A model generated the notes under the pieces. It saw only the letters and a list, made by a program, of their open reading frames with translations. It ran no database searches and was not told the origin of the DNA. Shown here in pieces: positions 1 to 64,000 of a stretch of DNA of 64,000 nt (within the stretch, counting starts at the first letter, position 1; every line of letters starts with the position of its first letter). Origin of the DNA: Methylophilaceae bacterium (GTDB lineage: Bacteria; Pseudomonadota; Gammaproteobacteria; Burkholderiales; Methylophilaceae); NCBI GenBank assembly GCA_028122555.1, contig JAOHSH010000004.1, positions 1 to 64,000 of the forward strand. The letters run 5' to 3'. The position numbers and the translations under genes were made by a program.

Positions 1-882
1 CAGGGGTTAACAAAAACAAGAGAAAATTTAGGCAATCAACTTACAAATTTATTTACTAATAAAAAAATTGATGAGAGTTTTTTTGAAGAACTTGAAATGA
101 TTCTTTTAACTGCAGATGTTGGGATAAAGGCAACTGAAATGTTAATAGAGCAAGTTAGGTTAAAAGTTAAAGAAGACAATCTCCAAGAGGAGTCAGAATT
201 AAAAAATATTTTAAAAAAATGTATTTCTGAAATTTTAATACAAATAGAATCTCCTCTTAAAATTGAAGGTAATTTACCTTTTGTTATTATGGTAGTTGGC
301 GTAAACGGCACAGGAAAAACAACTACTATTGGGAAACTTACTAAATTCTTACATAATCAAGGAAAAACTGTTTTAATTGCTGCTGGAGATACTTACAGAG
401 CTGCTGCAACTGAACAACTTACAGTTTGGGGCGAAAGAAATAATGTTACTGTAATTTCTCATGCTACGGCAGATCCTAGCTCAGTTATTTTTGATGCTGT
501 AAATTCAGCAAAAGCAAAAAATATCGATGTTGTTATCGCAGATACTGCGGGAAGACTGCCAACACAAAAAAATTTAATTGACGAAATTACAAAAATTAAA
601 AGAGTTATTACTAAATGTCATTTAGAAGCACCGCAGGAAGTATTGCTAGTTTTAGATGCAAATACTGGTCAAAACGCAATTACTCAACTCAAGACTTTTA
701 ATGAGGCTTTAGGCGTTACTGGTCTTATAATGACGAAACTTGATGGGACAGCAAAAGGGGGAGTTTTGGCAGCAATAGCAAAAGAATTTCCAACTCCAAT
801 GAGATTTATTGGAGTTGGAGAAGGAATAGATGATCTTAGAGAATTTAATGCAAAGGAATATGCAGAAGGAATGTTTAAATGA
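1..882 (+). CDS. ftsY: Signal recognition particle receptor FtsY (5' end cut off)
   Basis: This is the GTPase that docks the SRP-ribosome complex at the inner membrane for co-translational insertion of membrane proteins. The frame is open from base 1, so the N-terminal A domain and start lie outside the window; what remains is the NG domain. Visible GTPase motifs are the P-loop GVNGTGKTTT (about 298-327), DTAGR (541-555) and TKLDGTAKGG (about 733-762). The gene overlaps ftsE by 4 bases, the classic ftsY-ftsE-ftsX operon. An internal ATG at 97 is not the start, because the NG-domain helices continue upstream of it. Confidence 0.96.
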   Translation, partial: QGLTKTRENLGNQLTNLFTNKKIDESFFEELEMILLTADVGIKATEMLIEQVRLKVKEDNLQEESELKNILKKCISEILIQIESPLKIEGNLPFVIMVVGVNGTGKTTTIGKLTKFLHNQGKTVLIAAGDTYRAAATEQLTVWGERNNVTVISHATADPSSVIFDAVNSAKAKNIDVVIADTAGRLPTQKNLIDEITKIKRVITKCHLEAPQEVLLVLDANTGQNAITQLKTFNEALGVTGLIMTKLDGTAKGGVLAAIAKEFPTPMRFIGVGEGIDDLREFNAKEYAEGMFK

Positions 883-1556
883 TAAATTTTGAAAAAGTAT
901 TTAAAAGATATCCTGGAAATATGGATGCTTTGCAAAATATTACATTAGAAATTTTACCTGCTGAACTTGTATTTGTAACAGGACCATCAGGAGCAGGAAA
1001 ATCAACTTTACTTAAATTGATTTCTTCAGTTGAAAAACCTTCTTCAGGAACTATAGTTTTTGAAAATAAAAATTTATCGCAGCTTGCTTCTAGAGATGTA
1101 CCCTATCTTAGAAGACACTTTGGTATGATTTTCCAGGATCATAAATTACTATATGATAGAAACTGCTTTGAAAATGTTTCTTTACCTTTAGCTATAAATG
1201 ATATTGACGGAATTGATATCAATCGCAGAGTTCGTGCAGCCTTAGATAAAGTTGGCCTACTTAAAAAAGAGAAAATTATGCCAATTTCACTTTCTGGGGG
1301 AGAGCAACAAAGGCTTGCCATTGCTAGAGCTATTGTTTCCCGACCTTCTATATTAATAGCTGATGAGCCGACTGGTAATTTAGATAGAGATTATGCTGAT
1401 GAAATCATGAATATTTTTTATAGTTTTCAGCAAGTTGGTGTAACTGTAATTATTTCAACACATGAGCTGCCAATCACCCCTATTAAGCATAAAAATATAC
1501 ATCTGATTGGTGGAGAACTAAAAGGCCAATTAAGCAATGTTCAATTACTTTCATAA
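879..1556 (+). CDS. ftsE: Cell division ATP-binding protein FtsE
   Basis: ATPase of the FtsEX complex, which sits at the division septum and activates peptidoglycan hydrolases through periplasmic partners. The 225 residues match the family length. Walker A is GPSGAGKST (about residue 38), the signature is LSGGEQQRLAIARA, and Walker B is ILIADEPTGNLD. The ATG overlaps the ftsY stop, and the 3' end overlaps ftsX by 20 bases, so the three genes are translationally coupled. Confidence 0.96.
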   Translation: MINFEKVFKRYPGNMDALQNITLEILPAELVFVTGPSGAGKSTLLKLISSVEKPSSGTIVFENKNLSQLASRDVPYLRRHFGMIFQDHKLLYDRNCFENVSLPLAINDIDGIDINRRVRAALDKVGLLKKEKIMPISLSGGEQQRLAIARAIVSRPSILIADEPTGNLDRDYADEIMNIFYSFQQVGVTVIISTHELPITPIKHKNIHLIGGELKGQLSNVQLLS

Positions 1557-2448
1557 CCATTTTCAAGCATTTAATAGAGCCTTAGTTAGGATTATTTCTA
1601 ACTTTGGCTCTTCTCTTATGATGTTCATAGTTATAGGCGTTACATTATTTTTACCTAGTTCTGGTTTATTGATTGTAGAAAATGTATCTCAAATATCAAA
1701 TAATATTGCATATGATGCGGAGTTAAGTCTTTTTTTAAAAAAAGGAATTAAGCAAGACCAAATAGATTTCATCCAATCTGCTCTAAATAAAACGTTAATA
1801 GTTAAAAAGACACATTATGAGAGTAAGCTAATTGCATGGGATAAATTACAATCCAAATTAAATTTAAATCCATTGAGTACCGGCATATCAGAGAACCCAC
1901 TTCCTGATGCATTTTTTATTTCATTGAATACCTTTAATGAAAAAGAAATAAATGCCCTAATAGATAATTTAAAAACCATTGATGGTGTAGAAAATATATT
2001 TTTCGATGCAGGTTGGGTTAAAAAATTAAGATCTATCTTATATCTATTAAAAATAGGTTTAGCTTTCTTAGGAGCTATACTAATTATAGTTCTTATTGTG
2101 GTGATTGGTAATACAATTCGTCTCCAAACATTAACTCATAAAGATGAAATAGAGGTAAGTAAACTTATTGGGGCTACTAATAGCTTTATACAAAGACCTT
2201 TTATTTATACAGGTCTAATATACGGACTAGGAGGTGGCTTAATAACTGTTTTCACTCTTAAACTGTCTATTGAGATATTTAATAAAGCCGCTATTAATTT
2301 AGAAGCGATGCTTGGCGGAACCTTCATATTAAAAAACTTAATGTGGCAACAAAATTTAAGCATTATTTTAATTGCAATGATAATTGGTTGCTTGGCCTCC
2401 TTTTTTGCTGCTCATCAATCAATAAAAAAATTCGAAATATTTAAATAA
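1537..2448 (+). CDS. ftsX: Cell division protein FtsX
   Basis: Membrane partner of FtsE. The 303 residues show the expected topology: an N-terminal membrane segment (about residues 22-45), a periplasmic domain, then three hydrophobic segments in the C-terminal half (about 168-190, 222-245, 272-295). It transmits ATPase cycles to periplasmic hydrolase activators. It starts inside the ftsE 3' end. The stop at 2446-2448 is followed almost at once by the rpoH promoter, as in other gammaproteobacteria where ftsX precedes rpoH. Confidence 0.93.
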   Translation: MFNYFHNHFQAFNRALVRIISNFGSSLMMFIVIGVTLFLPSSGLLIVENVSQISNNIAYDAELSLFLKKGIKQDQIDFIQSALNKTLIVKKTHYESKLIAWDKLQSKLNLNPLSTGISENPLPDAFFISLNTFNEKEINALIDNLKTIDGVENIFFDAGWVKKLRSILYLLKIGLAFLGAILIIVLIVVIGNTIRLQTLTHKDEIEVSKLIGATNSFIQRPFIYTGLIYGLGGGLITVFTLKLSIEIFNKAAINLEAMLGGTFILKNLMWQQNLSIILIAMIIGCLASFFAAHQSIKKFEIFK

Positions 2449-2452
2449 ACCC

Positions 2453-2482
2453 TTGTATTCAATGAAAATTTTAGTGTAAACT
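2453..2482 (+). promoter_or_regulatory. Predicted housekeeping promoter of rpoH
   Basis: TTGTAT (2453-2458) and TAAACT (2477-2482) are separated by 18 bases, a plausible sigma-70 pair lying just past the ftsX stop. The predicted transcription start (about 2489) falls inside the CIRCE element at 2481-2507, the expected geometry for repression by operator occlusion. This is read from sequence only. Confidence 0.55.
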
Positions 2483-2507
2483 AGCACTCTACAATAAAGA
2501 GTGCTAA
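2481..2507 (+). promoter_or_regulatory. CIRCE operator (HrcA-binding inverted repeat) upstream of rpoH
   Basis: The sequence is CTAGCACTC, nine bases (TACAATAAA), then GAGTGCTAA. The CIRCE consensus is TTAGCACTC-N9-GAGTGCTAA, so the spacer length is exact and only the first base differs. The 8-bp arms are perfect inverted repeats (2482-2489 and 2499-2506). CIRCE is the operator of the heat-shock repressor HrcA and usually precedes groESL or dnaK operons. Here it overlaps the predicted start of rpoH transcription, 37 bases before the rpoH ATG. No hrcA gene lies in this window. Confidence 0.88.
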
Positions 2508-2543
2508 TATATACATAAAATTTAAGAGGAATTTGTTCTTACT

Positions 2544-3419
2544 ATGAATAATTATTTATCTTTATCTTCTTTCAGCAATGCTGATAGCTTTACTTTGTAC
2601 CAACAATCTATCCAAGAAATCCCGTTCTTAAGCGAAGAAGAAGAATACGAGCTCGGAATACGCCTCAAAAAGAATAATGATTTAGAGGCTGCAAAAAAAC
2701 TTATTCTATCCCATCTTAAGCTTGTGATGAAAATTGCCCGATCTTATAGTGGGTATGGTCTTCCGCAATCAGATTTAGTTCAAGAAGGTAATATTGGATT
2801 AATGAAAGCAGTCAAGAAGTTTGATGTAGATCGCGGTGTAAGATTAGTTTCATATGCAATGTTCTGGATTAAGGCTGAAATACAGGAGTATGTAGTTAGA
2901 AATTGGCGCTTAGTAAAGATGGCAACGACTAAAGCACAAAGAAAATTGTTCTTTAATCTTAGAAGTCTTAAATCGACATTACAACCACTTGGTTTAACAG
3001 AAATAAAAGCAATTGCTAAGGAACTAAATGTTAAAGAAGAAGATGTACGTGAAATGGAATTCCGCTTCAATGGAAAAGAATCATCAATTGATTACTCTAA
3101 TGATGATTCAGACGAAGAACAGTTCCGTCCTATAGCTTATTTAAAAGATTCAGCTCTTTTACCATCAGAAGAGATAGAAAAAAAAGAGACTGAATCAAAT
3201 AACTCAAAAAATCTAAAAAAAGCACTAATGAAATTAGATACAAGAAGTAGAGAAATTGTTGAAGCAAGATGGTTAAAGGAAGATAGAACTGAGACGCTTC
3301 ATGACCTTGCTAAAAAATATAAAGTATCTGCTGAGCGTATAAGGCAAATTGAGAAAAATGCAATGAAGAAAATTAAAATATTTATAACATCATCTAACGT
3401 ACAAGACTTAAATAGTTAA
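2544..3419 (+). CDS. rpoH: RNA polymerase sigma-32 factor RpoH (heat shock)
   Basis: Alternative sigma factor directing RNA polymerase to heat-shock promoters. The 291 residues show region 2 (SDLVQEGNIGLMKAVKKFD, then SYAMFWIKAEIQEYV), the RpoH-specific box QRKLFFNLR, and the region 4 helix-turn-helix (LAKKYKVSAERIRQIEKNAM). The nearest SD-like run (AGAGGA, 2525-2530) is about 13 bases from the ATG, which is long, but no other in-frame start fits. The leader carries a CIRCE element, suggesting HrcA control in addition to the usual post-transcriptional control of sigma-32. Confidence 0.95.
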   Translation: MNNYLSLSSFSNADSFTLYQQSIQEIPFLSEEEEYELGIRLKKNNDLEAAKKLILSHLKLVMKIARSYSGYGLPQSDLVQEGNIGLMKAVKKFDVDRGVRLVSYAMFWIKAEIQEYVVRNWRLVKMATTKAQRKLFFNLRSLKSTLQPLGLTEIKAIAKELNVKEEDVREMEFRFNGKESSIDYSNDDSDEEQFRPIAYLKDSALLPSEEIEKKETESNNSKNLKKALMKLDTRSREIVEARWLKEDRTETLHDLAKKYKVSAERIRQIEKNAMKKIKIFITSSNVQDLNS

Positions 3420-3425
3420 CTTTTC

Positions 3426-3434
3426 TGCTAAAAT
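3426..3434 (+). promoter_or_regulatory. Possible extended -10 promoter for the DUF971-ubi genes
   Basis: TGC followed by TAAAAT (3429-3434) forms an extended -10 element just after rpoH. No convincing -35 is visible. Transcription would begin near 3441, only about 20 bases before the ATG at 3461. This is a weak prediction from motif alone. Confidence 0.3.
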
Positions 3435-3468
3435 TTGCCATTTAAACAACTTAAAATTTAATGGCAAA
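3434..3468 (+). repeat. Inverted repeat enclosing the DUF971 start codon
   Basis: TTTGCCATT (3434-3442) and AATGGCAAA (3460-3468) are perfect 9-bp arms around a 17-base AT-rich loop. The ATG at 3461-3463 lies inside the right arm, so a transcript reading through from rpoH could hide the start codon, whereas one starting near 3441 would lack the left arm. It could instead be a DNA operator or a coincidence. Confidence 0.5.
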
Positions 3469-3826
3469 CACACCTACCCCAAAAGTAATTAAACTTCATC
3501 AAAAATCAAGACTCTTAGAAATACAATTTGATGATGATACTGAGTGTAAATTATCTTGTGAAATGCTAAGAGTTCACTCTCCTTCGGCTGAGGTTCAGGG
3601 ACATAGTCCAAATCAAGCAGTGCTTCAAACTGGAAAAGAGAATATTAATATTTTAGAAATAAACCCTGTTGGTAATTATGCAATTAAAATAAAATTTTCT
3701 GATGGGCATGATACTGGACTTTTTACATGGGAATATTTACACCATTTAGCAAAAAATTATGAGCAACTTTGGCTTGAATATATTGGTAAATTAGATGCAC
3801 AAGGAATAAAAAGGAAAATCATTTGA
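3461..3826 (+). CDS. DUF971 (GBBH-like N-terminal domain) protein
   Basis: A 121-residue protein of the DUF971 family, related to the N-terminal domain of gamma-butyrobetaine hydroxylase. Family hallmarks visible are KLHQKSRLLEIQFDD, the CEMLRVHSPSAEVQGHS segment and the late DGHDTGLFTWEYL motif. The gene commonly precedes ubiE in gammaproteobacteria (the same order as in Pseudomonas), suggesting a link to quinone biosynthesis or Fe-S or iron chemistry, but the function is not established. The TGA overlaps the TTG start of ubiE. Confidence 0.85.
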   Translation: MANTPTPKVIKLHQKSRLLEIQFDDDTECKLSCEMLRVHSPSAEVQGHSPNQAVLQTGKENINILEINPVGNYAIKIKFSDGHDTGLFTWEYLHHLAKNYEQLWLEYIGKLDAQGIKRKII

Positions 3827-4560
3827 ATCAAGAAAAAAATACTCATTTTGGCTATGAAGCTATCCCTAGGAATGAGAAAAGAAAAAAAGTAAAAGCCGTA
3901 TTTAATTCGGTAGCGACAAATTACGATCTGATGAATAATTTAATGTCTTTAGGTCTTCATCACGTATGGAAAAAAATATTAACTGAAACAACAATATTAA
4001 AGTCTAAGTCTAAAATACTTGATATTGCAGCAGGTACAGCTGATATTACTTTAGAATTTTTAAAAAAAAATAAGGAATTTGAAATATTTCACACAGATAT
4101 AAATTTATCAATGTTAAAAGAAGGAAAAAGGAAATTAATTAACCAAGGTAGGGTTGTCCCAGCAATTCTTTGCGATGCAGAAGCATTGCCATTTCCAAAT
4201 AATTATTTTGATTGTGTAACAATTGGATTTGGACTGAGAAATATGACAAATAAAGAACAAGCGTTAAAGGAAATATATCGGGTACTTTCACCAGGTGGAA
4301 AAATAGTGATACTCGAATTTTCTAAAATATGGCAACCTTTAAGAAAAATTTATGATAAATTTTCCTTCAATATAGTTCCTAAGCTAGGTAAGTTCTTTGC
4401 TAAAGATGAGCAAAGTTATAAATATCTAGTTGAATCAATTCGAATGCACCCAGATCAAAATCAACTTTTAGAGCTATTAAAAAAACAAGGTTTCGAAAAT
4501 ACAAGCTTTATGAATTTATCAGCAGGTATTGTTTGCATACACAAAGGGTATAAATTTTGA
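3823..4560 (+). CDS. ubiE: Ubiquinone/menaquinone C-methyltransferase UbiE
   Basis: SAM-dependent methyltransferase that C-methylates the benzoquinone ring in ubiquinone synthesis. The 245 residues carry the SAM motif LDIAAGTADIT (about residue 68), the family signatures YDLMNNLMSLGLHHVWKK and GFGLRNMTNKEQALKEIYRVL, and the LEFSK motif. The start is a TTG at 3823 within the stop of the preceding gene (TTTGA overlap), since the conserved N-terminal FGYEAIP segment needs it. It forms a coupled unit with ubiJ and ubiB. Confidence 0.95.
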   Translation: MNQEKNTHFGYEAIPRNEKRKKVKAVFNSVATNYDLMNNLMSLGLHHVWKKILTETTILKSKSKILDIAAGTADITLEFLKKNKEFEIFHTDINLSMLKEGKRKLINQGRVVPAILCDAEALPFPNNYFDCVTIGFGLRNMTNKEQALKEIYRVLSPGGKIVILEFSKIWQPLRKIYDKFSFNIVPKLGKFFAKDEQSYKYLVESIRMHPDQNQLLELLKKQGFENTSFMNLSAGIVCIHKGYKF

Positions 4561-5132
4561 TAAATAAAATTAAAAAAATAATCTTAAATCATCTTTTATC
4601 CCAAAATGATTGGATGCAAACTACACTTATTCATCACCAAAATAAAATAATAGTTATTGAAATTTCTGATTTAAAAACTATTTTTAAAGTAAATGAAATT
4701 GGATTACTACAATCAATAAATGAATCGGAAGTTTTTGACTGTAGTATTAAGTTAACAGTTAATGATTTTTTTAATCAACTTATAAAAAATAAGAATACAA
4801 ATATTTCTATTGAAGGAGATTTAGACCTTGCAAAGGATGTTTCAGAAGTACTTAAAAAAATTAGATGGGATGTTGAAGAAGATTTGAGCTCATATATTGG
4901 AGATTTACCTGCATTACATACAACAAATATTTTAAAAAAAGTTGCTACAAACAGTAAAAAAAATATAGAAAATATAGCAGGCTCACTTTTAGAATATTGG
5001 CAAGAAGAAAATCAAATTATTGCTAAAAAAAGAAACCTTGAAAATTTTAATAGGAAAGTGGATGAAATTGTTGAAAGTACTGAAATATTTGAAGCAAGAA
5101 TAGAAAAAATAATAAAAAAGACAAAATCATGA
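4557..5132 (+). CDS. ubiJ: Ubiquinone biosynthesis accessory factor UbiJ (SCP2-like)
   Basis: Lipid-binding accessory protein thought to organise the ubiquinone biosynthetic complex. At 191 residues it has an N-terminal SCP2-like lipid-binding domain (about 20-110) and a charged, helical, probably coiled-coil C-terminus (about 130-190), as in UbiJ. Sequence similarity is low, so position between ubiE and ubiB carries much of the call. It starts with TTG overlapping the ubiE TGA, and its own TGA overlaps the ubiB ATG. Confidence 0.85.
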   Translation: MINKIKKIILNHLLSQNDWMQTTLIHHQNKIIVIEISDLKTIFKVNEIGLLQSINESEVFDCSIKLTVNDFFNQLIKNKNTNISIEGDLDLAKDVSEVLKKIRWDVEEDLSSYIGDLPALHTTNILKKVATNSKKNIENIAGSLLEYWQEENQIIAKKRNLENFNRKVDEIVESTEIFEARIEKIIKKTKS

Positions 5133-6658
5133 GTATTTTTAGATTTCTAAAAATAATATTTGTAATAATAAAATTTAGATTAGATGAATTTTTAAGTTCG
5201 AAAAAAATTTTTGCAATACAAATTCTTCTTTATCCTTTTCGTATTTTACAAGTAAAAAAACTTAGTAGGTCAGTTAGATTAAGATTGGCTCTTGAGCAGC
5301 TTGGGCCAATCTTTGTTAAGTTTGGACAAATGCTATCAACCAGGAGAGACTTACTACCTGTCGATATAGCAGACGAATTAGCAAAACTTCAAGATCAGGT
5401 TCCTCCATTTAATTATGGCAATGTTAAATTTCAAATAGAAAAATCTTATAGAAGAAAAATAAATGATATTTTTAAAGTATTCTCTAAAGAACCTATAGCC
5501 AGTGCATCAGTTGCTCAAGTACATTTTGCTGAATTACTAGATGGTCAGAAAGTTGCTGTTAAAATTTTAAGGCCAAATATTAATATAGCTATTGAGAAAG
5601 ATATTAAATTACTTAGAATTTTTGCATGGCTACTCGAAAATATATGGCCTGATGGTAAAAGATTAAAACCACAAGAGGTAGTAGAAGAATTCTCAAAACA
5701 TACTAAATCCGAACTTAATCTTCTTTTAGAAGCTGCACATTGTAGCCATCTTGGTGAAAATTTTAAAGATAAAAAACTTCTTATAGTTCCTGAAGTTTAT
5801 TGGGATTATTGTAATGAAAAAGTAATGGTCATGGAGAGAATGTCTGGAACACCTATAAGTAACATCGAGAAAATAAAAAAAAATAAAATTAATATACCTA
5901 AATTAGCTAAAGATGGAGTAGAAATATTCTTTACTCAAGTTTTCCGAGATGGTTTTTTCCATGCAGATATGCACCCCGGGAATATTCAAGTGGCTAAAGA
6001 TGGAAGATATATAGCTATGGATTTTGGAATAATGGCATCATTAAATGACCAAGATAAATATTATCTTGCACGAAATTTTTCTGCTTTTTTTAAAAGAGAT
6101 TACCATGCAGTTGCTTTGGCCCATATTGAATCAGGATGGGTACCTAAAGATACATCAATTGAAGACTTTGAAAATGCTATTCGTTCAGTATGTGAACCAA
6201 TATTCGAAAAACCACTAAAAGAAATATCATTTGGTAAGTTATTAGTAAGGTTGTTTCAAACTTCACGTGAATTTAATATGGAAATTCAGCCACAATTAAC
6301 AATGCTTCAAAAAACACTATTGAATGTTGAAGGTTTGGGAAGAGATTTAGACCCAAACTTAGATCTTTGGAAAACAGCACAACCTTATCTTGAAAATTGG
6401 CTTTCAGAGCAATACGGCCCAAGGAGTTTCATCAAATCAATTAGAAAAGAATTTCCTGAGTGGGTCAATATTGCTCCTAAACTTCCAAAACTCATCCATT
6501 CTTATCTTAAGAATGATATCAATAAACAATATAATATTTTTGAAAATGAGAATAAAAAAATTAAAAATGAAATTAAAAAGTTAAAAAACTTTGTGAAAAT
6601 TATCTTAACTATTTTCTTAGTAATGCTTATCGTAATAATTTATAAATATTTCTTATAG
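5129..6658 (+). CDS. ubiB: Ubiquinone biosynthesis ATPase/kinase-like protein UbiB
   Basis: Atypical ADCK-family kinase-like protein with ATPase activity needed for ubiquinone synthesis. The 509 residues include the family KxGQ motif (KFGQ, residues 64-67), SASVAQVH replacing the usual P-loop (ASVAQVHFAELLDGQKVAVKI), the catalytic-loop equivalent FHADMHPGNIQ and the metal-binding DFG (AMDFGIMASL). One clear hydrophobic segment ends the protein (about 487-508). The start overlaps the ubiJ stop. It converges on mutM with 13 bases between them. Confidence 0.94.
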   Translation: MSIFRFLKIIFVIIKFRLDEFLSSKKIFAIQILLYPFRILQVKKLSRSVRLRLALEQLGPIFVKFGQMLSTRRDLLPVDIADELAKLQDQVPPFNYGNVKFQIEKSYRRKINDIFKVFSKEPIASASVAQVHFAELLDGQKVAVKILRPNINIAIEKDIKLLRIFAWLLENIWPDGKRLKPQEVVEEFSKHTKSELNLLLEAAHCSHLGENFKDKKLLIVPEVYWDYCNEKVMVMERMSGTPISNIEKIKKNKINIPKLAKDGVEIFFTQVFRDGFFHADMHPGNIQVAKDGRYIAMDFGIMASLNDQDKYYLARNFSAFFKRDYHAVALAHIESGWVPKDTSIEDFENAIRSVCEPIFEKPLKEISFGKLLVRLFQTSREFNMEIQPQLTMLQKTLLNVEGLGRDLDPNLDLWKTAQPYLENWLSEQYGPRSFIKSIRKEFPEWVNIAPKLPKLIHSYLKNDINKQYNIFENENKKIKNEIKKLKNFVKIILTIFLVMLIVIIYKYFL

Positions 6659-6671
6659 GTTTATAAAAAAT

Positions 6672-7487
6672 TTATTTCTGGCATTTTTTACAAAAAAAAC
6701 TTGATCGTTGTCCTAGTTTTAATTGTTTTATTGGAAATTGACATTTAAAACATGGCTCATCTTCTCTGTCATAAACCTTATGGTCATTCTGAAAGTAGCC
6801 ATTTTCACCATTTACATCAAAAAAATCATTCATGGTGCTTCCTCCCTTAATTATGGCTTCTTTAATTACATTTTTTATTGACTGAACTAAAGTAACAATT
6901 TCTTTCATTGAAATTTTTTTTGATATTCGGTGGGGCCTAATCCCAGCATGATAAAGAGCTTCACTTGCATAAATATTACCAACACCCACAACTACGTGGC
7001 TATCCATAATTGCATTTTTAATACACTGTTTTTTATTCTTTAACCTAACAATAAGATATTCGGCATTAAACTCCTTTTTAAGTGGTTCTGGTCCTAAGTT
7101 TTTTATAAGCTTATGACTATAAGGATCATCTTCTGTCCATATAATTGAACCGAACCTCCTTGGGTCATGATATCGTAAAATTAAATTATTTTTCTTAAAT
7201 TGAATATCTAGATGGTCATGCTTATTTAATGATTCTTCATGAGAGACAAGACATATTCTACCCGACATCCCAAGGTGAATAATAAGGGTCCCACTAGTAA
7301 ACTTAGCAAGTATATATTTTCCTCTTCTACTTAAATCTAACAGAGTTTGATTTTTTAATACCTCTGGCAGTGAGGAATTAATAGGCCAACGTAATGAATA
7401 ATTTCTGATAACTACTTTCTCAACATTAAGTTTTAAGAGTGGTTTTAGTCCAAGCCGGGTAACTTCAACCTCCGGTAGTTCTGGCAT
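6672..7487 (-). CDS. mutM: Formamidopyrimidine-DNA glycosylase MutM (Fpg)
   Basis: Bifunctional glycosylase/AP lyase that excises 8-oxoguanine and ring-opened purines. The 271 residues start MPELPEVEVTRLGL, giving the catalytic Pro2 and Glu3 after Met removal. The RRGKY lysine is present, and a C-terminal zinc finger has four cysteines (CFKCQ...FCKKC). It is the last gene of a minus-strand operon. Its ATG shares one base with the stop of the upstream DUF4340 gene (TAATG), so coupling to a membrane ABC system is clear although the functional link is not. Confidence 0.96.
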   Translation of the reverse strand: MPELPEVEVTRLGLKPLLKLNVEKVVIRNYSLRWPINSSLPEVLKNQTLLDLSRRGKYILAKFTSGTLIIHLGMSGRICLVSHEESLNKHDHLDIQFKKNNLILRYHDPRRFGSIIWTEDDPYSHKLIKNLGPEPLKKEFNAEYLIVRLKNKKQCIKNAIMDSHVVVGVGNIYASEALYHAGIRPHRISKKISMKEIVTLVQSIKNVIKEAIIKGGSTMNDFFDVNGENGYFQNDHKVYDREDEPCFKCQFPIKQLKLGQRSSFFCKKCQK

Positions 7488-8386
7488 TACTTTTCTTCTT
7501 TTTGTTGGACGTGAGGATTAAGCATTGTAAAACCTAAATCACTAGGAAAGTGGTATAACAAACCTTCATCTTCTCTAAATAAAAGAAGCTCAGGGGATTC
7601 TTGAATCCTATAAAAATTTAACTTTTTATTATTTTTAAGTAAAATATCAAAACTTTTATATCCCACTCTTTGGTCTATTTTATATGGCTCAACAGATTTT
7701 GCTGGAATATTCATCCATGTCATCTCATACCATTCGTTTGCCTCAGCTTGAATAACTGAAATATTTTTACCTTCAACACTCCAAACTTTATTACTATTAA
7801 AATTTAATTTAAGGTGAGAATCTTGCCACTGTTCAAGACGAGAAAAATCAAAACTTTTTATTATTTCATATTTTGCAATAGGATTCTTATCTATTAACTC
7901 AACGGGCATGAAGGATGCTGTTTCAGAAAATCCACCACTGACGAGAAAAACATTATCTCTATATAGTACATATTGATCTTCATTAATTGGATTATATGTT
8001 CCAAATAAGATTACTTCATTATGTTCATCAGCTAAAAAGGTTATTTTCAAATTTGGTTGATCTAATCCATACTTTGATAAATCATCAGCACTTAATTTTT
8101 CTAAACTAGAAGTTGCAAGAATAGAAAGTATTCGATACACATAAAGTTCATCTGCCCTTGCTTTGAAGGGTGACAGCATTCTCCAGTGGTTATCAATAAT
8201 TTTAAAATGAGTACTTATTTTAGAAGGAAAATCTATTTTTACTTCATCAAAATCTGATAGCTTAAATTGAGTTAATTCAAACTTAGTTGACTCAATGGGC
8301 TCTTTCTGAAAAATAGTCCATGATAATATTAGAGTAATTAAAACTATAACTAGTAAGATAATATTTGTTAGCCATCTACTTTTCAT
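7487..8386 (-). CDS. DUF4340 membrane-anchored protein of the Gld-type ABC operon
   Basis: A 299-residue protein with an N-terminal membrane anchor (about residues 9-27) and a long exported domain rich in beta strands and aromatic residues (LSKYGLDQPNLKITFL, VLFGTYNPINEDQYVL), typical of DUF4340. Such proteins accompany GldG-like ABC components in many gram-negative bacteria. It lies 5 bases after the GldG-like gene and overlaps mutM by one base. The function is unknown; an envelope-facing accessory of the ABC complex is an inference from context. Confidence 0.75.
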   Translation of the reverse strand: MKSRWLTNIILLVIVLITLILSWTIFQKEPIESTKFELTQFKLSDFDEVKIDFPSKISTHFKIIDNHWRMLSPFKARADELYVYRILSILATSSLEKLSADDLSKYGLDQPNLKITFLADEHNEVILFGTYNPINEDQYVLYRDNVFLVSGGFSETASFMPVELIDKNPIAKYEIIKSFDFSRLEQWQDSHLKLNFNSNKVWSVEGKNISVIQAEANEWYEMTWMNIPAKSVEPYKIDQRVGYKSFDILLKNNKKLNFYRIQESPELLLFREDEGLLYHFPSDLGFTMLNPHVQQKEEK

Positions 8387-8391
8387 AACGA

Positions 8392-9777
8392 TTATGCTTT
8401 TCGCCTTCTAAACCAAATTGCAAAACCAGCAATAAATAGAATTAAAGGAATAAAATATTGAAAGCTATGAAAAATAGTCCAGGCAAGAAAAACAGATTTA
8501 CTATCATTCGGAATAGTAACATTTACATCTTTAAGCAGCATTGGCTGAATTGTGATTAACTGATCATCTCCAGCCAACCAATTAATCATATTAATTCCAA
8601 GATCCAAGTTACCGCCAGAGGTTATAAAGCTATTTGATAGAAATGCAGCATTACCAATTACAATAACTCTTTGACCTTTTTCTTCAAATTTTCTAGTAAA
8701 AGCTATTCCTATATTAATTGGACCTTTCTTGTCTTTAGCTTTATCAAAAATTAATTTTTGTGACTCACCCTTATCTTCTCCAGCAAGCCAACCATTTCCA
8801 GCAACTTCTATTAACTTACTAACTTCCCAACCATTCTCAAATGTCCCTTTTGCAAATACTTCATGAGCTCCTGAATACAAAGTTCTCAACATAAAATTAT
8901 TTGTAATTGGGTGATCGCCATAGAAAGTCGCAAATGAAACATTTTCATTTGCTCCGAATTGTGAAGAAGAAGGGTCTACTACCTTACCCTTTGAAACTTT
9001 TAAACCTAAATATTCAGCAACATTTTCGAGACCTCTAAGATTATCATCATCCAATAACCAAAGTATATTTCCTCCACTCTGAAGATATCTAACAATTTTA
9101 TTAGACTCAACCTTACTAACGTTGACTTGAGGACTCGCAATTACTAATAAACCGCCCTCTTTTGGTACTTCCTTTACTACTGTCAAATCTGGATTTGAGA
9201 ATTTAAATCCTTTCTTTTCTAACTGCTTACCAAATTCACCTAAATCATTATTCTTAACACCTAGTAAATTTTTTTCTCCATGGCCATCTAGATACATAAT
9301 AGGTTGTTCATTTGTTCGAGTTAGTCTTACAAATAAATTTGTCAGATCCTGTTCTGCAAAAGGAGGGGAAATATGCTCTGTCCTTTTGTTATACTCCACA
9401 ATGACTTCACCATCAGACCTGATACCCATCTCTTGGGCTATTTTAGGCTCTTCAACAGGACTTATAAATTTTATACTTATGTCACTCTTTGTTCTTTGAT
9501 AGCGAGATATAAAATTTATGATTCCTTGTCTAAATGTATCTCCATTATTAACATCATCCTTTGTAGCAAAAACAGTTAATTTAATAGGGTTTGGCATGTT
9601 TTCTAGAACCTCAATGCTTCCCTGTGTAAGAGTGTTCCGATTTGCTTGTGTAACATCTTTTGTTAAAACAAATTGATTTGATAAATAGCCAAACAAAATT
9701 ACCATAATTGCGAATAGTAAAACAAAAAACCAATTTTGGATTAAAAGCTGTAATTTAAGTTTTGAGTTATCTTTCAT
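8392..9777 (-). CDS. GldG-like ABC-type auxiliary protein (DUF4350/Gld family)
   Basis: 461 residues with one membrane segment at each end (about 15-34 and 436-455) and a large periplasmic domain between. GldG-family features are visible: NTLTQGSIEVLENMPNPIKLTVFATKDD near the N-terminus, LDGHGEKNL, and a segment resembling a class I glutamine amidotransferase fold (GGNILWLLDDD) without an obvious catalytic triad. It is encoded between the ABC permease and DUF4340. GldG is known in Bacteroidetes gliding; the gammaproteobacterial relatives are of unknown role. Confidence 0.8.
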   Translation of the reverse strand: MKDNSKLKLQLLIQNWFFVLLFAIMVILFGYLSNQFVLTKDVTQANRNTLTQGSIEVLENMPNPIKLTVFATKDDVNNGDTFRQGIINFISRYQRTKSDISIKFISPVEEPKIAQEMGIRSDGEVIVEYNKRTEHISPPFAEQDLTNLFVRLTRTNEQPIMYLDGHGEKNLLGVKNNDLGEFGKQLEKKGFKFSNPDLTVVKEVPKEGGLLVIASPQVNVSKVESNKIVRYLQSGGNILWLLDDDNLRGLENVAEYLGLKVSKGKVVDPSSSQFGANENVSFATFYGDHPITNNFMLRTLYSGAHEVFAKGTFENGWEVSKLIEVAGNGWLAGEDKGESQKLIFDKAKDKKGPINIGIAFTRKFEEKGQRVIVIGNAAFLSNSFITSGGNLDLGINMINWLAGDDQLITIQPMLLKDVNVTIPNDSKSVFLAWTIFHSFQYFIPLILFIAGFAIWFRRRKA

Positions 9778-9782
9778 AAAAA

Positions 9783-10529
9783 TTAACCTCTCAGCCTATC
9801 TGAATCTAGACGTCTAATGGTTAAAACTAAGAAGGTTGTAATAAATAAAATAAAGTAAATAATATCCTTACTGTCTATTATTCCTCTGGAAAAAGATTGA
9901 AAATGCTTCATAAGAGAAATATAGCCAAACCAATGATTAGGTTGACTACCAAAAAACTTATCTAATCCCATTAATGCAAATAATGCAATGAAGCTTAATA
10001 TTGCTGCAACAATTGGCTGACTTGTCAAAGATGAGAAATAAATACCTAATGCAGAAAAGCTTGCTGCTAATAAAATCAGCCCCAAAGAATTAGAAAGCAA
10101 ATAACCAAAATCAATATCCGACCAAATATTTAAGGTAGAGAGCATTAAAAGAATATAAGCAACTAGAATACTTAAAAAAATTATTAGTCCTAAAAACTTT
10201 CCAACTACGATTTCAGTTAATGTAATAGGGGCACTAAATAAAAATGGTAAAGTTTGGCTTTTCCTCTCTCCACTAATTAATCCCATTGACAAAAGTGGGA
10301 CCGCAAAAAGCATAAGAAACGATGCAATACCATAAACTGTTTGCCCGACAAATATTGTAACTCCTACCCTTTCAGCAGGCCTAATTGAGCCAGACATCAC
10401 TTCAAAATAATTATTTACTCCTTGCAGATAAAAACTTCCAAAAGCTAACATTAATAAGGCCAATATTATCCAACCCATAGGAGAGGCAAATAAGCTCTTT
10501 AATTCTTTTCTAGCAACGTTTATTATCAT
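9783..10529 (-). CDS. ABC-2 type permease (GldF-like)
   Basis: 248-residue integral membrane protein with six hydrophobic segments (first at about 17-37, last at about 222-240). The RKSQTLPFLFSAPITLTEIVVGKF segment is typical of ABC-2/GldF permeases, where the cytoplasmic loop contacts the ATPase. It starts 2 bases after the ATPase stop and lies 5 bases upstream of the GldG-like gene. The substrate is unknown. Confidence 0.86.
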   Translation of the reverse strand: MIINVARKELKSLFASPMGWIILALLMLAFGSFYLQGVNNYFEVMSGSIRPAERVGVTIFVGQTVYGIASFLMLFAVPLLSMGLISGERKSQTLPFLFSAPITLTEIVVGKFLGLIIFLSILVAYILLMLSTLNIWSDIDFGYLLSNSLGLILLAASFSALGIYFSSLTSQPIVAAILSFIALFALMGLDKFFGSQPNHWFGYISLMKHFQSFSRGIIDSKDIIYFILFITTFLVLTIRRLDSDRLRG

Positions 10530-10531
10530 AA

Positions 10532-11491
10532 TTAAGTTTGTTTAACCTTATTTGGTTGATTATCTAAAGACTGGACTTGGGTTAATTGCATAAAAATATC
10601 TTCCAGGCTAGTAACGTGCGGAGCTATATGATATAGCCCCCAATTTTCTTTGGCTGCTAAATAAACGATTTCTTCTGCTGGTAAATATTTATTTTTAAAT
10701 TTTAATATGAACATTCCCTTTTCATCTTTTTCAACTTTTTCAATACCCTTAATAGTCTTAAGTTTAGTCAAGGTAGGTGGCTTTGAAAACCCAATTAATA
10801 GTTTATTACCAAGACGATGTTGTTTTAAATCTTCTATTGATCCGTGAAATACAAGATTTCCCTTATCAATAATCTGAACTCGATCGCAAACCATTTCAAC
10901 TTCTGGGAGAATATGAGTAGAAAGAATAACACTATGCCTTTTACCAATTTCCTTGATTAATTTTCTAATTTCTCTTATTTGAATTGGATCTAATCCAACT
11001 GTTGGCTCATCTAAAATAACAATTTCAGGATTATGGATAATAGCTTGGGCAATACCAACTCTTTGTTGATAGCCATTAGAAAGATTTTCAATTAAACGGT
11101 TGCTCATATGAGCTAGGCCACACTTGTATTTTGCAGCTTCCACAGCTTTATGAACAGAAGAAGATTTAACTTTATGAAAACGAGCAGCAATACTTAAAAA
11201 TTCATTGACAGTAAATTCTTTATATAAGGGCCTAATTTCAGGTAAATAGCCAATTAAAGCTTTTGCTTCTTTTGGATTTTCAATTATGTCAATACCACAA
11301 ATTTTTACACCACCTTGAGATGGTGCTAAATTTCCTGTAAGCATTCTCATGGTAGTTGATTTCCCAGCACCATTCGGACCAAGAAAGCCAAGAACCTCTC
11401 CTTTATTAAGGTGAAACGAGACATCTCTAACGGCAAAATTACTTCCAAATTGCCTTGATAAATCCATTGCATTTAATGTAGCTTCTGTCAT
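10532..11491 (-). CDS. ABC transporter ATPase (GldA-like)
   Basis: 319 residues. Walker A is GPNGAGKST (about residue 38), the signature is LSNGYQQRVGIAQAI, Walker B is IVILDEPTVGLDP, and the H-loop is STHILPEVE. The C-terminal domain of about 100 residues is as in GldA/NosF-type ATPases of ABC-2 exporters. It is first in a five-gene operon (ATPase, permease, GldG-like, DUF4340, mutM). The promoter should lie in the 171-base divergent gap before the TPR gene at 11663; I see no strong motif there. Confidence 0.9.
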   Translation of the reverse strand: MTEATLNAMDLSRQFGSNFAVRDVSFHLNKGEVLGFLGPNGAGKSTTMRMLTGNLAPSQGGVKICGIDIIENPKEAKALIGYLPEIRPLYKEFTVNEFLSIAARFHKVKSSSVHKAVEAAKYKCGLAHMSNRLIENLSNGYQQRVGIAQAIIHNPEIVILDEPTVGLDPIQIREIRKLIKEIGKRHSVILSTHILPEVEMVCDRVQIIDKGNLVFHGSIEDLKQHRLGNKLLIGFSKPPTLTKLKTIKGIEKVEKDEKGMFILKFKNKYLPAEEIVYLAAKENWGLYHIAPHVTSLEDIFMQLTQVQSLDNQPNKVKQT

Positions 11492-11662
11492 TTAGTTTTC
11501 CATTAAATTAAGAATGTATGAGTTTATATGAAAAAAAAAGTTTCGATAAATTAAATCAAACTGAATTATATTGAAATTTTAAAGTCATTAAAACTTATAT
11601 TAAGAAAAACATTTTTAGTTTAAACTTATCTTGCATTCAATAAACGATTAAAGTTAAAAAAT

Positions 11663-13390
11663 ATGACCAATATTACAGCCAAGAAAATTTTTATTTTTAT
11701 TTTATTTTGTATAAGCAACCTCGCGTTTGCCAATGATACAGTTAATTTAAATAAAGAAAATAAAATATTTAATGAAAATCACCCAGCACAAATAACAGAA
11801 ACAAATGCAGAATTTGTTTATAAATTTTTATTAGCCGAAATTGCTACCCAGAGAGGAGATTTAAATACAGCAGGTCATATCTATTTTGATCTAGCTAAGT
11901 TAACTAAGAGCATTTCATTAGCGGAACGGGCAACCAGAATTGCAGGCTCAGCTAGAAATGGAAGATTAGCTATGGATTCTGCAAATATTTGGCAAAAATT
12001 AGACAAAAAATCAATTGAACCAAAGAGAATTTTAGCTGAATTATTTATTACAAGTGGTAACCTAGCAAAAGCAAGGCCACTGATTAAAACACTCCTAGAA
12101 AAAGAAGAAAAAACTAGATCAGAAGGTTTTTTATATCTTAATAAAATTTTATCTCAAGTAGAAAATAAAAAAAATGCACTTAGATTTATTATTGATATTA
12201 CTAAGCCATATCTAAACATTCCTGAAGCTAGATTTGCAATCGCTCATGCAGCTTTTTCTGCAGGTAATAAAAAATTAGCTATCGAAGAATTAGATAAAAT
12301 TGAATCGATAAATCCCAAATGGGAAACTGCTGCTCTATTTAGAGGCTATATTATTGGTCAAGAATGGCCAGAAAAGGCACTGGCTTTTTATCAAACCTTC
12401 TTAAGAAGTAATCCAAAATCAAATGAAGTGAGGCTAGAATATGCAAAAGCTTTAACTAATTTAAAAAAATATGATGATGCAAAAAAACAATTTTTAAAGT
12501 TAGTAAATAGTTCCTTAGCTTCTTCAGAAATTAGCCTCACAGTTGCTTTACTGGCTATAGAATTAGGCGATAATATACTTGCTGAAAAATATTTTATGCA
12601 GAGTTTAAAGAGAGGTTATTCTAAACCTGCACAAATTCATATCTATTTAGCAGGTATTTATGATGATAGAGGTGATTTTGATGAAACTTTAAAATGGCTA
12701 AATAAAATAACTACAGTAAATAATGAATATTTTGTTGACTCTAAAATATTAATGGCTGAATACATCGCGAAATATGACTCAGTTGATTCTGCAATTGAAA
12801 TGCTAAACAAGCTAAAGAAAAAACGTCTCTCATCGAATGAAAAGCTAATTATTCTGAGAAACAAAGCATCTTTACTATTAACTGAAAATAGAAGTCAAGA
12901 TGCATATGATTTAATGAAGCTAGAGGAGGAAGAATTTAAAGATTCTCCTGAATTTAAGTTCGATTATGCGATGCTTTCAGAGAAGATGGGAAATACATTG
13001 CTAATGGAGCAACTTCTTTTAGAAGCCATCAAGCTTAAGCCAGATTATGCAACAGCATATAATGCTTTAGGATACTCATATGCCGATAGAAATATTAAGT
13101 TACCAGAGGCTAAACGATATATTGAAATTGCTCTATCATACGAACCAAATAACCATTATATTTTAGATAGTATGGGATGGATTCATTTTAAATTAGGTAA
13201 CATAGATATTGCTTCACAGTTTATAAAAAAAGCTTATGCAATAAATAAAGATCCAGAAATAGCAGCTCATTTAGGAGAGATTCTTTGGATTCAAGGGAAA
13301 AAAGAAGAGGCTAAAGAAATATGGAAGAATTCTCTTAATCGTCATCCTAGCAATACTGTTTTGATAGAAACTACTAATCGATTTAGATGA
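11663..13390 (+). CDS. Exported tetratricopeptide repeat protein
   Basis: 575 residues with a signal peptide (hydrophobic about 9-22, cleavage after AFA) followed by degenerate TPR helical pairs. The clearest repeats are near the C-terminus (YATAYNALGYSYADRNIKLPEA, HYILDSMGWIHFKLGNIDIA). A TPR protein stands in the same place before lolB-ispE-prs-rplY-pth-ychF in Pseudomonas aeruginosa, which supports orthology. It probably scaffolds an outer-membrane or periplasmic complex. The function is not known. Confidence 0.88.
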   Translation: MTNITAKKIFIFILFCISNLAFANDTVNLNKENKIFNENHPAQITETNAEFVYKFLLAEIATQRGDLNTAGHIYFDLAKLTKSISLAERATRIAGSARNGRLAMDSANIWQKLDKKSIEPKRILAELFITSGNLAKARPLIKTLLEKEEKTRSEGFLYLNKILSQVENKKNALRFIIDITKPYLNIPEARFAIAHAAFSAGNKKLAIEELDKIESINPKWETAALFRGYIIGQEWPEKALAFYQTFLRSNPKSNEVRLEYAKALTNLKKYDDAKKQFLKLVNSSLASSEISLTVALLAIELGDNILAEKYFMQSLKRGYSKPAQIHIYLAGIYDDRGDFDETLKWLNKITTVNNEYFVDSKILMAEYIAKYDSVDSAIEMLNKLKKKRLSSNEKLIILRNKASLLLTENRSQDAYDLMKLEEEEFKDSPEFKFDYAMLSEKMGNTLLMEQLLLEAIKLKPDYATAYNALGYSYADRNIKLPEAKRYIEIALSYEPNNHYILDSMGWIHFKLGNIDIASQFIKKAYAINKDPEIAAHLGEILWIQGKKEEAKEIWKNSLNRHPSNTVLIETTNRFR

Positions 13391-13400
13391 TATTAATTTT

Positions 13401-13964
13401 ATGAGAATAACTTTAGTTACTCTGATTTTTTTATTTCTTGCAGGTTGTTCGCTCCCCTACTTAAAAAAAGATACTGAAATTCTTTCTTACGATGAATACA
13501 AAAAGGCATTATTTTCAGAGAAAACTAACCAATTTAAGATCAATGGAAAATTATCCCTTTTTGTAAACAAAAAGGGTCAATCAGGTAAAATTTTATGGAA
13601 TTTTGAAAATGAAAAGGATACCATTGATATATTCAATCCCTTTAATAGTAAAATTGCAGAAATTATTTTATATGAGCCGGAAAAAAAAGTTGTTCTAAAT
13701 TTTACTAAAGACAACAATCAGGATTCAGAAGAATTAATCTCCAAAATTTTTGGTAAAAAAGATAATATCTTTTTTCTTAAAAAATTTATAATAAATCCAC
13801 CTCAACAACTATTAAAAAAAAATAATATTACTATAAAATATAAAAATTGGAATGTTCAATACCAAGGAAAGAAAATAATCAAAAACCGATTAGTACCAAA
13901 AATTATTGTATTTAAGAAAAATAATATTAGCTTGAAAATTTTTATCTCAGATTTGATGTTATGA
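13401..13964 (+). CDS. lolB: Outer-membrane lipoprotein LolB
   Basis: Accepts lipoproteins from periplasmic LolA and inserts them into the outer membrane. The 187 residues begin with a lipoprotein signal and lipobox LAGC (Cys16). The FKINGKLSLFVNKKGQSGKILW segment matches the conserved LolB core. Sequence beyond this is divergent and lysine-rich, so the position directly before ispE supports the call. The ATG lies 10 bases after the TPR gene and the stop overlaps ispE by 4 bases. Confidence 0.85.
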   Translation: MRITLVTLIFLFLAGCSLPYLKKDTEILSYDEYKKALFSEKTNQFKINGKLSLFVNKKGQSGKILWNFENEKDTIDIFNPFNSKIAEIILYEPEKKVVLNFTKDNNQDSEELISKIFGKKDNIFFLKKFIINPPQQLLKKNNITIKYKNWNVQYQGKKIIKNRLVPKIIVFKKNNISLKIFISDLML

Positions 13965-14854
13965 CAAAAACTCAAGATCTTTTAAATACTGGTTATATTA
14001 GATTTTCAGCACCAGCTAAATTAAACTTATTCCTTAAGGTTATTAACAAAAGAAAAGATGGATATCATAATATTCAAAGTATTTTCCAATTAATTGAATT
14101 ATCTGACGATATATTTATCCGAATTAGAAAAAAAGATACTCAGATAAATGTTGAAAATTCATCCCACCTTGTTAAACCTGAAAATGACCTTACTTTCAAG
14201 GCTGCGCAATCAATACTAAGAGATCGTCACCTTGGTGCTGATATTTTTGTAAAAAAGAATATTCCTATTGGAGCTGGTCTTGGAGGGGGAAGCTCTGACG
14301 CTGCAACAGTTTTAATGGCCATAAATAAACTTTGTAATTTTAATTTAAGTAAAACTGACCTTATTAAATCTAATTTGAAGTTAGGTGCAGATATTCCATT
14401 TTTCATCAATGGTCTAAATGCATGGGTAGAAGGAATTGGTGAAATTTTACATAACATTAAAATACCAAACTCCACTTATGTTGTTATGGTCCCCAATCTA
14501 AGTATTAATACAAAAACAATTTTTACTGGTTTTAAATTGACAAATTCATCAATTCCGTTGAAAATAGCGTCCTCTTATAATGCTGTCGAACATGATTTTG
14601 TAAAAAATGATCTTGAGGAAACAGTTATCGGAAAATATGTAAAAATGGCCAAGCTTTTAAAGTGGATGAGTTGTTTTGGGGATGCTAAAATGTCTGGAAC
14701 AGGGTCAAGTATTTTTATAAAAGCTAAAAATCTTAGTTTAGCAAAATCAATAAAAAGAAAAACGCCAAAAGATACTGATTGTTTTATAGTTAAGGGTTTA
14801 TCGGTTCACCCTTTTTTTTCAACCGATCAATTGGGGAGTCGCCAAGCTGGTTAA
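13961..14854 (+). CDS. ispE: 4-diphosphocytidyl-2-C-methyl-D-erythritol kinase IspE
   Basis: GHMP kinase of the MEP isoprenoid pathway. The 297 residues include APAKLNLFLKVINKRKDGYH, the ATP-binding PIGAGLGGGSSDAA and GADIPFF. The usual family C-terminus (VKG-x-x-x-HP) is reached at about residue 283, and the frame then runs about 14 residues further. The TAA at 14852-14854 lies inside tRNA-Gln, a 23-base overlap. The unusual tail looks like read-through of a lost earlier stop. Confidence 0.94.
   Translation: MTKTQDLLNTGYIRFSAPAKLNLFLKVINKRKDGYHNIQSIFQLIELSDDIFIRIRKKDTQINVENSSHLVKPENDLTFKAAQSILRDRHLGADIFVKKNIPIGAGLGGGSSDAATVLMAINKLCNFNLSKTDLIKSNLKLGADIPFFINGLNAWVEGIGEILHNIKIPNSTYVVMVPNLSINTKTIFTGFKLTNSSIPLKIASSYNAVEHDFVKNDLEETVIGKYVKMAKLLKWMSCFGDAKMSGTGSSIFIKAKNLSLAKSIKRKTPKDTDCFIVKGLSVHPFFSTDQLGSRQAG
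14792..14827 (+). terminator. Hairpin with T-run at the ispE 3' end, with a competing hairpin
   Basis: AAGGGT (14792-14797), a 10-base loop, ACCCTT (14808-14813) and eight T's (14812-14819) make an intrinsic-terminator shape, lying inside the ispE reading frame. A second stem, ATCGGTT (14800-14806) with AACCGAT (14821-14827), uses the loop of the first and traps its T-run, so the two cannot form together. Whether the first terminates or the second antiterminates into tRNA-Gln is inference. Confidence 0.5.
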
Positions 14855-14908
14855 GGCACATGGTTTTGATCCATGCATGCGAAGGTTCGAATCCTTCCTC
14901 CCCAGCCA
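14832..14908 (+). tRNA. tRNA-Gln (anticodon TTG)
   Basis: 77 bases with a paired acceptor stem (TGGGGAG with CTCCCCA), the anticodon loop TTTTGAT reading TTG between CATGG and CCATG, a T arm with GGTTCGAATCC, and an encoded CCA end. The sequence closely resembles E. coli tRNA-Gln. It sits between ispE and prs, the same location as in Pseudomonas. Its first 23 bases are also the end of the ispE reading frame. Confidence 0.96.
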
Positions 14909-14926
14909 ATATAAGGGGGTAAACTT

Positions 14927-15877
14927 GTGAACACTAAAAGTTTGATGGTTTTTTCAGGAAATGCCAACGAACAACTTGCAAAACAAGTAGCTAAACATCT
15001 GAACATTAAATTAGGGAAAGCTTCTGTTGGGAGTTTTAGTGACGGTGAAACTATGGTTGAGCTCCTTGAAAACGTTCGTGGTAAAGATGTTTTTATTCTG
15101 CAATCAATAAGCCATCCTGCCAATGATAATTTAATGGAGATTATGGTGATGGTTGATGCCTTAAGAAGGTCATCAGCTGCAAGAATTACTGCTGCCATAC
15201 CTTATTTAGGGTATTCAAGGCAAGACAGGCGACCACGTTCTGCAAGAGTAGCAATAACTGCTAAAGTTGTAGCAACCATGCTGACAAGTGTTGGTGTAGA
15301 TAGACTTTTAACGATGGATCTTCATTCAGACCAAATCCAAGGTTTTTTTGAAATACCAGTAGATAATATTTATGCTACGCCTGTTCTTTTAGAGGATCTT
15401 ATCAAACAAAAACACAAAGATATAGTAATCGTATCACCCGATGTTGGAGGTGTTGTTAGGGCTCGTGCTTGTGCAAAAATATTAGGCTCAGATTTAGCTA
15501 TTATTGACAAAAGAAGGCCAAAGCCAAATGTATCAGAAGTAATGAATATTATAGGTGATGTTCAAGGTAGAACTTGCATCATAATAGACGATATTGTTGA
15601 TACGGCAAATACACTTTGTGAGGCTGCTCTTGCTTTAAAAAAACGCGGAGCAAATAAAGTAGTGGCTTATGCGACGCACCCTATATTTTCTGGTGATGCA
15701 ATTAATTCAATCAATAACTCTGAGCTTGATGAAATTGTAATTACTGATACAATTACGCTTGATCAAAATGCACAAAATACTAAAAAAATCAGACAATTAT
15801 CGGTTGCCGAGTTATTAGCTGAAACTATAAGAAGAATTAGCCATGAGGATTCAGTTAGTTCGTTATTTATGGAATAA
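14927..15877 (+). CDS. prs: Ribose-phosphate pyrophosphokinase (PRPP synthetase)
   Basis: Makes PRPP from ribose 5-phosphate and ATP for nucleotide, NAD, His and Trp synthesis. The 316 residues fit the family. Visible motifs are SFSDGE, the PRPP synthase signature ([17 protein letters not shown]), and the PRPP-binding loop [13 protein letters not shown]. The start is GTG at 14927 with a GGGGG-type ribosome site upstream. It lies 18 bases after tRNA-Gln and may be co-transcribed with it. Confidence 0.96.
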
Positions 15878-15911
15878 GATTTAATAAGCGAGTAAATATA
15901 TAATTAACTAA

Positions 15912-15936
15912 TAGGCCTGGTCGCGGGTCTATTTTT
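15912..15936 (+). terminator. Possible intrinsic terminator/attenuator between prs and rplY
   Basis: TAGGCC (15912-15917), an 8-base loop, and GGTCTA (15926-15931) form a six-pair stem with one G-U pair, followed by five T's. It lies 19 bases before the rplY ATG, so it could also act as a leader attenuator for the ribosomal protein gene. Stem strength is modest. Confidence 0.45.
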
Positions 15937-15954
15937 ATTTAGGAGTAATTACAA

Positions 15955-16692
15955 ATGAAAATCGAAATAAATGCAAAAACAAGAGATACGAAAGGTACGG
16001 GTGCGAGCCGCCGTCTTCGTCATGCAGGAAAGGTTCCAGGAGTTTTATATGGAGGAAATAATGATTCAACGAGTATTGAATTAGATAGTAAAGAGTTATT
16101 TATGCAATTCAAACATGAAGCTTTTCATGCTTCTATTCTTACTCTTAATTTAGATGGAAAAAAAGAACCTGTATTACTAAGAGATTTCCAGATGCACCCA
16201 GTAAGAAATAATATTCAACATATTGATCTTCAAAGGATTGATGAGAATAAAAAACTAAATGTAAAAATACCATTCCATTTCCTAAATGAGGAAATTGCTC
16301 CAGGAGTTAAATTAGAAGGCGGAATTGTGTCTCATATTATGATTGAAGTAGATATTGCTTGTCTTCCAAAAGATTTACCAACTTATATTGAAGTCGATTT
16401 AATTAATTTATCAATTGGAGATTCAATTCATTTATCAGACATAATAGTTCCTGAAGGAGTAGAATTAACTGGACTATCTGAAGAAAATGATCCAATTATT
16501 ACTTCTGTATCCAAACCTAAGGTTGTTGTAGAAGAAGTTATAACTCCTGAATTAGAAGAAGGCGAAGAAGGAGCTGAAGGCGAAGAAGGAGCTGAAGGCG
16601 AAGAAGGAGCTGAAGGAAAGGATGGAGAAGGTTCTGAAAATAAAGCGGATGAAAAAGCTTCTGATGACTCAAAAAAAGAGTCTAAAGAATAA
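15955..16692 (+). CDS. rplY: 50S ribosomal protein L25 (general stress protein CTC type)
   Basis: Binds 5S rRNA in the large subunit. The 245 residues are of the long CTC type: an L25 domain (TRDTKGTGASRRLRHAGKVPGVLYG, about 1-95) and a C-terminal beta domain (about 96-185). After about residue 190 comes a strongly acidic, low-complexity tail made of three perfect GEEGAE repeats and a Ser/Lys/Asp-rich end, an extension that many orthologues lack or vary. AGGAG lies 8 bases before the ATG. Confidence 0.95.
   Translation: MKIEINAKTRDTKGTGASRRLRHAGKVPGVLYGGNNDSTSIELDSKELFMQFKHEAFHASILTLNLDGKKEPVLLRDFQMHPVRNNIQHIDLQRIDENKKLNVKIPFHFLNEEIAPGVKLEGGIVSHIMIEVDIACLPKDLPTYIEVDLINLSIGDSIHLSDIIVPEGVELTGLSEENDPIITSVSKPKVVVEEVITPELEEGEEGAEGEEGAEGEEGAEGKDGEGSENKADEKASDDSKKESKE
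16561..16614 (+). repeat. Three perfect 18-bp tandem repeats in rplY
   Basis: The unit GGCGAAGAAGGAGCTGAA occurs at 16561-16578, 16579-16596 and 16597-16614 with no mismatch. It encodes Gly-Glu-Glu-Gly-Ala-Glu. Being in frame and identical at the DNA level, it is a likely slippage hotspot giving length variants of the L25 acidic tail. Confidence 0.95.
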
Positions 16693-16734
16693 TCTGTTCT
16701 TCAAAGAACCAATTGTGGAGTTAAATGGTTACTT

Positions 16735-17307
16735 ATGAGTGGAATAAGGTTATTTGTTGGTCTTGGGAATCCTGGCGATAACTATGAAAATACCCGTCAT
16801 AATTGTGGTTTTTGGTGGATAGATTTTATTGCTAAAAGTCATCGATTATCATTAAAGAATAGTTCGAAATTCTTTGGGTTATATGCTAAATACTCGGAAG
16901 AAAGTGACTATTTTTTTCTAAAGCCTAATACGTTTATGAATGATAGTGGTAAATCTGTTGCTGCTTTATCTAATTTCTTTAAAATCAAACCTGAGGAAAT
17001 ACTTATAATTCATGATGAACTTGACCTGTCGCCAGGGAATACTAAGTTAAAACTTGGAGGTGGACATGGTGGTCATAATGGATTAAAAAGTATTTCTAGT
17101 CTATTGCAAACAAATAATTTTTGGCGTTTAAGAATTGGTATTGGTCACCCAGGCGAAAAAAGTATAGTTAATAACTATGTTTTAAACAAACCAACAAAAT
17201 CAGAAAAACTAGCTATTGAAGAAACTATTCTAAATAGTTATAAAATTTTTTCATTATTAACAATTGGCGAATTTGAAAAAGCCATGCTAAACCTTCATTC
17301 AAAATAA
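16735..17307 (+). CDS. pth: Peptidyl-tRNA hydrolase
   Basis: Releases tRNA from prematurely dropped peptidyl-tRNAs. The 190 residues contain GLGNPGDNYENTRHNCGFWWID with the catalytic His, FLKPNTFMNDSG, and HDELDLSPGNTKLKLGGGHGGHNGLKS, all diagnostic of Pth. It follows rplY and precedes ychF as in other gammaproteobacteria. A further ATG at 16724 is out of frame. Confidence 0.96.
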   Translation: MSGIRLFVGLGNPGDNYENTRHNCGFWWIDFIAKSHRLSLKNSSKFFGLYAKYSEESDYFFLKPNTFMNDSGKSVAALSNFFKIKPEEILIIHDELDLSPGNTKLKLGGGHGGHNGLKSISSLLQTNNFWRLRIGIGHPGEKSIVNNYVLNKPTKSEKLAIEETILNSYKIFSLLTIGEFEKAMLNLHSK

Positions 17308-17324
17308 TAAAATAGGATCGTATT

Positions 17325-18410
17325 ATGAAATGTGGAATTGTTGGTCTACCTAATGTTGGTAAATCGACATTATTTAATGCTATAACTAAGGCAGGTATAG
17401 ATGCTGAAAATTATCCTTTTTGCACTATAGAGCCAAATATAGGCATCGTAGAGGTTCCTGATATAAGAATTGAAGCACTTCGAGCTATTGTTTCTCCTGA
17501 AAAAATACAACCGGCAACTGTAGAATTTGTAGATATCGCAGGTTTAGTTGCAGGAGCATCGAAAGGAGAAGGGTTAGGTAATAAATTTTTGGCCAACATA
17601 AGAGAAACTGATGCAATTATGCACGTTGTAAGATGTTTTGATGATAACAATATTATTCATGTTAACGAAAAGGTAGAGCCTTTATCAGACATTGAAATTA
17701 TAAATACTGAGCTAATACTTGCTGATATGGAGACTTTAGATAAAGCTATTCAAAAAGAATCAAAAAAATCTAAATCTGGAGATAAAGAATCAATTGTACT
17801 TCTAACTATATATAAAAAGATTGAAATGATTTTTAACCAAGGTAATTTAGCAAGTCATGCAAACTTAAGTGTTGATGAGTTAGATTTAATCAAGCCACTT
17901 TGTTTAATAACAATTAAGCCAATGATGCTAGTTGCAAATGTTAATGAAAATGGCTTCAAAGATAATAAGAACTTAGACAAACTAATAGTTTATGCATCTA
18001 AAATTAATATGCCTGTAGTCCCAGTAAGTGCAAAAATAGAATCTGACATATCAGAGCTTGAGGATAATGAAAAAGAACTATTTTTGTCTGAGATGGGTTT
18101 AAATGAACCAGGATTAAATCGTGTTATTCGTTCTACTTATAATTTACTTGGTCTTCAAACATACTTTACGGCAGGAATTAAGGAAGTAAGGGCTTGGACA
18201 GTAAAAATTGGGGCAACTGCTCCTGAGGCAGCTGGAGTAATCCACACAGACTTTGAAAAAGGCTTTATTCGAGCAGAAGTAATTTCATATAATGATTATA
18301 TTGAATGTAATGGTGAGCAAAAATCAAAAGAATTAGGAAAAATGAGACTTGAAGGTAAAGAATATGTTTTAAAAGATGGAGATGTAATGCATTTTAGATT
18401 TAATGTTTAA
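17325..18410 (+). CDS. ychF: Ribosome-binding ATPase YchF
   Basis: Universally conserved OBG-family P-loop NTPase that prefers ATP and associates with ribosomes, linked to translation and oxidative-stress responses. The 361 residues carry [32 protein letters not shown] and a C-terminal TGS-like domain ([15 protein letters not shown], then [19 protein letters not shown]). It is the last gene of the prs-rplY-pth-ychF block. Confidence 0.96.
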
Positions 18411-18416
18411 TATATT

Positions 18417-18446
18417 TTGACTTTACAAGTTGAAAAAAAGTATAAT
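18417..18446 (+). promoter_or_regulatory. Predicted strong promoter of tRNA-Met
   Basis: TTGACT (18417-18422), an 18-base spacer and a perfect TATAAT (18441-18446) precede tRNA-Met by 20 bases. Transcription would start near 18453. This is one of the best sigma-70-like promoters in the window. Confidence 0.75.
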
Positions 18447-18466
18447 CCACGTAATTTAAATCATAT

Positions 18467-18543
18467 AGTGATGTAGCTCAGTTGGTTAGAGCGCAGCATT
18501 CATAATGCTGAGGTCGAGAGTTCAAGTCTCTCCATCACTACCA
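18467..18543 (+). tRNA. tRNA-Met, elongator (anticodon CAT)
   Basis: 77 bases. The acceptor stem AGTGATG pairs with CATCACT, the D arm carries AGCTCAGTTGGTTAGAGC, the anticodon stem CAGCA/TGCTG encloses TTCATAA, and a CCA end is encoded. The D and anticodon regions resemble the E. coli elongator tRNA-Met. A CAT anticodon could also mark a lysidine-modified tRNA-Ile, but the body fits Met better. Confidence 0.9.
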
Positions 18544-18577
18544 TTTTTAAAATTAGTAACTATCTTATTTAAGAGTA

Positions 18578-18766
18578 ATGGGAATATTTCAAATAATTAA
18601 AAGTGTTTTATCCGCATTTTGTGGAATCCAATCAAAAAATAATTTATACAAAGATGATAAATTTATTGAGAATAACGGGGTTAAATATTTTCTAATTATT
18701 GGCTTCATTCTTGTTTTAATTTTAGGATTTGTATTATTTTTTTTAGTAAGTTTAATTCTAGAGTAG
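18578..18766 (+). CDS. DUF2970 small membrane protein
   Basis: 62 residues: an N-terminal amphipathic segment with the family pattern (IIKSVLSAFCGIQSKNN) and one C-terminal membrane helix (about 38-60). This matches DUF2970, short proteobacterial membrane proteins of unknown function. It lies 35 bases after tRNA-Met with no terminator visible, so it may share that transcript. Confidence 0.75.
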   Translation: MGIFQIIKSVLSAFCGIQSKNNLYKDDKFIENNGVKYFLIIGFILVLILGFVLFFLVSLILE

Positions 18767-18770
18767 TTTT

Positions 18771-19889
18771 TTAAGTTTTTTTATATGGCGTTCTTTCTTC
18801 TAATTCATTACTATATTCATTAATTCTACTCAGTTCATCATTTAGAAAATTACTTATTGCATCTCTAAAATCAAGTTGAGCTATAAAATGATTAGAATAT
18901 GTATCAAATGGTTTAAATCCCCTAGCTAACTTGTGCTCTCCCTGCGCACCGCCCTCGAAATATTTTATTTTATTTTCAATACAAAATTCTTGTCCCTGGT
19001 AATAACATAATTCAAAGTGTAGTCCAGAAAAAAATTCTAATGCCCCCCAGTATCTTCCATATAAACTATCTCCCCCTATTATATTAAAGGCGCTAGCTAT
19101 CTTTGTATCATTTTTTTCAGCAATTATTATTAAAAGCTTATCTGGCATAGTTTTTAATAGTTCATAAAAAAAAGATTTTGTTAAATAAGGCGTGGAGTGA
19201 TGTAATCGATATGTCTCACAATAACATTCATAAAAGAAATCTATATCGTCAATACTAATATCATCAGCATGCTTACGCTTTATAATAATTTCATTTCTTT
19301 TTATTTTATTTCTTTCTTGTTTAATTTTCTTCCTTTTATTATGTGAAAGTGTTTGAAGAAATTCATTAAACGTTTGGTATGAATCATTATGCCATTTGAA
19401 TTGAACTCCCTTTCTTGAAAGCCAGCCCATCTCATTAAAGAATTCATGATCTTTTTTATTAGGAAATAAAATGTGGCACGAAGATATTTTGTACTCTAAT
19501 AAAATATTTTCAATTGCTTTAATCATGGCTTTCTTGACTTCGATATCCTCAGCTATAAGCCTCTGTCCTGTGAGAGGTGTAAAAGGGATAGCAGATATCA
19601 TTTTTGGATAATAATTTACTCCATGTTGATGAAAGGCATCTGCCCACGAGTGATCAAAAACATATTCACCATATGAATGTTCTTTTAAAAAAATAGGCAT
19701 GAAGCCAACAATATTATTATTATTTTTTGCAATAATCGGAAAAGAAATCCAACCAGTATTTTCTCCAATAGATTTAGATTCTTCTAAAGCCTTAAAAAAA
19801 TTTATATTTAAAAATGGTGAATTTGTGTCTATATGACTAATTGATTTTTTTAGCTCACTATAACTAGAGCCTGTGATTATTTCTATCAT
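18771..19889 (-). CDS. FemAB/GNAT-like acyltransferase (PF04339-type)
   Basis: 372 residues with the pattern of the bacterial peptidoglycan-biosynthesis/GNAT family formerly DUF482: NTGWISFPIIAKNNN near the N-terminus, HSWADAFHQHGVNYYPKM, TPLTGQRL, then SHNKRKKIKQERNKIK and the C-terminal YFEGGAQGEHKLARGF signature. The last two are typical of this family and support the call. The acyl donor and substrate are unknown. It is convergent with the DUF2970 gene, with only 4 bases between them. Confidence 0.82.
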   Translation of the reverse strand: MIEIITGSSYSELKKSISHIDTNSPFLNINFFKALEESKSIGENTGWISFPIIAKNNNNIVGFMPIFLKEHSYGEYVFDHSWADAFHQHGVNYYPKMISAIPFTPLTGQRLIAEDIEVKKAMIKAIENILLEYKISSCHILFPNKKDHEFFNEMGWLSRKGVQFKWHNDSYQTFNEFLQTLSHNKRKKIKQERNKIKRNEIIIKRKHADDISIDDIDFFYECYCETYRLHHSTPYLTKSFFYELLKTMPDKLLIIIAEKNDTKIASAFNIIGGDSLYGRYWGALEFFSGLHFELCYYQGQEFCIENKIKYFEGGAQGEHKLARGFKPFDTYSNHFIAQLDFRDAISNFLNDELSRINEYSNELEERTPYKKT

Positions 19890-19928
19890 AAAGAATCGAG
19901 TTTAATTGAAACGTTAAGAAATTAAAAG

Positions 19929-20438
19929 CTATAGTTTTTTATTTACTGAAGATTCCTCTAGAGAGGCTGCTGGATCTTGTTTATTTTTATCTAATGCTAA
20001 TGGTTTAGACTCTTGCTTATTATTTCTTTCAAAAGTTTTAGCTAGTATTGCAATCTCATCTAAGGTAATGACATTATCATTGTCAATGTCAACATCTCTA
20101 AACATTCTTGCAACTTGAGGGAGGCATTGAGTTACTTCAAAAACATCTAGAGTATCGTCTGCATCTGTATCGCATGCTAAAAATCTTAATTCTACGCTAT
20201 CGAGCATTGCTCTTCTGTTTTGTTCGTAGATGGCATTATTTTTATCTTCTGCCTTTGAATACTCTGCTAATGCATCTCTAATTTGATCCAAATCGCTTAA
20301 TTCATAAACAATCTCAGATTCAACTGTATTTAATTTATTTGATCTTACATCAGCAAAGAGGTAGTTTGAAATACATAATGCTAATAAAAAAAATATTTTT
20401 TTTGTGAGTTCTTTATACAAATATAGATTTTGATACAT
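19929..20438 (-). CDS. Exported EF-hand calcium-binding protein
   Basis: 169 residues. An N-terminal hydrophobic stretch (about 14-29, ending LFA) looks like a signal peptide. Two EF-hand loops follow: DTDADDTLDVFE and DIDNDNVITLDE, both with Asp at positions 1, 3 and 5 and Glu at 12. The C-terminus is charged and unstructured. It is transcribed away from ompR across a 125-base gap holding a 16-bp palindrome. A calcium-sensing or buffering role in the envelope is inferred; no specific family is recognised. Confidence 0.8.
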   Translation of the reverse strand: MYQNLYLYKELTKKIFFLLALCISNYLFADVRSNKLNTVESEIVYELSDLDQIRDALAEYSKAEDKNNAIYEQNRRAMLDSVELRFLACDTDADDTLDVFEVTQCLPQVARMFRDVDIDNDNVITLDEIAILAKTFERNNKQESKPLALDKNKQDPAASLEESSVNKKL

Positions 20439-20502
20439 TTATAGTCGGATAGTTAGTGTGCTATTCAAATGTTAACCTAATATTACAAAATATACTAAAA
20501 TT

Positions 20503-20518
20503 GTAACAATATTGTTAC
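20503..20518. promoter_or_regulatory. Perfect 16-bp palindrome between the EF-hand gene and ompR
   Basis: GTAACAAT (20503-20510) is followed directly by its reverse complement ATTGTTAC (20511-20518). It lies 45 bases downstream in plus orientation from a possible minus-strand start and 30 bases before a TATAAT (20548-20553) that could serve ompR. The GTAACA core resembles half-sites bound by OmpR-type regulators, so autoregulation is possible but unproven. Confidence 0.5.
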
Positions 20519-20575
20519 TATTAAATAAAGATTATAAGGGTTAATATTATAATTCATTTAAATTTGAGTATTCCC

Positions 20576-21283
20576 ATGGACAAAAATCAATATGTTCTTG
20601 CATTAATAGATGATGACCCAAAAATTCTTGAGCTAACTGCAAAGTACTTAAAAGATCAAGAATTTACTGTATATACGGGTAAAAATGGTAAGGATTTAGA
20701 TGAAATTCTAAAAAAATATGCCGCAGATTTAATTATTCTCGATCTTATGATGCCAGAAGAGTCAGGTTTGCAAATATGCCAGCGGCTGAGGGTTAATGAA
20801 GTTTTAATACCAATTATTATGCTTACTGCAAAAGGCGACGAAGTTGATCGTATTGTTGGCCTAGAAATGGGTGCAGATGACTATCTTCCAAAGCCCTTTA
20901 ACCCAAGGGAATTACTAGCTCGAATAAACGCTGTAATTAGACGTAAAGAGACTTTTTCAAATAAATTACCTTCAAAAAAAATCAATTTTGGAAATTTTAT
21001 TTTTGATATTCAGAATCGAAGCTTATCTAAAGACGGGAAAGGGATTCCAATTACTACTGGTGAATTTAATTTATTAAAAGTTTTTACTGAAAGGCCTAAA
21101 CAATCTTTATCAAGAGATCAAATAATGCAGTTAGCAAGAGGTAAGGAATTAGATGTTTTCGATCGAAGCATAGATGTTCAAATATCAAGAATAAGAAAAT
21201 TAATCGAAGAAGATCCAAATAATCCGAAATACCTTCAGACTAAATGGGGTTTTGGTTACATTTTTAACCCTGATGGTGAATAA
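20576..21283 (+). CDS. ompR: OmpR-type response regulator
   Basis: Two-component regulator with a receiver domain (acidic Asp12-14, phospho-acceptor Asp56 in ILDLMMPEESG, conserved Lys in YLPKPF) and a C-terminal winged-helix DNA-binding domain (TTGEFNLLKVFTERP, RSIDVQISRIRKLIEEDP, WGFGYIF), about 235 residues. I chose the ATG at 20576, which puts the acidic pocket at the usual distance from the N-terminus. An in-frame TTG at 20564 would add four residues. envZ follows 3 bases later. Osmolarity or envelope stress is the family role. Confidence 0.92.
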   Translation: MDKNQYVLALIDDDPKILELTAKYLKDQEFTVYTGKNGKDLDEILKKYAADLIILDLMMPEESGLQICQRLRVNEVLIPIIMLTAKGDEVDRIVGLEMGADDYLPKPFNPRELLARINAVIRRKETFSNKLPSKKINFGNFIFDIQNRSLSKDGKGIPITTGEFNLLKVFTERPKQSLSRDQIMQLARGKELDVFDRSIDVQISRIRKLIEEDPNNPKYLQTKWGFGYIFNPDGE

Positions 21284-21286
21284 AAA

Positions 21287-22615
21287 TTGAATTTTTTACC
21301 GAAAAGGCTCTTATCTAGATTTGTACTCCTAATAGCAACACTTTTAATTCTTAGTCAACTTGTATCACTGAAAATATTTGATAATTTTGAAAGAGAACCA
21401 AGAGCTGAAGCACTAGCGCAAGAAATTATCACAATAGTAAATTTTACTAGAGCATCTCTATATGCAGCAGCCCCTTCAAAACGAATTCAATTATTTAGAG
21501 AAATAAATGATATAGGTGATATTAAAATTTATGTTGCGTACCCTTTTGAATCAATAGAGCCTATTCCTGATGATCCATTTTTGAAATTAGTAGTTAAAAA
21601 AATAACTGCTAGAATCCCTCCTGGAAATTTTGTTGTTATTAATCATTATGATATTCCTGGCGTATGGGTAAGTTTTGAAATTGATGGGGATATGTTTTGG
21701 GTAGTTGTTCCAAGATTAATAGTAGACAGGCCATTTCCATGGCATTGGATTGGTTGGGGAATAGTAATTGCTATACTTGCAATTTCCGGTGCTTACATTA
21801 CAACTAAAAGGATCAGTCGACCAATTAATAATTTAATAGATGCTGCTGATAAAATAAGAAATGGGCACAAAGTAGATAAACTTCCTCTTGATAGTGTTAC
21901 AGAGTTTCGAGAGTTAAGTGAAGCATTTAATGAAATGGCTGAAGTTTTGTCCAAAGTCAGTAAGGAAAGAAAATTTCTTTTAGCGAGTGTTTCTCATGAT
22001 ATTAGAACTCCATTAACAAGGATACGACTTGCTTCAGAAATGCTTCCAGCCAATTCTGCTGATCTAAAAGAAAGTCTTGAAGCAGATATAATTGAAATTA
22101 ATGATATCTTGAATCAGTTCTTAGATTTTGCTAGGGGCTTTCAAGATGAGCCTAAAATACCAGTTAACCTTGGCAAGCTTTTAAAAGATATTCAAACTAA
22201 ACATAAAAGAATGGGGCATAATTTTATGCTAAAAAAGAAAAATATCCGAACAGATATTCCTAAAAAACTTTTTATTGACCTTCGTATACTTGCTTTTCAA
22301 AGATGCATAGATAATTTGATTAATAATGCATTCTTTTATGCTAAAGGTAAGGTTATTTTAGAAGCTTCTCTTCTAGAAGAAAGCTTTACAATAGCAATTA
22401 TAGATAATGGACCAGGAATACCTGAAGATCAAAAATCAAAGTTACTACTTCCATTTGAAAGAGTTGATGAAGCAAGAGGTAATAAAGGTGGAAGTGGTCT
22501 TGGATTAACTATTGCTGATAGAATTATTAAAGCTCATGATGGAAAGCTTGAACTAATTAATCGTCCTGAGGGAGGTTTAACTGCAAAAATAACAATACCA
22601 ATTATTACGGCATAA
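21287..22615 (+). CDS. envZ: EnvZ-type sensor histidine kinase
   Basis: 442 residues: a first membrane helix (about 10-28), a small periplasmic domain, a second helix (about 153-172), HAMP (ISRPINNLIDAADKI), an H-box with phospho-acceptor His237 (SVSHDIRTPLTR), N box (DNLINNAFFYA), G1 (DNGPGIP) and G2 (GGSGLGLTIA). It starts with TTG, 3 bases after ompR, and is its cognate sensor. The periplasmic domain is short, so the stimulus cannot be read from sequence. Confidence 0.92.
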   Translation: MNFLPKRLLSRFVLLIATLLILSQLVSLKIFDNFEREPRAEALAQEIITIVNFTRASLYAAAPSKRIQLFREINDIGDIKIYVAYPFESIEPIPDDPFLKLVVKKITARIPPGNFVVINHYDIPGVWVSFEIDGDMFWVVVPRLIVDRPFPWHWIGWGIVIAILAISGAYITTKRISRPINNLIDAADKIRNGHKVDKLPLDSVTEFRELSEAFNEMAEVLSKVSKERKFLLASVSHDIRTPLTRIRLASEMLPANSADLKESLEADIIEINDILNQFLDFARGFQDEPKIPVNLGKLLKDIQTKHKRMGHNFMLKKKNIRTDIPKKLFIDLRILAFQRCIDNLINNAFFYAKGKVILEASLLEESFTIAIIDNGPGIPEDQKSKLLLPFERVDEARGNKGGSGLGLTIADRIIKAHDGKLELINRPEGGLTAKITIPIITA

Positions 22616-22643
22616 GTTTAATCAAAAAATTAAATACTTTACT

Positions 22644-24020
22644 TTACTTAAACCAATTTAACTTACTTCTAAGATTTACAACAGAACCAACAATAATCAA
22701 TGCTGGTGATTTTATTTTTGACTTTTTTACTTTTGATCTTATATTTGAAAGTTTTGCTACCAGAACTCTTTGCTTTGAAGTAGTTCCACTTTCAATAATA
22801 GCTATTGGCATTTCTTTTATCATTCCATGTTTTAAAAGTTTTTCTACTAACTCATTTAAACTTAATAAACCCATATAAATAACTAAAGTTTGATTTTCAA
22901 CAATTAATTTTGGCCATTCAAAATCAATAGTTCCATCCTTAAGGTGTCCTGTCAAAAATAAGCAACTTTGTGCGTGATCTCTGTGTGTTAGAGGAATTCC
23001 AGAATAAGTAGCAATACCATTAGCCGCTGTAATTCCTGGAACAACTTGAAATAAAATTTTATTTTTCATCAAACTTTCAATTTCTTCACCACCTCTTCCA
23101 AAAATAAAAGGATCACCTCCTTTTAGGCGTAAAACTTTCTTGCCTTGCTTAGCAAATTTTATCAATAAATTATTAATTTTATCTTGGCTTAAAGTATGTT
23201 GATCTTTCTTTTTCCCTGCATAAATAAGATCTGCATCCCTTCTAACTAATTCTAAAATATCTTTAGAAACTAAATTATCATAAATACAAACATCACATTT
23301 CTGCATTAAATGAAGAGCTCTTATTGTAATTAAATCTCTTTCTCCGGGGCCAGCACCAACTAAAAATACTTCACCTGTTTTCTTATTTTTCATTCCTAGT
23401 AAAATTTTATTAAATAATTTTATATTTAATTTTTTTGGTGCTATTAAAAAATTTTGAATATAACTACTTTCATAAAACTCTTCCCAAAATATTCTTCTTT
23501 TAATACTAGAATGAATTTTCTTTTTAACAATAGATCTCAAAGTGCCTGAAAAATTTACTAATTCAGAATATGATTTTGGAAGTAGTGTCTCGATTTTTTC
23601 CCTTATCTTTCTGACTAGTACAGGTGCATTTCCCCCACTAGATATTGAAACAACTAATGAATCTCTTTCTACTATTGAGCCCATTGTAAACGTACATAAT
23701 TTCGGCTGATCTACTACATTAACAAGTATATTTTTTTGTATGGCATAATTTGATATTCGTTTATTTGTTTTAACATTATTAGTAGCTGCGATTATTAAAA
23801 TAGGTTTTTTTAAATCTGTTTCATGAAAACTTTTTTTAATTATTTTATGTTTTGATTCAATTAAAAGTTCTTCTAAGTCCTTACAAATTGATCTTGAAAT
23901 AACTGTTATTTTTGGATTAGCCTTAATTAAAAGTCTTACTTTGCGCAAAGCAATATCACCTCCTCCGACTATTGTCACAGGTTTTTGTTTTAAATTTATA
24001 AATAATGGGAAACTTTCCAT
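22644..24020 (-). CDS. cysG: Siroheme synthase CysG
   Basis: Trifunctional enzyme making siroheme, the cofactor of sulfite and nitrite reductases. The 458 residues comprise an N-terminal precorrin-2 dehydrogenase/ferrochelatase part (MESFPLFINLKQKPVTIVGGGDIALRKV, about 1-210) and a C-terminal uroporphyrinogen-III methyltransferase (VGAGPGERDLITIRAL, RLKGGDPFIFGRGGEE, VVPGITAANG). It is divergent from miaB. No sulfite reductase gene lies in the window. Confidence 0.94.
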   Translation of the reverse strand: MESFPLFINLKQKPVTIVGGGDIALRKVRLLIKANPKITVISRSICKDLEELLIESKHKIIKKSFHETDLKKPILIIAATNNVKTNKRISNYAIQKNILVNVVDQPKLCTFTMGSIVERDSLVVSISSGGNAPVLVRKIREKIETLLPKSYSELVNFSGTLRSIVKKKIHSSIKRRIFWEEFYESSYIQNFLIAPKKLNIKLFNKILLGMKNKKTGEVFLVGAGPGERDLITIRALHLMQKCDVCIYDNLVSKDILELVRRDADLIYAGKKKDQHTLSQDKINNLLIKFAKQGKKVLRLKGGDPFIFGRGGEEIESLMKNKILFQVVPGITAANGIATYSGIPLTHRDHAQSCLFLTGHLKDGTIDFEWPKLIVENQTLVIYMGLLSLNELVEKLLKHGMIKEMPIAIIESGTTSKQRVLVAKLSNIRSKVKKSKIKSPALIIVGSVVNLRSKLNWFK

Positions 24021-24078
24021 TGTAAAATGTTACTCCATTCAGGTACTTATATACAGCATCAGTTAAAAAACCTTCCAA

Positions 24079-24101
24079 AAAAAAGCTATAATTGCTTTTT
24101 T
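24079..24101. other. AT-rich hairpin in the cysG-miaB divergent gap
   Basis: AAAAAAGC (24079-24086), a 7-base loop and GCTTTTTT (24094-24101) form eight pairs, only two of them G-C, with a T-run on both strands. It has terminator shape but lies upstream of both genes, where a terminator is not expected. The loop contains TATAAT (24087-24092), so the region may simply be the miaB -10. Confidence 0.35.
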
Positions 24102-24123
24102 AACTTATTTTGAATAGATTTAA

Positions 24124-25437
24124 ATGGGAAAAAAAGTATTTATAAAAACTTTTGGCTGTCAAATGAATGAGTATGACTCTGAAAAAATTAATGATGTTTT
24201 AGCAAGTAAAAATAAACTTACTCAAACAAAAGAACAAGAAGATGCTGATCTTATTGTTTTAAATACATGCTCTATTAGAGAAAAAGCTGAAGTTAAAGTT
24301 TATAGTGATCTTGGACGCATACGAAAATTAAAGGAATCTAATCCAAATTTAAGAATAGCAGTTGGTGGATGTGTCGCGAGTCAAGAAGGTTCAAATATTA
24401 TAAAGAAAGCTCCTTATGTTGATATTGTATTTGGTCCTCAAACATTGCATAGACTCCCAGATCTTATTAAAGCAAGAGAAAAAAATGGGAAACCACAAAT
24501 AGATATATCATTTCCTGAAATTGAAAAATTCGATCACCTTCCTGTATCAAACTCTATAAATCCGTCTTCAATGGTTTCAATAATGGAGGGTTGCAGTAAA
24601 TATTGCTCTTTTTGTGTTGTACCATATACTCGAGGAGAAGAGGTATCAAGGCCACTTAATGATGTACTTAAAGAAATCATAACAAAAAATATAAGCGAAG
24701 TTACTTTACTAGGTCAGAATGTAAATGCATACAGAGGATTAATGGATAATGGAGAAATAGCTGACTTTGCAACCTTAATAGAATATGTTTCTGAAATAAG
24801 TGAAATTAAAAGAATTCGCTTTAGTACAAGTCACCCAAACGAAATGAGCGATGCTTTAATTGATTGTTTTAACAATATTGATAAACTAGCTAAAATGATT
24901 CATCTGCCAATACAAGCAGGTTCTGATAGAGTTTTATCTGCAATGAAAAGAAATTATACAACTTTAGAATATAAATCTATTATAAGAAAATTAAGAAAAA
25001 AATGTCCGGGTATATCAATTACATCAGATTTTATTGTTGGTTTTCCAACTGAAACCTTGAAAGATTTTAACTCAACAAAATCAATTATGAAGGAGTTGGA
25101 ATTTGATTATTCTTTTAGCTTTATTTATAGTCCTAGACCAGGCACACCTGCATCTTACTTAGAAGATTTAACTTCACATGAAGAAAAATTAAAACGTCTT
25201 CATGAGCTTCAAACAGAAAATATGTATCAAGGTGAAATTTTTACTAAGAAAATGTTGAGCACAACTCAAAGAATTTTAATAGATAGTAAGTCAAAAAGAA
25301 AGACTGGAGTATTTCTTGGTAAAACTGATAATAATAGAGTGGTTGAGATTGAAGGTGATAAATCATTATTAAATAAATTTGTTACAGTCAAAATCGATAA
25401 AATTTTGAAAAAAAATATTCAAGGCACTATTATTTAA
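24124..25437 (+). CDS. miaB: tRNA-2-methylthio-N6-dimethylallyladenosine synthase MiaB
   Basis: Radical-SAM methylthiotransferase acting on A37 of tRNAs that read UNN codons. The 437 residues have the N-terminal cluster-binding cysteines (FGCQMNEYDSE, NTCSIREKAE, GGCVAS), the radical-SAM triad CSKYCSFC, and a C-terminal TRAM domain. It heads the miaB-ybeZ-ybeY-ybeX-lnt block known across gammaproteobacteria. Confidence 0.96.
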   Translation: MGKKVFIKTFGCQMNEYDSEKINDVLASKNKLTQTKEQEDADLIVLNTCSIREKAEVKVYSDLGRIRKLKESNPNLRIAVGGCVASQEGSNIIKKAPYVDIVFGPQTLHRLPDLIKAREKNGKPQIDISFPEIEKFDHLPVSNSINPSSMVSIMEGCSKYCSFCVVPYTRGEEVSRPLNDVLKEIITKNISEVTLLGQNVNAYRGLMDNGEIADFATLIEYVSEISEIKRIRFSTSHPNEMSDALIDCFNNIDKLAKMIHLPIQAGSDRVLSAMKRNYTTLEYKSIIRKLRKKCPGISITSDFIVGFPTETLKDFNSTKSIMKELEFDYSFSFIYSPRPGTPASYLEDLTSHEEKLKRLHELQTENMYQGEIFTKKMLSTTQRILIDSKSKRKTGVFLGKTDNNRVVEIEGDKSLLNKFVTVKIDKILKKNIQGTII

Positions 25438-25441
25438 TTAA

Positions 25442-26389
25442 ATGAAAAAAAGTTTACAACTCCCAGATAATGATAATGTCCTCCTATTAAATTTATGTGG
25501 CCCATTAGATGAAAATCTGAAACAGATAAGCACTGTTCTTGAGATTGAAATCAACCGTAGAGGCTCAAGCTTTATTCTTAATGGTGATAAAAAAAATACA
25601 GAACTTGGTTGTCAACTAATAGAAAGTTTTTATAGCAAATCAACTAAACCAATTAATCCTGAAGATATTCAGCTTAGTTTAGTTCAACTCAATAAGATAA
25701 ATCCTTCTAAAATAAAAAAATCCCCAGAACTTCTTACAAAACAAAACGAATTACAAGGTCGGACTCCAAAACAGATTCAATATCTACAAAATATTCAAAA
25801 ACAAGATATTAATTTTGGCATAGGGCCTGCTGGAACAGGAAAAACCTATTTAGCTGTAGCCTCAGCAGTTGATGCACTTAATCGTGAAAAAGTTAAAAGA
25901 GTTATTTTAGTAAGGCCAGCTGTTGAAGCAGGTGAAAGATTAGGTTTTCTTCCAGGGGATCTAGCACAAAAAGTTGACCCCTATTTAAGGCCTCTATATG
26001 ATGCATTATATGATTTGGCTGGGTATGATAATGTTACAAAATTGTTTGACAAAGGAATTCTAGAAGTTGCACCACTAGCTTATATGAGAGGTAGAACTTT
26101 AAATAAAAGCTTTATTATTTTAGATGAAGCGCAAAATACAACACCTGAGCAAATGAAAATGTTTTTAACTAGGATTGGATTTGGAACAAAAACAGTAATA
26201 ACTGGTGATGTAACTCAAATTGATCTAGCCAAAGGGCAGTTAAGTGGCTTAATCGAAATACAAAAAATTCTAAAAAAAATCAAAGGTATTGAATTTACCC
26301 AATTTACTGCAGAAGATGTAGTAAGACATCCATTAGTTCAGAAAATAATTGTTGCCTATGAAAATTATGAAAATATTAGCAAAAGTTAA
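25442..26389 (+). CDS. ybeZ: PhoH-like protein YbeZ
   Basis: P-loop ATPase of the PhoH family that pairs with the endoribonuclease YbeY. The 315 residues have GPAGTGKTYLA (Walker A), FIILDEAQNTTPEQMKMFLTRIG (Walker B and the PhoH signature) and an N-terminal KH-like region. The stop overlaps the ybeY ATG by one base, indicating coupling. The role is inferred to be RNA processing or ribosome maturation. Confidence 0.94.
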   Translation: MKKSLQLPDNDNVLLLNLCGPLDENLKQISTVLEIEINRRGSSFILNGDKKNTELGCQLIESFYSKSTKPINPEDIQLSLVQLNKINPSKIKKSPELLTKQNELQGRTPKQIQYLQNIQKQDINFGIGPAGTGKTYLAVASAVDALNREKVKRVILVRPAVEAGERLGFLPGDLAQKVDPYLRPLYDALYDLAGYDNVTKLFDKGILEVAPLAYMRGRTLNKSFIILDEAQNTTPEQMKMFLTRIGFGTKTVITGDVTQIDLAKGQLSGLIEIQKILKKIKGIEFTQFTAEDVVRHPLVQKIIVAYENYENISKS

Positions 26390-26823
26390 TGATGCAAAAA
26401 GAAAATATTTCTATCTTTATCCAAGACACTCTACATAAAAATAAAATATTAAAACTTAAAGATTGTAAACTCTGGCTAAGCTCGTTATTTAAGGAAAATT
26501 CTAGTATTACGATTAGAATTGTAAGTGAAAAAGAATCTGAAACTTTAAATTATAATTATAGAAATCAAAAAAAACCGACCAATATTTTATCATTTGTTCT
26601 TTCTGAAGATCCCCTAATAGGAGATATTATTCTTTGTCACCCCGTTATAAAAAATGAAGCTAAAAATCAAAATAAAAAAATTCATTCTCATTACGCCCAT
26701 CTATTAATTCATGGCTATCTTCACCTTTTAGGCTATAGTCATGATAATAAATCAGATGCAAACAGAATGGAAAGAAAAGAAATCCATATTTTAAAAAAAT
26801 ATGGATTCTCAAACCCCTACTAA
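26389..26823 (+). CDS. ybeY: Endoribonuclease YbeY
   Basis: Single-strand RNase involved in 16S rRNA 3'-end maturation and ribosome quality control. The 144 residues hold the metal-binding motif HGYLHLLGYSHD (three His) near the C-terminus and the upstream family segment NYNYRNQKKPTNILSF. It is coupled to ybeZ and followed 19 bases later by ybeX. Confidence 0.94.
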   Translation: MMQKENISIFIQDTLHKNKILKLKDCKLWLSSLFKENSSITIRIVSEKESETLNYNYRNQKKPTNILSFVLSEDPLIGDIILCHPVIKNEAKNQNKKIHSHYAHLLIHGYLHLLGYSHDNKSDANRMERKEIHILKKYGFSNPY

Positions 26824-26842
26824 ATAGATAAAATTTTATTAT

Positions 26843-27679
26843 ATGAAAAAGAAAAAAACTGAACTCATAAAGCAAATAAAAAATTATTTGTTAAAACCAA
26901 AAGATAAAGAGCAGCTAGCAGATATTTTAAAATCTGCATTTGATAAAAATATGATGGACTCTGATGCTTTAATGATGCTAGAGGGTGTATTAAATGTATC
27001 AGAAATGCATGTAAGGGACATAATGATTCCGAGATCACAAATGGATGTTATAGACATTTCAAAAAAAATTGAAGAATTTATACCTTTCGTGATTCAAACC
27101 TGTCACTCACGATTTCCTGTCATTGAAGAAGGTATCAATAATGTTATCGGGATCCTTTTAGCTAAAGATCTACTAAGATTTACATCTGGTCAAGAATTTG
27201 AGGTTCGTGATAATTTACGGCCTGCAATTTTTGTTCCTGAATCAAAACGTCTTAATATACTGCTTAAAGACTTTAGAACTAATCGTAATCATATTGCCAT
27301 TGTTGTAGATGAGTATGGTGGGGTTTCTGGTATGGTAACAATTGAGGATGTTTTGGAACAAATTGTTGGTGATATTGAAGATGAGTTTGATTATGATGAA
27401 ACTGAAGATAATATTATTGAAGATCAAGAGAGGCAATTTAGAGTAAAAGCTGTTACTGAAATATCAGACTTTAATAAATTTTTTGCTACAAATTACAGCG
27501 ATCAAGAATTTACCACAATTGGTGGTTTAATTACCCAAAAATTTGCTTACCTCCCTCAAAGAAACGAAAAAATTTCATTTGATGGATTTGATATTACAAT
27601 CTTAAGAGCAGACAGTCGACAAATTCACTCAATTCTTATTAACATTAATTTACCAAAATCTAAGAAATCCAAGAATTAG
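26843..27679 (+). CDS. corC: CBS-domain protein YbeX/CorC
   Basis: 278 residues with two CBS domains (MHVRDIMIPRSQMDVID and HIAIVVDEYGGVSGMVTIEDVLEQIVGDIEDE) and a C-terminal CorC/HlyC transporter-associated domain (about 200-270). YbeX is connected with ribosome maturation in E. coli, while the CorC name reflects an older magnesium-efflux role. There are no membrane segments. It belongs to the ybeZ-ybeY-ybeX-lnt unit. Confidence 0.93.
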   Translation: MKKKKTELIKQIKNYLLKPKDKEQLADILKSAFDKNMMDSDALMMLEGVLNVSEMHVRDIMIPRSQMDVIDISKKIEEFIPFVIQTCHSRFPVIEEGINNVIGILLAKDLLRFTSGQEFEVRDNLRPAIFVPESKRLNILLKDFRTNRNHIAIVVDEYGGVSGMVTIEDVLEQIVGDIEDEFDYDETEDNIIEDQERQFRVKAVTEISDFNKFFATNYSDQEFTTIGGLITQKFAYLPQRNEKISFDGFDITILRADSRQIHSILININLPKSKKSKN

Positions 27680-27741
27680 ATTTTTTGAACTAACTAAGAT
27701 TAATGTTACTCTACTGAACAAATAATAACTTAGAGACAATT

Positions 27742-28152
27742 ATGAAATATTTAATCACTATTCTTTTTATCCTTAACCATAGTATATCTTTCGCAAATCA
27801 TCATGAAAGTAGTGAAAATACAGAAGAACAGCCTATTTTGACTGAACTTCCAACTTTGGATACAAAATTCGTAGAATTAATTGGGATCTTAACCCCAGAT
27901 GAAATTATTAAAATCTTAGGAGAGCCAGCAAAAAAAATAGAGTTAAAAATGAAATCAAGTAATGATGTTATTGCAAGGACATGGTATTACCATAATATTA
28001 ATACAGATGAAAATGGTAAATATTTCCCAACAACGGAATTAGATATTGTTGATGGATATGTTGAATCTGTTGTATTCATGAATGAAGTTGATGAGACAAC
28101 AACTATTGAAGCAAAAAAATATGATGTTGAGAAGCCAAATAAAGTTTTCTAA
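27742..28152 (+). CDS. Small exported protein, possibly BamE/SmpA-like
   Basis: 136 residues with a signal peptide (hydrophobic about 3-18, cleavage near SFA). The LTPDEIIKILGEPAKKIEL segment followed by WYYHNINTD and a final strand (LDIVDGYVESVVFMN) resembles the SmpA/BamE fold, in which a helix reading x-V/I-xx-LG-x-P precedes a small sheet. No lipobox cysteine is visible, so it is soluble periplasmic rather than a lipoprotein. It is inserted between ybeX and lnt. The function is unknown. Confidence 0.7.
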   Translation: MKYLITILFILNHSISFANHHESSENTEEQPILTELPTLDTKFVELIGILTPDEIIKILGEPAKKIELKMKSSNDVIARTWYYHNINTDENGKYFPTTELDIVDGYVESVVFMNEVDETTTIEAKKYDVEKPNKVF

Positions 28153-28214
28153 GCTAGTCGATCAGCTTTATTAAAGTTAAAGTATTAATTTGCATATAAA
28201 AAATAGTGCAATTT

Positions 28215-29711
28215 ATGATTTTTCAAAATATTCTGCGTAAATATTTACTTCCTTTTTTTCTAGGGGGAATCTCAGTCCTTGCTTTCGCACCTTTTAATTT
28301 TTATTTACTTATTTTCTTGTCTTTAATCGGGCTTCTTTTTATAACAAATAAGAATGAATCAGCAAATATCAAAAGTATTGTATTTGGAACAGGTTATTTT
28401 GTTATTGGTATTTATTGGATTTATATTTGTTTGCAACAATTTGGGGGTATGCCCTCTTTTATGGCTCTAGTTTTAACATTCCTCTTGTGCTTATTTCTTG
28501 CCCTTTTCTTTTTGCCCTTTTCTTTATTTAGCCAATATAAAAATAAAATATTTTTTATTCCAGCTTTTTTTACTTTAGTTGAGCTTCTAAGAAGCATAAT
28601 TTTTACTGGTTTTCCATGGCTCTCACTTGGATATACTCAAGTACCTCATAGTCCCTTAATTGGTTATTTACCAATCATTGGTATTCATGGAGTTTCATTT
28701 CTAGTTGTGCTCTCAGCTATTTTAATTTTTCACATATTTAGGAAAAATACAAAAAAAATATATTTAATAATTTTTCTTTTTTTTATTTGGGGATTTGGAC
28801 AATATCTAAAAAGTATCGAGTGGTCAAAAGCTACAGGGGAAACTATTAGTACTACGCTTATTCAGGGAAATATTTCTCAAGATAAAAAATGGAATAAAAA
28901 TATGATTAATGAATCTCTTAGTCACTATCAAAAACTAATACTTAGTAGTGATAAATCATTAATCATACTCCCTGAAACATCTATTCCAATTGAAGTTAAT
29001 AAAATACCAAAAAGCTTTATAAACAAAATTAAGGATCATATTGCATATAATAACAGTTATATTATTTTTGGTGCAATTGAAGAAGATAATGGTAAATACT
29101 ATAATTCAGCTTTTCTTGTAGGAAAGGATTATGAGGGCCATTATCGTAAAAATCATCTCGTCCCATTTGGCGAATACATCCCATTAAGAAAATATATAGG
29201 ATATATTTATCAAAATTACCTCAATATTCCTTTTGCTAATCTAAGTAGAGGAAAACAAAAATCAGTACCTTTATTTAAAATCAAAGGATTAGATTTTGCA
29301 GTTAATATTTGCTACGAAGATGTTTTTGGAAACGAAATTGCTTGGTATGACAAATATACTAGCGAGCCGAATGTTTTAGTTAATATAAGTAATGATGCAT
29401 GGTACGGTAAATCTATTGCAGCTGAACAACATTTACAAATCTCCCAAGCGAGAGCAATTGAAAATAAAAAAATGATGATAAGATCGACCAATACTGGCGT
29501 TACTGCCTTTATTGGTAGAGATGGTAAGGTAATCAATAAATTAAAACAATTTACATCTGGAGGGCTTAGTTATGATGTTCAAGGTTATAGTGGAATAACA
29601 CCATATATGTTATTTAACAATTTCATAATTTATTTATTATGTACTCTAATTTTATTACTATATTTTAGAGTTAGTATATTTTTGAAAGTTAAAAATTTAT
29701 TATCTAAGTAA
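28215..29711 (+). CDS. lnt: Apolipoprotein N-acyltransferase Lnt
   Basis: Adds the third acyl chain to lipoproteins in the inner membrane. About 498 residues: an N-terminal membrane part with at least five hydrophobic segments (about 1-200), a C-N hydrolase (nitrilase) domain carrying the catalytic Glu (LPETSIP), Lys (GHYRKNHLVPFGEYIP) and Cys (NICYEDVFG), and a last membrane helix. The ATG at 28215 and an in-frame GTG at 28206 are both possible; neither has a clear ribosome site. Confidence 0.94.
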   Translation: MIFQNILRKYLLPFFLGGISVLAFAPFNFYLLIFLSLIGLLFITNKNESANIKSIVFGTGYFVIGIYWIYICLQQFGGMPSFMALVLTFLLCLFLALFFLPFSLFSQYKNKIFFIPAFFTLVELLRSIIFTGFPWLSLGYTQVPHSPLIGYLPIIGIHGVSFLVVLSAILIFHIFRKNTKKIYLIIFLFFIWGFGQYLKSIEWSKATGETISTTLIQGNISQDKKWNKNMINESLSHYQKLILSSDKSLIILPETSIPIEVNKIPKSFINKIKDHIAYNNSYIIFGAIEEDNGKYYNSAFLVGKDYEGHYRKNHLVPFGEYIPLRKYIGYIYQNYLNIPFANLSRGKQKSVPLFKIKGLDFAVNICYEDVFGNEIAWYDKYTSEPNVLVNISNDAWYGKSIAAEQHLQISQARAIENKKMMIRSTNTGVTAFIGRDGKVINKLKQFTSGGLSYDVQGYSGITPYMLFNNFIIYLLCTLILLLYFRVSIFLKVKNLLSK

Positions 29712-29731
29712 ATATTTTGAGTGCCAAATCT

Positions 29732-29759
29732 TTGATGTGCCTCAAAAAGGCAGTAAAAT
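29732..29759 (+). promoter_or_regulatory. Predicted glyQS promoter with an inverted repeat in its spacer
   Basis: TTGATG (29732-29737) and TAAAAT (29754-29759) are 16 bases apart, upstream of the glyQ ATG at 29785. The spacer contains TGCCT-N5-AGGCA (29738-29752), a small perfect inverted repeat that could be an operator. No T-box is present, as expected for this group. Confidence 0.5.
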
Positions 29760-29784
29760 GCAATCTAATTAAAAAACATAAAAT

Positions 29785-30711
29785 ATGAAACTAACTTTTC
29801 AAGAAATTATTTTTAATCTTCAAGAATTTTGGGGAAACAATGAGTGTGCCATAATTCAACCATATGATATGGAAGTTGGTGCTGGAACTTCCCACACAGC
29901 AACCTTTCTTAGAGCTATTGGTCCTGAGCCATGGAAAGCCGCTTATGTTCAACCTAGTAGGAGACCAAAAGATGGTCGTTATGGTGAGAATCCGAACAGA
30001 CTTCAACATTACTATCAATTTCAAGTAGCACTCAAACCATCGCCAATAAATATAGTAGATTTGTATCTAAAATCTCTTGAAAATCTTGGATTTGACCTCA
30101 AAAATAATGATGTTAGATTAGTAGAAGATAATTGGGAGAATCCAACCTTAGGTGCATGGGGTTTGGGTTGGGAAGTTTGGCTTAATGGAATGGAAGTTAC
30201 ACAATTTACGTATTTTCAACAAGTTGGAGGTATTGCCTGTAAGCCCATTACTGGAGAAATTACTTATGGATTAGAAAGGCTAGCAATGTATATTCAAGAT
30301 GTTGATAGTATCTTTGATATACAATGGACTAAAAATTTAAAATATGGGGATGTTTTTCTTCAAAATGAAATTGAACAAAGTACATATAACTTTAAGCATA
30401 GTGATTCGGATTTTCTCCTAAAAGCTTTCTCATCTCATGAGAAACAAGCAAGCTACTTAGTTAAAAAGAACTTAGCTTTGCCAGCATATGAACAAGTTTT
30501 AAAGGCAGCTCATACCTTTAACTTACTTGATGCCAGGGGTGTTATCAGCGTAACAGAAAGGGCTGATTATATTGGGCGAATTAGAGTTATTTCACGTTTA
30601 GTTGCTAAATCTTATTTAGAAAGTAGAAAAAAATTAGGCTTCCCTCTCGCCAATTCAAAGCACGCAGATGAAATTATCTCAATTTTAAATTCCAAAAGAG
30701 ATAAAAAATGA
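29785..30711 (+). CDS. glyQ: Glycyl-tRNA synthetase alpha subunit
   Basis: Catalytic subunit of the bacterial alpha2beta2 glycyl-tRNA synthetase. The 308 residues contain the class II core: [60 protein letters not shown] and [12 protein letters not shown]. It overlaps glyS by 4 bases. The glyQ-glyS-gmhB-plsC order matches Pseudomonas. Confidence 0.97.
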
Positions 30712-32798
30712 AATTAAATACACTACTAATTGAATTTATGACTGAAGAGCTACCCCCCAGTTCACTTAAAAACCTAGGAGAAAAATTTGGACAATTAATT
30801 AAAGAAGGTTTACAAGACAAGGGGCTTATTAAAGATTCTGATATGGTATTTTTTGCAACTCCTAGAAGGCTTGGGGTAAAAATACTGAATGTCGCAGAGA
30901 AAAGTGAAAATCAAAAAAAATTAATCAAACTTATGCCCGCTAAGATTGGTTTTGATGAAAATGGTAAAATTACAAAACCTTTATCTAAAAAACTACAATC
31001 TATTAATGAAACTGATCAAGCTATTTCAAGAGTAAAAATAAAAGATGAGAAAGGTCAGGAAATTTTATTTATTGAAAAAAATATTCCTGGTATAAATCTT
31101 GAAGATATTTTATCTGAAATAATAAATTATTGTATTAGTCAGCTACCAATTAAAAAAATGATGTCCTACCAATTAGAAGACGGTTGGACTTCTGTGAATT
31201 TTGTTAGACCTATAAAAAACTTACTTATACTTCATGGCGAAAAAATTCTTAAAATATCTGCGCTTGGATTTGAAGCAAATAACAAATCATTCGGACATAG
31301 ATTTGAATCTAAAGAAAAAGTATTAACCATTGATCATGCAGATAATTATGAAAAAATATTATTAACAACTGGACGAGTTATCGTAAATTATAATGAAAGA
31401 AAAGAAAAAATATATTCAGATATTATTTTAGCTACAAAAAAGTTTAAAAAAGAACTTCATGTGGTTGATGATGATGATTTATTGAATGAAGTTACTTCTC
31501 TAGTTGAGATGCCAAATATACTTATTGGTTCATTTGAAGAAAGATTTTTAGCAGTTCCTCAAGAATGTCTAATTTTAAGTATGAAAACTAATCAAAAATA
31601 TTTCCCATTATTTGATAAAAGTAATCACCTCACAAATCATTTCATTATAGTTTCAAATCTATCACCAAAAGACTCGACAAATATAATACGAGGTAATGAA
31701 AAAGTTATTAGGCCTAGACTTGCTGATGCAGAATTCTTTTTTGAGCAAGACAGAAAACAATCGCTAAGAACTCTTTCAAAAAAACTTGGATCTATTGTTT
31801 ACCACAATAAACTGGGAACCCAAGCTGAAAGAGCAGCTAGGGTCGCAGTAAAATTAAAATACATTTCAACCGAACTTGGTTTTAAAAAGAATATTAACTA
31901 CAAAGACTTTGCATTAATTTCAAAAGCAGATCTTCTAAGCTTGATGGTTGGTGAATTTCCTGAACTTCAAGGTGTAATGGGCTCAATATATGCTTCTGAA
32001 GATCCTCAATTTAAATATTTGGCATCGGCAATTGAGGATCATTATAAGCCAAAATTTTCAGGTGATTCATTACCAAGCGATGCATTCGGAGACTATGCCG
32101 CCTTGGCGGAGAAGTTTGAAACTCTAATTGGGTTATTTTCAATTAACGAACAACCAACTGGTGATAAAGACCCATTTAGTTTGAGAAGAAATGCAATTGG
32201 GATAATACGTATATTGATAGAAAAGAATATTTCACTTAATTTTTCAAATTTAATTGATAATCACACACCTAAAGATAAAAAAGATGTAAGGGATAATTTA
32301 AAAAACTTTATTTATGATAGATTATCTAATTATCTAAAGGATAAAAATTTTACTACAAATGAAATTGATGCGGTTGTTTCTTCAAGACCTTGCTATCTAA
32401 ACGATATTATTAGTAAATTAAAAGCTATCCAAGAATTTAGTGTTCTGGATCAAGCCAAAGATCTAGCTTCAGCAAACAAAAGAGTATCGAATATACTTAT
32501 AAAATTTTCTGGGGTATTTAAAGAAGTAGATGAATCACTTTTAGAGGAGATTGAAGAAATCCAACTTTTTAAAACCATAACGAAACTTAACCCAACAATA
32601 ATTGAAGCCTTAAAAAACAAAAACTTTATTCAAGCCTTGAATTCATTAGTTGACTTAAAAAATCCTATTGATGAATTTTTCGATAATGTTATGGTTAATT
32701 CTAAAGAAGAGAAAATAAAAATTAATAGGCATAATTTATTAAATCAACTACATATTTCTTTAAATAGTGTGGCTGATATTTCTAAATTAGCTAATTAA
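30708..32798 (+). CDS. glyS: Glycyl-tRNA synthetase beta subunit
   Basis: tRNA-recognition subunit partnering GlyQ. The 696 residues fit the family. Recognisable parts are [15 protein letters not shown] at the start, [37 protein letters not shown], an HD-like [17 protein letters not shown] and the [15 protein letters not shown] motif. The 4-base overlap with glyQ should enforce balanced expression. Confidence 0.96.
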
Positions 32799-32800
32799 AA

Positions 32801-33337
32801 ATGAAATTAGTTATCTTAGATAGAGATGGAGTGATAAATCAAGATAGTGTTCATTATATTAAGAGTCCTAATGAATGGATACCAATTCCAAATAGCCTCG
32901 AATCAATTGCAAGATTAAATCAACATGGATTTAGTATTATCATTGCAACTAATCAATCAGGTATAGGAAGAGGACTTTTTGATATTGAAACAATGAATGC
33001 AGTTAATAAGAAGATGTTAGATTTAATAGCTCAAGTTGGTGGGCATATTGATGCTATTTTTTATTGCCCCCATACTGAAGATGTGAATTGTAAGTGCCGT
33101 AAACCTAGGTCTGGGATGCTTGAAGAAATTAGTACCCGTTTTGGTACTAACTTAAAAAATATTCCTGCTATTGGTGATGCTCCAAGAGACTTAATAGCCT
33201 ATGAATCAGTAGGTGCTCAACCAATCTTAGTTAAGACTGGAAAGGGAGAGGAGACATTTGAAAAAAATTCTTACCCTAAAAATACATGGATATTTAATGA
33301 TCTTTCAGAAGCAGTTGATAAGATTCTTAAAAGATAG
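32801..33337 (+). CDS. gmhB: D-glycero-beta-D-manno-heptose 1,7-bisphosphate 7-phosphatase GmhB
   Basis: HAD phosphatase of ADP-heptose synthesis for the LPS inner core. The 178 residues have the nucleophile motif LDRDGVIN, ATNQSGIGRG, the zinc-binding CPHTEDVNCKCRKP loop and GDAPRDLIA. It starts 2 bases after glyS and is flush with plsC. Its presence implies heptose-containing LPS. Confidence 0.93.
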   Translation: MKLVILDRDGVINQDSVHYIKSPNEWIPIPNSLESIARLNQHGFSIIIATNQSGIGRGLFDIETMNAVNKKMLDLIAQVGGHIDAIFYCPHTEDVNCKCRKPRSGMLEEISTRFGTNLKNIPAIGDAPRDLIAYESVGAQPILVKTGKGEETFEKNSYPKNTWIFNDLSEAVDKILKR

Positions 33338-34045
33338 ATGATTTTATTAAGATCTATAGTTTTTCAAATAGGTATGTGGGCTTTTACAATCCCATTTACA
33401 ATTATTTCAATCATGACTTTTCCTTTCTCGCCAATTACTCGTTATAAATTTATTTCATTATGGGCTAAGGCAATATTGTTTTGGCTAAGGATATCTTGTA
33501 ATATAAAATTCAAAGTAAATGGATTGAAAAATATACCTAAAGAGCCATTTATGATTTTATCCAAACACCAATCAGCTTGGGAGACCTTAGCATTCCAAAA
33601 AATTTTTCCTCCACAAGTATGGGTGCTTAAGAGAGAACTTTTATGGATACCTTTTTTTGGCTGGGGCTTAGCTATGACATCACCTATTGCAATAAACAGA
33701 AAAGCTGGAAAAAGAGCTTTAGAACAAATGCTAAAAAAAGGTCTTGACAGAATAAAGAAAGGATTTTGTATTGTTATTTTTCCAGAAGGTACAAGAATCA
33801 AACCCAATGAAATTGGTAAATATCATATTGGGGGAGCTTGGTTAGCAAAACAAGCTAAATTAAATATTATCCCTGTAGCCCATAATGCTGGATATCTTTG
33901 GCCAAAAAATTCATTTATTAAAAAACCAGGAACAATTATTGTATCAATAGGTTCAGTAATTAATACGTCAGCTATCTCATCAGAGGAAGCAAATAAAATT
34001 ACTAAAAATTGGATTGAATCAGAAATGTTAAAAATAAATGTTTAG
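33338..34045 (+). CDS. plsC: 1-acyl-sn-glycerol-3-phosphate acyltransferase (PlsC family)
   Basis: Acylates lysophosphatidic acid or a related lysophospholipid. The 235 residues have an N-terminal membrane helix (about 4-28). The active-site box is KHQSAWE, i.e. H-x4-E rather than the textbook H-x4-D, a variant also found in gammaproteobacterial homologues. The second box is FPEGTRIKP. It follows gmhB with no gap and overlaps the next gene by 8 bases. Confidence 0.91.
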   Translation: MILLRSIVFQIGMWAFTIPFTIISIMTFPFSPITRYKFISLWAKAILFWLRISCNIKFKVNGLKNIPKEPFMILSKHQSAWETLAFQKIFPPQVWVLKRELLWIPFFGWGLAMTSPIAINRKAGKRALEQMLKKGLDRIKKGFCIVIFPEGTRIKPNEIGKYHIGGAWLAKQAKLNIIPVAHNAGYLWPKNSFIKKPGTIIVSIGSVINTSAISSEEANKITKNWIESEMLKINV

Positions 34046-34754
34046 TATATATGATACTAAAGAGCTTAAAATGCCTGATGGATCATTGATCGATTATGAA
34101 TTAATTAAAAAATATAGGCGAACATTAACTATAAAAATTACACCGAAAGGTCTTATTGTTAATGCGCCAATTTTAATGTCAAATCATAAAATTAACCTAT
34201 TACTAGAAAAAAAATCAAAATGGATTCAAAAAAAACTTTTATTAACTACTCATAAAGAAGAACCTTTTGATATTCGTACTGGAGAGAAATTTAAAATATT
34301 TGATAAGGAAATATTTATTACTTTAAAACAAGGAGTTAATAATATATCTATAGAAGACGATAGGTGTATCTTAAGCTTTAAAAATTTATCAGAGCAACAA
34401 AAAATTAAAAAATTTTTTCTATCTTGGATTAAAAAATATGCTCTTAAATATTTCTCACAAAGAGTTAAAAATCTATGTATAAAAAATAATTTAAAAGTAC
34501 AAGCTATATTATTGTCAAATGCTAAAACAAGATGGGGAACTTGTAATAGTAAAAAAGAAATCAGGCTAAACTGGCGATTAATTCAATCACCACAATATGT
34601 AATTGATTATGTTATTTGTCATGAATTATCTCATTTGAAGTTTATGAATCATTCGAATAATTTCTGGCAGCAAGTCCAATTATTGTTTCCAAACTACAAA
34701 GAAGCAGAATTGTACCTAAAAGAAAATGGATTTAAGCTCTATAGAATAGACTAA
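34038..34754 (+). CDS. YgjP-like zinc metallopeptidase (M48/DUF45)
   Basis: 238 residues of the YgjP/WLM family. The HExxH zinc site lies in YVICHELSHLKFMNHSNNFW with a following Asn/Trp pattern, and NAKTRWGTCNSKKEIRLNWRLIQ is the typical upstream block. It is a putative soluble zinc protease of unknown substrate. The stop overlaps that of the convergent SCO gene by 4 bases. Confidence 0.88.
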   Translation: MFSIYDTKELKMPDGSLIDYELIKKYRRTLTIKITPKGLIVNAPILMSNHKINLLLEKKSKWIQKKLLLTTHKEEPFDIRTGEKFKIFDKEIFITLKQGVNNISIEDDRCILSFKNLSEQQKIKKFFLSWIKKYALKYFSQRVKNLCIKNNLKVQAILLSNAKTRWGTCNSKKEIRLNWRLIQSPQYVIDYVICHELSHLKFMNHSNNFWQQVQLLFPNYKEAELYLKENGFKLYRID

Positions 34755-35317
34755 AATAACTTTTTAATGTCCTCAACAATTAATTTAACCTCAGACCCAT
34801 ACGAATGACGAACTCTAATTCTCCCCTCTTTATCTAATAAATATAAGCCAGATGAGTGATCAATCGTATATGAACTACCTTGTATAACCTTTTTTCTGTA
34901 AACCTTATACTGCTGAGCAATCTTTTCAATATTTTCTATAGTGCCAGTAAGCCCAATAAATGATGGGTCAAAAGATGGTATGAATTTACTAAGTAACTCT
35001 GGTGTATCTCTTTCTGGATCAAGTGAAATAAATAAAACTTCTAACTGATTAGAATTTTCTCCAAGTTTTGACTTAATATTTTTAAGCTCAAGCATTGTCG
35101 TAGGACATATATCAGGACAACTAACAAACCCAAAAAATATTGCTATTACTTTGCCTTTAAAATCATTTATATTTTTTTCTTTTCCTTTATGAGAAGTCAG
35201 TTCAAAATAAGAATCTAATTCATATTTCGTAAAATCTGAACCATTAAAAGTCAAATTATTGTTAGAACAAGACAATAAAGTAGATAATAGTAGTAAAATA
35301 ATAAAAAATTTTTTCAT
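34751..35317 (-). CDS. SCO1/SenC family copper chaperone lipoprotein
   Basis: Thioredoxin-fold copper protein that metallates the CuA site of cytochrome oxidase or acts in redox defence. The 188 residues have a lipoprotein signal (lipobox LLSC, Cys17), the copper motif CPDICPTT and the distant His in YTIDHSSGLYLLD. No oxidase genes are in the window. It is convergent with the ygjP-like gene. Confidence 0.93.
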   Translation of the reverse strand: MKKFFIILLLLSTLLSCSNNNLTFNGSDFTKYELDSYFELTSHKGKEKNINDFKGKVIAIFFGFVSCPDICPTTMLELKNIKSKLGENSNQLEVLFISLDPERDTPELLSKFIPSFDPSFIGLTGTIENIEKIAQQYKVYRKKVIQGSSYTIDHSSGLYLLDKEGRIRVRHSYGSEVKLIVEDIKKLF

Positions 35318-35423
35318 ATATAATTTCTTTAAAATTAGTTTTCATTTTATCATGCTAACTAAAAGTCATTTAAGATATCCTGATATAGGACAAAGAAATG
35401 TTTTAAAGGTTTAAAGGGGCATT

Positions 35424-36359
35424 ATGGCAATACCACAGACAATGGAAGATCGTGATGGGCTTATTTGGTTTAATGATAAGTTTGTACCATGGCGAGAAGC
35501 AAAAACCCACGTTCTTACTCATACTCTTCACTATGGACTTGGGGTTTTTGAAGGTGTAAGAGCTTATGAAACAAAAAAAGGTGCTGCAATTTTTAGATTA
35601 GAAGATCATACAAAAAGATTATTTAATTCTGCACATATAGTAGGAATGAAAATACCTTTTGATTCTAATAAAATAAATGAAGCTCAAAAAAAATCAATTA
35701 GTGAAAATAAATTAAAGTCTGGCTACATAAGACCTATGGTTTTTTATGGTGCAGAAGCAATGGGTATTTCTGCAAAAGAATTATCTACAAATGTTATAGT
35801 TGCGGCATGGAACTGGGGAGCCTACATGGGTCAAGAAGCCCTTGAATCTGGTATTAAAGTTAAAACATCTTCATTTTCAAGACATCATGTAAATAGCACA
35901 ATGACCAAAGCTAAAGCTAACGGAAATTATATGAATTCAATATTAGCTCATCAAGAAGCAACAACTGATGGCTATGATGAAGCATTACTTTTAGATACCC
36001 AAGGTTTTATTGCTGAAGGTACTGGAGAAAATATTTTTTTAGTTAAGCATGGAAAACTTTATACACCTACGCTGAGTAGCGCTTTGGAAGGTATTACAAG
36101 AGATACCGTTATTACTATTGCAAAAAATTTAAATGTCGAAGTAATCGAAAAAAGTATCACACGTGATGAAGTTTACACAGCTGATGAAGCTTTTTTTACA
36201 GGTACTGCAGCAGAAGTTACTCCAATTAGAGAACTTGATAAAAGAAAGATTGGCAAAGGCACAAGAGGTGATTTAACTGAAGCAATACAAAAAATTTATT
36301 TTGATACTGTTAAAGGAATCAATTTAGAGTATGAACACTGGCTCACTTATATTGATTAA
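35424..36359 (+). CDS. ilvE: Branched-chain-amino-acid aminotransferase
   Basis: PLP enzyme of fold type IV completing Ile, Leu and Val synthesis. The 311 residues include LHYGLGVFEGVRAYET, the PLP lysine in TMTKAKANGNYMNS, and EGTGENIFLVKHG with TPTLSSALEGITRDT. The ATG has AAAGGGGC upstream. The upstream 106-base gap, divergent from the SCO gene, includes the small palindrome CCTGATATAGG (about 35378-35388) of unknown meaning. Confidence 0.96.
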   Translation: MAIPQTMEDRDGLIWFNDKFVPWREAKTHVLTHTLHYGLGVFEGVRAYETKKGAAIFRLEDHTKRLFNSAHIVGMKIPFDSNKINEAQKKSISENKLKSGYIRPMVFYGAEAMGISAKELSTNVIVAAWNWGAYMGQEALESGIKVKTSSFSRHHVNSTMTKAKANGNYMNSILAHQEATTDGYDEALLLDTQGFIAEGTGENIFLVKHGKLYTPTLSSALEGITRDTVITIAKNLNVEVIEKSITRDEVYTADEAFFTGTAAEVTPIRELDKRKIGKGTRGDLTEAIQKIYFDTVKGINLEYEHWLTYID

Positions 36360-36363
36360 AAAT

Positions 36364-36381
36364 TAGAATGTCCATATTCTA
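36364..36381. terminator. Weak hairpin between convergent ilvE and murI
   Basis: TAGAAT (36364-36369) and ATTCTA (36376-36381) form a six-pair, AT-rich stem around a 6-base loop in the 43-base gap between two convergent genes. There is no real T-run. A shared terminator is expected here from layout, but the stem is weak. Confidence 0.3.
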
Positions 36382-36402
36382 TAAAATTTGCTATATCTAA
36401 TA

Positions 36403-37206
36403 TTACTTCCAATGACCTTGATAGCTATATTCAAAATTTGGATTTGTAATTAAAGATCTAATAATAGTTTCCATTTTCAGATTTTCACTATTAGTAAAAA
36501 TTAAATGATTTTTATTATTTAATTTATTTTGTAAAGAAAATCTATCTAATTCATGTTTGACCTGCTTAGCAACTGCTAAGCCTGTATCAATTATTTTAAC
36601 TTTTGATCCCATAATATTTTCAATTAGCTTTCGTATAAAAATATAATGAGTGCAACCTAAAACAACAGTATCGACTTTCCTTTCAATTAATGGATTTAAA
36701 TATTTTTGAATTAAATTCTTTGTTGATGAGCTATTAATATTTCCCTCTTCTATAAGCTCAACTAAGCCTGGGCAAGGCTGTGTATAAAAATCAATATTAC
36801 CTGAATATGATTCTAATAATGCTGAAAATTTTGTACTACCCAATGTTCCATTGGTAGCCAAAACTCCAACTTTTTTACAAATAGTTGCCTGAGTAGCTGG
36901 TTTTATTGCTGGCTCCATACCTATAATAGGCACTTGAAACACTTGACGAAGATTATTAATAGATGAGGCAGTAGCAGTATTGCAAGCCATTACAATTAAT
37001 TTAGCAGATTGTTCTTTAATTAAAAAATTAATGGCCGCTTTGGATCTTTCAGTAATAAATTCGTTACTTTTTATTCCATATGGTGCATTTAGTGAATCTG
37101 CTAAGTAAGCTAAACTTTCATTTGGAAGCAAGCATTGAATGTGCGACATTACAGATATACCACCCACTCCAGAGTCAAAAATTCCTATTGGTTGTATGTT
37201 TTTCAT
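36403..37206 (-). CDS. murI: Glutamate racemase MurI
   Basis: Supplies D-glutamate for peptidoglycan. The 267 residues have IGIFDSGVGGISVM, the two catalytic cysteines (ACNTATASS and LGCTHY) and EPAIKPA. The family and length are as expected. It is divergent from the cobalamin adenosyltransferase gene, with a 70-base gap. Confidence 0.95.
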   Translation of the reverse strand: MKNIQPIGIFDSGVGGISVMSHIQCLLPNESLAYLADSLNAPYGIKSNEFITERSKAAINFLIKEQSAKLIVMACNTATASSINNLRQVFQVPIIGMEPAIKPATQATICKKVGVLATNGTLGSTKFSALLESYSGNIDFYTQPCPGLVELIEEGNINSSSTKNLIQKYLNPLIERKVDTVVLGCTHYIFIRKLIENIMGSKVKIIDTGLAVAKQVKHELDRFSLQNKLNNKNHLIFTNSENLKMETIIRSLITNPNFEYSYQGHWK

Positions 37207-37276
37207 TCTGTTTGTAATTATAGAGATAAAAATAATAAATAAAGTAGGTTAATGTAGAATAATACAATGGAAAATT

Positions 37277-37819
37277 ATGGCAAATAGACTAACAAAAATA
37301 TATACCCGTACTGGAGACAAGGGTAAAACAGGTCTTGCTGACGGTTCTCGAGTAGATAAGTTTAATGAACGTATTGAATCATTAGGAAATATTGATGAAT
37401 TAAATTCAATTATTGGGATTATTCTCATAGAAAATTTACCAGCTGATAAGAAAACTATTCTTGAGAAAATACAGCATGACTTATTCGATATTGGCGGAGA
37501 ATTATCAATACCAAATCATATGGTAATTGATGAGGTAAAAATTAATTTCCTTGAAAATAGTCTTGATGAAATGAACAATGATTTACCATCATTAAAAGAA
37601 TTTATTTTACCTGGTGGCTGTAAAGCTTCTTCTTTTTGTCACTTAGCTAGAACAGTCTGCAGAAGAGTAGAAAGAAATTTATTTAAATTAACCCAAACAG
37701 AGAAGGTAAACGAATCGTCGCTTAAATATATTAATCGTCTATCTGATTTTCTTTTTGTTTTAGCTAGATTTTTGAACAAAACTAATGAATTTAGTGATGT
37801 TTTTTGGAAAAAAGAATAA
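37277..37819 (+). CDS. ATP:cob(I)alamin adenosyltransferase (PduO type)
   Basis: Converts cob(I)alamin to adenosylcobalamin. The 180 residues show the PduO N-terminal signature TKIYTRTGDKGKTGLADGSRV, GNIDELNSIIG, and CHLARTVCRRVERN with the LSDFLFVLARFLN end. This suggests use of B12-dependent enzymes, yet no cobalamin biosynthesis or B12-dependent gene is in the window. It starts the pcnB-folK block. Confidence 0.94.
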   Translation: MANRLTKIYTRTGDKGKTGLADGSRVDKFNERIESLGNIDELNSIIGIILIENLPADKKTILEKIQHDLFDIGGELSIPNHMVIDEVKINFLENSLDEMNNDLPSLKEFILPGGCKASSFCHLARTVCRRVERNLFKLTQTEKVNESSLKYINRLSDFLFVLARFLNKTNEFSDVFWKKE

Positions 37820-37835
37820 TCAAAGATATAATTTC

Positions 37836-39083
37836 ATGAATAGTAATCTTCTGAAAGTCTTTCAAAAAAAAATTCATTCTTTTTTTAAACCAAACAGAAT
37901 AAATCACGATTTAATAAGTGAGCCTGCTTTAGATACCATCAAAATACTAAAAAAAAATAACTACGATGCTTTTATAGTTGGTGGGGCAATTCGCGATATT
38001 TTAATGGGCTATAAACCAAAAGACTTTGATATTGCTACTAATGCAACCCCTGAACAAGTAAGATCTGCTTTTAAGAGATCGAGAATTATTGGAAGGAGGT
38101 TTAAGATTGTTCATGTAATATACGGTCGAGAGATAATTGAAGTTTCAACATTTAGATCAAAACCACGTAAAAAAATAGAAATGTCCAATGGGGTTCTAAA
38201 AGATAATGAATATGGGTCAATAGAGGAAGATGCTGAAAGACGAGATTTCACAATTAATGCACTTTATTATGATGTTGAAGATAAAAAGATTATTGATTTT
38301 TTTGGTGGCTTAAATGACATTCAAGATAACCAATTACGTCTTATTGGTGATCCAAAGTTACGTTATAAAGAAGATCCGATTAGAATTCTACGAGCTATTC
38401 GGTTTTCAGCAAAATTAAAAATGGAAATTCATAGCAAAACTCTTAATGAAATAAATAACTCGATGGAATTTCTTAAATCAGTTCCCTACTCACGTTTGTT
38501 TGATGAAGTCATGAAGTTTTTTTTAACAGGTCATGCTGAAGAAAGTATGATGAAATTTAAAAAATATAATTTAGTTAATATTTATTTTCCATCTTTAAAA
38601 AATAATAATAAGATTTTTAAGAACTTTCTATTACAATCTCTTAAAAATACAGATCTAAGAATTAAAAATGGTAAATCTATAAACCCAGGATTTTTATTAG
38701 CAGTTTTCTTATGGCGAGATGTCATTGAGTTATTTGAAAAATATGATAAAAATTTTCCTCATTCTTCCCTAGCCCTAAATAAAGCAATTGACAATACAAT
38801 ATATAAACAATCAAAAATTTTTCCGATACAACGAAGATTCTCAATAACAATGAGTGAGATATGGCGGCTCCAACCAAGATTTAACAGTAAATCGTCAAAA
38901 AAAATTTACAGGCTTTTAAATCATCCCAGATTTAGAGCATCTTACGATTTTTTGTTACTTCGCTGTCAATCATTAGAAATTTCAAAAAGTATCGGTTTAT
39001 GGTGGACTAAATTTATTGAATCGGATAAAAAAAACCAAGATTTACTAATTGCTAATAAAAAAATAGAAGATATAAAAATATGA
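37836..39083 (+). CDS. pcnB: Poly(A) polymerase I (PcnB)
   Basis: Nucleotidyltransferase that polyadenylates RNA 3' ends to promote decay. About 415 residues: the catalytic block AFIVGGAIRDILMGYKPKDFDIATNATPEQV (Asp pair DFD), RDFTINALYYD and RAIRFSAKL. I chose the ATG at 37836 over an in-frame one at 37785 that would lie inside the preceding gene. It is PcnB rather than a CCA-adding enzyme because of the GRRFKIVHVIYGREIIEVSTFR block and the basic C-terminus. Confidence 0.92.
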   Translation: MNSNLLKVFQKKIHSFFKPNRINHDLISEPALDTIKILKKNNYDAFIVGGAIRDILMGYKPKDFDIATNATPEQVRSAFKRSRIIGRRFKIVHVIYGREIIEVSTFRSKPRKKIEMSNGVLKDNEYGSIEEDAERRDFTINALYYDVEDKKIIDFFGGLNDIQDNQLRLIGDPKLRYKEDPIRILRAIRFSAKLKMEIHSKTLNEINNSMEFLKSVPYSRLFDEVMKFFLTGHAEESMMKFKKYNLVNIYFPSLKNNNKIFKNFLLQSLKNTDLRIKNGKSINPGFLLAVFLWRDVIELFEKYDKNFPHSSLALNKAIDNTIYKQSKIFPIQRRFSITMSEIWRLQPRFNSKSSKKIYRLLNHPRFRASYDFLLLRCQSLEISKSIGLWWTKFIESDKKNQDLLIANKKIEDIKI

Positions 39084-39559
39084 ATAATATTTATATCGCC
39101 TTAGGTAGCAACCTTAAAAATCCAAAAAAACAGATTAAAGATGGGATTCAATCTATTAAAAAAATAGACGGTGTTCAAATTTTAAGTAAATCCAAACTTT
39201 ATGAAACTCCTCCAGTTGGAATTTTAGATCAGCCCAACTTTGTAAACGCAGTAATAAAAATTGATTCAGATCTTAGTCCTAATAAGCTTCTTGAAGAACT
39301 TCTAAATATTGAAAATAATGCTGCTCGAGTTAGGATTGATAAGAACGGACCACGAACTCTAGATTTAGATATATTACTTTTTAATGATTTAATTCTTGAT
39401 AAAAAAAATTTAATTATTCCCCACCCAAGAATGCATGAAAGACTATTTGTATTAATACCACTTAAAGATATAGATGAAACTATTGTGATTCCAAATCATG
39501 GTGCAATAATAGATATAATAAATCGACTAACACCAGAAAAAATTATTAGGATTGAATAG
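39080..39559 (+). CDS. folK: 2-amino-4-hydroxy-6-hydroxymethyldihydropteridine pyrophosphokinase FolK
   Basis: Transfers pyrophosphate to the pterin in folate synthesis. The 159 residues include IALGSNLKNP, ETPPVGILDQPNFVNAV and the signature GPRTLDLDILLF followed by IPHPRMHERLFVLIPL. It overlaps pcnB by 4 bases, an order shared with Pseudomonas. Confidence 0.95.
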   Translation: MNNIYIALGSNLKNPKKQIKDGIQSIKKIDGVQILSKSKLYETPPVGILDQPNFVNAVIKIDSDLSPNKLLEELLNIENNAARVRIDKNGPRTLDLDILLFNDLILDKKNLIIPHPRMHERLFVLIPLKDIDETIVIPNHGAIIDIINRLTPEKIIRIE

Positions 39560-39561
39560 TT

Positions 39562-40212
39562 TTGAATATTTTTGAAAAATTCCCTTATATAGTTGTTGAA
39601 GGTCCGATAGGATGTGGAAAATCTACTTTAGCAAAACTTTTATCTAATAAATTTGGTGCTAATATGTTCACTGAAAAAGCAGATAGAAATCCTTTTCTTC
39701 CAAAGTTCTATGAAGATATGAAGCATTATGCTCTTTCAACGCAACTTTTTTTCCTTTTTCAAAGAGCTGAGCAAATTAATGATTTAAATCAACAAGATTT
39801 TTTTAAAAGTGGAATAATTGCTGATTTCTTTCTTCAAAAAGATCCAATATTTGCAAATCTTAATTTAGATAACGAAGAGCTTAAACTTTACACGCAGATT
39901 TATAATTATCTTCATCCTAAAACTCCTGTTCCAGATTTGGTTATATATCTCCAAACTCCAGTAGACCTTCTAAGAAAGCGAGTAGAAAAAAGGAATATAG
40001 GGTATGAACAAAAAATTTCTACGGAATATTTAGAAAAAATTGCAGAGTCTTATAGTAATTACTTTCATAACAATCATCATCAATCTAGAGTTCTCATTAT
40101 AAATAATGAAAATATTGATCTATTGAAAGATAAATCTGCATTAAATATATTAATAGAAAGAATTTATCAGATTAATAGTGTAAGAGAGTTTTTTAATCCA
40201 AAATTAATTTAA
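39562..40212 (+). CDS. Deoxynucleoside kinase (dNK family)
   Basis: Salvage kinase phosphorylating deoxynucleosides. The 216 residues have the P-loop VVEGPIGCGKSTLAK, a lid-like arginine region RKRVEKRNIGYEQ, and the PDLVIYLQTPVDLL block. Proteins of this family lie between folK and panB in many gammaproteobacteria. It starts with TTG. The exact base preference cannot be read from sequence. Confidence 0.88.
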   Translation: MNIFEKFPYIVVEGPIGCGKSTLAKLLSNKFGANMFTEKADRNPFLPKFYEDMKHYALSTQLFFLFQRAEQINDLNQQDFFKSGIIADFFLQKDPIFANLNLDNEELKLYTQIYNYLHPKTPVPDLVIYLQTPVDLLRKRVEKRNIGYEQKISTEYLEKIAESYSNYFHNNHHQSRVLIINNENIDLLKDKSALNILIERIYQINSVREFFNPKLI

Positions 40213-40214
40213 TT

Positions 40215-40943
40215 ATGCGCAACTTAAAAACATTATTTAGTAAAAAAAATATTGCAATTATTACTTGCTATGATGCTACTTTTGCTTCTTATTTATCTAG
40301 TATTGATTGTGATGCACTTTTAGTTGGAGATTCTTTAGGTATGCTTATAAAAGGTCAGTCATCCACACTTGAAGTTAAGATGAGTGAGGTTGTCTATCAC
40401 ACTCAAGCTGTCAGAAGAGGAGCGCCTTTCTTACCAATAATCAGTGATATGCCAAGTAATTCATTTCTTAATAAAAAAATGGCATTAAAAAATGCGAGAT
40501 TACTTATTAATGCAGGTGCTGATATTATTAAAATTGAAGGAGATAGTGATATTCTAGAAATTGTGAAGTACTTGAGTTTAAATAAAATTCCTGTTTGTGG
40601 GCATATAGGATTTATGCCACAAATCAAAAAAGCACAAAATTTAACTGATGAAGAGTTATTTACTAAAGTAAAAAATTTAGAAGATGCTGGTTTAAAAATG
40701 ATTGTGATGTCAATGACTTCATCTAAAAATGATAAAATTATTACTAAGACGCTAAAAATTCCTACTATTGCCTTCAGATCATCTAGTTTCTGCAATGGCG
40801 AAGTAGAGCTACTCTATGATTTACTTGGAATTTCGACATCAAGTCTTACTAATAAAAAAAGAGAAAATGATAAAATGATGTCTTTAATTAAGCTCAATAA
40901 ATTAGAACAATTTATTAAAAAAATTCACGCTCGTAAGATTTAA
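40215..40943 (+). CDS. panB: Divergent ketopantoate hydroxymethyltransferase-like protein PanB
   Basis: PanB makes ketopantoate for pantothenate. At 242 residues it is shorter than the usual 260 or so. The metal ligands and substrate lysine are kept: VGDSLGM (Asp39), SDMP (Asp78), KIEGD (Lys106, Glu108) and GHIGFMPQ. However, the block that should read LE-x-VP has MSMTS, putting Ser166 at the catalytic Glu (E. coli Glu181). The glycine-rich IGIGAG-x-x-CDGQ is replaced by IAFRSSSFCNGE, and the usual GGY-x-VQG loop is absent. It lies in a coupled panB-panC-panD cluster. Activity is doubtful or altered. Confidence 0.85.
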   Translation: MRNLKTLFSKKNIAIITCYDATFASYLSSIDCDALLVGDSLGMLIKGQSSTLEVKMSEVVYHTQAVRRGAPFLPIISDMPSNSFLNKKMALKNARLLINAGADIIKIEGDSDILEIVKYLSLNKIPVCGHIGFMPQIKKAQNLTDEELFTKVKNLEDAGLKMIVMSMTSSKNDKIITKTLKIPTIAFRSSSFCNGEVELLYDLLGISTSSLTNKKRENDKMMSLIKLNKLEQFIKKIHARKI

Positions 40944-41782
40944 TGAAAATAATTAAATTATCCCTAGAACTTGAAAAAAATTTAAAAGGGTTAGAAGACA
41001 TTATTTTAATTCCAACTATGGGTAATTTGCATGAAGGTCATATATCTCTTATAACTGAAGCCAAAAAAATTTCAAACAACATTATTCTTTCGATATTTAT
41101 TAATCCTATTCAATTTAATTCAAAAAATGATCTCGAAAGCTACCCTAGGACGTTAGATAATGACATAAATTTATTGAATAATACTGATGTATCGATACTC
41201 TTTAATCCTTCTGAAGAAGATATTTACCAAAAAAACTCTAAACTTTCCTACAAAATGCCAATGATTTCAAATGAATTATGTGGTAAATCACGGCCAGGAC
41301 ATTTCAAAGGTGTTCTTACAGTAATTGATAGGCTATTCAAACTAATAAAACCATCTTATGCAATTTTTGGAAAAAAAGATTACCAACAATTATATTTAAT
41401 AAAAAAATTTGTCCTTGAATCAAATTTATCTATTAAAATTATAGAGGCTCCTACTATTAGGAGTACAAATAATCTTGCATTAAGTTCTAGAAATAACCTT
41501 CTTAGTACTAAAGATATTAGCAATGCTATCGGCTTATATAAACAACTTCAAATATGTGCTTCTTCTGTAATCAGTGGAGAAAAAATTTATGATGCTGAGC
41601 TTAATGCTAAAGAAAATTTATTGAAAGGAGGCTGGGAAATTGATTATTTTGAAATAAGAAGACAAGCTGATTTAAAAAAACCAACATGCAATGATTTAAA
41701 ACTTGTGGCCCTTGGTGCTGGATATTTTAGCAAGATAAGATTAATTGATAACATAGAATTTTGCATCCCTGCGACTAACTGA
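40943..41782 (+). CDS. panC: Pantothenate synthetase PanC
   Basis: Joins pantoate and beta-alanine. The 279 residues keep the ATP-binding PTMGNLHEGH, NPIQFNSKNDLESYPRTL, GKSRPGHFKGVLTV and FGKKDYQQLYLIKK. The usual DGLALSSRN reads NNLALSSRN. It shares one base with panB. Unlike PanB it looks fully functional, so pantothenate is presumably made or pantoate is taken up. Confidence 0.93.
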   Translation: MKIIKLSLELEKNLKGLEDIILIPTMGNLHEGHISLITEAKKISNNIILSIFINPIQFNSKNDLESYPRTLDNDINLLNNTDVSILFNPSEEDIYQKNSKLSYKMPMISNELCGKSRPGHFKGVLTVIDRLFKLIKPSYAIFGKKDYQQLYLIKKFVLESNLSIKIIEAPTIRSTNNLALSSRNNLLSTKDISNAIGLYKQLQICASSVISGEKIYDAELNAKENLLKGGWEIDYFEIRRQADLKKPTCNDLKLVALGAGYFSKIRLIDNIEFCIPATN

Positions 41783-41818
41783 TTATAATGTGACGATTAA
41801 AACCAATATAAAACGAAT

Positions 41819-42199
41819 ATGCAAAGAGTAATGCTTAAATCAAAACTTCATCGAGTATCAGTGACTCACTCAGAACTTGAATACGAAGGCTCATGTGCAA
41901 TTGATGTGTCGCTTCTGGATGCTGCAAATATAAAAGAATATGAGCAGATATCAATTTATAATATAACGAATGGTCAAAGATTTGTAACTTATGCTATTCA
42001 AGCAGAAAAAGATTCTGGCATTATATCGATAAATGGTGCAGCAGCTCATAAAGCAGACCCAGGTGACAAACTGATTATTGCTACTTTTTCTAATTACAAT
42101 GAAATAGAGCTTGAGAAATATCAACCACTTTTAGTCTACGTTGATCATCAAAATAAAATTACTATAACTAAAAATTCTATTGCGATTCAAGCAGCATAA
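41819..42199 (+). CDS. panD: Aspartate 1-decarboxylase PanD
   Basis: Pyruvoyl enzyme giving beta-alanine for pantothenate. The 126 residues contain the self-processing site EGSCAID (Gly-Ser cleavage at residues 24-25) and [12 protein letters not shown]. It follows panC by 36 bases. In the cluster it completes the pantothenate branch. Confidence 0.95.
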
Positions 42200-42210
42200 A
42201 TTAGAGCCTA

Positions 42211-42540
42211 TTGACTTCAATTATTGATATTAAAAATAACGTGTTGATTGCCTTAGAAGATATTAAGGCTTTTGATATCATTTCAATAGATATAAGAAAG
42301 CAAGATTCTATTGCAGATTATATAATAATCGCAAGTGCATCTTCCTCAAGACAAGCAAAAGCTCTTGCTGAGAATGTCAGAGATAAAATGCAAAAAATAA
42401 ATATTCCTTTAATTGGAATTGAGGGTGAATCTGGAAGTGATTGGCTTTTAGTAGACTTGGGGGATATTATTATTCATATAATGACCCCTACAATAAGAGC
42501 ACATTATAATTTAGAAGAGCTTTGGGTATCTGATAATTAA
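42211..42540 (+). CDS. rsfS: Ribosomal silencing factor RsfS
   Basis: Binds L14 and blocks subunit joining when nutrients are short. The 109 residues show the family pattern: KAFDIISIDIRKQDSIADYIIIASASSSRQAKALAENV split over the core, then GDIIIHIMTPTIRAHYNLEELW. The start is a TTG. It directly precedes rlmH, the usual partner. Confidence 0.93.
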   Translation: MTSIIDIKNNVLIALEDIKAFDIISIDIRKQDSIADYIIIASASSSRQAKALAENVRDKMQKINIPLIGIEGESGSDWLLVDLGDIIIHIMTPTIRAHYNLEELWVSDN

Positions 42541-42555
42541 AAGTGATCTTTAATT

Positions 42556-43017
42556 GTGAAAATAAAAATTATCTCAATAGGAAACAAGCCACCAAAAGAA
42601 ATTCAAAGAATTTTTTTTGAGTATACTTCAAGAATTAGCGATAATTTTAAAATTGAATTAGTAGAAATAAAGTCAGAAAATAAAATTAAACCCACAAAAG
42701 AAAAAAAATTGCTTGAAGCTAAAAAAATCCTTAAATATATTGATACTGATTTTGTTGTCTCCCTTGATGAGAAAGGATCTTCTTGCTCTTCGAAAGGGCT
42801 ATCAAAAAAACTATCAGATTGGATGCAAAACTTTTCTAAAGTAACCTTTATAATTGGTGGTGCTGATGGGTTAGATAAGAAAATTATTGAAAATTCGAAC
42901 TGGGCTTGGAGTCTCTCGGATCTTACACTTCCTCATAATCTAGTAAAAATTATTCTAGTGGAGCAACTTTACAGAGCTTCAACAATCTTAAGTAATCACC
43001 CATATCATCGTGAATAA
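42556..43017 (+). CDS. rlmH: 23S rRNA pseudouridine1915 N3-methyltransferase RlmH
   Basis: SPOUT methyltransferase acting on the 70S ribosome. The 153 residues include FVVSLDEKGSSCSSKGLS, the SAM knot FIIGGADGLD, and LPHNLVKIILVEQLYRAS...HPYHRE. It starts with GTG. The stop overlaps the GTG of the photolyase gene by 8 bases. Confidence 0.95.
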   Translation: MKIKIISIGNKPPKEIQRIFFEYTSRISDNFKIELVEIKSENKIKPTKEKKLLEAKKILKYIDTDFVVSLDEKGSSCSSKGLSKKLSDWMQNFSKVTFIIGGADGLDKKIIENSNWAWSLSDLTLPHNLVKIILVEQLYRASTILSNHPYHRE

Positions 43018-44437
43018 TAATATCAACAATAGTCTGCTATGGCTAAGGAGAGACCTTAGGTTATATGATCACAATGCTCTATTCCAGGCACTGAGGAAAT
43101 CAAAAGCAGTTTATTGTTGTTTTATATTTGATACCAAAATCTTAGAAAAACTAAAAATAAAAAATGATAGAAGAATCGAATTCATATGGCATGCGCTCAA
43201 AGAAATAAAAGAAGATCTTAATAACATAGGCTCAGATCTTATTATAGAGATTGGTGACCCTGTCATTTTAATTCCTTCTCTGATTAAAAAATATAAATGT
43301 AGTGCATTATTTTTAAATAAAGATTATGAAAAATATGCAATAGAACGAGATAAAAAAATTTGTAACACATTACAAAAAGATAATATCGAAACTTATAAAT
43401 ATAAAGATCAAGTAATATTTGAAGAAAAAGAAATTTTAACTCAAAATAATAGTCCTTATACAGTGTTTACACCCTATAAGAATAATCATCTTAAAAAAAT
43501 TTTTAACGAAGGAATTACTCAATTCGATTGTGAGCCCTACAAGATCAACCTAGCACAATTTAAGAATAAACCTCTTCAATCACTTGAAGACATAGGTTTT
43601 AAAGCATCAAATATTTCATCAATTAATCTTCCTTTGGGAACAAAAGGTGGCCGTACATTAATTAAAGATTTTAAAACAAGAATAAAAAATTATAACCACC
43701 ATAGGAATTTTCCAGGTATAAAAGGTGTTTCATATCTCTCAGTACACAATAGATTTGGCACAGTTTCTATAAGGCATCTAGCAAAAATAGCGCTTGAGCA
43801 TAATTCAGAAGGCTCTTCCACCTGGCTTAATGAATTAATCTGGAGAGATTTTTATTTCCAAATACTTTCAAATTTTCCACATATCCAAGAAGGGAAAACC
43901 TTTAAACCTAAATATAATGATCTTAAATTTGAAAATGATTTAGATAAATTTAACGCATGGAAAAAAGGAAACACAGGCTATCCAATTGTTGATGCCGGTA
44001 TGCGTCAATTAAATTCTACTGGATTTATGCACAACAGATTAAGAATGATCATTGCTTGTTTCTTAGTAAAAGATTTATTAATAGACTGGCGTTGGGGTGA
44101 AAAATATTTTTCAGAGCATTTAATTGATTTCGATCTATCTGCAAACAACGGAGGCTGGCAGTGGGCAGCATCTACAGGTTGCGATGCACAACCTTACTTT
44201 AGAATTTTTAATCCTCTTCTTCAATCAGAAAAATTTGATCCTGATGGTAAATTTATAAAAAAATATGTACCAGAATTAGAGTTGCTAAATAAAAAAGAAA
44301 TTCACCAACCATCTGTTTTTTTTAATAAATCACCAAATAATTTTCCAATTAAGTTGGGTACAGATTACCCCTTCCCAATAGTAAATCACGCACTCCAAAA
44401 ACCTAAAGTTATAGCTTTATTTAAAGATGCCTCTTAA
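43010..44437 (+). CDS. phrB: Deoxyribodipyrimidine photolyase (CPD class I)
   Basis: Light-driven repair of UV cyclobutane dimers. The 475 residues have an N-terminal antenna domain (LLWLRRDLRLYDHNAL) and a C-terminal FAD domain with TWLNELIWRDFYFQI, GNTGYPIVDAGMRQL, MHNRLRMI, and the WRWGEKYF...NNGGWQWAASTGCDAQPYFRIFNP end in pieces. It starts with GTG inside rlmH. It fits a sunlit habitat. Confidence 0.95.
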   Translation: MNNNINNSLLWLRRDLRLYDHNALFQALRKSKAVYCCFIFDTKILEKLKIKNDRRIEFIWHALKEIKEDLNNIGSDLIIEIGDPVILIPSLIKKYKCSALFLNKDYEKYAIERDKKICNTLQKDNIETYKYKDQVIFEEKEILTQNNSPYTVFTPYKNNHLKKIFNEGITQFDCEPYKINLAQFKNKPLQSLEDIGFKASNISSINLPLGTKGGRTLIKDFKTRIKNYNHHRNFPGIKGVSYLSVHNRFGTVSIRHLAKIALEHNSEGSSTWLNELIWRDFYFQILSNFPHIQEGKTFKPKYNDLKFENDLDKFNAWKKGNTGYPIVDAGMRQLNSTGFMHNRLRMIIACFLVKDLLIDWRWGEKYFSEHLIDFDLSANNGGWQWAASTGCDAQPYFRIFNPLLQSEKFDPDGKFIKKYVPELELLNKKEIHQPSVFFNKSPNNFPIKLGTDYPFPIVNHALQKPKVIALFKDAS

Positions 44438-44455
44438 TGTTGTTTTTTTACAACA
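44438..44455 (+). other. Hairpin directly after the photolyase stop
   Basis: TGTTGT (44438-44443), six T's, and ACAACA (44450-44455) form a six-pair stem starting at the base after the phrB stop codon. There is no T-run after it, so it is not a standard terminator. It may protect the 3' end. Confidence 0.35.
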
Positions 44456-44529
44456 ATATCCCTTTTATTTTTAATATTCTAAATCTATAAATAGACTTAA
44501 ATACCACAATAAAGGATAATCTATAGCAT

Positions 44530-45327
44530 ATGCGTATATCAAAATTATTTATTGTTTTCCTGCTTATTTTCCAAGTATCGGGCTGTGCAACTCATGCAAA
44601 TCAAGACCCACTAGAAGGCTTCAATAGAGCAATCTATAAGTTTAATGATGTAGCTGATGGTGCAATTATCAAGCCAGTTTCAAAAGGATATAAAAATATA
44701 GCACCCACATTTGTTGTAAAAGGTATTAACAACTTCTTTAATAATATTAGAGATGTAGTAACTGTAATAAATGAATTATTACAAGGCAAGATTAAGTATG
44801 CTGCCAATGATACTGGAAGAGTAATAGTAAATAGCACCATTGGTCTTTTAGGTTTTATTGATGTTCATTCAATAAATGGCGGCGAGAGAAGGAAGGAAGA
44901 TTTTGGTCAAACACTTGGGTACTGGGGTGTTGGTCAGGGAGCATATTTAGTTCTTCCATTTATAGGGCCATCAACAACTAGAGATGCTGTAGGATTTGTA
45001 ACAGATACATTAGCATTTGACCCCATAAGCTATATAAATAATGTTAGAGGAAGAAATCAATTAAGAATTATTCAATTTATTGATGCTCGAACTGAACTTC
45101 TAAATGCATCTTCAATTATGGATGAAGCGTCTTTAGATCCATACGCATTCCAAAGAGATGCATATCTTCAATACCGTGAAGCTCTTGTGCAAGATAAGCC
45201 TTCTGGTGATATTGACTATTCAGATTCTGCAGATGCTGATTACAACTATGAGGCATATACTGAAGAATTTAATGAAACAATTTCAACAGAAAATTCTAAA
45301 ACACAAAAAATTTCTCAAGCAGAATAA
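44530..45327 (+). CDS. mlaA: MlaA/VacJ outer-membrane lipoprotein
   Basis: Removes misplaced phospholipids from the outer leaflet of the outer membrane, passing them to MlaC. The 265 residues have a lipobox VSGC (Cys19), the family core DPLEGFNRAIYKFND, NNFFNNIRDVVTVINELLQGK, GRVIVNSTIGLLGFIDVH and EDFGQTLGYWGVGQGAYLVLP. The C-terminal tail (about 225-265) is acidic and unstructured. The other mla genes are not in this window. Confidence 0.94.
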   Translation: MRISKLFIVFLLIFQVSGCATHANQDPLEGFNRAIYKFNDVADGAIIKPVSKGYKNIAPTFVVKGINNFFNNIRDVVTVINELLQGKIKYAANDTGRVIVNSTIGLLGFIDVHSINGGERRKEDFGQTLGYWGVGQGAYLVLPFIGPSTTRDAVGFVTDTLAFDPISYINNVRGRNQLRIIQFIDARTELLNASSIMDEASLDPYAFQRDAYLQYREALVQDKPSGDIDYSDSADADYNYEAYTEEFNETISTENSKTQKISQAE

Positions 45328-45344
45328 TTAATTATTAAAGTAGT

Positions 45345-46688
45345 TCACGTATTCGCTGCCACTGTCATAGGTTCAATCATAATAGATCCAGTATATTTAG
45401 AACTATTTTGATAAATATCATTTGATATCGCTTTAATATTTAACAACATATCTTTAATATTACTAGCAATAGTAATTTCTTCTACAGCATGTTGAATTTT
45501 TCCTGACTCAATCCAAAAACCGGCGGCACCTCTTGAGTAGTCTCCAGTAACCATATTTAAACCATGTCCTAAAAGTTCAGTAATCAATATACCTTTATCA
45601 ATTCCGCTAACTAACTCTTCAAGAGTTTTATTTGATGAGCTTACAATGAGATTATGTGCACCACCTGAATTTCCAGTAGTTTGCATTCCTAATTTTCTTG
45701 CACTATATGAAGATAAAAGATAACTTTTAAGAAAGCCTTTATCTAAAATATTCTTTTTGGCTAAATAAACGCCCTCGTCATCAAAATTACAGCTTGCATG
45801 ACCTTTTCTAAGGAATGGGTTTTCAATAATCGATAGTGAGTCTGAAGCTATTTTAGTGTCTAATGAGTCTAATAAAAAAGAAGTTTCACGATATAAATTT
45901 CTACCAGAAATAGCAGCTATTAATGAAGAAATAATTGATGTTGCAATTGGAGCCTCGAATATTACAGGGTATTTACCAGTTTTAATTGGCTTTACATCTA
46001 AGCGCTTGATGGCTCTATGGGCGGCATCTTTACCAATTACCATGGTTGGTTTTAAATCTTTATAAGATCTAGATGAACTATAACTATAGTCTCTCTGCAT
46101 ACCTGAGTCACTTTCAGCAACTACAGAACAACTAAGAGAAGATCTAGAGGATGGGTACCCACCAGCAAAACCTGCAGAATTAAGATACACAAATAAATTC
46201 TCAGAAGTACTTAATTGAGCTCCTTCTGAATTTGTTATCTGACTATCAAAATTTAAAGCATAATCTTCACATTCAAGTACTTTTTGAATCATTAATTCTT
46301 GACTATCAAAAGATGGGTCATAAATATTTAAATCTTTAATATCTTTAGAATACAATGTAGGGTCTGCTAATCCAAATGCTTTATCTTCAGCAGTATGTTT
46401 AGCTATCTTACAAGCAGCCATTACACAAGACTCAAGTGCACCATCGTTAAAATCAGAAGTTGATGCAATCCCTTGATGATGGTTAAAAAAAACAGTGGCA
46501 CTTAGACTTTTACCATTGTTTAACTCAATATTTTCTAAATCTCCCATTCGAGAAGCAATAGTTTTACCTTTACTGACGCTAATTTCGACCTCAGATGCAG
46601 TAGCACCATTTTTCTTTGCTATATCTAAAATTTTATTTGAAATTAGATACAAATCGTCTTGAGAGAAGTTAAGAATTTTTACTGCCAT
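45345..46688 (-). CDS. pmbA: Metalloprotease-related protein PmbA/TldE
   Basis: TldE-like partner of the TldD/TldE protease, which processes modified peptides such as microcins. About 447 residues with the family start (ATASEVEISVSKGKTI), SSLSCSVVAE and the C-terminal LGHGLNMVTGDYSRGAAGFWIE. I prefer the internal Met at 46688 (MAVKILNFSQ); an in-frame ATG at 46718 would add ten residues. It is divergent from darP, an arrangement common in gammaproteobacteria. No tldD is in this window. Confidence 0.92.
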   Translation of the reverse strand: MAVKILNFSQDDLYLISNKILDIAKKNGATASEVEISVSKGKTIASRMGDLENIELNNGKSLSATVFFNHHQGIASTSDFNDGALESCVMAACKIAKHTAEDKAFGLADPTLYSKDIKDLNIYDPSFDSQELMIQKVLECEDYALNFDSQITNSEGAQLSTSENLFVYLNSAGFAGGYPSSRSSLSCSVVAESDSGMQRDYSYSSSRSYKDLKPTMVIGKDAAHRAIKRLDVKPIKTGKYPVIFEAPIATSIISSLIAAISGRNLYRETSFLLDSLDTKIASDSLSIIENPFLRKGHASCNFDDEGVYLAKKNILDKGFLKSYLLSSYSARKLGMQTTGNSGGAHNLIVSSSNKTLEELVSGIDKGILITELLGHGLNMVTGDYSRGAAGFWIESGKIQHAVEEITIASNIKDMLLNIKAISNDIYQNSSKYTGSIMIEPMTVAANT

Positions 46689-46750
46689 AAAAAATACTTT
46701 CATTAAAACTGATATCATACAGAATCATTGGGAGAATTAGGCATTAAGTC

Positions 46751-47245
46751 ATGGAAGAATTAGATAAAGATGTTGTTATAAGTAAAACGGAGTTAAAGAA
46801 AGACTCAAAAAAGATTCAACAATTTGGAAAAAAAATTTCTGAATTATCCATAAATGATATCAAAATATTTAAACTTCCCTCAAATATATATGAAGCTACA
46901 ATTGAGCTGAAAAATATCAGATCTAACTCTGCTAAAAAAAGACAAGTTCAATACTTAGGCAAGTTACTAAGAGAAATTGACCTTACTGATGCTCATTTAG
47001 TTATGGAACAAATAAAAGTAAGTTCACAAAAAGAAATACAAAGAAATCATATAATTGAGGCTTGGAGAGATAAGTTATTAAGTAATGATAAATCGACAAC
47101 AGAATTTGTAGATAAATTTCCTAAAATTGATAGGCAATCATTAAGGCAAACTATCTCAAATACTAAAAAAGAGAGAAAAGATAACAAACCTCCTAAATAT
47201 TTTAGGCAACTTTATAAGCTAATAAAAGATGTTATTAATGATTAA
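46751..47245 (+). CDS. yjgA: Ribosome biogenesis factor DarP (YjgA, DUF615)
   Basis: Associates with pre-50S particles and aids late assembly. The 164 residues are highly charged, with the family pattern VISKTELKKDSKKIQQFGKKI split at the start, RQVQYLGKLLREID, and the RQTISNTKKERK...YFRQLYKLIK end. It is next to pmbA. Its stop shares the bases TTAA with the stop of the convergent PDZ gene. Confidence 0.9.
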   Translation: MEELDKDVVISKTELKKDSKKIQQFGKKISELSINDIKIFKLPSNIYEATIELKNIRSNSAKKRQVQYLGKLLREIDLTDAHLVMEQIKVSSQKEIQRNHIIEAWRDKLLSNDKSTTEFVDKFPKIDRQSLRQTISNTKKERKDNKPPKYFRQLYKLIKDVIND

Positions 47246-47985
47246 AGTTTAACTTTAACCTTAGATTGCTTACCACCCCTTAAATAAACAACTTCAATTA
47301 ATTTACCTTTATTTTTTCTTATTGCACTAATTAAATCTTCTGGTTTATTAACAGAATTTTGAGCAATTGAAATAATGCTATCGTTTCGTAAAATCCCAGC
47401 ACTTTCTGCAGGAGATCCTTTAATAACTGCAATTACTTGAACTCCATTAATTGACTCTATATCAGAATTTAACTTAATAAAATGTGCTCCGAATGTAGGC
47501 TTTGGTAATTTAACCCAATATGTTGCATTTATTTCATACTTTACATCCTCATCAACTAAATCATCTTCATTGATTTCAATTTCAGTTAAATTTCCTGTCT
47601 CTTTAATACGATTAGCTTTTTTTGCTTTTTCACGAGCTTTTTTAATCATTGTTGCTCGACTAGCATCATTAATTTGGCGGTCATATAATAAAACCATATC
47701 GGCCTTAATTGATTTTGCATGCTGTAAAGCTAAATTTGGCGATGTAAGTGGAGCAGTGAAATTTGAATGCCCCATTAGATCATAACCATCTTCAAGCATC
47801 TTAATAAGATCTGTTTTCTGAGCCCAACCTCTCATCATTTTGGTATTAGGATTTGCTGAGAATGATTGGAACCCTTTTGGGCTTTGTATTTGATAATTTT
47901 TCTCAAAGATATTTTCATCACTGTATGCAAAATTTGAAAAAAAGAATACAAATGAAATTAAATATGTTAAAAATGATTTTTTCAT
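47242..47985 (-). CDS. Exported PDZ-domain protein
   Basis: 247 residues with a signal peptide (about 1-22, ending AYS), a domain of unknown type (about 30-160) containing a segment on a DLMGHSNFTAP motif, and a C-terminal PDZ domain (about 175-245: VIAVIKGSPAESAGILRNDSIISIAQ). No protease triad is visible. It is likely a periplasmic scaffold. The N-terminal part resembles small Gram-negative proteins of unknown function; I do not recognise a family. Confidence 0.82.
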   Translation of the reverse strand: MKKSFLTYLISFVFFFSNFAYSDENIFEKNYQIQSPKGFQSFSANPNTKMMRGWAQKTDLIKMLEDGYDLMGHSNFTAPLTSPNLALQHAKSIKADMVLLYDRQINDASRATMIKKAREKAKKANRIKETGNLTEIEINEDDLVDEDVKYEINATYWVKLPKPTFGAHFIKLNSDIESINGVQVIAVIKGSPAESAGILRNDSIISIAQNSVNKPEDLISAIRKNKGKLIEVVYLRGGKQSKVKVKL

Positions 47986-48041
47986 GGTAAACCTTCACTA
48001 AATGTTAATATTGATCAATTATCCACTAAAGAGACATATTG

Positions 48042-48617
48042 GTGAAAAAAAGATTCATTAAAATTGGTTTAATTTCTATAAGCGATCGAGCGTCATCTGG
48101 AGAATATAAAGATGAAGGCTTACCTAATCTTAAAAGTTGGCTAACTAACGCACTTGTTAATCCTTTCGATTTAGAGGAAGTAATTATCCCTGATCAGATT
48201 AAGATCATTAAAAATACTTTAATTACACTGTCAGATAAAAAGAAATGTGATCTTATTCTTACAACTGGAGGTACAGGCCCTGCAAAAAGAGATGTTACTC
48301 CAGAGGCTACATTAAGTATTGGAAATAAAGAAATGCCAGGTTTTGGTGAGCAAATGAGGCAAATCAGTTTATATTTTGTACCAACAGCCATCTTGTCCAG
48401 ACAAGTTGCAGTTATAAGAAACTCAACTTTAATTATAAACCTACCTGGCCAGCCCAAAGCTATTAAAGAAACATTGGAGGGGCTTAAAGATAAAGAAGGT
48501 AATCTAATAGTAGCTGGTATATTTGCAGCTGTACCATATTGTTTAGATCTTATTGGTGCACCTTATATTGAAACAAAAGAATCAATACTTAAATCTTTCC
48601 GCCCTAAGAAAAAGTAA
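48042..48617 (+). CDS. mog: Molybdopterin adenylyltransferase Mog
   Basis: Adenylates molybdopterin before molybdate insertion. About 191 residues with IGLISISDRASSGEYKDEGLP, LILTTGGTGPAKRDVTPEAT and NLPGQPKAIKETL, all typical of Mog/MoaB. The start is GTG at 48042 or the adjacent TTG at 48039. It implies molybdenum enzymes elsewhere in the genome. Confidence 0.93.
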   Translation: MKKRFIKIGLISISDRASSGEYKDEGLPNLKSWLTNALVNPFDLEEVIIPDQIKIIKNTLITLSDKKKCDLILTTGGTGPAKRDVTPEATLSIGNKEMPGFGEQMRQISLYFVPTAILSRQVAVIRNSTLIINLPGQPKAIKETLEGLKDKEGNLIVAGIFAAVPYCLDLIGAPYIETKESILKSFRPKKK

Positions 48618-48618
48618 A

Positions 48619-49569
48619 ATGCCTTCAGAATTTTCATTAATTGATAAATATTTTAATTTATATAAAACTAAAGCATACAAAGGAATTGGGGATGATGCTG
48701 CTTTACTAAAAAAAAATAATAACTATTTATGGGCTATCTCAACAGATATGTTGAATGAAAAAACTCACTTTCTTCCTAATACCAATCCATTTAACTTAGG
48801 ATGGAAAGCTCTCGCAGTAAATATCTCTGATATATATGCAATGGGAGGTATCCCGAAGTTTGCTCTACTAGCAATTGCACTTCCTAAATTGAGAGAAGAT
48901 TGGATAAAAGAATTCTCTAAAGGTTTATTTAGCTGTGCAAAAAAATATAAAGTTGAGTTAATTGGGGGTGATACTTCAAAAGGTCCCTTATCTATTAGTA
49001 TTTGCTTACTAGGTGAAGTACTAAAAAATAGTACTCTTCTAAGATCAAAAGCAAAAAGAGAAGATGACATATGGGTAACTGGAGAATTAGGGCTTGCTGC
49101 ATTGGGTCTAGCAAAGCTTAAGAATAAAATTCAATTACCTGAAAGTTTATCAAGAAAAGCTATTAGTAGATTGGAGAAACCAATGCTTCATTCATCCATA
49201 GTACAAAAAATGGCTAAACTAAGTCATTCTGCAATTGATATTTCTGATGGACTAATCGCAGATCTTACACATATTTTAGAAGCCTCTAAAGTTGGGGCTT
49301 GTATATCTTTACAGGATATACCTATGGACCCTTGGATGAAAAAAAATAAATTATTTGATATGGCTTTATCTGGTGGTGATGACTATCAATTAATTTTTAC
49401 TGCCCCTAGAAGGAACCGTAATAAAATTAATATGATAAGTAAATTGCCATCAGTAAAGTTAGCGAAGATTGGTGTGATTAAAAAAGAGAAACATTTAAAT
49501 ATAATTGATGACAAAGGTAGCCAATATAAAATTAAAAAGAAGGGATATGATCATTTTGAAACCAAATAG
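48619..49569 (+). CDS. thiL: Thiamine-monophosphate kinase ThiL
   Basis: Makes thiamine diphosphate. About 316 residues: FSLIDKYF, GIGDDAALL, STDMLNEKTHF, GGIPKFALLAIALP, GGDTSKGPLSIS, DISDGLIADLTHI and LSGGDDYQLIFT are the ThiL/PurM-like motifs. The ATG at 48619, 1 base after the mog stop, is preferred over an in-frame ATG at 48553 inside mog. It precedes pgpA as in other gammaproteobacteria. Confidence 0.94.
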   Translation: MPSEFSLIDKYFNLYKTKAYKGIGDDAALLKKNNNYLWAISTDMLNEKTHFLPNTNPFNLGWKALAVNISDIYAMGGIPKFALLAIALPKLREDWIKEFSKGLFSCAKKYKVELIGGDTSKGPLSISICLLGEVLKNSTLLRSKAKREDDIWVTGELGLAALGLAKLKNKIQLPESLSRKAISRLEKPMLHSSIVQKMAKLSHSAIDISDGLIADLTHILEASKVGACISLQDIPMDPWMKKNKLFDMALSGGDDYQLIFTAPRRNRNKINMISKLPSVKLAKIGVIKKEKHLNIIDDKGSQYKIKKKGYDHFETK

Positions 49570-50050
49570 ATTACTATTAAAAAATTTCTCAACTTGTTTA
49601 GCTCTTGGTTTTGGAAGTGGCCTGATAAAGAGAGCTCCTGGTTCTTTTGGCACATTAGTAGCAATTCCATTTTACTTATTCCTACAATTTCTTTCAGAGC
49701 CTTTAATCTATTTATTTATTTTCACTATGTTCTTTTTAGGTATTTATGTTGCTGATAAAACAAGTAAAGCTTTAGCAATGGATGATCCTTCTTGTATCGT
49801 AATTGATGAAATTGTAGGTTTTTTACTATTACTAATAATGTTAGACCACTTTTCTGAAACTGATATTTTAATTACTGAAATAGATTTTATTACGGCATTT
49901 ATTTTATTTCGTATTTTTGACATATGGAAACCTTTTCCAATTAATATTCTCGAAAAAAAATTTAAAGGTGGCTTTGGCATAATGATCGATGATATCGGAG
50001 CTACAATATATGCTTATATATTGTTCATGCTTATTCATAATGCAATCTAA
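49547..50050 (+). CDS. pgpA: Phosphatidylglycerophosphatase A
   Basis: Forms phosphatidylglycerol from its phosphate. About 167 residues with GFGSGLIKRAPGSFGTL, DDPSCIVIDEIVGFLL and FRIFDIWKPFPI, typical of PgpA, plus several membrane segments. I chose the ATG at 49547 with AGAAGGG just upstream; it overlaps thiL by 23 bases. An upstream in-frame ATG at 49505 lies deeper in thiL. Confidence 0.93.
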   Translation: MIILKPNRLLLKNFSTCLALGFGSGLIKRAPGSFGTLVAIPFYLFLQFLSEPLIYLFIFTMFFLGIYVADKTSKALAMDDPSCIVIDEIVGFLLLLIMLDHFSETDILITEIDFITAFILFRIFDIWKPFPINILEKKFKGGFGIMIDDIGATIYAYILFMLIHNAI

Positions 50051-50528
50051 AGACATAATTAAATTAACTCAAGCCCTAGGTGAGAAATTTTTAATGCAAA
50101 AAATAATGCTCACCACTATTGAGTCATGCACTGGTGGGTTACTATCTGCTCAGCTAACAAATACACCTGGAAGCTCGGCTTGGTTTGATAGAGGTTTTAT
50201 TACATACAGTAACCAATCTAAAATTGACTGTTTAAAGGTAAAGAAAATTACTATAAATAAATATGGAGCCGTTAGCCAACAAACTGCAAATGAGATGGCT
50301 CTAGGAGGAATCAAAAATAGCCAAGGAAATTTAGCATTAAGTATTACTGGTATTGCTGGTCCTCATGGTGGATCTAAACTCAAGCCTATCGGTACTATTT
50401 TTTTTGGAATTGCTAAAAAAAATAATATAATTTTTGAACATCAAGCATTGTTTGATGGAAATAGAGTTGATATTAGAGAAAAAGCTGTTCTATTTGCATT
50501 AAATCAATTATTGACGCTTACCTTATAG
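50040..50528 (+). CDS. pncC: Nicotinamide-nucleotide amidohydrolase PncC (CinA C-terminal type)
   Basis: Deamidates NMN in pyridine nucleotide recycling. About 162 residues consisting only of the CinA C-terminal domain: TTIESCTGGLLSAQLTNTPGSS, FITYSNQSK, GAVSQQTANEMA and SITGIAGPHGGS...KPIGTIFFGI. The start at 50040 overlaps pgpA by 11 bases. It stands before recA as in Pseudomonas. Confidence 0.92.
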   Translation: MQSKDIIKLTQALGEKFLMQKIMLTTIESCTGGLLSAQLTNTPGSSAWFDRGFITYSNQSKIDCLKVKKITINKYGAVSQQTANEMALGGIKNSQGNLALSITGIAGPHGGSKLKPIGTIFFGIAKKNNIIFEHQALFDGNRVDIREKAVLFALNQLLTLTL

Positions 50529-50585
50529 CGGCAAATATGAAATAATTAAGTGTCAAAAAAACAATCAATTAAAGGCGCCCATTAA

Positions 50586-51641
50586 ATGGATGAAAATAAG
50601 AAAAAAGCATTAGATGCAGCTCTTGCTCAAATAGAAAAACAGTATGGCAAAGGGTCAGTAATGAGGATGGATGATACTAGCGTAGTTGAAGGTATTCAAT
50701 CAGTTTCAACAGGCTCGTTAGGTTTGGATATAGCATTAGGTATTGGTGGCTTACCCCGTGGTCGAGTAGTTGAAATTTATGGACCAGAATCATCAGGTAA
50801 AACTTCCTTAACATTAGAAGTTATAGCTCAAATGCAGAAAATTGGTGGGACAGCAGCTTTTATAGATGCTGAACATGCATTAGATACTCAATATGCTGCC
50901 AAATTAGGTGTAAATATAGAAGATCTTTTAGTTTCACAGCCTGATACTGGAGAACAAGCTCTTGAAATTACAGATATGTTAGTAAGAAGTGGATCTGTAG
51001 ATATGGTTGTTATTGACTCAGTTGCTGCACTAACACCTAGAGCAGAAATTGAGGGTGATATGGGTGATTCACATATGGGTCTTCAAGCTAGATTGATGTC
51101 TCAAGCATTAAGAAAGTTAACGAGTCAAATACAAAGAACTAATACTTTAGTAATTTTTATTAATCAATTAAGAATGAAAATTGGTGTGATGTTTGGCAAT
51201 CCAGAAACTACTACAGGTGGTAATGCATTAAAATTTTATGCGTCAGTCCGCTTAGACATTCGACGTGTCGGTGCTATAAAAAAAGGTGATGAGGTTATTG
51301 GAGCAGAAACAAGGGTTAAGGTTGTTAAAAATAAAGTGGCTCCACCTTTTAAAAAAGCAGAATTTGATGTTTTATATGGTGAAGGGATTTCTTTAGAGGG
51401 TGAGATTATTGACGAGGGTGTTAATCTCAACCTGATTGAAAAGGCTGGGTCTTGGTATAGCTACAAAGGTGAAAAAATTGGTCAAGGTAAAGATAATGCA
51501 AGAGAATATCTAAAGGATAATCCAGAGATTTCAAATGAAATTGAAAGCTTAATAAGAGATCAATCTAAAATCTCAGAGGCAAACGAAGACTTACCAGAGA
51601 TACAAGACATGGCAGAGGAAGATAGTCAAGCTGATAAATAA
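50586..51641 (+). CDS. recA: Recombinase RecA
   Basis: Strand-exchange protein for recombination and SOS induction. The 351 residues contain [14 protein letters not shown], Walker [36 protein letters not shown] and [17 protein letters not shown]. The C-terminus is acidic. No LexA-like box is visible in the 57 bases before the ATG. The 3' end overlaps the probable recX start. Confidence 0.98.
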
Positions 51642-52110
51642 TCTTAACAAAAATCAGCTTCAATTAAAAAAAAGAGCTCTCTATTACCTAGGTAAAAGAG
51701 ACTACTCTAGAGTAGAACTTAGAAAAAAAATTTCAACTTACTCTGAATCCCTTGAAATAAGTAAAGTTGATTTAGAATTATTGTTAGATGAGTTAGAAGC
51801 AAAGGATTGGCTATCGGATGATAGGTTTTCTGAACAATTTGTATTATCTAGAAAAAGAAAGTTTGGTGCTCGTAAAATAGCACACGAACTTAAATTACGT
51901 GGAGTTGATGAATCAATAATAAGCCGCGTTCTTAGAGATATTAAAGATGATGAATTTTTATTAGCTAAGACAATATGGGAGAAAAAATTTAACCAGATTC
52001 CAATTACAATTGATGAGAAAGCCAAACAAATTAGATTTATGCAAAGCAGAGGTATTGATGTATCAATAATTCATCAAATTTTATCTGGTAAATCACCTGA
52101 ATTTATATGA
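51631..52110 (+). CDS. recX: Regulatory protein RecX with a non-standard start codon
   Basis: Modulates RecA filaments. The frame encodes the full RecX fold: [42 protein letters not shown] and [16 protein letters not shown] in order. No ATG, GTG or TTG occurs in frame between the upstream stop (51550) and a TTG at 51781, which would delete the first helical repeat. The best start is CTG at 51631, 9 bases after AGAGGAAG within recA; ATA at 51634 is an alternative. The product would be 159 residues, the usual RecX length. It overlaps recA by 11 bases and alaS by 4. Confidence 0.85.
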
Positions 52111-54743
52111 CAACAAAAAAACAGATAATGACAACAGAAGAAATTAGGTCTCTATTTCTAAAATTCTTTAAGAGCAAGGGACATACGATTGTTGAATCTA
52201 GCAGCCTTATTCCTCATGGGGATTCTAGCCTTCTGTTTACAAATGCTGGGATGAATCAATTTAAAGATGTATTCCTGGGTATTGAAAATAAAAAATATAA
52301 GACTGCTGCTTCAAGTCAAAAATGCGTCCGTGCCGGAGGCAAACATAATGACTTAGAAAATGTTGGTTATACAGCTAGACACCATACTTTTTTTGAAATG
52401 TTAGGGAATTTCAGTTTTGGGGACTACTTCAAAAAAGACGCAATTTTATATGCATGGGAACTCTTAACAAAGATATATCAAGTACCAGAAAAAAAATTAT
52501 TAGTTACCGTCTATAAGGATGACAAGGAAACTTACGATATATGGTCCAATATAATCGGACTACCTGAAGAGAAAATCATTTGTATTGGGGATAATAAAGG
52601 TTCGAAATATGCGTCGGATAACTTTTGGATGATGGGTGATACAGGCCCATGCGGCCCATGTACTGAAATATTTTATGACCATGGAAATCTAATTCATGGA
52701 GGTCCTCCAGGATCTAAAGATGAAGACGGTGACCGGTATATTGAAATTTGGAATTTAGTATTCATGCAATATAATCGTGATGAAAATGGTGTAATGAAAA
52801 ACCTACCAAAACCAGCCGTGGATACTGGAATGGGTTTAGAAAGAATTGCCGCAGTCCTCCAAGCCGTTCATTCAAATTATGAAATTGATCTTTTTTGTGC
52901 GCTAATTAATAAAGCTAAGGAAGTTACCAAGATTAAGGATGGAAACCATCCATCACTAAAAGTTCTAGCAGATCATGTAAGAGCGGCAACTTTCTTAATA
53001 TCAGATGGAATAATTCCTGCAAATGAAGGTAAAGGTTATGTCTTAAGGCGCATCATTAGGCGAGCTATAAGACATGGTTATAAATTAGGCTGTAGAAATG
53101 CATTCTTTTTCAAAATAGTTCCTACTCTAGCTAATTTAATGAAGACTGCATACCCGCTAACTGAGGCTAAAATAAAAAATATAATGAGTGAAATACAATT
53201 AGAAGAAGAGAGGTTTTTTGAGACTATTGAAAATGGAATGGTAATTCTTGAAGATTCTATAAAAGATATGGCTGATCAAGAGAAAAAAATACTACCAGGG
53301 TCTTTAGCCTTTAAACTTCACGATACTTTTGGCTTCCCTTTGGACTTAACTGCAGATGTTTGTCGAGAATATAACTTAACAGTTAACGAAAAAGAATTTC
53401 AAATAGAAATGAAAAACCAGAAAAAACTAGCTCGGGAAGCAGGAAAATTTTCAAGTAAACTTGTTCTTGAATATGAAGGTAAAGATACAATATTTATTGG
53501 CTATGAACAAACTGAGGCTCAAGTAATAATTGATGGAATATTTAAAGGTAATAAGCCTAGTAAATCATTAATAGAAGGTGAGGAAGGTATTATTATTTTA
53601 AACCAAACTCCTTTTTATGCGGAATCTGGAGGTCAAGTTGGAGATATTGGGGTAATAAAAGGTGATAATTTTGAATTTATTGTAACGGATACCTATAAAA
53701 TTAAAGGTAGTATCTTTGGCCACACAGGCTTTATTCAATCAGGAAGCTTAAATTTAAAAGACAAAGGTACTGCGACTATTAATATTAGTCATCGAAGCAA
53801 TATTAAAAGAAATCATTCAGCTACCCACCTACTTCATAAAGCGTTAAAAATTATTCTAGGTGATCATGTTGAACAGAAAGGTTCTCTAGTTGATAGTGTT
53901 AAAACACGTTTCGATTTTTCTCATAATAAGGCTCTAACTCCAACAGAGATTAAAGAGGTAGAATTGATTGTGAATTCAGAAATTCTACAAAATCAATCAA
54001 CACAAACTAGACTGATGAAAATAGAAGAAGCTCAAAAAGAAGGTGCAATGATGCTCTTTGGCGAAAAATATGAAGAAAAAGTTCGAGTACTAAATATTGG
54101 TAATAGTTCAGAACTTTGTGGTGGTACCCATGTAAATCAAACAGGTGATATTGGATTATTTAAAATTCAATCAGAAATTGGTATTGCATCTGGTGTAAGA
54201 AGAGTTGAAGCTACAACTGGCTATAATTTACTTGAAATTATGGAACAGCAAGAAAATATATTAGAAAAACTTGCAGTAGAACTGAAAACTGGTACTCAAG
54301 ATATTCCTAATAAATTAAATCAACTTTTATCTCAAACCAAAGAGAATGAAAAAATTATTCATGATTTAAAATCAAAAATTGCTTTAAGTGAAGGTGATGA
54401 GCTAATAAAAAAGGTTATTAATATAAAAAATTATGCATTCTTAGCAGAAATACTTGATAATCAAGATACAAACCAATTGAGGGAAATGATTGATAAATTA
54501 AAAAATATTCTTGAAAGTGCCGTTATAATATTGTGCTCTATAATTGAAAATAAAATCTCTTTTGCTGTCGGTGTAACAGATAATTTAACAGATACGATAG
54601 ATGCAGGTGAGATTGCAAAATTGTTAGGTGAAAAAGTTGGAGGAAAAGGTGGTGGGAGAAAAAATATGGCAATGGGTGGAGGTACAGAAATTAAGAAAAT
54701 TTCAGAAGCGATGAGTCTTATCCAAGAAAACCTTAAGAAATAA
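52107..54743 (+). CDS. alaS: Alanyl-tRNA synthetase
   Basis: The 878 residues cover the class II catalytic core (LFTNAGMNQFKDVFLG, RHHTFFEMLGNFSFGDYF, GDTGPCGPCTEIFYD), the editing domain with the zinc motif (NHSATHLLHKAL, CGGTHVNQTGDIGLF) and the C-Ala domain with the GGKGGGRKNMAMGG end. Two in-frame ATGs (52107 and 52128) follow identical ATGACAACA sequence; the first overlaps the recX stop. Order recA-recX-alaS-lysC. Confidence 0.97.
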   Translation: MTTKKQIMTTEEIRSLFLKFFKSKGHTIVESSSLIPHGDSSLLFTNAGMNQFKDVFLGIENKKYKTAASSQKCVRAGGKHNDLENVGYTARHHTFFEMLGNFSFGDYFKKDAILYAWELLTKIYQVPEKKLLVTVYKDDKETYDIWSNIIGLPEEKIICIGDNKGSKYASDNFWMMGDTGPCGPCTEIFYDHGNLIHGGPPGSKDEDGDRYIEIWNLVFMQYNRDENGVMKNLPKPAVDTGMGLERIAAVLQAVHSNYEIDLFCALINKAKEVTKIKDGNHPSLKVLADHVRAATFLISDGIIPANEGKGYVLRRIIRRAIRHGYKLGCRNAFFFKIVPTLANLMKTAYPLTEAKIKNIMSEIQLEEERFFETIENGMVILEDSIKDMADQEKKILPGSLAFKLHDTFGFPLDLTADVCREYNLTVNEKEFQIEMKNQKKLAREAGKFSSKLVLEYEGKDTIFIGYEQTEAQVIIDGIFKGNKPSKSLIEGEEGIIILNQTPFYAESGGQVGDIGVIKGDNFEFIVTDTYKIKGSIFGHTGFIQSGSLNLKDKGTATINISHRSNIKRNHSATHLLHKALKIILGDHVEQKGSLVDSVKTRFDFSHNKALTPTEIKEVELIVNSEILQNQSTQTRLMKIEEAQKEGAMMLFGEKYEEKVRVLNIGNSSELCGGTHVNQTGDIGLFKIQSEIGIASGVRRVEATTGYNLLEIMEQQENILEKLAVELKTGTQDIPNKLNQLLSQTKENEKIIHDLKSKIALSEGDELIKKVINIKNYAFLAEILDNQDTNQLREMIDKLKNILESAVIILCSIIENKISFAVGVTDNLTDTIDAGEIAKLLGEKVGGKGGGRKNMAMGGGTEIKKISEAMSLIQENLKK

Positions 54744-54746
54744 AAT

Positions 54747-55973
54747 ATGTCAATTATTGTTCAAAAATTTGGTGGCACATCAGTAGCTAATCCTGAGCGT
54801 ATTAAAGCTATTGCGGAGAAAATTGCAAAATTTTCTTCTCAAGGAAATCAAATTGTAGTCGTTGTGTCAGCAATGTCTGGTGAAACAAATAAATTAATTA
54901 GTTTAGCTGAAGAAATGATGAGTTCACCTGAACCTAGAGAAATGGATATTATTGTATCAACTGGTGAACAAGTAACAAGTGGGCTTACAGCTTTAGCTCT
55001 AATAAATTTAGGAATTAAGGCCAAAAGTTATGCAGGCCATCAAGTTAAGATCCTTACAAATAAATCACACACCAAAGCCCGAATTGAAAATATTGATTCA
55101 AAAATAATTAAAAAAGATTTAAAGGATGGATTTGTTGTAGTTGTGGCAGGATTCCAAGGTTCCGATATAGAAGGAAATATCACTACTCTTGGAAGAGGTG
55201 GTTCAGATACTACAGCAGTTGCTCTAGCAGCATCCCTTAAGGCTGACGAATGTCAAATATATACTGACGTAGATGGAATATATACAACTGACCCCAGAGT
55301 GGTTCCTGAAGCTAGGAAGCTAGATTCTATTACTTTTGAAGAAATGTTAGAAATGGCAAGCTTAGGATCGAAAGTACTTCAAACAAGAGCAGTTGAATTT
55401 GCTGGAAAATATAAAGTAAAATTAAGAGTCTTATCGAGTTTTGAAGCAACTGGAGACGGAACAATTATTACATATGAGGATAAAAAAAATATGGAAAACC
55501 CAATTATTTCAGGAATTGCTTTTATAAAAGATGAAGCAGAACTTTCAGTTTTAGGAGTGCCTGACATGCCAGGTATAGCTTATCAAATTTTAGGGCCTGT
55601 CGCTGATGCTAAAATAGATGTAGATATGATTATTCAGAATATAGGTCAAGATGGTTTAACAGATTTCACATTTACTGTTCACAAAACTGATATGACTAAA
55701 ACCTTAGATATTCTTAATAAAAAAGTAAAGGCTCATGTTAAAGCTAGAGAAATAAGTGGTAATAATAAAATTGCAAAATTATCTATAGTTGGAGTGGGTA
55801 TGCGCTCAAATGTTGGAGTTGCAAGTAAAATGTTTAGGACTTTAGCAGAAGAAGGAATAAATATTAGCACCATCTCAACAAGTGAAATAAAAATTTCTGT
55901 AATTTTAGAGGAAAAATCTTTAAATAAGGCTGTAAGATCATTACATAAAGCTTTTAATCTTGCTGATAACTAA
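54747..55973 (+). CDS. lysC: Aspartate kinase
   Basis: First step of the Lys/Thr/Met pathway. The 408 residues include the kinase part (VQKFGGTSVANPERI, TTLGRGGSDTTAVALAA, YTDVDGIYTTDPR) and two C-terminal ACT domains (about 260-400) that bind amino-acid effectors. It starts 3 bases after alaS. No lysine riboswitch is possible in that gap. csrA, which usually follows lysC in gammaproteobacteria, is absent here. Confidence 0.96.
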   Translation: MSIIVQKFGGTSVANPERIKAIAEKIAKFSSQGNQIVVVVSAMSGETNKLISLAEEMMSSPEPREMDIIVSTGEQVTSGLTALALINLGIKAKSYAGHQVKILTNKSHTKARIENIDSKIIKKDLKDGFVVVVAGFQGSDIEGNITTLGRGGSDTTAVALAASLKADECQIYTDVDGIYTTDPRVVPEARKLDSITFEEMLEMASLGSKVLQTRAVEFAGKYKVKLRVLSSFEATGDGTIITYEDKKNMENPIISGIAFIKDEAELSVLGVPDMPGIAYQILGPVADAKIDVDMIIQNIGQDGLTDFTFTVHKTDMTKTLDILNKKVKAHVKAREISGNNKIAKLSIVGVGMRSNVGVASKMFRTLAEEGINISTISTSEIKISVILEEKSLNKAVRSLHKAFNLADN

Positions 55974-55975
55974 TA

Positions 55976-56004
55976 TTGATTTATAAAATTATTTAAAGTA
56001 TTGT
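55976..56004 (+). promoter_or_regulatory. Predicted promoter of tRNA-Ser
   Basis: TTGATT (55976-55981), a 17-base spacer, and TATTGT (55999-56004) lie directly before tRNA-Ser, which begins at 56017. Spacing is ideal, while the -10 is only a moderate match. This fits the place expected for a tRNA promoter after lysC. Confidence 0.5.
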
Positions 56005-56016
56005 ACCGCCATATTC

Positions 56017-56109
56017 GGAGAGTTGGCTGAGTGGTTGAAAGCGCCTCCCTGCTAAGGAGGTATACGGGGTTAACCTGTATCGAGGGTTCGAATCCCTCAC
56101 TCTCCGCCA
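56017..56109 (+). tRNA. tRNA-Ser (anticodon GCT)
   Basis: 93 bases, class II with a long variable arm. The acceptor GGAGAGT pairs with ACTCTCC. CCTCC/GGAGG enclose the loop CTGCTAA with anticodon GCT, and the T arm is GGGTTCGAATCCC with an encoded CCA. Closely similar to E. coli tRNA-Ser(GCT). It marks the border between housekeeping genes to the left and accessory genes to the right. Confidence 0.97.
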
Positions 56110-56157
56110 TTATTCATAAATTAAAGAAAATTTTTTCTTCAAAAATTTTATATAAAA

Positions 56158-57147
56158 ATGAAAATTGCTATTATTGGTGCTGGTATTTCAGCAATAACCA
56201 TCGCACAAAATCTTAAAGGTATTGCTAACGTATCCCTCTTTGAAAAAAGCCAAGGCGTTGGAGGCAGAATGGCATTACGTCGCTCTGGACCATATGAATT
56301 TGATCATGGTGCTCAATTTTTTACTGCTAAAAGTAAGCATTTTAAAGATTTTATTGCGCCATTAATAAAAATAAATGTGATTCAACAATGGAATGGACGC
56401 TTTGCAGAATTTAAAGATAATAAAATTCTAAGAAGAATTAATTGGGACTCAGAATACCCTCACTATGTAGGTGTGCCTGGAATGAACTCAATACCTAAAT
56501 ATTTATCTAAAAATCTTAATATTAAATCAAATATCAAAGTTAATAAGATTATTAAGAATACTACTAACGGTTGGAACTTATTTGATGATAATTTAAATAA
56601 TTTAGGCGAATATGATTGGGTTATATCTACCGCTCCTGCAATACAATCTGCAGAAATCCTTCCCAAATGCTTTAAATACCAAAATGTCTTGAAAAATAAA
56701 AAAATGGTTGGTTGTTTTTCACTAATGCTTGGATTTACTAATGCTTTGCCATTATTATGGGATGCGGCACTTGTAAGTGAAGCCAATATAAGTTGGATAT
56801 CAATCAATAGCTCTAAACCAGGCAGAACAAAACCTTTTACTATGTTAGTTCATTCAACTAATGCTTGGGCAGAAGAGCACTTATCTGATGATTATCAAAA
56901 TGTTATTTCCTATTTAACTAAAGAAACTTCAAGAATTATCGGTCATGATACTAGCCAAGCTGATCATATCGCCCTTCATGCTTGGCGATATGCAAATATT
57001 AAAAAACAGACTAAATCTGACTTATTAATCGATTATGACAATAGGCTTGCTGCATGTGGTGATTGGTTAATTCATGGAAGAATTGAAAGTGCTTTTGAAG
57101 CAGGATTTATGGTAGCGAAAGAAATTGAGAAATTATATACTTCTTGA
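56158..57147 (+). CDS. FAD-dependent amine oxidase-like/renalase-like oxidoreductase
   Basis: 329 residues. N-terminal Rossmann motif KIAIIGAGISAITIAQNL with the following GGRMALRR and FDHGAQFFTAK blocks, which are typical of the bacterial renalase-like NAD(P)/FAD family. The C-terminus holds CGDWLIHGRIESAFEAGF, the second FAD-contact motif. The substrate is unknown. It is the first gene after tRNA-Ser; GNAT follows. Confidence 0.87.
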   Translation: MKIAIIGAGISAITIAQNLKGIANVSLFEKSQGVGGRMALRRSGPYEFDHGAQFFTAKSKHFKDFIAPLIKINVIQQWNGRFAEFKDNKILRRINWDSEYPHYVGVPGMNSIPKYLSKNLNIKSNIKVNKIIKNTTNGWNLFDDNLNNLGEYDWVISTAPAIQSAEILPKCFKYQNVLKNKKMVGCFSLMLGFTNALPLLWDAALVSEANISWISINSSKPGRTKPFTMLVHSTNAWAEEHLSDDYQNVISYLTKETSRIIGHDTSQADHIALHAWRYANIKKQTKSDLLIDYDNRLAACGDWLIHGRIESAFEAGFMVAKEIEKLYTS

Positions 57148-57198
57148 GTATTACTATAGTGAACATTCTGTAAAGTTAAATATAGCTACTATTAAAAA

Positions 57199-57627
57199 AT
57201 GCAAATAAAAGAAATTACATATGGTACAGCTGAGTATCAATCATTACTCAACTTTCGCTATTTATATTTAAGAAAACCGCTTGGTTTAAATTGGTCTCAT
57301 GACGATCTCTTAGATGAATCAAAACAAATACATTTAGGATTAATTAATAATAAAAAAATTATTGGGTGTTGTGTTTTAAAGATATTAAACTCTAATACCT
57401 TAAAAATTAGACAAATGGCAATTGATAAAAAATATCAAAAGATGGGATATGGAAAAAAATTAATCCAATATGCAGAAAATTATGCTGCAACAAAAAATTA
57501 TAAAAAAATTATAATTACTGCAAGAATGGGTGCCTTAGATTTCTATTTAAGATATGGATACCAAACCGAAGGTAAAAAATTTACTGATGTAACTTTGGAG
57601 TCAATAAAATTGATCAAGGATTTATAA
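57199..57627 (+). CDS. GNAT family N-acetyltransferase
   Basis: 142 residues with the GNAT core: IIGCCVLKILNSNTLKIRQMAIDKKYQKMGYGKKLIQYAE in pieces gives beta4 and the acetyl-CoA loop (QKMGYGKKL), and ARMGALDFYLRYGYQTEG forms the C-terminal strand-helix. The substrate cannot be told. Spacing from the previous gene is 51 bases. Confidence 0.88.
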   Translation: MQIKEITYGTAEYQSLLNFRYLYLRKPLGLNWSHDDLLDESKQIHLGLINNKKIIGCCVLKILNSNTLKIRQMAIDKKYQKMGYGKKLIQYAENYAATKNYKKIIITARMGALDFYLRYGYQTEGKKFTDVTLESIKLIKDL

Positions 57628-57695
57628 AAATATGTTTTTTGAATTTTTATTACCTCTTATCAAGCTCTTCTTAAAATGCTAAACAATTGTACGTG

Positions 57696-57754
57696 TATAA
57701 TTTAAAAAAATTCCTAGTAAAAATTACTTTAGGATTAGTACGAGGAGGAGGAAG
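57696..57754 (+). promoter_or_regulatory. TATAAT element and very strong ribosome binding site
   Basis: A perfect TATAAT (57696-57701) without a clear -35 is followed by GAGGAGGAGGAAG (57742-57754), which contains two GGAGG matches to the 16S rRNA tail. Nothing else in this AT-rich window has so strong a Shine-Dalgarno. It is placed 3 to 8 bases before an ATT codon (57758) that opens the TPR-methyltransferase gene. Confidence 0.7.
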
Positions 57755-57757
57755 CGA

Positions 57758-59470
57758 ATTAACTCAAAATCTTATACTTTAATACCATCTCAAACAGACG
57801 TAAATACTCTCTTAGAACACTACCAAAATGGGCGGTATGAAGATGCTAAGGCTTTAGCAATATTTATTACTCAAAAGTTTCCAGGGCATCAATTTGGTTG
57901 GAAAGTTCTTGGAGCAGTTCTCTATCAGACGGGAAGGTTATCGGAAGCATTAGTTGCTAATCAAAAAGCAGTTAAGATTGAATCTAAAGACAATGAAGCC
58001 CATAATAATTTAGGAAACACACTGAAAGATCTTGGAAGATTTGAACAAGCTGAAGCTAGCTATAGACTAGCCATCAAACTGAAGCCTGACTTTGCAGAAG
58101 CCCATAACAACCTAGGGGTCATAATGGAAATTCTTGGCAAGTTAGAGCTAGCTGAAGCAAGCTATAAAAGAGCGATTGCTCTGAAACCTAACTTTGCTGA
58201 GGCCCATAATAATTTGGGTAATACATTAAATAATCTTGGTAACTTACAAGAAGCTGAAGCAAGTTTCAAATATGCAATAAAATTAGAGCCTAACTATGCA
58301 GAAGCCTATAACAATTTAGGTAATACGTTGAAAGATCTTGGTAAGTTACAAGAAGCTGAAGCAAGTTTCAAATATGCAATAAAATTAGAGCCTAACAATG
58401 CAGAACCTCACAGTAACTTAGGGATTGTATTAGAAAAACATGGTAAATTTGAAGAAGCCGAAACAAGTAATAGAAAAGCAATTGAACTTAATCCTAACTC
58501 TGCTAAAGCCCATAATAACTTAGGGGTTGTGTTAGAAAAATTTGGTAGAATTGAACAAGCTGAGGCAAGTTACAAACAAGCAATAGAATTAGAACCTAAC
58601 TATGCAGAAGCCTATAACAATTTAGGTAATACGTTGAAAGATCTTGGTAAGTTACAAGAAGCTGAAGCAAATTATAAGCAGGCAATAAAATTAAAACCTG
58701 ACTATGCTGAGTCGCATAGCAACTTAGCAAATACTTTAAAAAAACTTGGTAAGTTACAAGAAGCTGAAGCAAATTATAAGCAGGCAATAAAATTAAAACC
58801 TGACTTTGATATAGCAAAACATCATCTAGCTGCTTTAACTGGAGAAACAACTAATTCTGCTCCTAGAGCATACGTAGAAGATTTATTTGATAACTATGCA
58901 TCTAAATTTGATAACTCACTAGTTGGTAATTTAAAATACAAGGTCCCAAAAGTTATCTCTGAGCTAATCTTGAAAAAAAATTCTGGTAGTTTATTAGGCT
59001 CAGTTTTAGATTTAGGTTGCGGGACTGGCCTGATTGGATTAGAAATTAAACAATTTTGTTCTAGTCTTGAGGGTCTAGATTTATCTAATTTAATGGTTCA
59101 GGAAGCAAGAAAAAAAAATGTTTATGACAAGTTAACTCATCGAGATATCGTAGATTATTTATCAACAGAAAATTTAAACTTTGATTATTTCATTGCTACA
59201 GACGTCTTCATTTATATTGGAGATTTATCTGATATATTTCAATTAGTAAAGTCTAGAAACAAATCAGGAGGGAAGTTAGTTTTTTCTACAGAACATACAA
59301 ATACAGATGGATTTGTTCTTGAAAAAACTGGTCGATATTCTCATTCAAAAAAATATATCGAAAATATGTGTGAAAAATTTAACTATAAATTATCACATTT
59401 CGAGAGTGTTAATCTTCGCAAAGAAAAAAATCAATTTATCATTGGCGGTCTATACATATTAGAATTCTAA
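57758..59470 (+). CDS. TPR-repeat protein with C-terminal SAM methyltransferase, ATT start
   Basis: 570 residues if started at ATT 57758. N-terminus (I/M)NSKSYTLIPSQ matches the usual start MN-x-KS...LIPSQ of a large marine TPR family. Nine TPR units of 34 residues follow (about 38-345; consensus AEAHNNLGNTLKDLGKLQEAEASYKQAI in pieces), then a class I methyltransferase (about 365-570; LDLGCGTGLIG, DVFIYIGD). The first ATG is only at 58124, which would cut off three repeats. Product probably modifies a protein or glycan; TPRs bind the partner. It precedes phyH by 106 bases. Confidence 0.88.
   Translation: MNSKSYTLIPSQTDVNTLLEHYQNGRYEDAKALAIFITQKFPGHQFGWKVLGAVLYQTGRLSEALVANQKAVKIESKDNEAHNNLGNTLKDLGRFEQAEASYRLAIKLKPDFAEAHNNLGVIMEILGKLELAEASYKRAIALKPNFAEAHNNLGNTLNNLGNLQEAEASFKYAIKLEPNYAEAYNNLGNTLKDLGKLQEAEASFKYAIKLEPNNAEPHSNLGIVLEKHGKFEEAETSNRKAIELNPNSAKAHNNLGVVLEKFGRIEQAEASYKQAIELEPNYAEAYNNLGNTLKDLGKLQEAEANYKQAIKLKPDYAESHSNLANTLKKLGKLQEAEANYKQAIKLKPDFDIAKHHLAALTGETTNSAPRAYVEDLFDNYASKFDNSLVGNLKYKVPKVISELILKKNSGSLLGSVLDLGCGTGLIGLEIKQFCSSLEGLDLSNLMVQEARKKNVYDKLTHRDIVDYLSTENLNFDYFIATDVFIYIGDLSDIFQLVKSRNKSGGKLVFSTEHTNTDGFVLEKTGRYSHSKKYIENMCEKFNYKLSHFESVNLRKEKNQFIIGGLYILEF
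58244..58805 (+). repeat. Near-identical 102-bp TPR repeats at DNA level
   Basis: Units of 102 bp show exact blocks: 76 bp shared by 58289-58364 and 58595-58670 (306 bp apart, three units), 61 bp shared by 58643-58703 and 58745-58805, and 51 bp shared by 58244-58294 and 58346-58396 (each 102 bp apart). Synonymous positions are identical, so the copies are recent duplications or kept alike by recombination. Confidence 0.93.
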
Positions 59471-59576
59471 TTATTCTGTTAAACATTCAATATTCATTTT
59501 GTTATTTAATCTTCTAGGGTAAAATTAAAATTTATATATAGTATTAAAGAATATATAAAGGTAAAAGGTTAGCAAA

Positions 59577-60440
59577 TTGGAATATTTAAATTTTTTAAAC
59601 ATAATAAAAGAAGAGTTTCCACTTTTGTATCTTAAAACAAATAAAAATCTTACCAGCAAGAATACGCCGGTCCGAGAAAATTCCTTAATACGTAAAAAAA
59701 AATTTACTACAGACGGATACTTCCACGAACAATCTGCCTTAATTCAATACCAACCTGAAATTAAATCTCTAGCTAATCTAGTAGAAAGATTAAATGCATT
59801 GGGAATTCCTCCAGTATTTATATTTTATACTGATTTTTCTTGGATCGTTTTCCAATCCATGAATGATATATTGGCTGAATCGCTTGGTAATTTTATGTTT
59901 TTACCTGAATTTTGGGCTTGGCACGTAGATCCAAAAGAAAATCAAGCTGGCTGGGCGCCTCATAGAGATAAAGCTGGGCGAAAGGGACTATTTGATGATA
60001 ACTCCCCTAAGTCTTTAACCTGTTGGGTTCCATTAACTGAAGCTAATCCACTTAATGGTTGTATATATGTAGTGCCTAAACAACATGACCTCAAATATGG
60101 GGTTGAAAATGTGGAAGGAGCTGAAATTGATTTACCTTCAATTCGAGCGCTTCCTGCAAAACCAGGTGACGTGATTATTTGGGATGCAACTGTTTTTCAT
60201 TGGGGAGCTCAAAGTAGTGAGTTTGCTGAAAAACCTAGGTTAAGTATGGCCTTAGAAGTTCAGAGCAACAAAGCACCACCTATTAATCCTCCTTTGATAG
60301 CCCCAAATGAATTAATCGAAGACAGTGTAAGGCTTAAACTTATTGGTAAACAAATGTTGCAGTATAAGCATTGGCATAAATTAACTGATGAGCAAGAGCA
60401 GAGTGCTTTACATCTTATAAATTACGGAACACTTAGATAG
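59577..60440 (+). CDS. Phytanoyl-CoA dioxygenase (PhyH) family protein
   Basis: Fe(II)/2-oxoglutarate-dependent dioxygenase of 287 residues. The iron ligands are visible: His129 and Asp131 in APHRDKAGR, and distal His208 in DATVFHWGAQSS, with Arg221 (KPRLSMALEVQS) for 2-oxoglutarate. Family motifs include LTCWVPLTEANPLNGCIYVVP and KPGDVIIWDATVF. It starts with TTG. It hydroxylates an unknown substrate; neighbours suggest a secondary modification of a glycan, lipid or peptide. Confidence 0.87.
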   Translation: MEYLNFLNIIKEEFPLLYLKTNKNLTSKNTPVRENSLIRKKKFTTDGYFHEQSALIQYQPEIKSLANLVERLNALGIPPVFIFYTDFSWIVFQSMNDILAESLGNFMFLPEFWAWHVDPKENQAGWAPHRDKAGRKGLFDDNSPKSLTCWVPLTEANPLNGCIYVVPKQHDLKYGVENVEGAEIDLPSIRALPAKPGDVIIWDATVFHWGAQSSEFAEKPRLSMALEVQSNKAPPINPPLIAPNELIEDSVRLKLIGKQMLQYKHWHKLTDEQEQSALHLINYGTLR

Positions 60441-60551
60441 TGAAAGTAGATTTTTTTACCTATGATCTATTAGAATTTATTTGAGCTATTCATTATTTAG
60501 AATAAATAATAAACAACCCCTGCTACTTCACCATTAATTTATAGCATAAGC

Positions 60552-60749
60552 TTAGACTTTAGGTTTTCTTTTTTGAATCTCAGCTAAAATTAATTTACAT
60601 TCTTCTGTAGTTAATGAACAGCCATTTACTCCATCTTCAAAGTTATATCCGCCAAGCATTATTTCAATAAATTTTGTAACCTCCTCAATTTCAAGGTCAA
60701 GCAGTGTTGCGATCTGAATTAACATCTCAGTATGTTCTTCTGTATACAT
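60552..60749 (-). CDS. Small acidic hypothetical protein
   Basis: 65 residues from the ATG at 60749, which has GAGG 6 bases upstream on its own strand; an in-frame ATG at 60797 lacks such a site. The sequence is helical and acidic (EEHTEMLIQIATLLDLEIEE, then TTEECKLILAEIQKRKP). I recognise no family. It stands alone on the minus strand within a plus-strand accessory region, so it could be a regulator, antitoxin-like protein or orphan. Coding is supported only by the ribosome site and length. Confidence 0.55.
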   Translation of the reverse strand: MYTEEHTEMLIQIATLLDLEIEEVTKFIEIMLGGYNFEDGVNGCSLTTEECKLILAEIQKRKPKV

Positions 60750-60966
60750 TTCAACCTCACTCAGTAAATTATTAAAAGTAAATAATATCATATACATCTA
60801 TTTACTTGACCAAGGTAAATATATTTTTTTATAAATTTTAATAGTCTATAGTTAATTATTTCTCTATCACTATTAGATTTTATTAAGAAGTAATATTAGA
60901 TAATTTGTTATAATAATCACCATTAGATATAACATTAATAAGTGCAAACTAAGGTAAAGTATGTAA
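60750..60966. other. Divergent intergenic region before the transketolase genes
   Basis: 217 AT-rich bases. TTGACC with TATAAA 18 bases later lies near 60807-60837 on the plus strand, and a TATAAT occurs near 60909-60914; either could drive the transketolase genes. ATTTAC and GTAAAT flank the TTGACC as a small inverted repeat. ATGTAA (60961-60966), a start codon followed directly by a stop, abuts the tkt ATG at 60967. Confidence 0.4.
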
Positions 60967-61758
60967 ATGGGAAATATAATAAAAATCTCAGCCCATAAGA
61001 AAATAAATTACTTAAAAAAAGAAATTGCAAAAGTTTCTTACAGCAGCCAAGAAGGTCATGTTCCAAGTGCATACTCAATAATGGATTTATTATGGGTTTT
61101 ATTTAAAGAAACCCTCAAGATAAATACAAAAAACCAAAAAACTTCAGACAAATTTATTTTAAGTAAGGGGCATGGATCCTTAGCTTTATACGCAATGTTA
61201 TTAGAAAATAAAAATATTACTTTAAAAGAATTTCGCTCATTCTCGCAATATAAAAGTAAATTAGGTGGGCATCCAGACTCAAATAAACTACCAAATATCA
61301 TAGCTTCAACTGGTTCACTTGGGCATGGTTTATCAATTTCTGTTGGTATGGCAATGTCTTCAAAAATACTTAATATAAAAAATAAAATATATTGTTTGAT
61401 TGGTGATGGTGAATGTAACGAAGGTACAATTTGGGAATCAGCTTTACTTGCAACAGAGCATAAATTAGACAATCTATGCTGCATCTTAGATATGAATCAC
61501 TCTGGAGATCGGGCAATAAAATTATTAAATCTAAAGGAAAAATTTCTCTCATTTGGATGGGTAGTAAAAACTATTAATGGGCATAGCCATAAAGAAATTA
61601 AAAGTTCCTACAAGGTTTTTAAGAAAAATAAACCAACTATTATTATTGCTGAGACTATAAAAGGTTATGGAGTAAAGATGATGGAAAATTCTCATGCATG
61701 GCACAGAAGAAGTCCAAATAAAGAAGAATTGGATTTGATCATAGAGGAATTAAATTAG
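60967..61758 (+). CDS. Transketolase, N-terminal (TPP-binding) subunit
   Basis: 263 residues corresponding to the pyrophosphate domain of transketolase: SKGHGSLALYAMLLE, GGHPDSNKLPNIIASTGSLGHGLSISVGMA in pieces, and TPP/Mg motif GDGECNEGTIWESALLA with a later LDMN. It forms a split enzyme with the next gene (2-base gap). Split transketolases are common in surface-sugar clusters, where a 2-carbon unit may be moved to a nucleotide sugar. A central-metabolism role is less likely in this context. Confidence 0.9.
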   Translation: MGNIIKISAHKKINYLKKEIAKVSYSSQEGHVPSAYSIMDLLWVLFKETLKINTKNQKTSDKFILSKGHGSLALYAMLLENKNITLKEFRSFSQYKSKLGGHPDSNKLPNIIASTGSLGHGLSISVGMAMSSKILNIKNKIYCLIGDGECNEGTIWESALLATEHKLDNLCCILDMNHSGDRAIKLLNLKEKFLSFGWVVKTINGHSHKEIKSSYKVFKKNKPTIIIAETIKGYGVKMMENSHAWHRRSPNKEELDLIIEELN

Positions 61759-61760
61759 AA

Positions 61761-62645
61761 ATGCGTAAGCAATTTGTCAGCACATTTGAATCCCTAATAA
61801 AGAAAGATAGTAAATTATCGTTACTTTTATGTGATATTGGTGTATTTGGCTTTAGAAATTCAATTGCTAAATATCCAAATAGAGTCATAAATATTGGAAT
61901 ATTAGAACAATCAACTATTGGTATCGCATGTGGGATGTCTCGTTCAGGTTTAATTCCAGTAGTTCATACAATTGCTCCATTTTTAGTTGAACGTGCCTTT
62001 GAGCAGATTAAAATTGATTTTGGTTATCACAATATTGGATGTAATTTGGTAAGTGTAGGTGCATCATATGATTATGCTTCACTTGGATGTACCCATCATT
62101 GTCCTGCAGATGTTGCATTACTTAAAAATATTCCGGGGATAGAGATACTAACTCCAGGCCATCCATTAGAATTTGATTCTCTTTTTAGACAAATCTATAA
62201 AAATGGTAACCCATCATATTTTAGACTTAGTGAAAAATCTAATATAAAAAGTAATAAAGTTAAGTTTGGCAAAGCAAATTTAATAAAAAAAGGAGAAAAA
62301 GCGACAATTATTGCTATTGGACCTGTTTTAGACGTAACTCTCCAAGCAGCTGAATATGAGGATGTTGATATATTATATTACTCAACAATTATTCCATTCG
62401 ATAGTAAAGCTTTACAAAAGAGTATGGAGAAAAAAACAAAAATTATGGTTATTGAGCCCTTTTATAGTGGAACAATATCAGATCTTATTATAGAAAGTCT
62501 TAATCAAAAATCTATTATGATAAAAAGTATTGGGGTTCCAAAAGAATTTTTAAGAAACTATGGTTTAGCAGAACAACATGATAATGCCATTGGTTTTACA
62601 TCAAAGAATATTTCAAAAGAGTTAAAAAAATTAATAGATGCCTAA
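61761..62645 (+). CDS. Transketolase, C-terminal (pyrimidine-binding) subunit
   Basis: 294 residues corresponding to the pyrimidine and C-terminal domains. The catalytic Glu that activates TPP is in NIGILEQSTIGIACGMS. GCTHHCPADVALLKNIPGIEILTPGHPLE in parts is the typical body, and the C-terminal domain ends LRNYGLAEQHDNAIG. It is coupled to the N subunit and overlaps the epimerase gene by 8 bases, so the three genes form one unit. Confidence 0.9.
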   Translation: MRKQFVSTFESLIKKDSKLSLLLCDIGVFGFRNSIAKYPNRVINIGILEQSTIGIACGMSRSGLIPVVHTIAPFLVERAFEQIKIDFGYHNIGCNLVSVGASYDYASLGCTHHCPADVALLKNIPGIEILTPGHPLEFDSLFRQIYKNGNPSYFRLSEKSNIKSNKVKFGKANLIKKGEKATIIAIGPVLDVTLQAAEYEDVDILYYSTIIPFDSKALQKSMEKKTKIMVIEPFYSGTISDLIIESLNQKSIMIKSIGVPKEFLRNYGLAEQHDNAIGFTSKNISKELKKLIDA

Positions 62646-63681
62646 TAAATATAGAACATTAATAAATAAAGATGCAAATTACCTAGCAGAAAAATTAGAT
62701 TTCAATAATTTTTTTGATGGATTTTCAATACTAATAACTGGTGCATCAGGTCTTGTGGGTATAAATTTTTTATCATATTTTGCCCAACTTCAAACTCTAG
62801 GAATCAAATTAAAGATTACAGGAGTAATCAATTTAGATTCAACCTCTCTAATAGAGGACTTTGCGTCTGTGGATGGTATAAATATTTTAAAAGGGGACTT
62901 AACTGATACAAAATTTGTTAATACAATCAATAAACATGACTTAATAATTCATGCAGCTGGATTTGGTCAACCAGGTAAATTTTTAGCAAATAAAATTCCT
63001 ACAATCCAGTTAAACACAACATGTACTCTTAGCCTATTTAATCTTTTAAATAAAGATGGTAGATTTTTATATATAAGTACAAGTGAAATTTATAGTGGAA
63101 ATCAAAACTTACCTCATAAGGAAGAATATATAGGTACAACAGATCCATATCATCCAAGAGCATCTTATATCGAAGCAAAAAGAGCTGGGGAGACAATATG
63201 CAATGTTTATAGAGAGTTAGGTATAAATGCAGCCTCTGCAAGATTATCACTAGCTTACGGACCAGGAACAAAACTTGATGACCAGAGAGTAATAAATCAA
63301 TTTATTCAGAAAGCAATTAAAACAAAAAAAATTTCGTTGCAAGATATGGGTGAGGCATTGAGGACTTATTGTTATATCTCAGATGCAATAGAAATTATGT
63401 TAAATATAATTTATAAGGGTGAAAAATCAGTCTATAACGTTGCTGGAGATTCAAGGACTAATATTGCTGATCTTGCAAAAAAAATAGGGAGAATATTACA
63501 AGTACCAGTTGAATTTCCATCAAAGCCTATTAGAAAAGATGACGCACCGGAAGATGTATCTTCAAGCCTAAAATTAATTAAAGAAGAATTTAATAAAAAT
63601 ATATTTATCCCTTTAGATGTGGGACTGAAAAATACAATTGAATGGCAAAAAATAATATATGAAGAAAATGATAAAAAATAA
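62638..63681 (+). CDS. NAD-dependent nucleotide-sugar epimerase/dehydratase
   Basis: SDR-extended enzyme, 347 residues. Cofactor motif ILITGASGLVGINF (about residue 31), catalytic YIEAKRAGE (Tyr-x3-Lys) preceded by SEIYSG, and SLAYGPGTKLDD. Related to UDP-glucuronate decarboxylase and dTDP-glucose dehydratases, but the exact sugar cannot be named. It is coupled to the split transketolase and overlaps the next gene by 14 bases. Likely makes a modified sugar for LPS O-antigen or a surface glycan. Confidence 0.9.
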   Translation: MPNKYRTLINKDANYLAEKLDFNNFFDGFSILITGASGLVGINFLSYFAQLQTLGIKLKITGVINLDSTSLIEDFASVDGINILKGDLTDTKFVNTINKHDLIIHAAGFGQPGKFLANKIPTIQLNTTCTLSLFNLLNKDGRFLYISTSEIYSGNQNLPHKEEYIGTTDPYHPRASYIEAKRAGETICNVYRELGINAASARLSLAYGPGTKLDDQRVINQFIQKAIKTKKISLQDMGEALRTYCYISDAIEIMLNIIYKGEKSVYNVAGDSRTNIADLAKKIGRILQVPVEFPSKPIRKDDAPEDVSSSLKLIKEEFNKNIFIPLDVGLKNTIEWQKIIYEENDKK

Positions 63682-64000
63682 AGTTACTAAGAAGTTAACT
63701 ATAAAAGATTTTGAAATGGCATTAGGTGAGAAACTATCTAAATTCGTTCAAGACTCAATCCTTAGTAATGAATTTAAATATAAAGAATTATCAGAAGAAC
63801 AAAATAATGAATTGATTCTACTCATCATTAAGACATTAGTTGAAGAAAATCCAGTTAAAACAGGAGACTCTAGGATAAATGACTGGGAAATAGGTTGGGA
63901 AGAAAACTTAAACTTACTTAAATCAAAAAAATTGAAAATTGAAAGTTTAATTCCAAAATATTTTAGCAAATATAATGTTGTTAGGTTTAATGGCAGATTT
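63668..64000 (+). CDS. 3'-truncated gene in sugar cluster, possibly a methyltransferase
   Basis: Open from the ATG at 63668 to the end of the window, at least 111 residues; the 14-base overlap with the epimerase indicates coupling. The visible part has a charged helical N-terminus, then RINDWEIGWEENLNLLKS and SLIPKYFSKYNVVRFNGRF. That second stretch resembles the region before the SAM-binding core in sugar-cluster methyltransferases, but the core itself is off the window, so this is tentative. Confidence 0.45.
   Translation, partial: MIKNKVTKKLTIKDFEMALGEKLSKFVQDSILSNEFKYKELSEEQNNELILLIIKTLVEENPVKTGDSRINDWEIGWEENLNLLKSKKLKIESLIPKYFSKYNVVRFNGRF

Follow-up and report, generated by a model that had tools for sequence, protein, structure and literature searches.

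A predicted HrcA operator, CIRCE, with embedded promoter elements ahead of rpoH in a Methylophilaceae bacterium and its HrcA-bearing relatives

The window, that is the whole 64-kb stretch of Methylophilaceae DNA analysed here, carries near its beginning an ftsX-like gene (1537-2448, + strand; TIGR00439, 236 bits, slightly below the cut-off of 255) followed by rpoH, which encodes sigma-32 (2544-3419, + strand; 291 aa). Between the two lies a full 27-bp CIRCE, the predicted operator of the repressor HrcA, at 2481-2507 on the + strand, 32 bp past the end of the ftsX-like gene and 36 bp ahead of the rpoH start. It reads CTAGCACTC-TACAATAAA-GAGTGCTAA and differs from the consensus TTAGCACTC-N9-GAGTGCTAA by a single mismatch, a C for T at the first base. 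The original prediction had reported the shorter form TAGCACTC-N9-GAGTGCTA at 2482-2506, with one mismatch to the longer consensus and just before rpoH; its letters and coordinates are exact, the mismatch count holds over the full site, and the downstream ORF scores 373 bits with the RpoH equivalog TIGR02392, above the cut-off of 323. We assign CTAGCACTC-N9-GAGTGCTAA as an operator on the basis of its pattern, its uniqueness in the assembly and its conservation ahead of rpoH. It is the sole match at up to 3 mismatches in the 64-kb window, where shuffled sequences lead one to expect 0.01, and also the sole match at that threshold in the 857 kb assembly (69% complete), in which a reversed control pattern gave one match at up to 3 mismatches and none at 2. 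The candidate operator occupies the promoter region of a gene of the heat-shock response, at a position that agrees with the conserved promoter elements described below.

The proposal depends on a repressor, and a search of the same genome found hrcA intact (PF01628, E 8.6e-66; TIGR00331, 325 bits against an equivalog cut-off of 197). Its neighbours are hemH and a divergent NAD kinase gene, and it is not part of a grpE-dnaK operon. Since the assembly holds no other CIRCE within 3 mismatches, hrcA, dnaK and grpE are without one; the original prediction had also proposed looking for CIRCE before groES and dnaK, and the answer is negative for dnaK at up to 3 mismatches, groES being missing from the incomplete, 69%-complete assembly. 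In place of the operator, dnaK is preceded by a strong sigma-32 type promoter, CTTGAAA-N12-CCCCTA, and grpE by CTTGAAA-N13-CTCCAT (L036, at about 3074 and 3648, respectively, - strand), and these two are the only promoters of the CTTGAAA type at up to 1 mismatch in a 13.5 kb stretch. The 64 kb window itself holds no sigma-32 type promoter at that threshold. Elsewhere in the window, at 48039-50528, four consecutive + strand ORFs each overlap by about 60 bp and three have TTG as their listed start; their true starts probably lie further in, or else this is an unusual overlapping operon.

Within Methylophilaceae, CIRCE was found at up to 2 mismatches in 149 of the 150 family genomes and in all 24 genera, mostly with exactly two sites per genome, and the reversed control pattern matched in 6 of the 150. 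We read the surroundings of 29 of the relatives' sites among the matches listed (L007-L035; one locus per genome, second sites left out): 9 stand before rpoH, 19 before groES and one at a contig end. The ORF on the groES side begins MKIRPLHDR and matches GroES models. Since groES is missing from the assembly of our bacterium, this part of the system is visible in the relatives only. Among named rpoH loci, 17 of 80 have CIRCE at up to 2 mismatches ahead of the gene, namely the Methylophilaceae-type loci L039-L044 and L046 plus ten others; together, these 7 usable named loci and 9 further family loci show 0-2 mismatches at rpoH. We excluded the locus L045 from the Methylophilaceae sets, since within the CIRCE right arm its contig passes into seemingly unrelated sequence; the break lies at about 2900-3001, rpoH resumes at residue 33, and the whole looks like an assembly join. 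The RpoH of the window is 84% identical to that of AH-578-B19, 70% to that of HTCC2181 and 68% to that of a BACL14 bin, all OM43-type Methylophilaceae. Its closest match, 86% identical and likewise with CIRCE ahead of rpoH, is in a record labelled Flammeovirgaceae (L039, NZHT01000036.1), which is probably mislabelled or a mixed bin.

By these matches our bacterium is one of the betaproteobacteria, of the Methylophilaceae/OM43 type, a group that GTDB places within the class Gammaproteobacteria. The wider distribution was sampled at the level of the order and of the class. Up to 600 bp ahead of rpoH were sampled in 69 order genomes, out of 116 relatives with an rpoH match, each family with a match contributing at least one, and in 128 class genomes, one per family, out of 130 with an rpoH match (the other two being the window's own genome and G197, which is counted under the order). 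At up to 2 mismatches, CIRCE stands at rpoH in 59 of the 62 order genomes with hrcA and in none of the 7 without a detected one (Fisher p = 1e-7, kinship ignored), and in 79 of the 90 class genomes with hrcA against 8 of the 38 without a detected hrcA (Fisher p = 4e-13, kinship again ignored). The three order genomes with hrcA that miss this threshold match at 3 to 4 mismatches; of the 11 such class genomes, 5 match at 3 and the other 6 have no site. A second rpoH-like copy in G297, with no CIRCE (8 mismatches), was not counted as a genome. Of the 8 class genomes that have the site although hrcA was not detected, one (G359) carries a piece of the gene at the edge of a contig, and completeness is 62-85% in four. 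Three others, G399, G392 and G281 (L291, L215 and L247), are 97-98% complete and have CIRCE at rpoH with no hrcA detected; recent loss of hrcA, an assembly gap or a diverged repressor are candidate explanations. The phylum sample added further class genomes, 16 without hrcA and without the site and one with both.

Outside the class, where 45 of 75 genomes were examined, the site is present at up to 2 mismatches in 3 of the 34 genomes with hrcA and in none of the 11 without, with one more at 4 mismatches. The three positives (L353, L356 and L357) belong to a single family, f202, in which they make up 3 of the 4 hrcA-bearing genomes examined; the other families examined outside the class have no CIRCE at rpoH at that threshold. 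Named loci, examined at rpoH alone, agree with this pattern: CIRCE is present ahead of the gene in Thiohalobacter, Sedimenticola and a Methylococcales symbiont and absent from the loci labelled Halomonas, SAR86, Neisseriaceae and Alteromonas. The relatives therefore hold a conserved site rather than a random sequence at this position. HrcA control of rpoH, as the original prediction had it, is the best reading because hrcA is present, the site is kept in relatives and it tracks hrcA. The other half of that claim, a rewiring peculiar to this lineage, has to be rejected, given that CIRCE at rpoH is the rule among sampled HrcA-bearing genomes of the class.

The window holds three candidate promoters around the operator. 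A candidate sigma-70 type -10, TAATAT, is formed where the CIRCE right arm ends (2505-2510, + strand) with an extended TG at 2502-2503, and is seen in the alignment of relatives; its -35 would be a weak CTAGCA in the left arm (2481-2486, + strand) at 18 bp spacing. The alignment also points to a decayed sigma-E type -35, GAAAATT (2464-2470, + strand), with 2 mismatches to the GGAACTT that is intact in L039, the closest relative of the window, and the corresponding -10 position, in left arm and spacer, is occupied by TCTAC (2488-2492, + strand), a weak match with one mismatch to TCTRA. The third candidate is the TTGTAT-N18-TAAACT of the original prediction (-35 at 2453-2458, -10 at 2477-2482, + strand), which is present by its letters; it had been placed right before CIRCE, but the last two bases of TAAACT are also the first two of the site. 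By our criteria this promoter recurs in 9 of the 14 distinct sequences from Methylophilaceae and is not clearly visible in the 149-site profile, so that we keep it as a candidate and not as the main promoter; unlike this one, the promoter motifs that are kept class-wide lie inside and around CIRCE. Judging from these positions, HrcA bound at 2481-2507 would cover or touch all three.

The profile aligns 149 sites on CIRCE (58 from the order, 87 from the class and 4 from the phylum sample, one of these in the class; G229, which is included in the counts given above, has too little sequence ahead of its site to be included). Beyond the palindrome itself, three stretches are conserved: GGAACTTT at -16 to -9, T[CA]A at +9 to +11, and AAT right after the right arm. 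GGAACTT with up to 1 mismatch starts at -16 in 52 of the 149 sites and at -17 in 18, any other offset accounting for 6 at most; with up to 2 mismatches it is found at -17 to -15 in 97, whereas control windows average 5.8 and reach 14 at most, and 52 sites lack even a 2-mismatch version. GGAACTT-N16-TCTRA is the sigma-E promoter type, and its -10 would consequently fall in the CIRCE left arm and spacer; many relatives have both elements, a GGAACTT -35 and a TCTRA -10, at a spacing of 15-17 bp. On the other side, the right arm and AAT together read TGC-TAAAAT, an extended sigma-70 type -10, for which the left-arm TT[AG]GCA at 18 bp spacing is a possible -35. TANNNT occurs at +24 in 137 sites, TG in all 149, and TATAAT with up to 1 mismatch in 70. 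The two arms are also not equally constrained, since base 3 of the left arm deviates (mostly A to G) in 46 sites and the base that mirrors it, which is also the first T in the right-arm -10, in one (p = 1e-14). Such an asymmetry is expected if the right arm doubles as a -10 and is not expected of a palindrome that serves HrcA only.

The groES sites of the family are built differently. GGAACTT is found in none of the 19 and AAT in one; TANNNT is present at the equivalent position in 13, so in a family this rich in AT the pattern by itself lacks specificity. Instead, 18 of the 19 have CTTGAA with a TAT-containing -10 beside CIRCE by a loose pattern (CTTGAA, 10-22 bases, TAT 1-3 bases ahead of CIRCE) and 6 by a stricter one, and CTTGAA ahead of CIRCE at rpoH is seen in 1 of the 149 sites. 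In genomes of the order and class without CIRCE, a sigma-E type promoter is still found at rpoH in 12 of 59 at up to 1 mismatch, against 0.75 in base shuffles, and in 24 at up to 2 mismatches against 9.9, which fits, on these motif counts, a loss of the operator with the promoter partly retained. The sigma-E type rpoH promoter is not confined to the class, since it was also found in 6 of 41 CIRCE-less genomes outside it, against 0.5 expected.

We consider it very probable that the site is a functional HrcA operator within a feed-forward loop, in which HrcA would act on rpoH and groESL and GroEL would close the circuit; the site, its conservation, its association with hrcA, the overlap with promoter motifs and the sigma-32 type promoters of dnaK and grpE are read from the DNA, and from them we infer HrcA binding, repression, the promoter in use and the feedback through GroEL. 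HrcA on 2481-2507 would cover the promoter elements and keep sigma-32 transcription low as long as free GroEL keeps the repressor active. Once unfolded protein occupies GroEL, HrcA would lose activity and rpoH would be derepressed, and sigma-32 would then drive dnaK, grpE and, in relatives, groESL. The original prediction saw a pure cascade from HrcA to sigma-32. This does not survive the comparison, given that relatives have CIRCE at groES too, beside a sigma-32 type promoter, so that HrcA would act both directly and via sigma-32. With HrcA repressing rpoH and groESL, and sigma-32 activating groESL, dnaK and grpE, the loop would be a coherent feed-forward one. In Campylobacter GroE is described as stimulating HrcA binding (PMC8533110, in the part available), and in Caulobacter, according to the available part of another report, GroESL maintains HrcA and keeps it folded (PMC8119881); by analogy, free GroEL would shut the loop in the present organism.

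A rival reading is that HrcA binds at rpoH yet trims basal transcription only, with translation, stability and chaperone sequestration mainly setting the sigma-32 level, as they do in E. coli, and the regulon left ungated. This we regard as possible but doubtful. In E. coli, sigma-32 is also controlled after transcription, for which reason the claim that one repressor gates the entire regulon keeps its conditional form here, and most HrcA-less genomes keep rpoH without CIRCE, as though the gate were dispensable. However, a site in 79 of the 90 hrcA-bearing class genomes, one per family, implies steady selection, and no RNA thermometer that could substitute for it was found at rpoH. Folds of the leader and start of rpoH, in variants that start at 2499 or 2517 and leave out the full repeat with both arms, were not unusual against shuffles (z 0.43 and -0.01), and Rfam gave a single match over 2300-3000, on the other strand and with 19.9 bits, below the gathering score of 50; at the start of rpoH we therefore reject both an RNA thermometer and a known RNA family. 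It is very hard to believe that the repeat works in the rpoH leader as a hairpin of RNA, for stability or thermosensing, and not as a DNA operator. A transcribed CIRCE can form a stem, and with a start at TTGTAT-N18-TAAACT the leader would include most of it, but the conservation follows hrcA, transcripts directed by the conserved -10 where the right arm ends would begin downstream of the repeat, and changes at the most variable arm base are one-sided (46 against 1 of 149) rather than compensatory; the leader from 2499 or 2517, without the full repeat, folds no better than shuffles. That the site is a chance or relic sequence without function in a reduced genome is equally improbable, since the decayed sigma-E -35 and the small genomes of the window's genus (1.0-1.4 Mb for most) have to be set against an intact hrcA over its equivalog cut-off, a single mismatch in the site and the 0-2 mismatches at the named and further family rpoH loci.

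HrcA/CIRCE control is known for groE and dnaK of Bacillus. In Caulobacter the operator and the repressor family are the same and the described target is groESL, whereas the target in the window is the alternative sigma factor itself (PMC8119881, available part). Closer to our case, a CIRCE ahead of rpoH was predicted in Geobacter sulfurreducens by Rodionov et al. 2004 (PMC545781), with the same operator consensus, there at -51, and, as in the window's relatives, with CIRCE also at groESL. The hrcA-grpE-dnaK-dnaJ genes of Geobacter have the operator as well, unlike dnaK and grpE in the genome of the window, and as far as the available part of that paper goes, the case is a computed prediction for one species in which the overlap with promoter elements is not noted (PMC545781). 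In the open literature searched, with subscription papers and regulon databases outside the scope, we found no report of CIRCE at rpoH beyond Geobacter, nor of its spread across a class or its embedding in a promoter. We therefore regard CIRCE at rpoH as a known kind of site, of which the class-wide arrangement with embedded promoters is a variant. Permina and Gelfand reportedly treated the same regulators in the same bacterial groups and may already list CIRCE at rpoH.

The promoter region of E. coli rpoH includes a sigma-E dependent promoter, and the E. coli-type region resembles that of our relatives in having a GGAACTT-type -35 and a TCTRA-type -10, 16-17 bp apart, ahead of rpoH. The difference is that in many HrcA-bearing relatives the sigma-E type -10 lies within CIRCE, and our E. 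coli control genome gave no HrcA match. In Vibrio alginolyticus, sigma-E is reported to bind the rpoH promoter (PMC4890791, in the part available). CIRCE at rpoH may be an ancestral integrator of the class, in which HrcA, as a sensor of GroEL status, gates both an envelope-stress input through sigma-E (left-arm -10) and a housekeeping input through sigma-70 (extended right-arm -10), the E. coli circuit being a derived, stripped-down version that, like other lineages without HrcA, lost HrcA and the operator and partly kept the promoters; to this scenario we give even chances.

Teaching usually presents HrcA/CIRCE and sigma-32 as separate answers to one problem. Going by the genomes compared here, the two heat-shock systems appear to be wired together, and the presence of promoter elements within the operator leads to concrete and easily tested predictions on start sites and hrcA mutants. 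Should repression of rpoH by HrcA hold for all beta- and gammaproteobacteria that have HrcA, the two systems would be one circuit there, and the loss of hrcA in E. coli-like lineages would have meant a rewired input to sigma-32.
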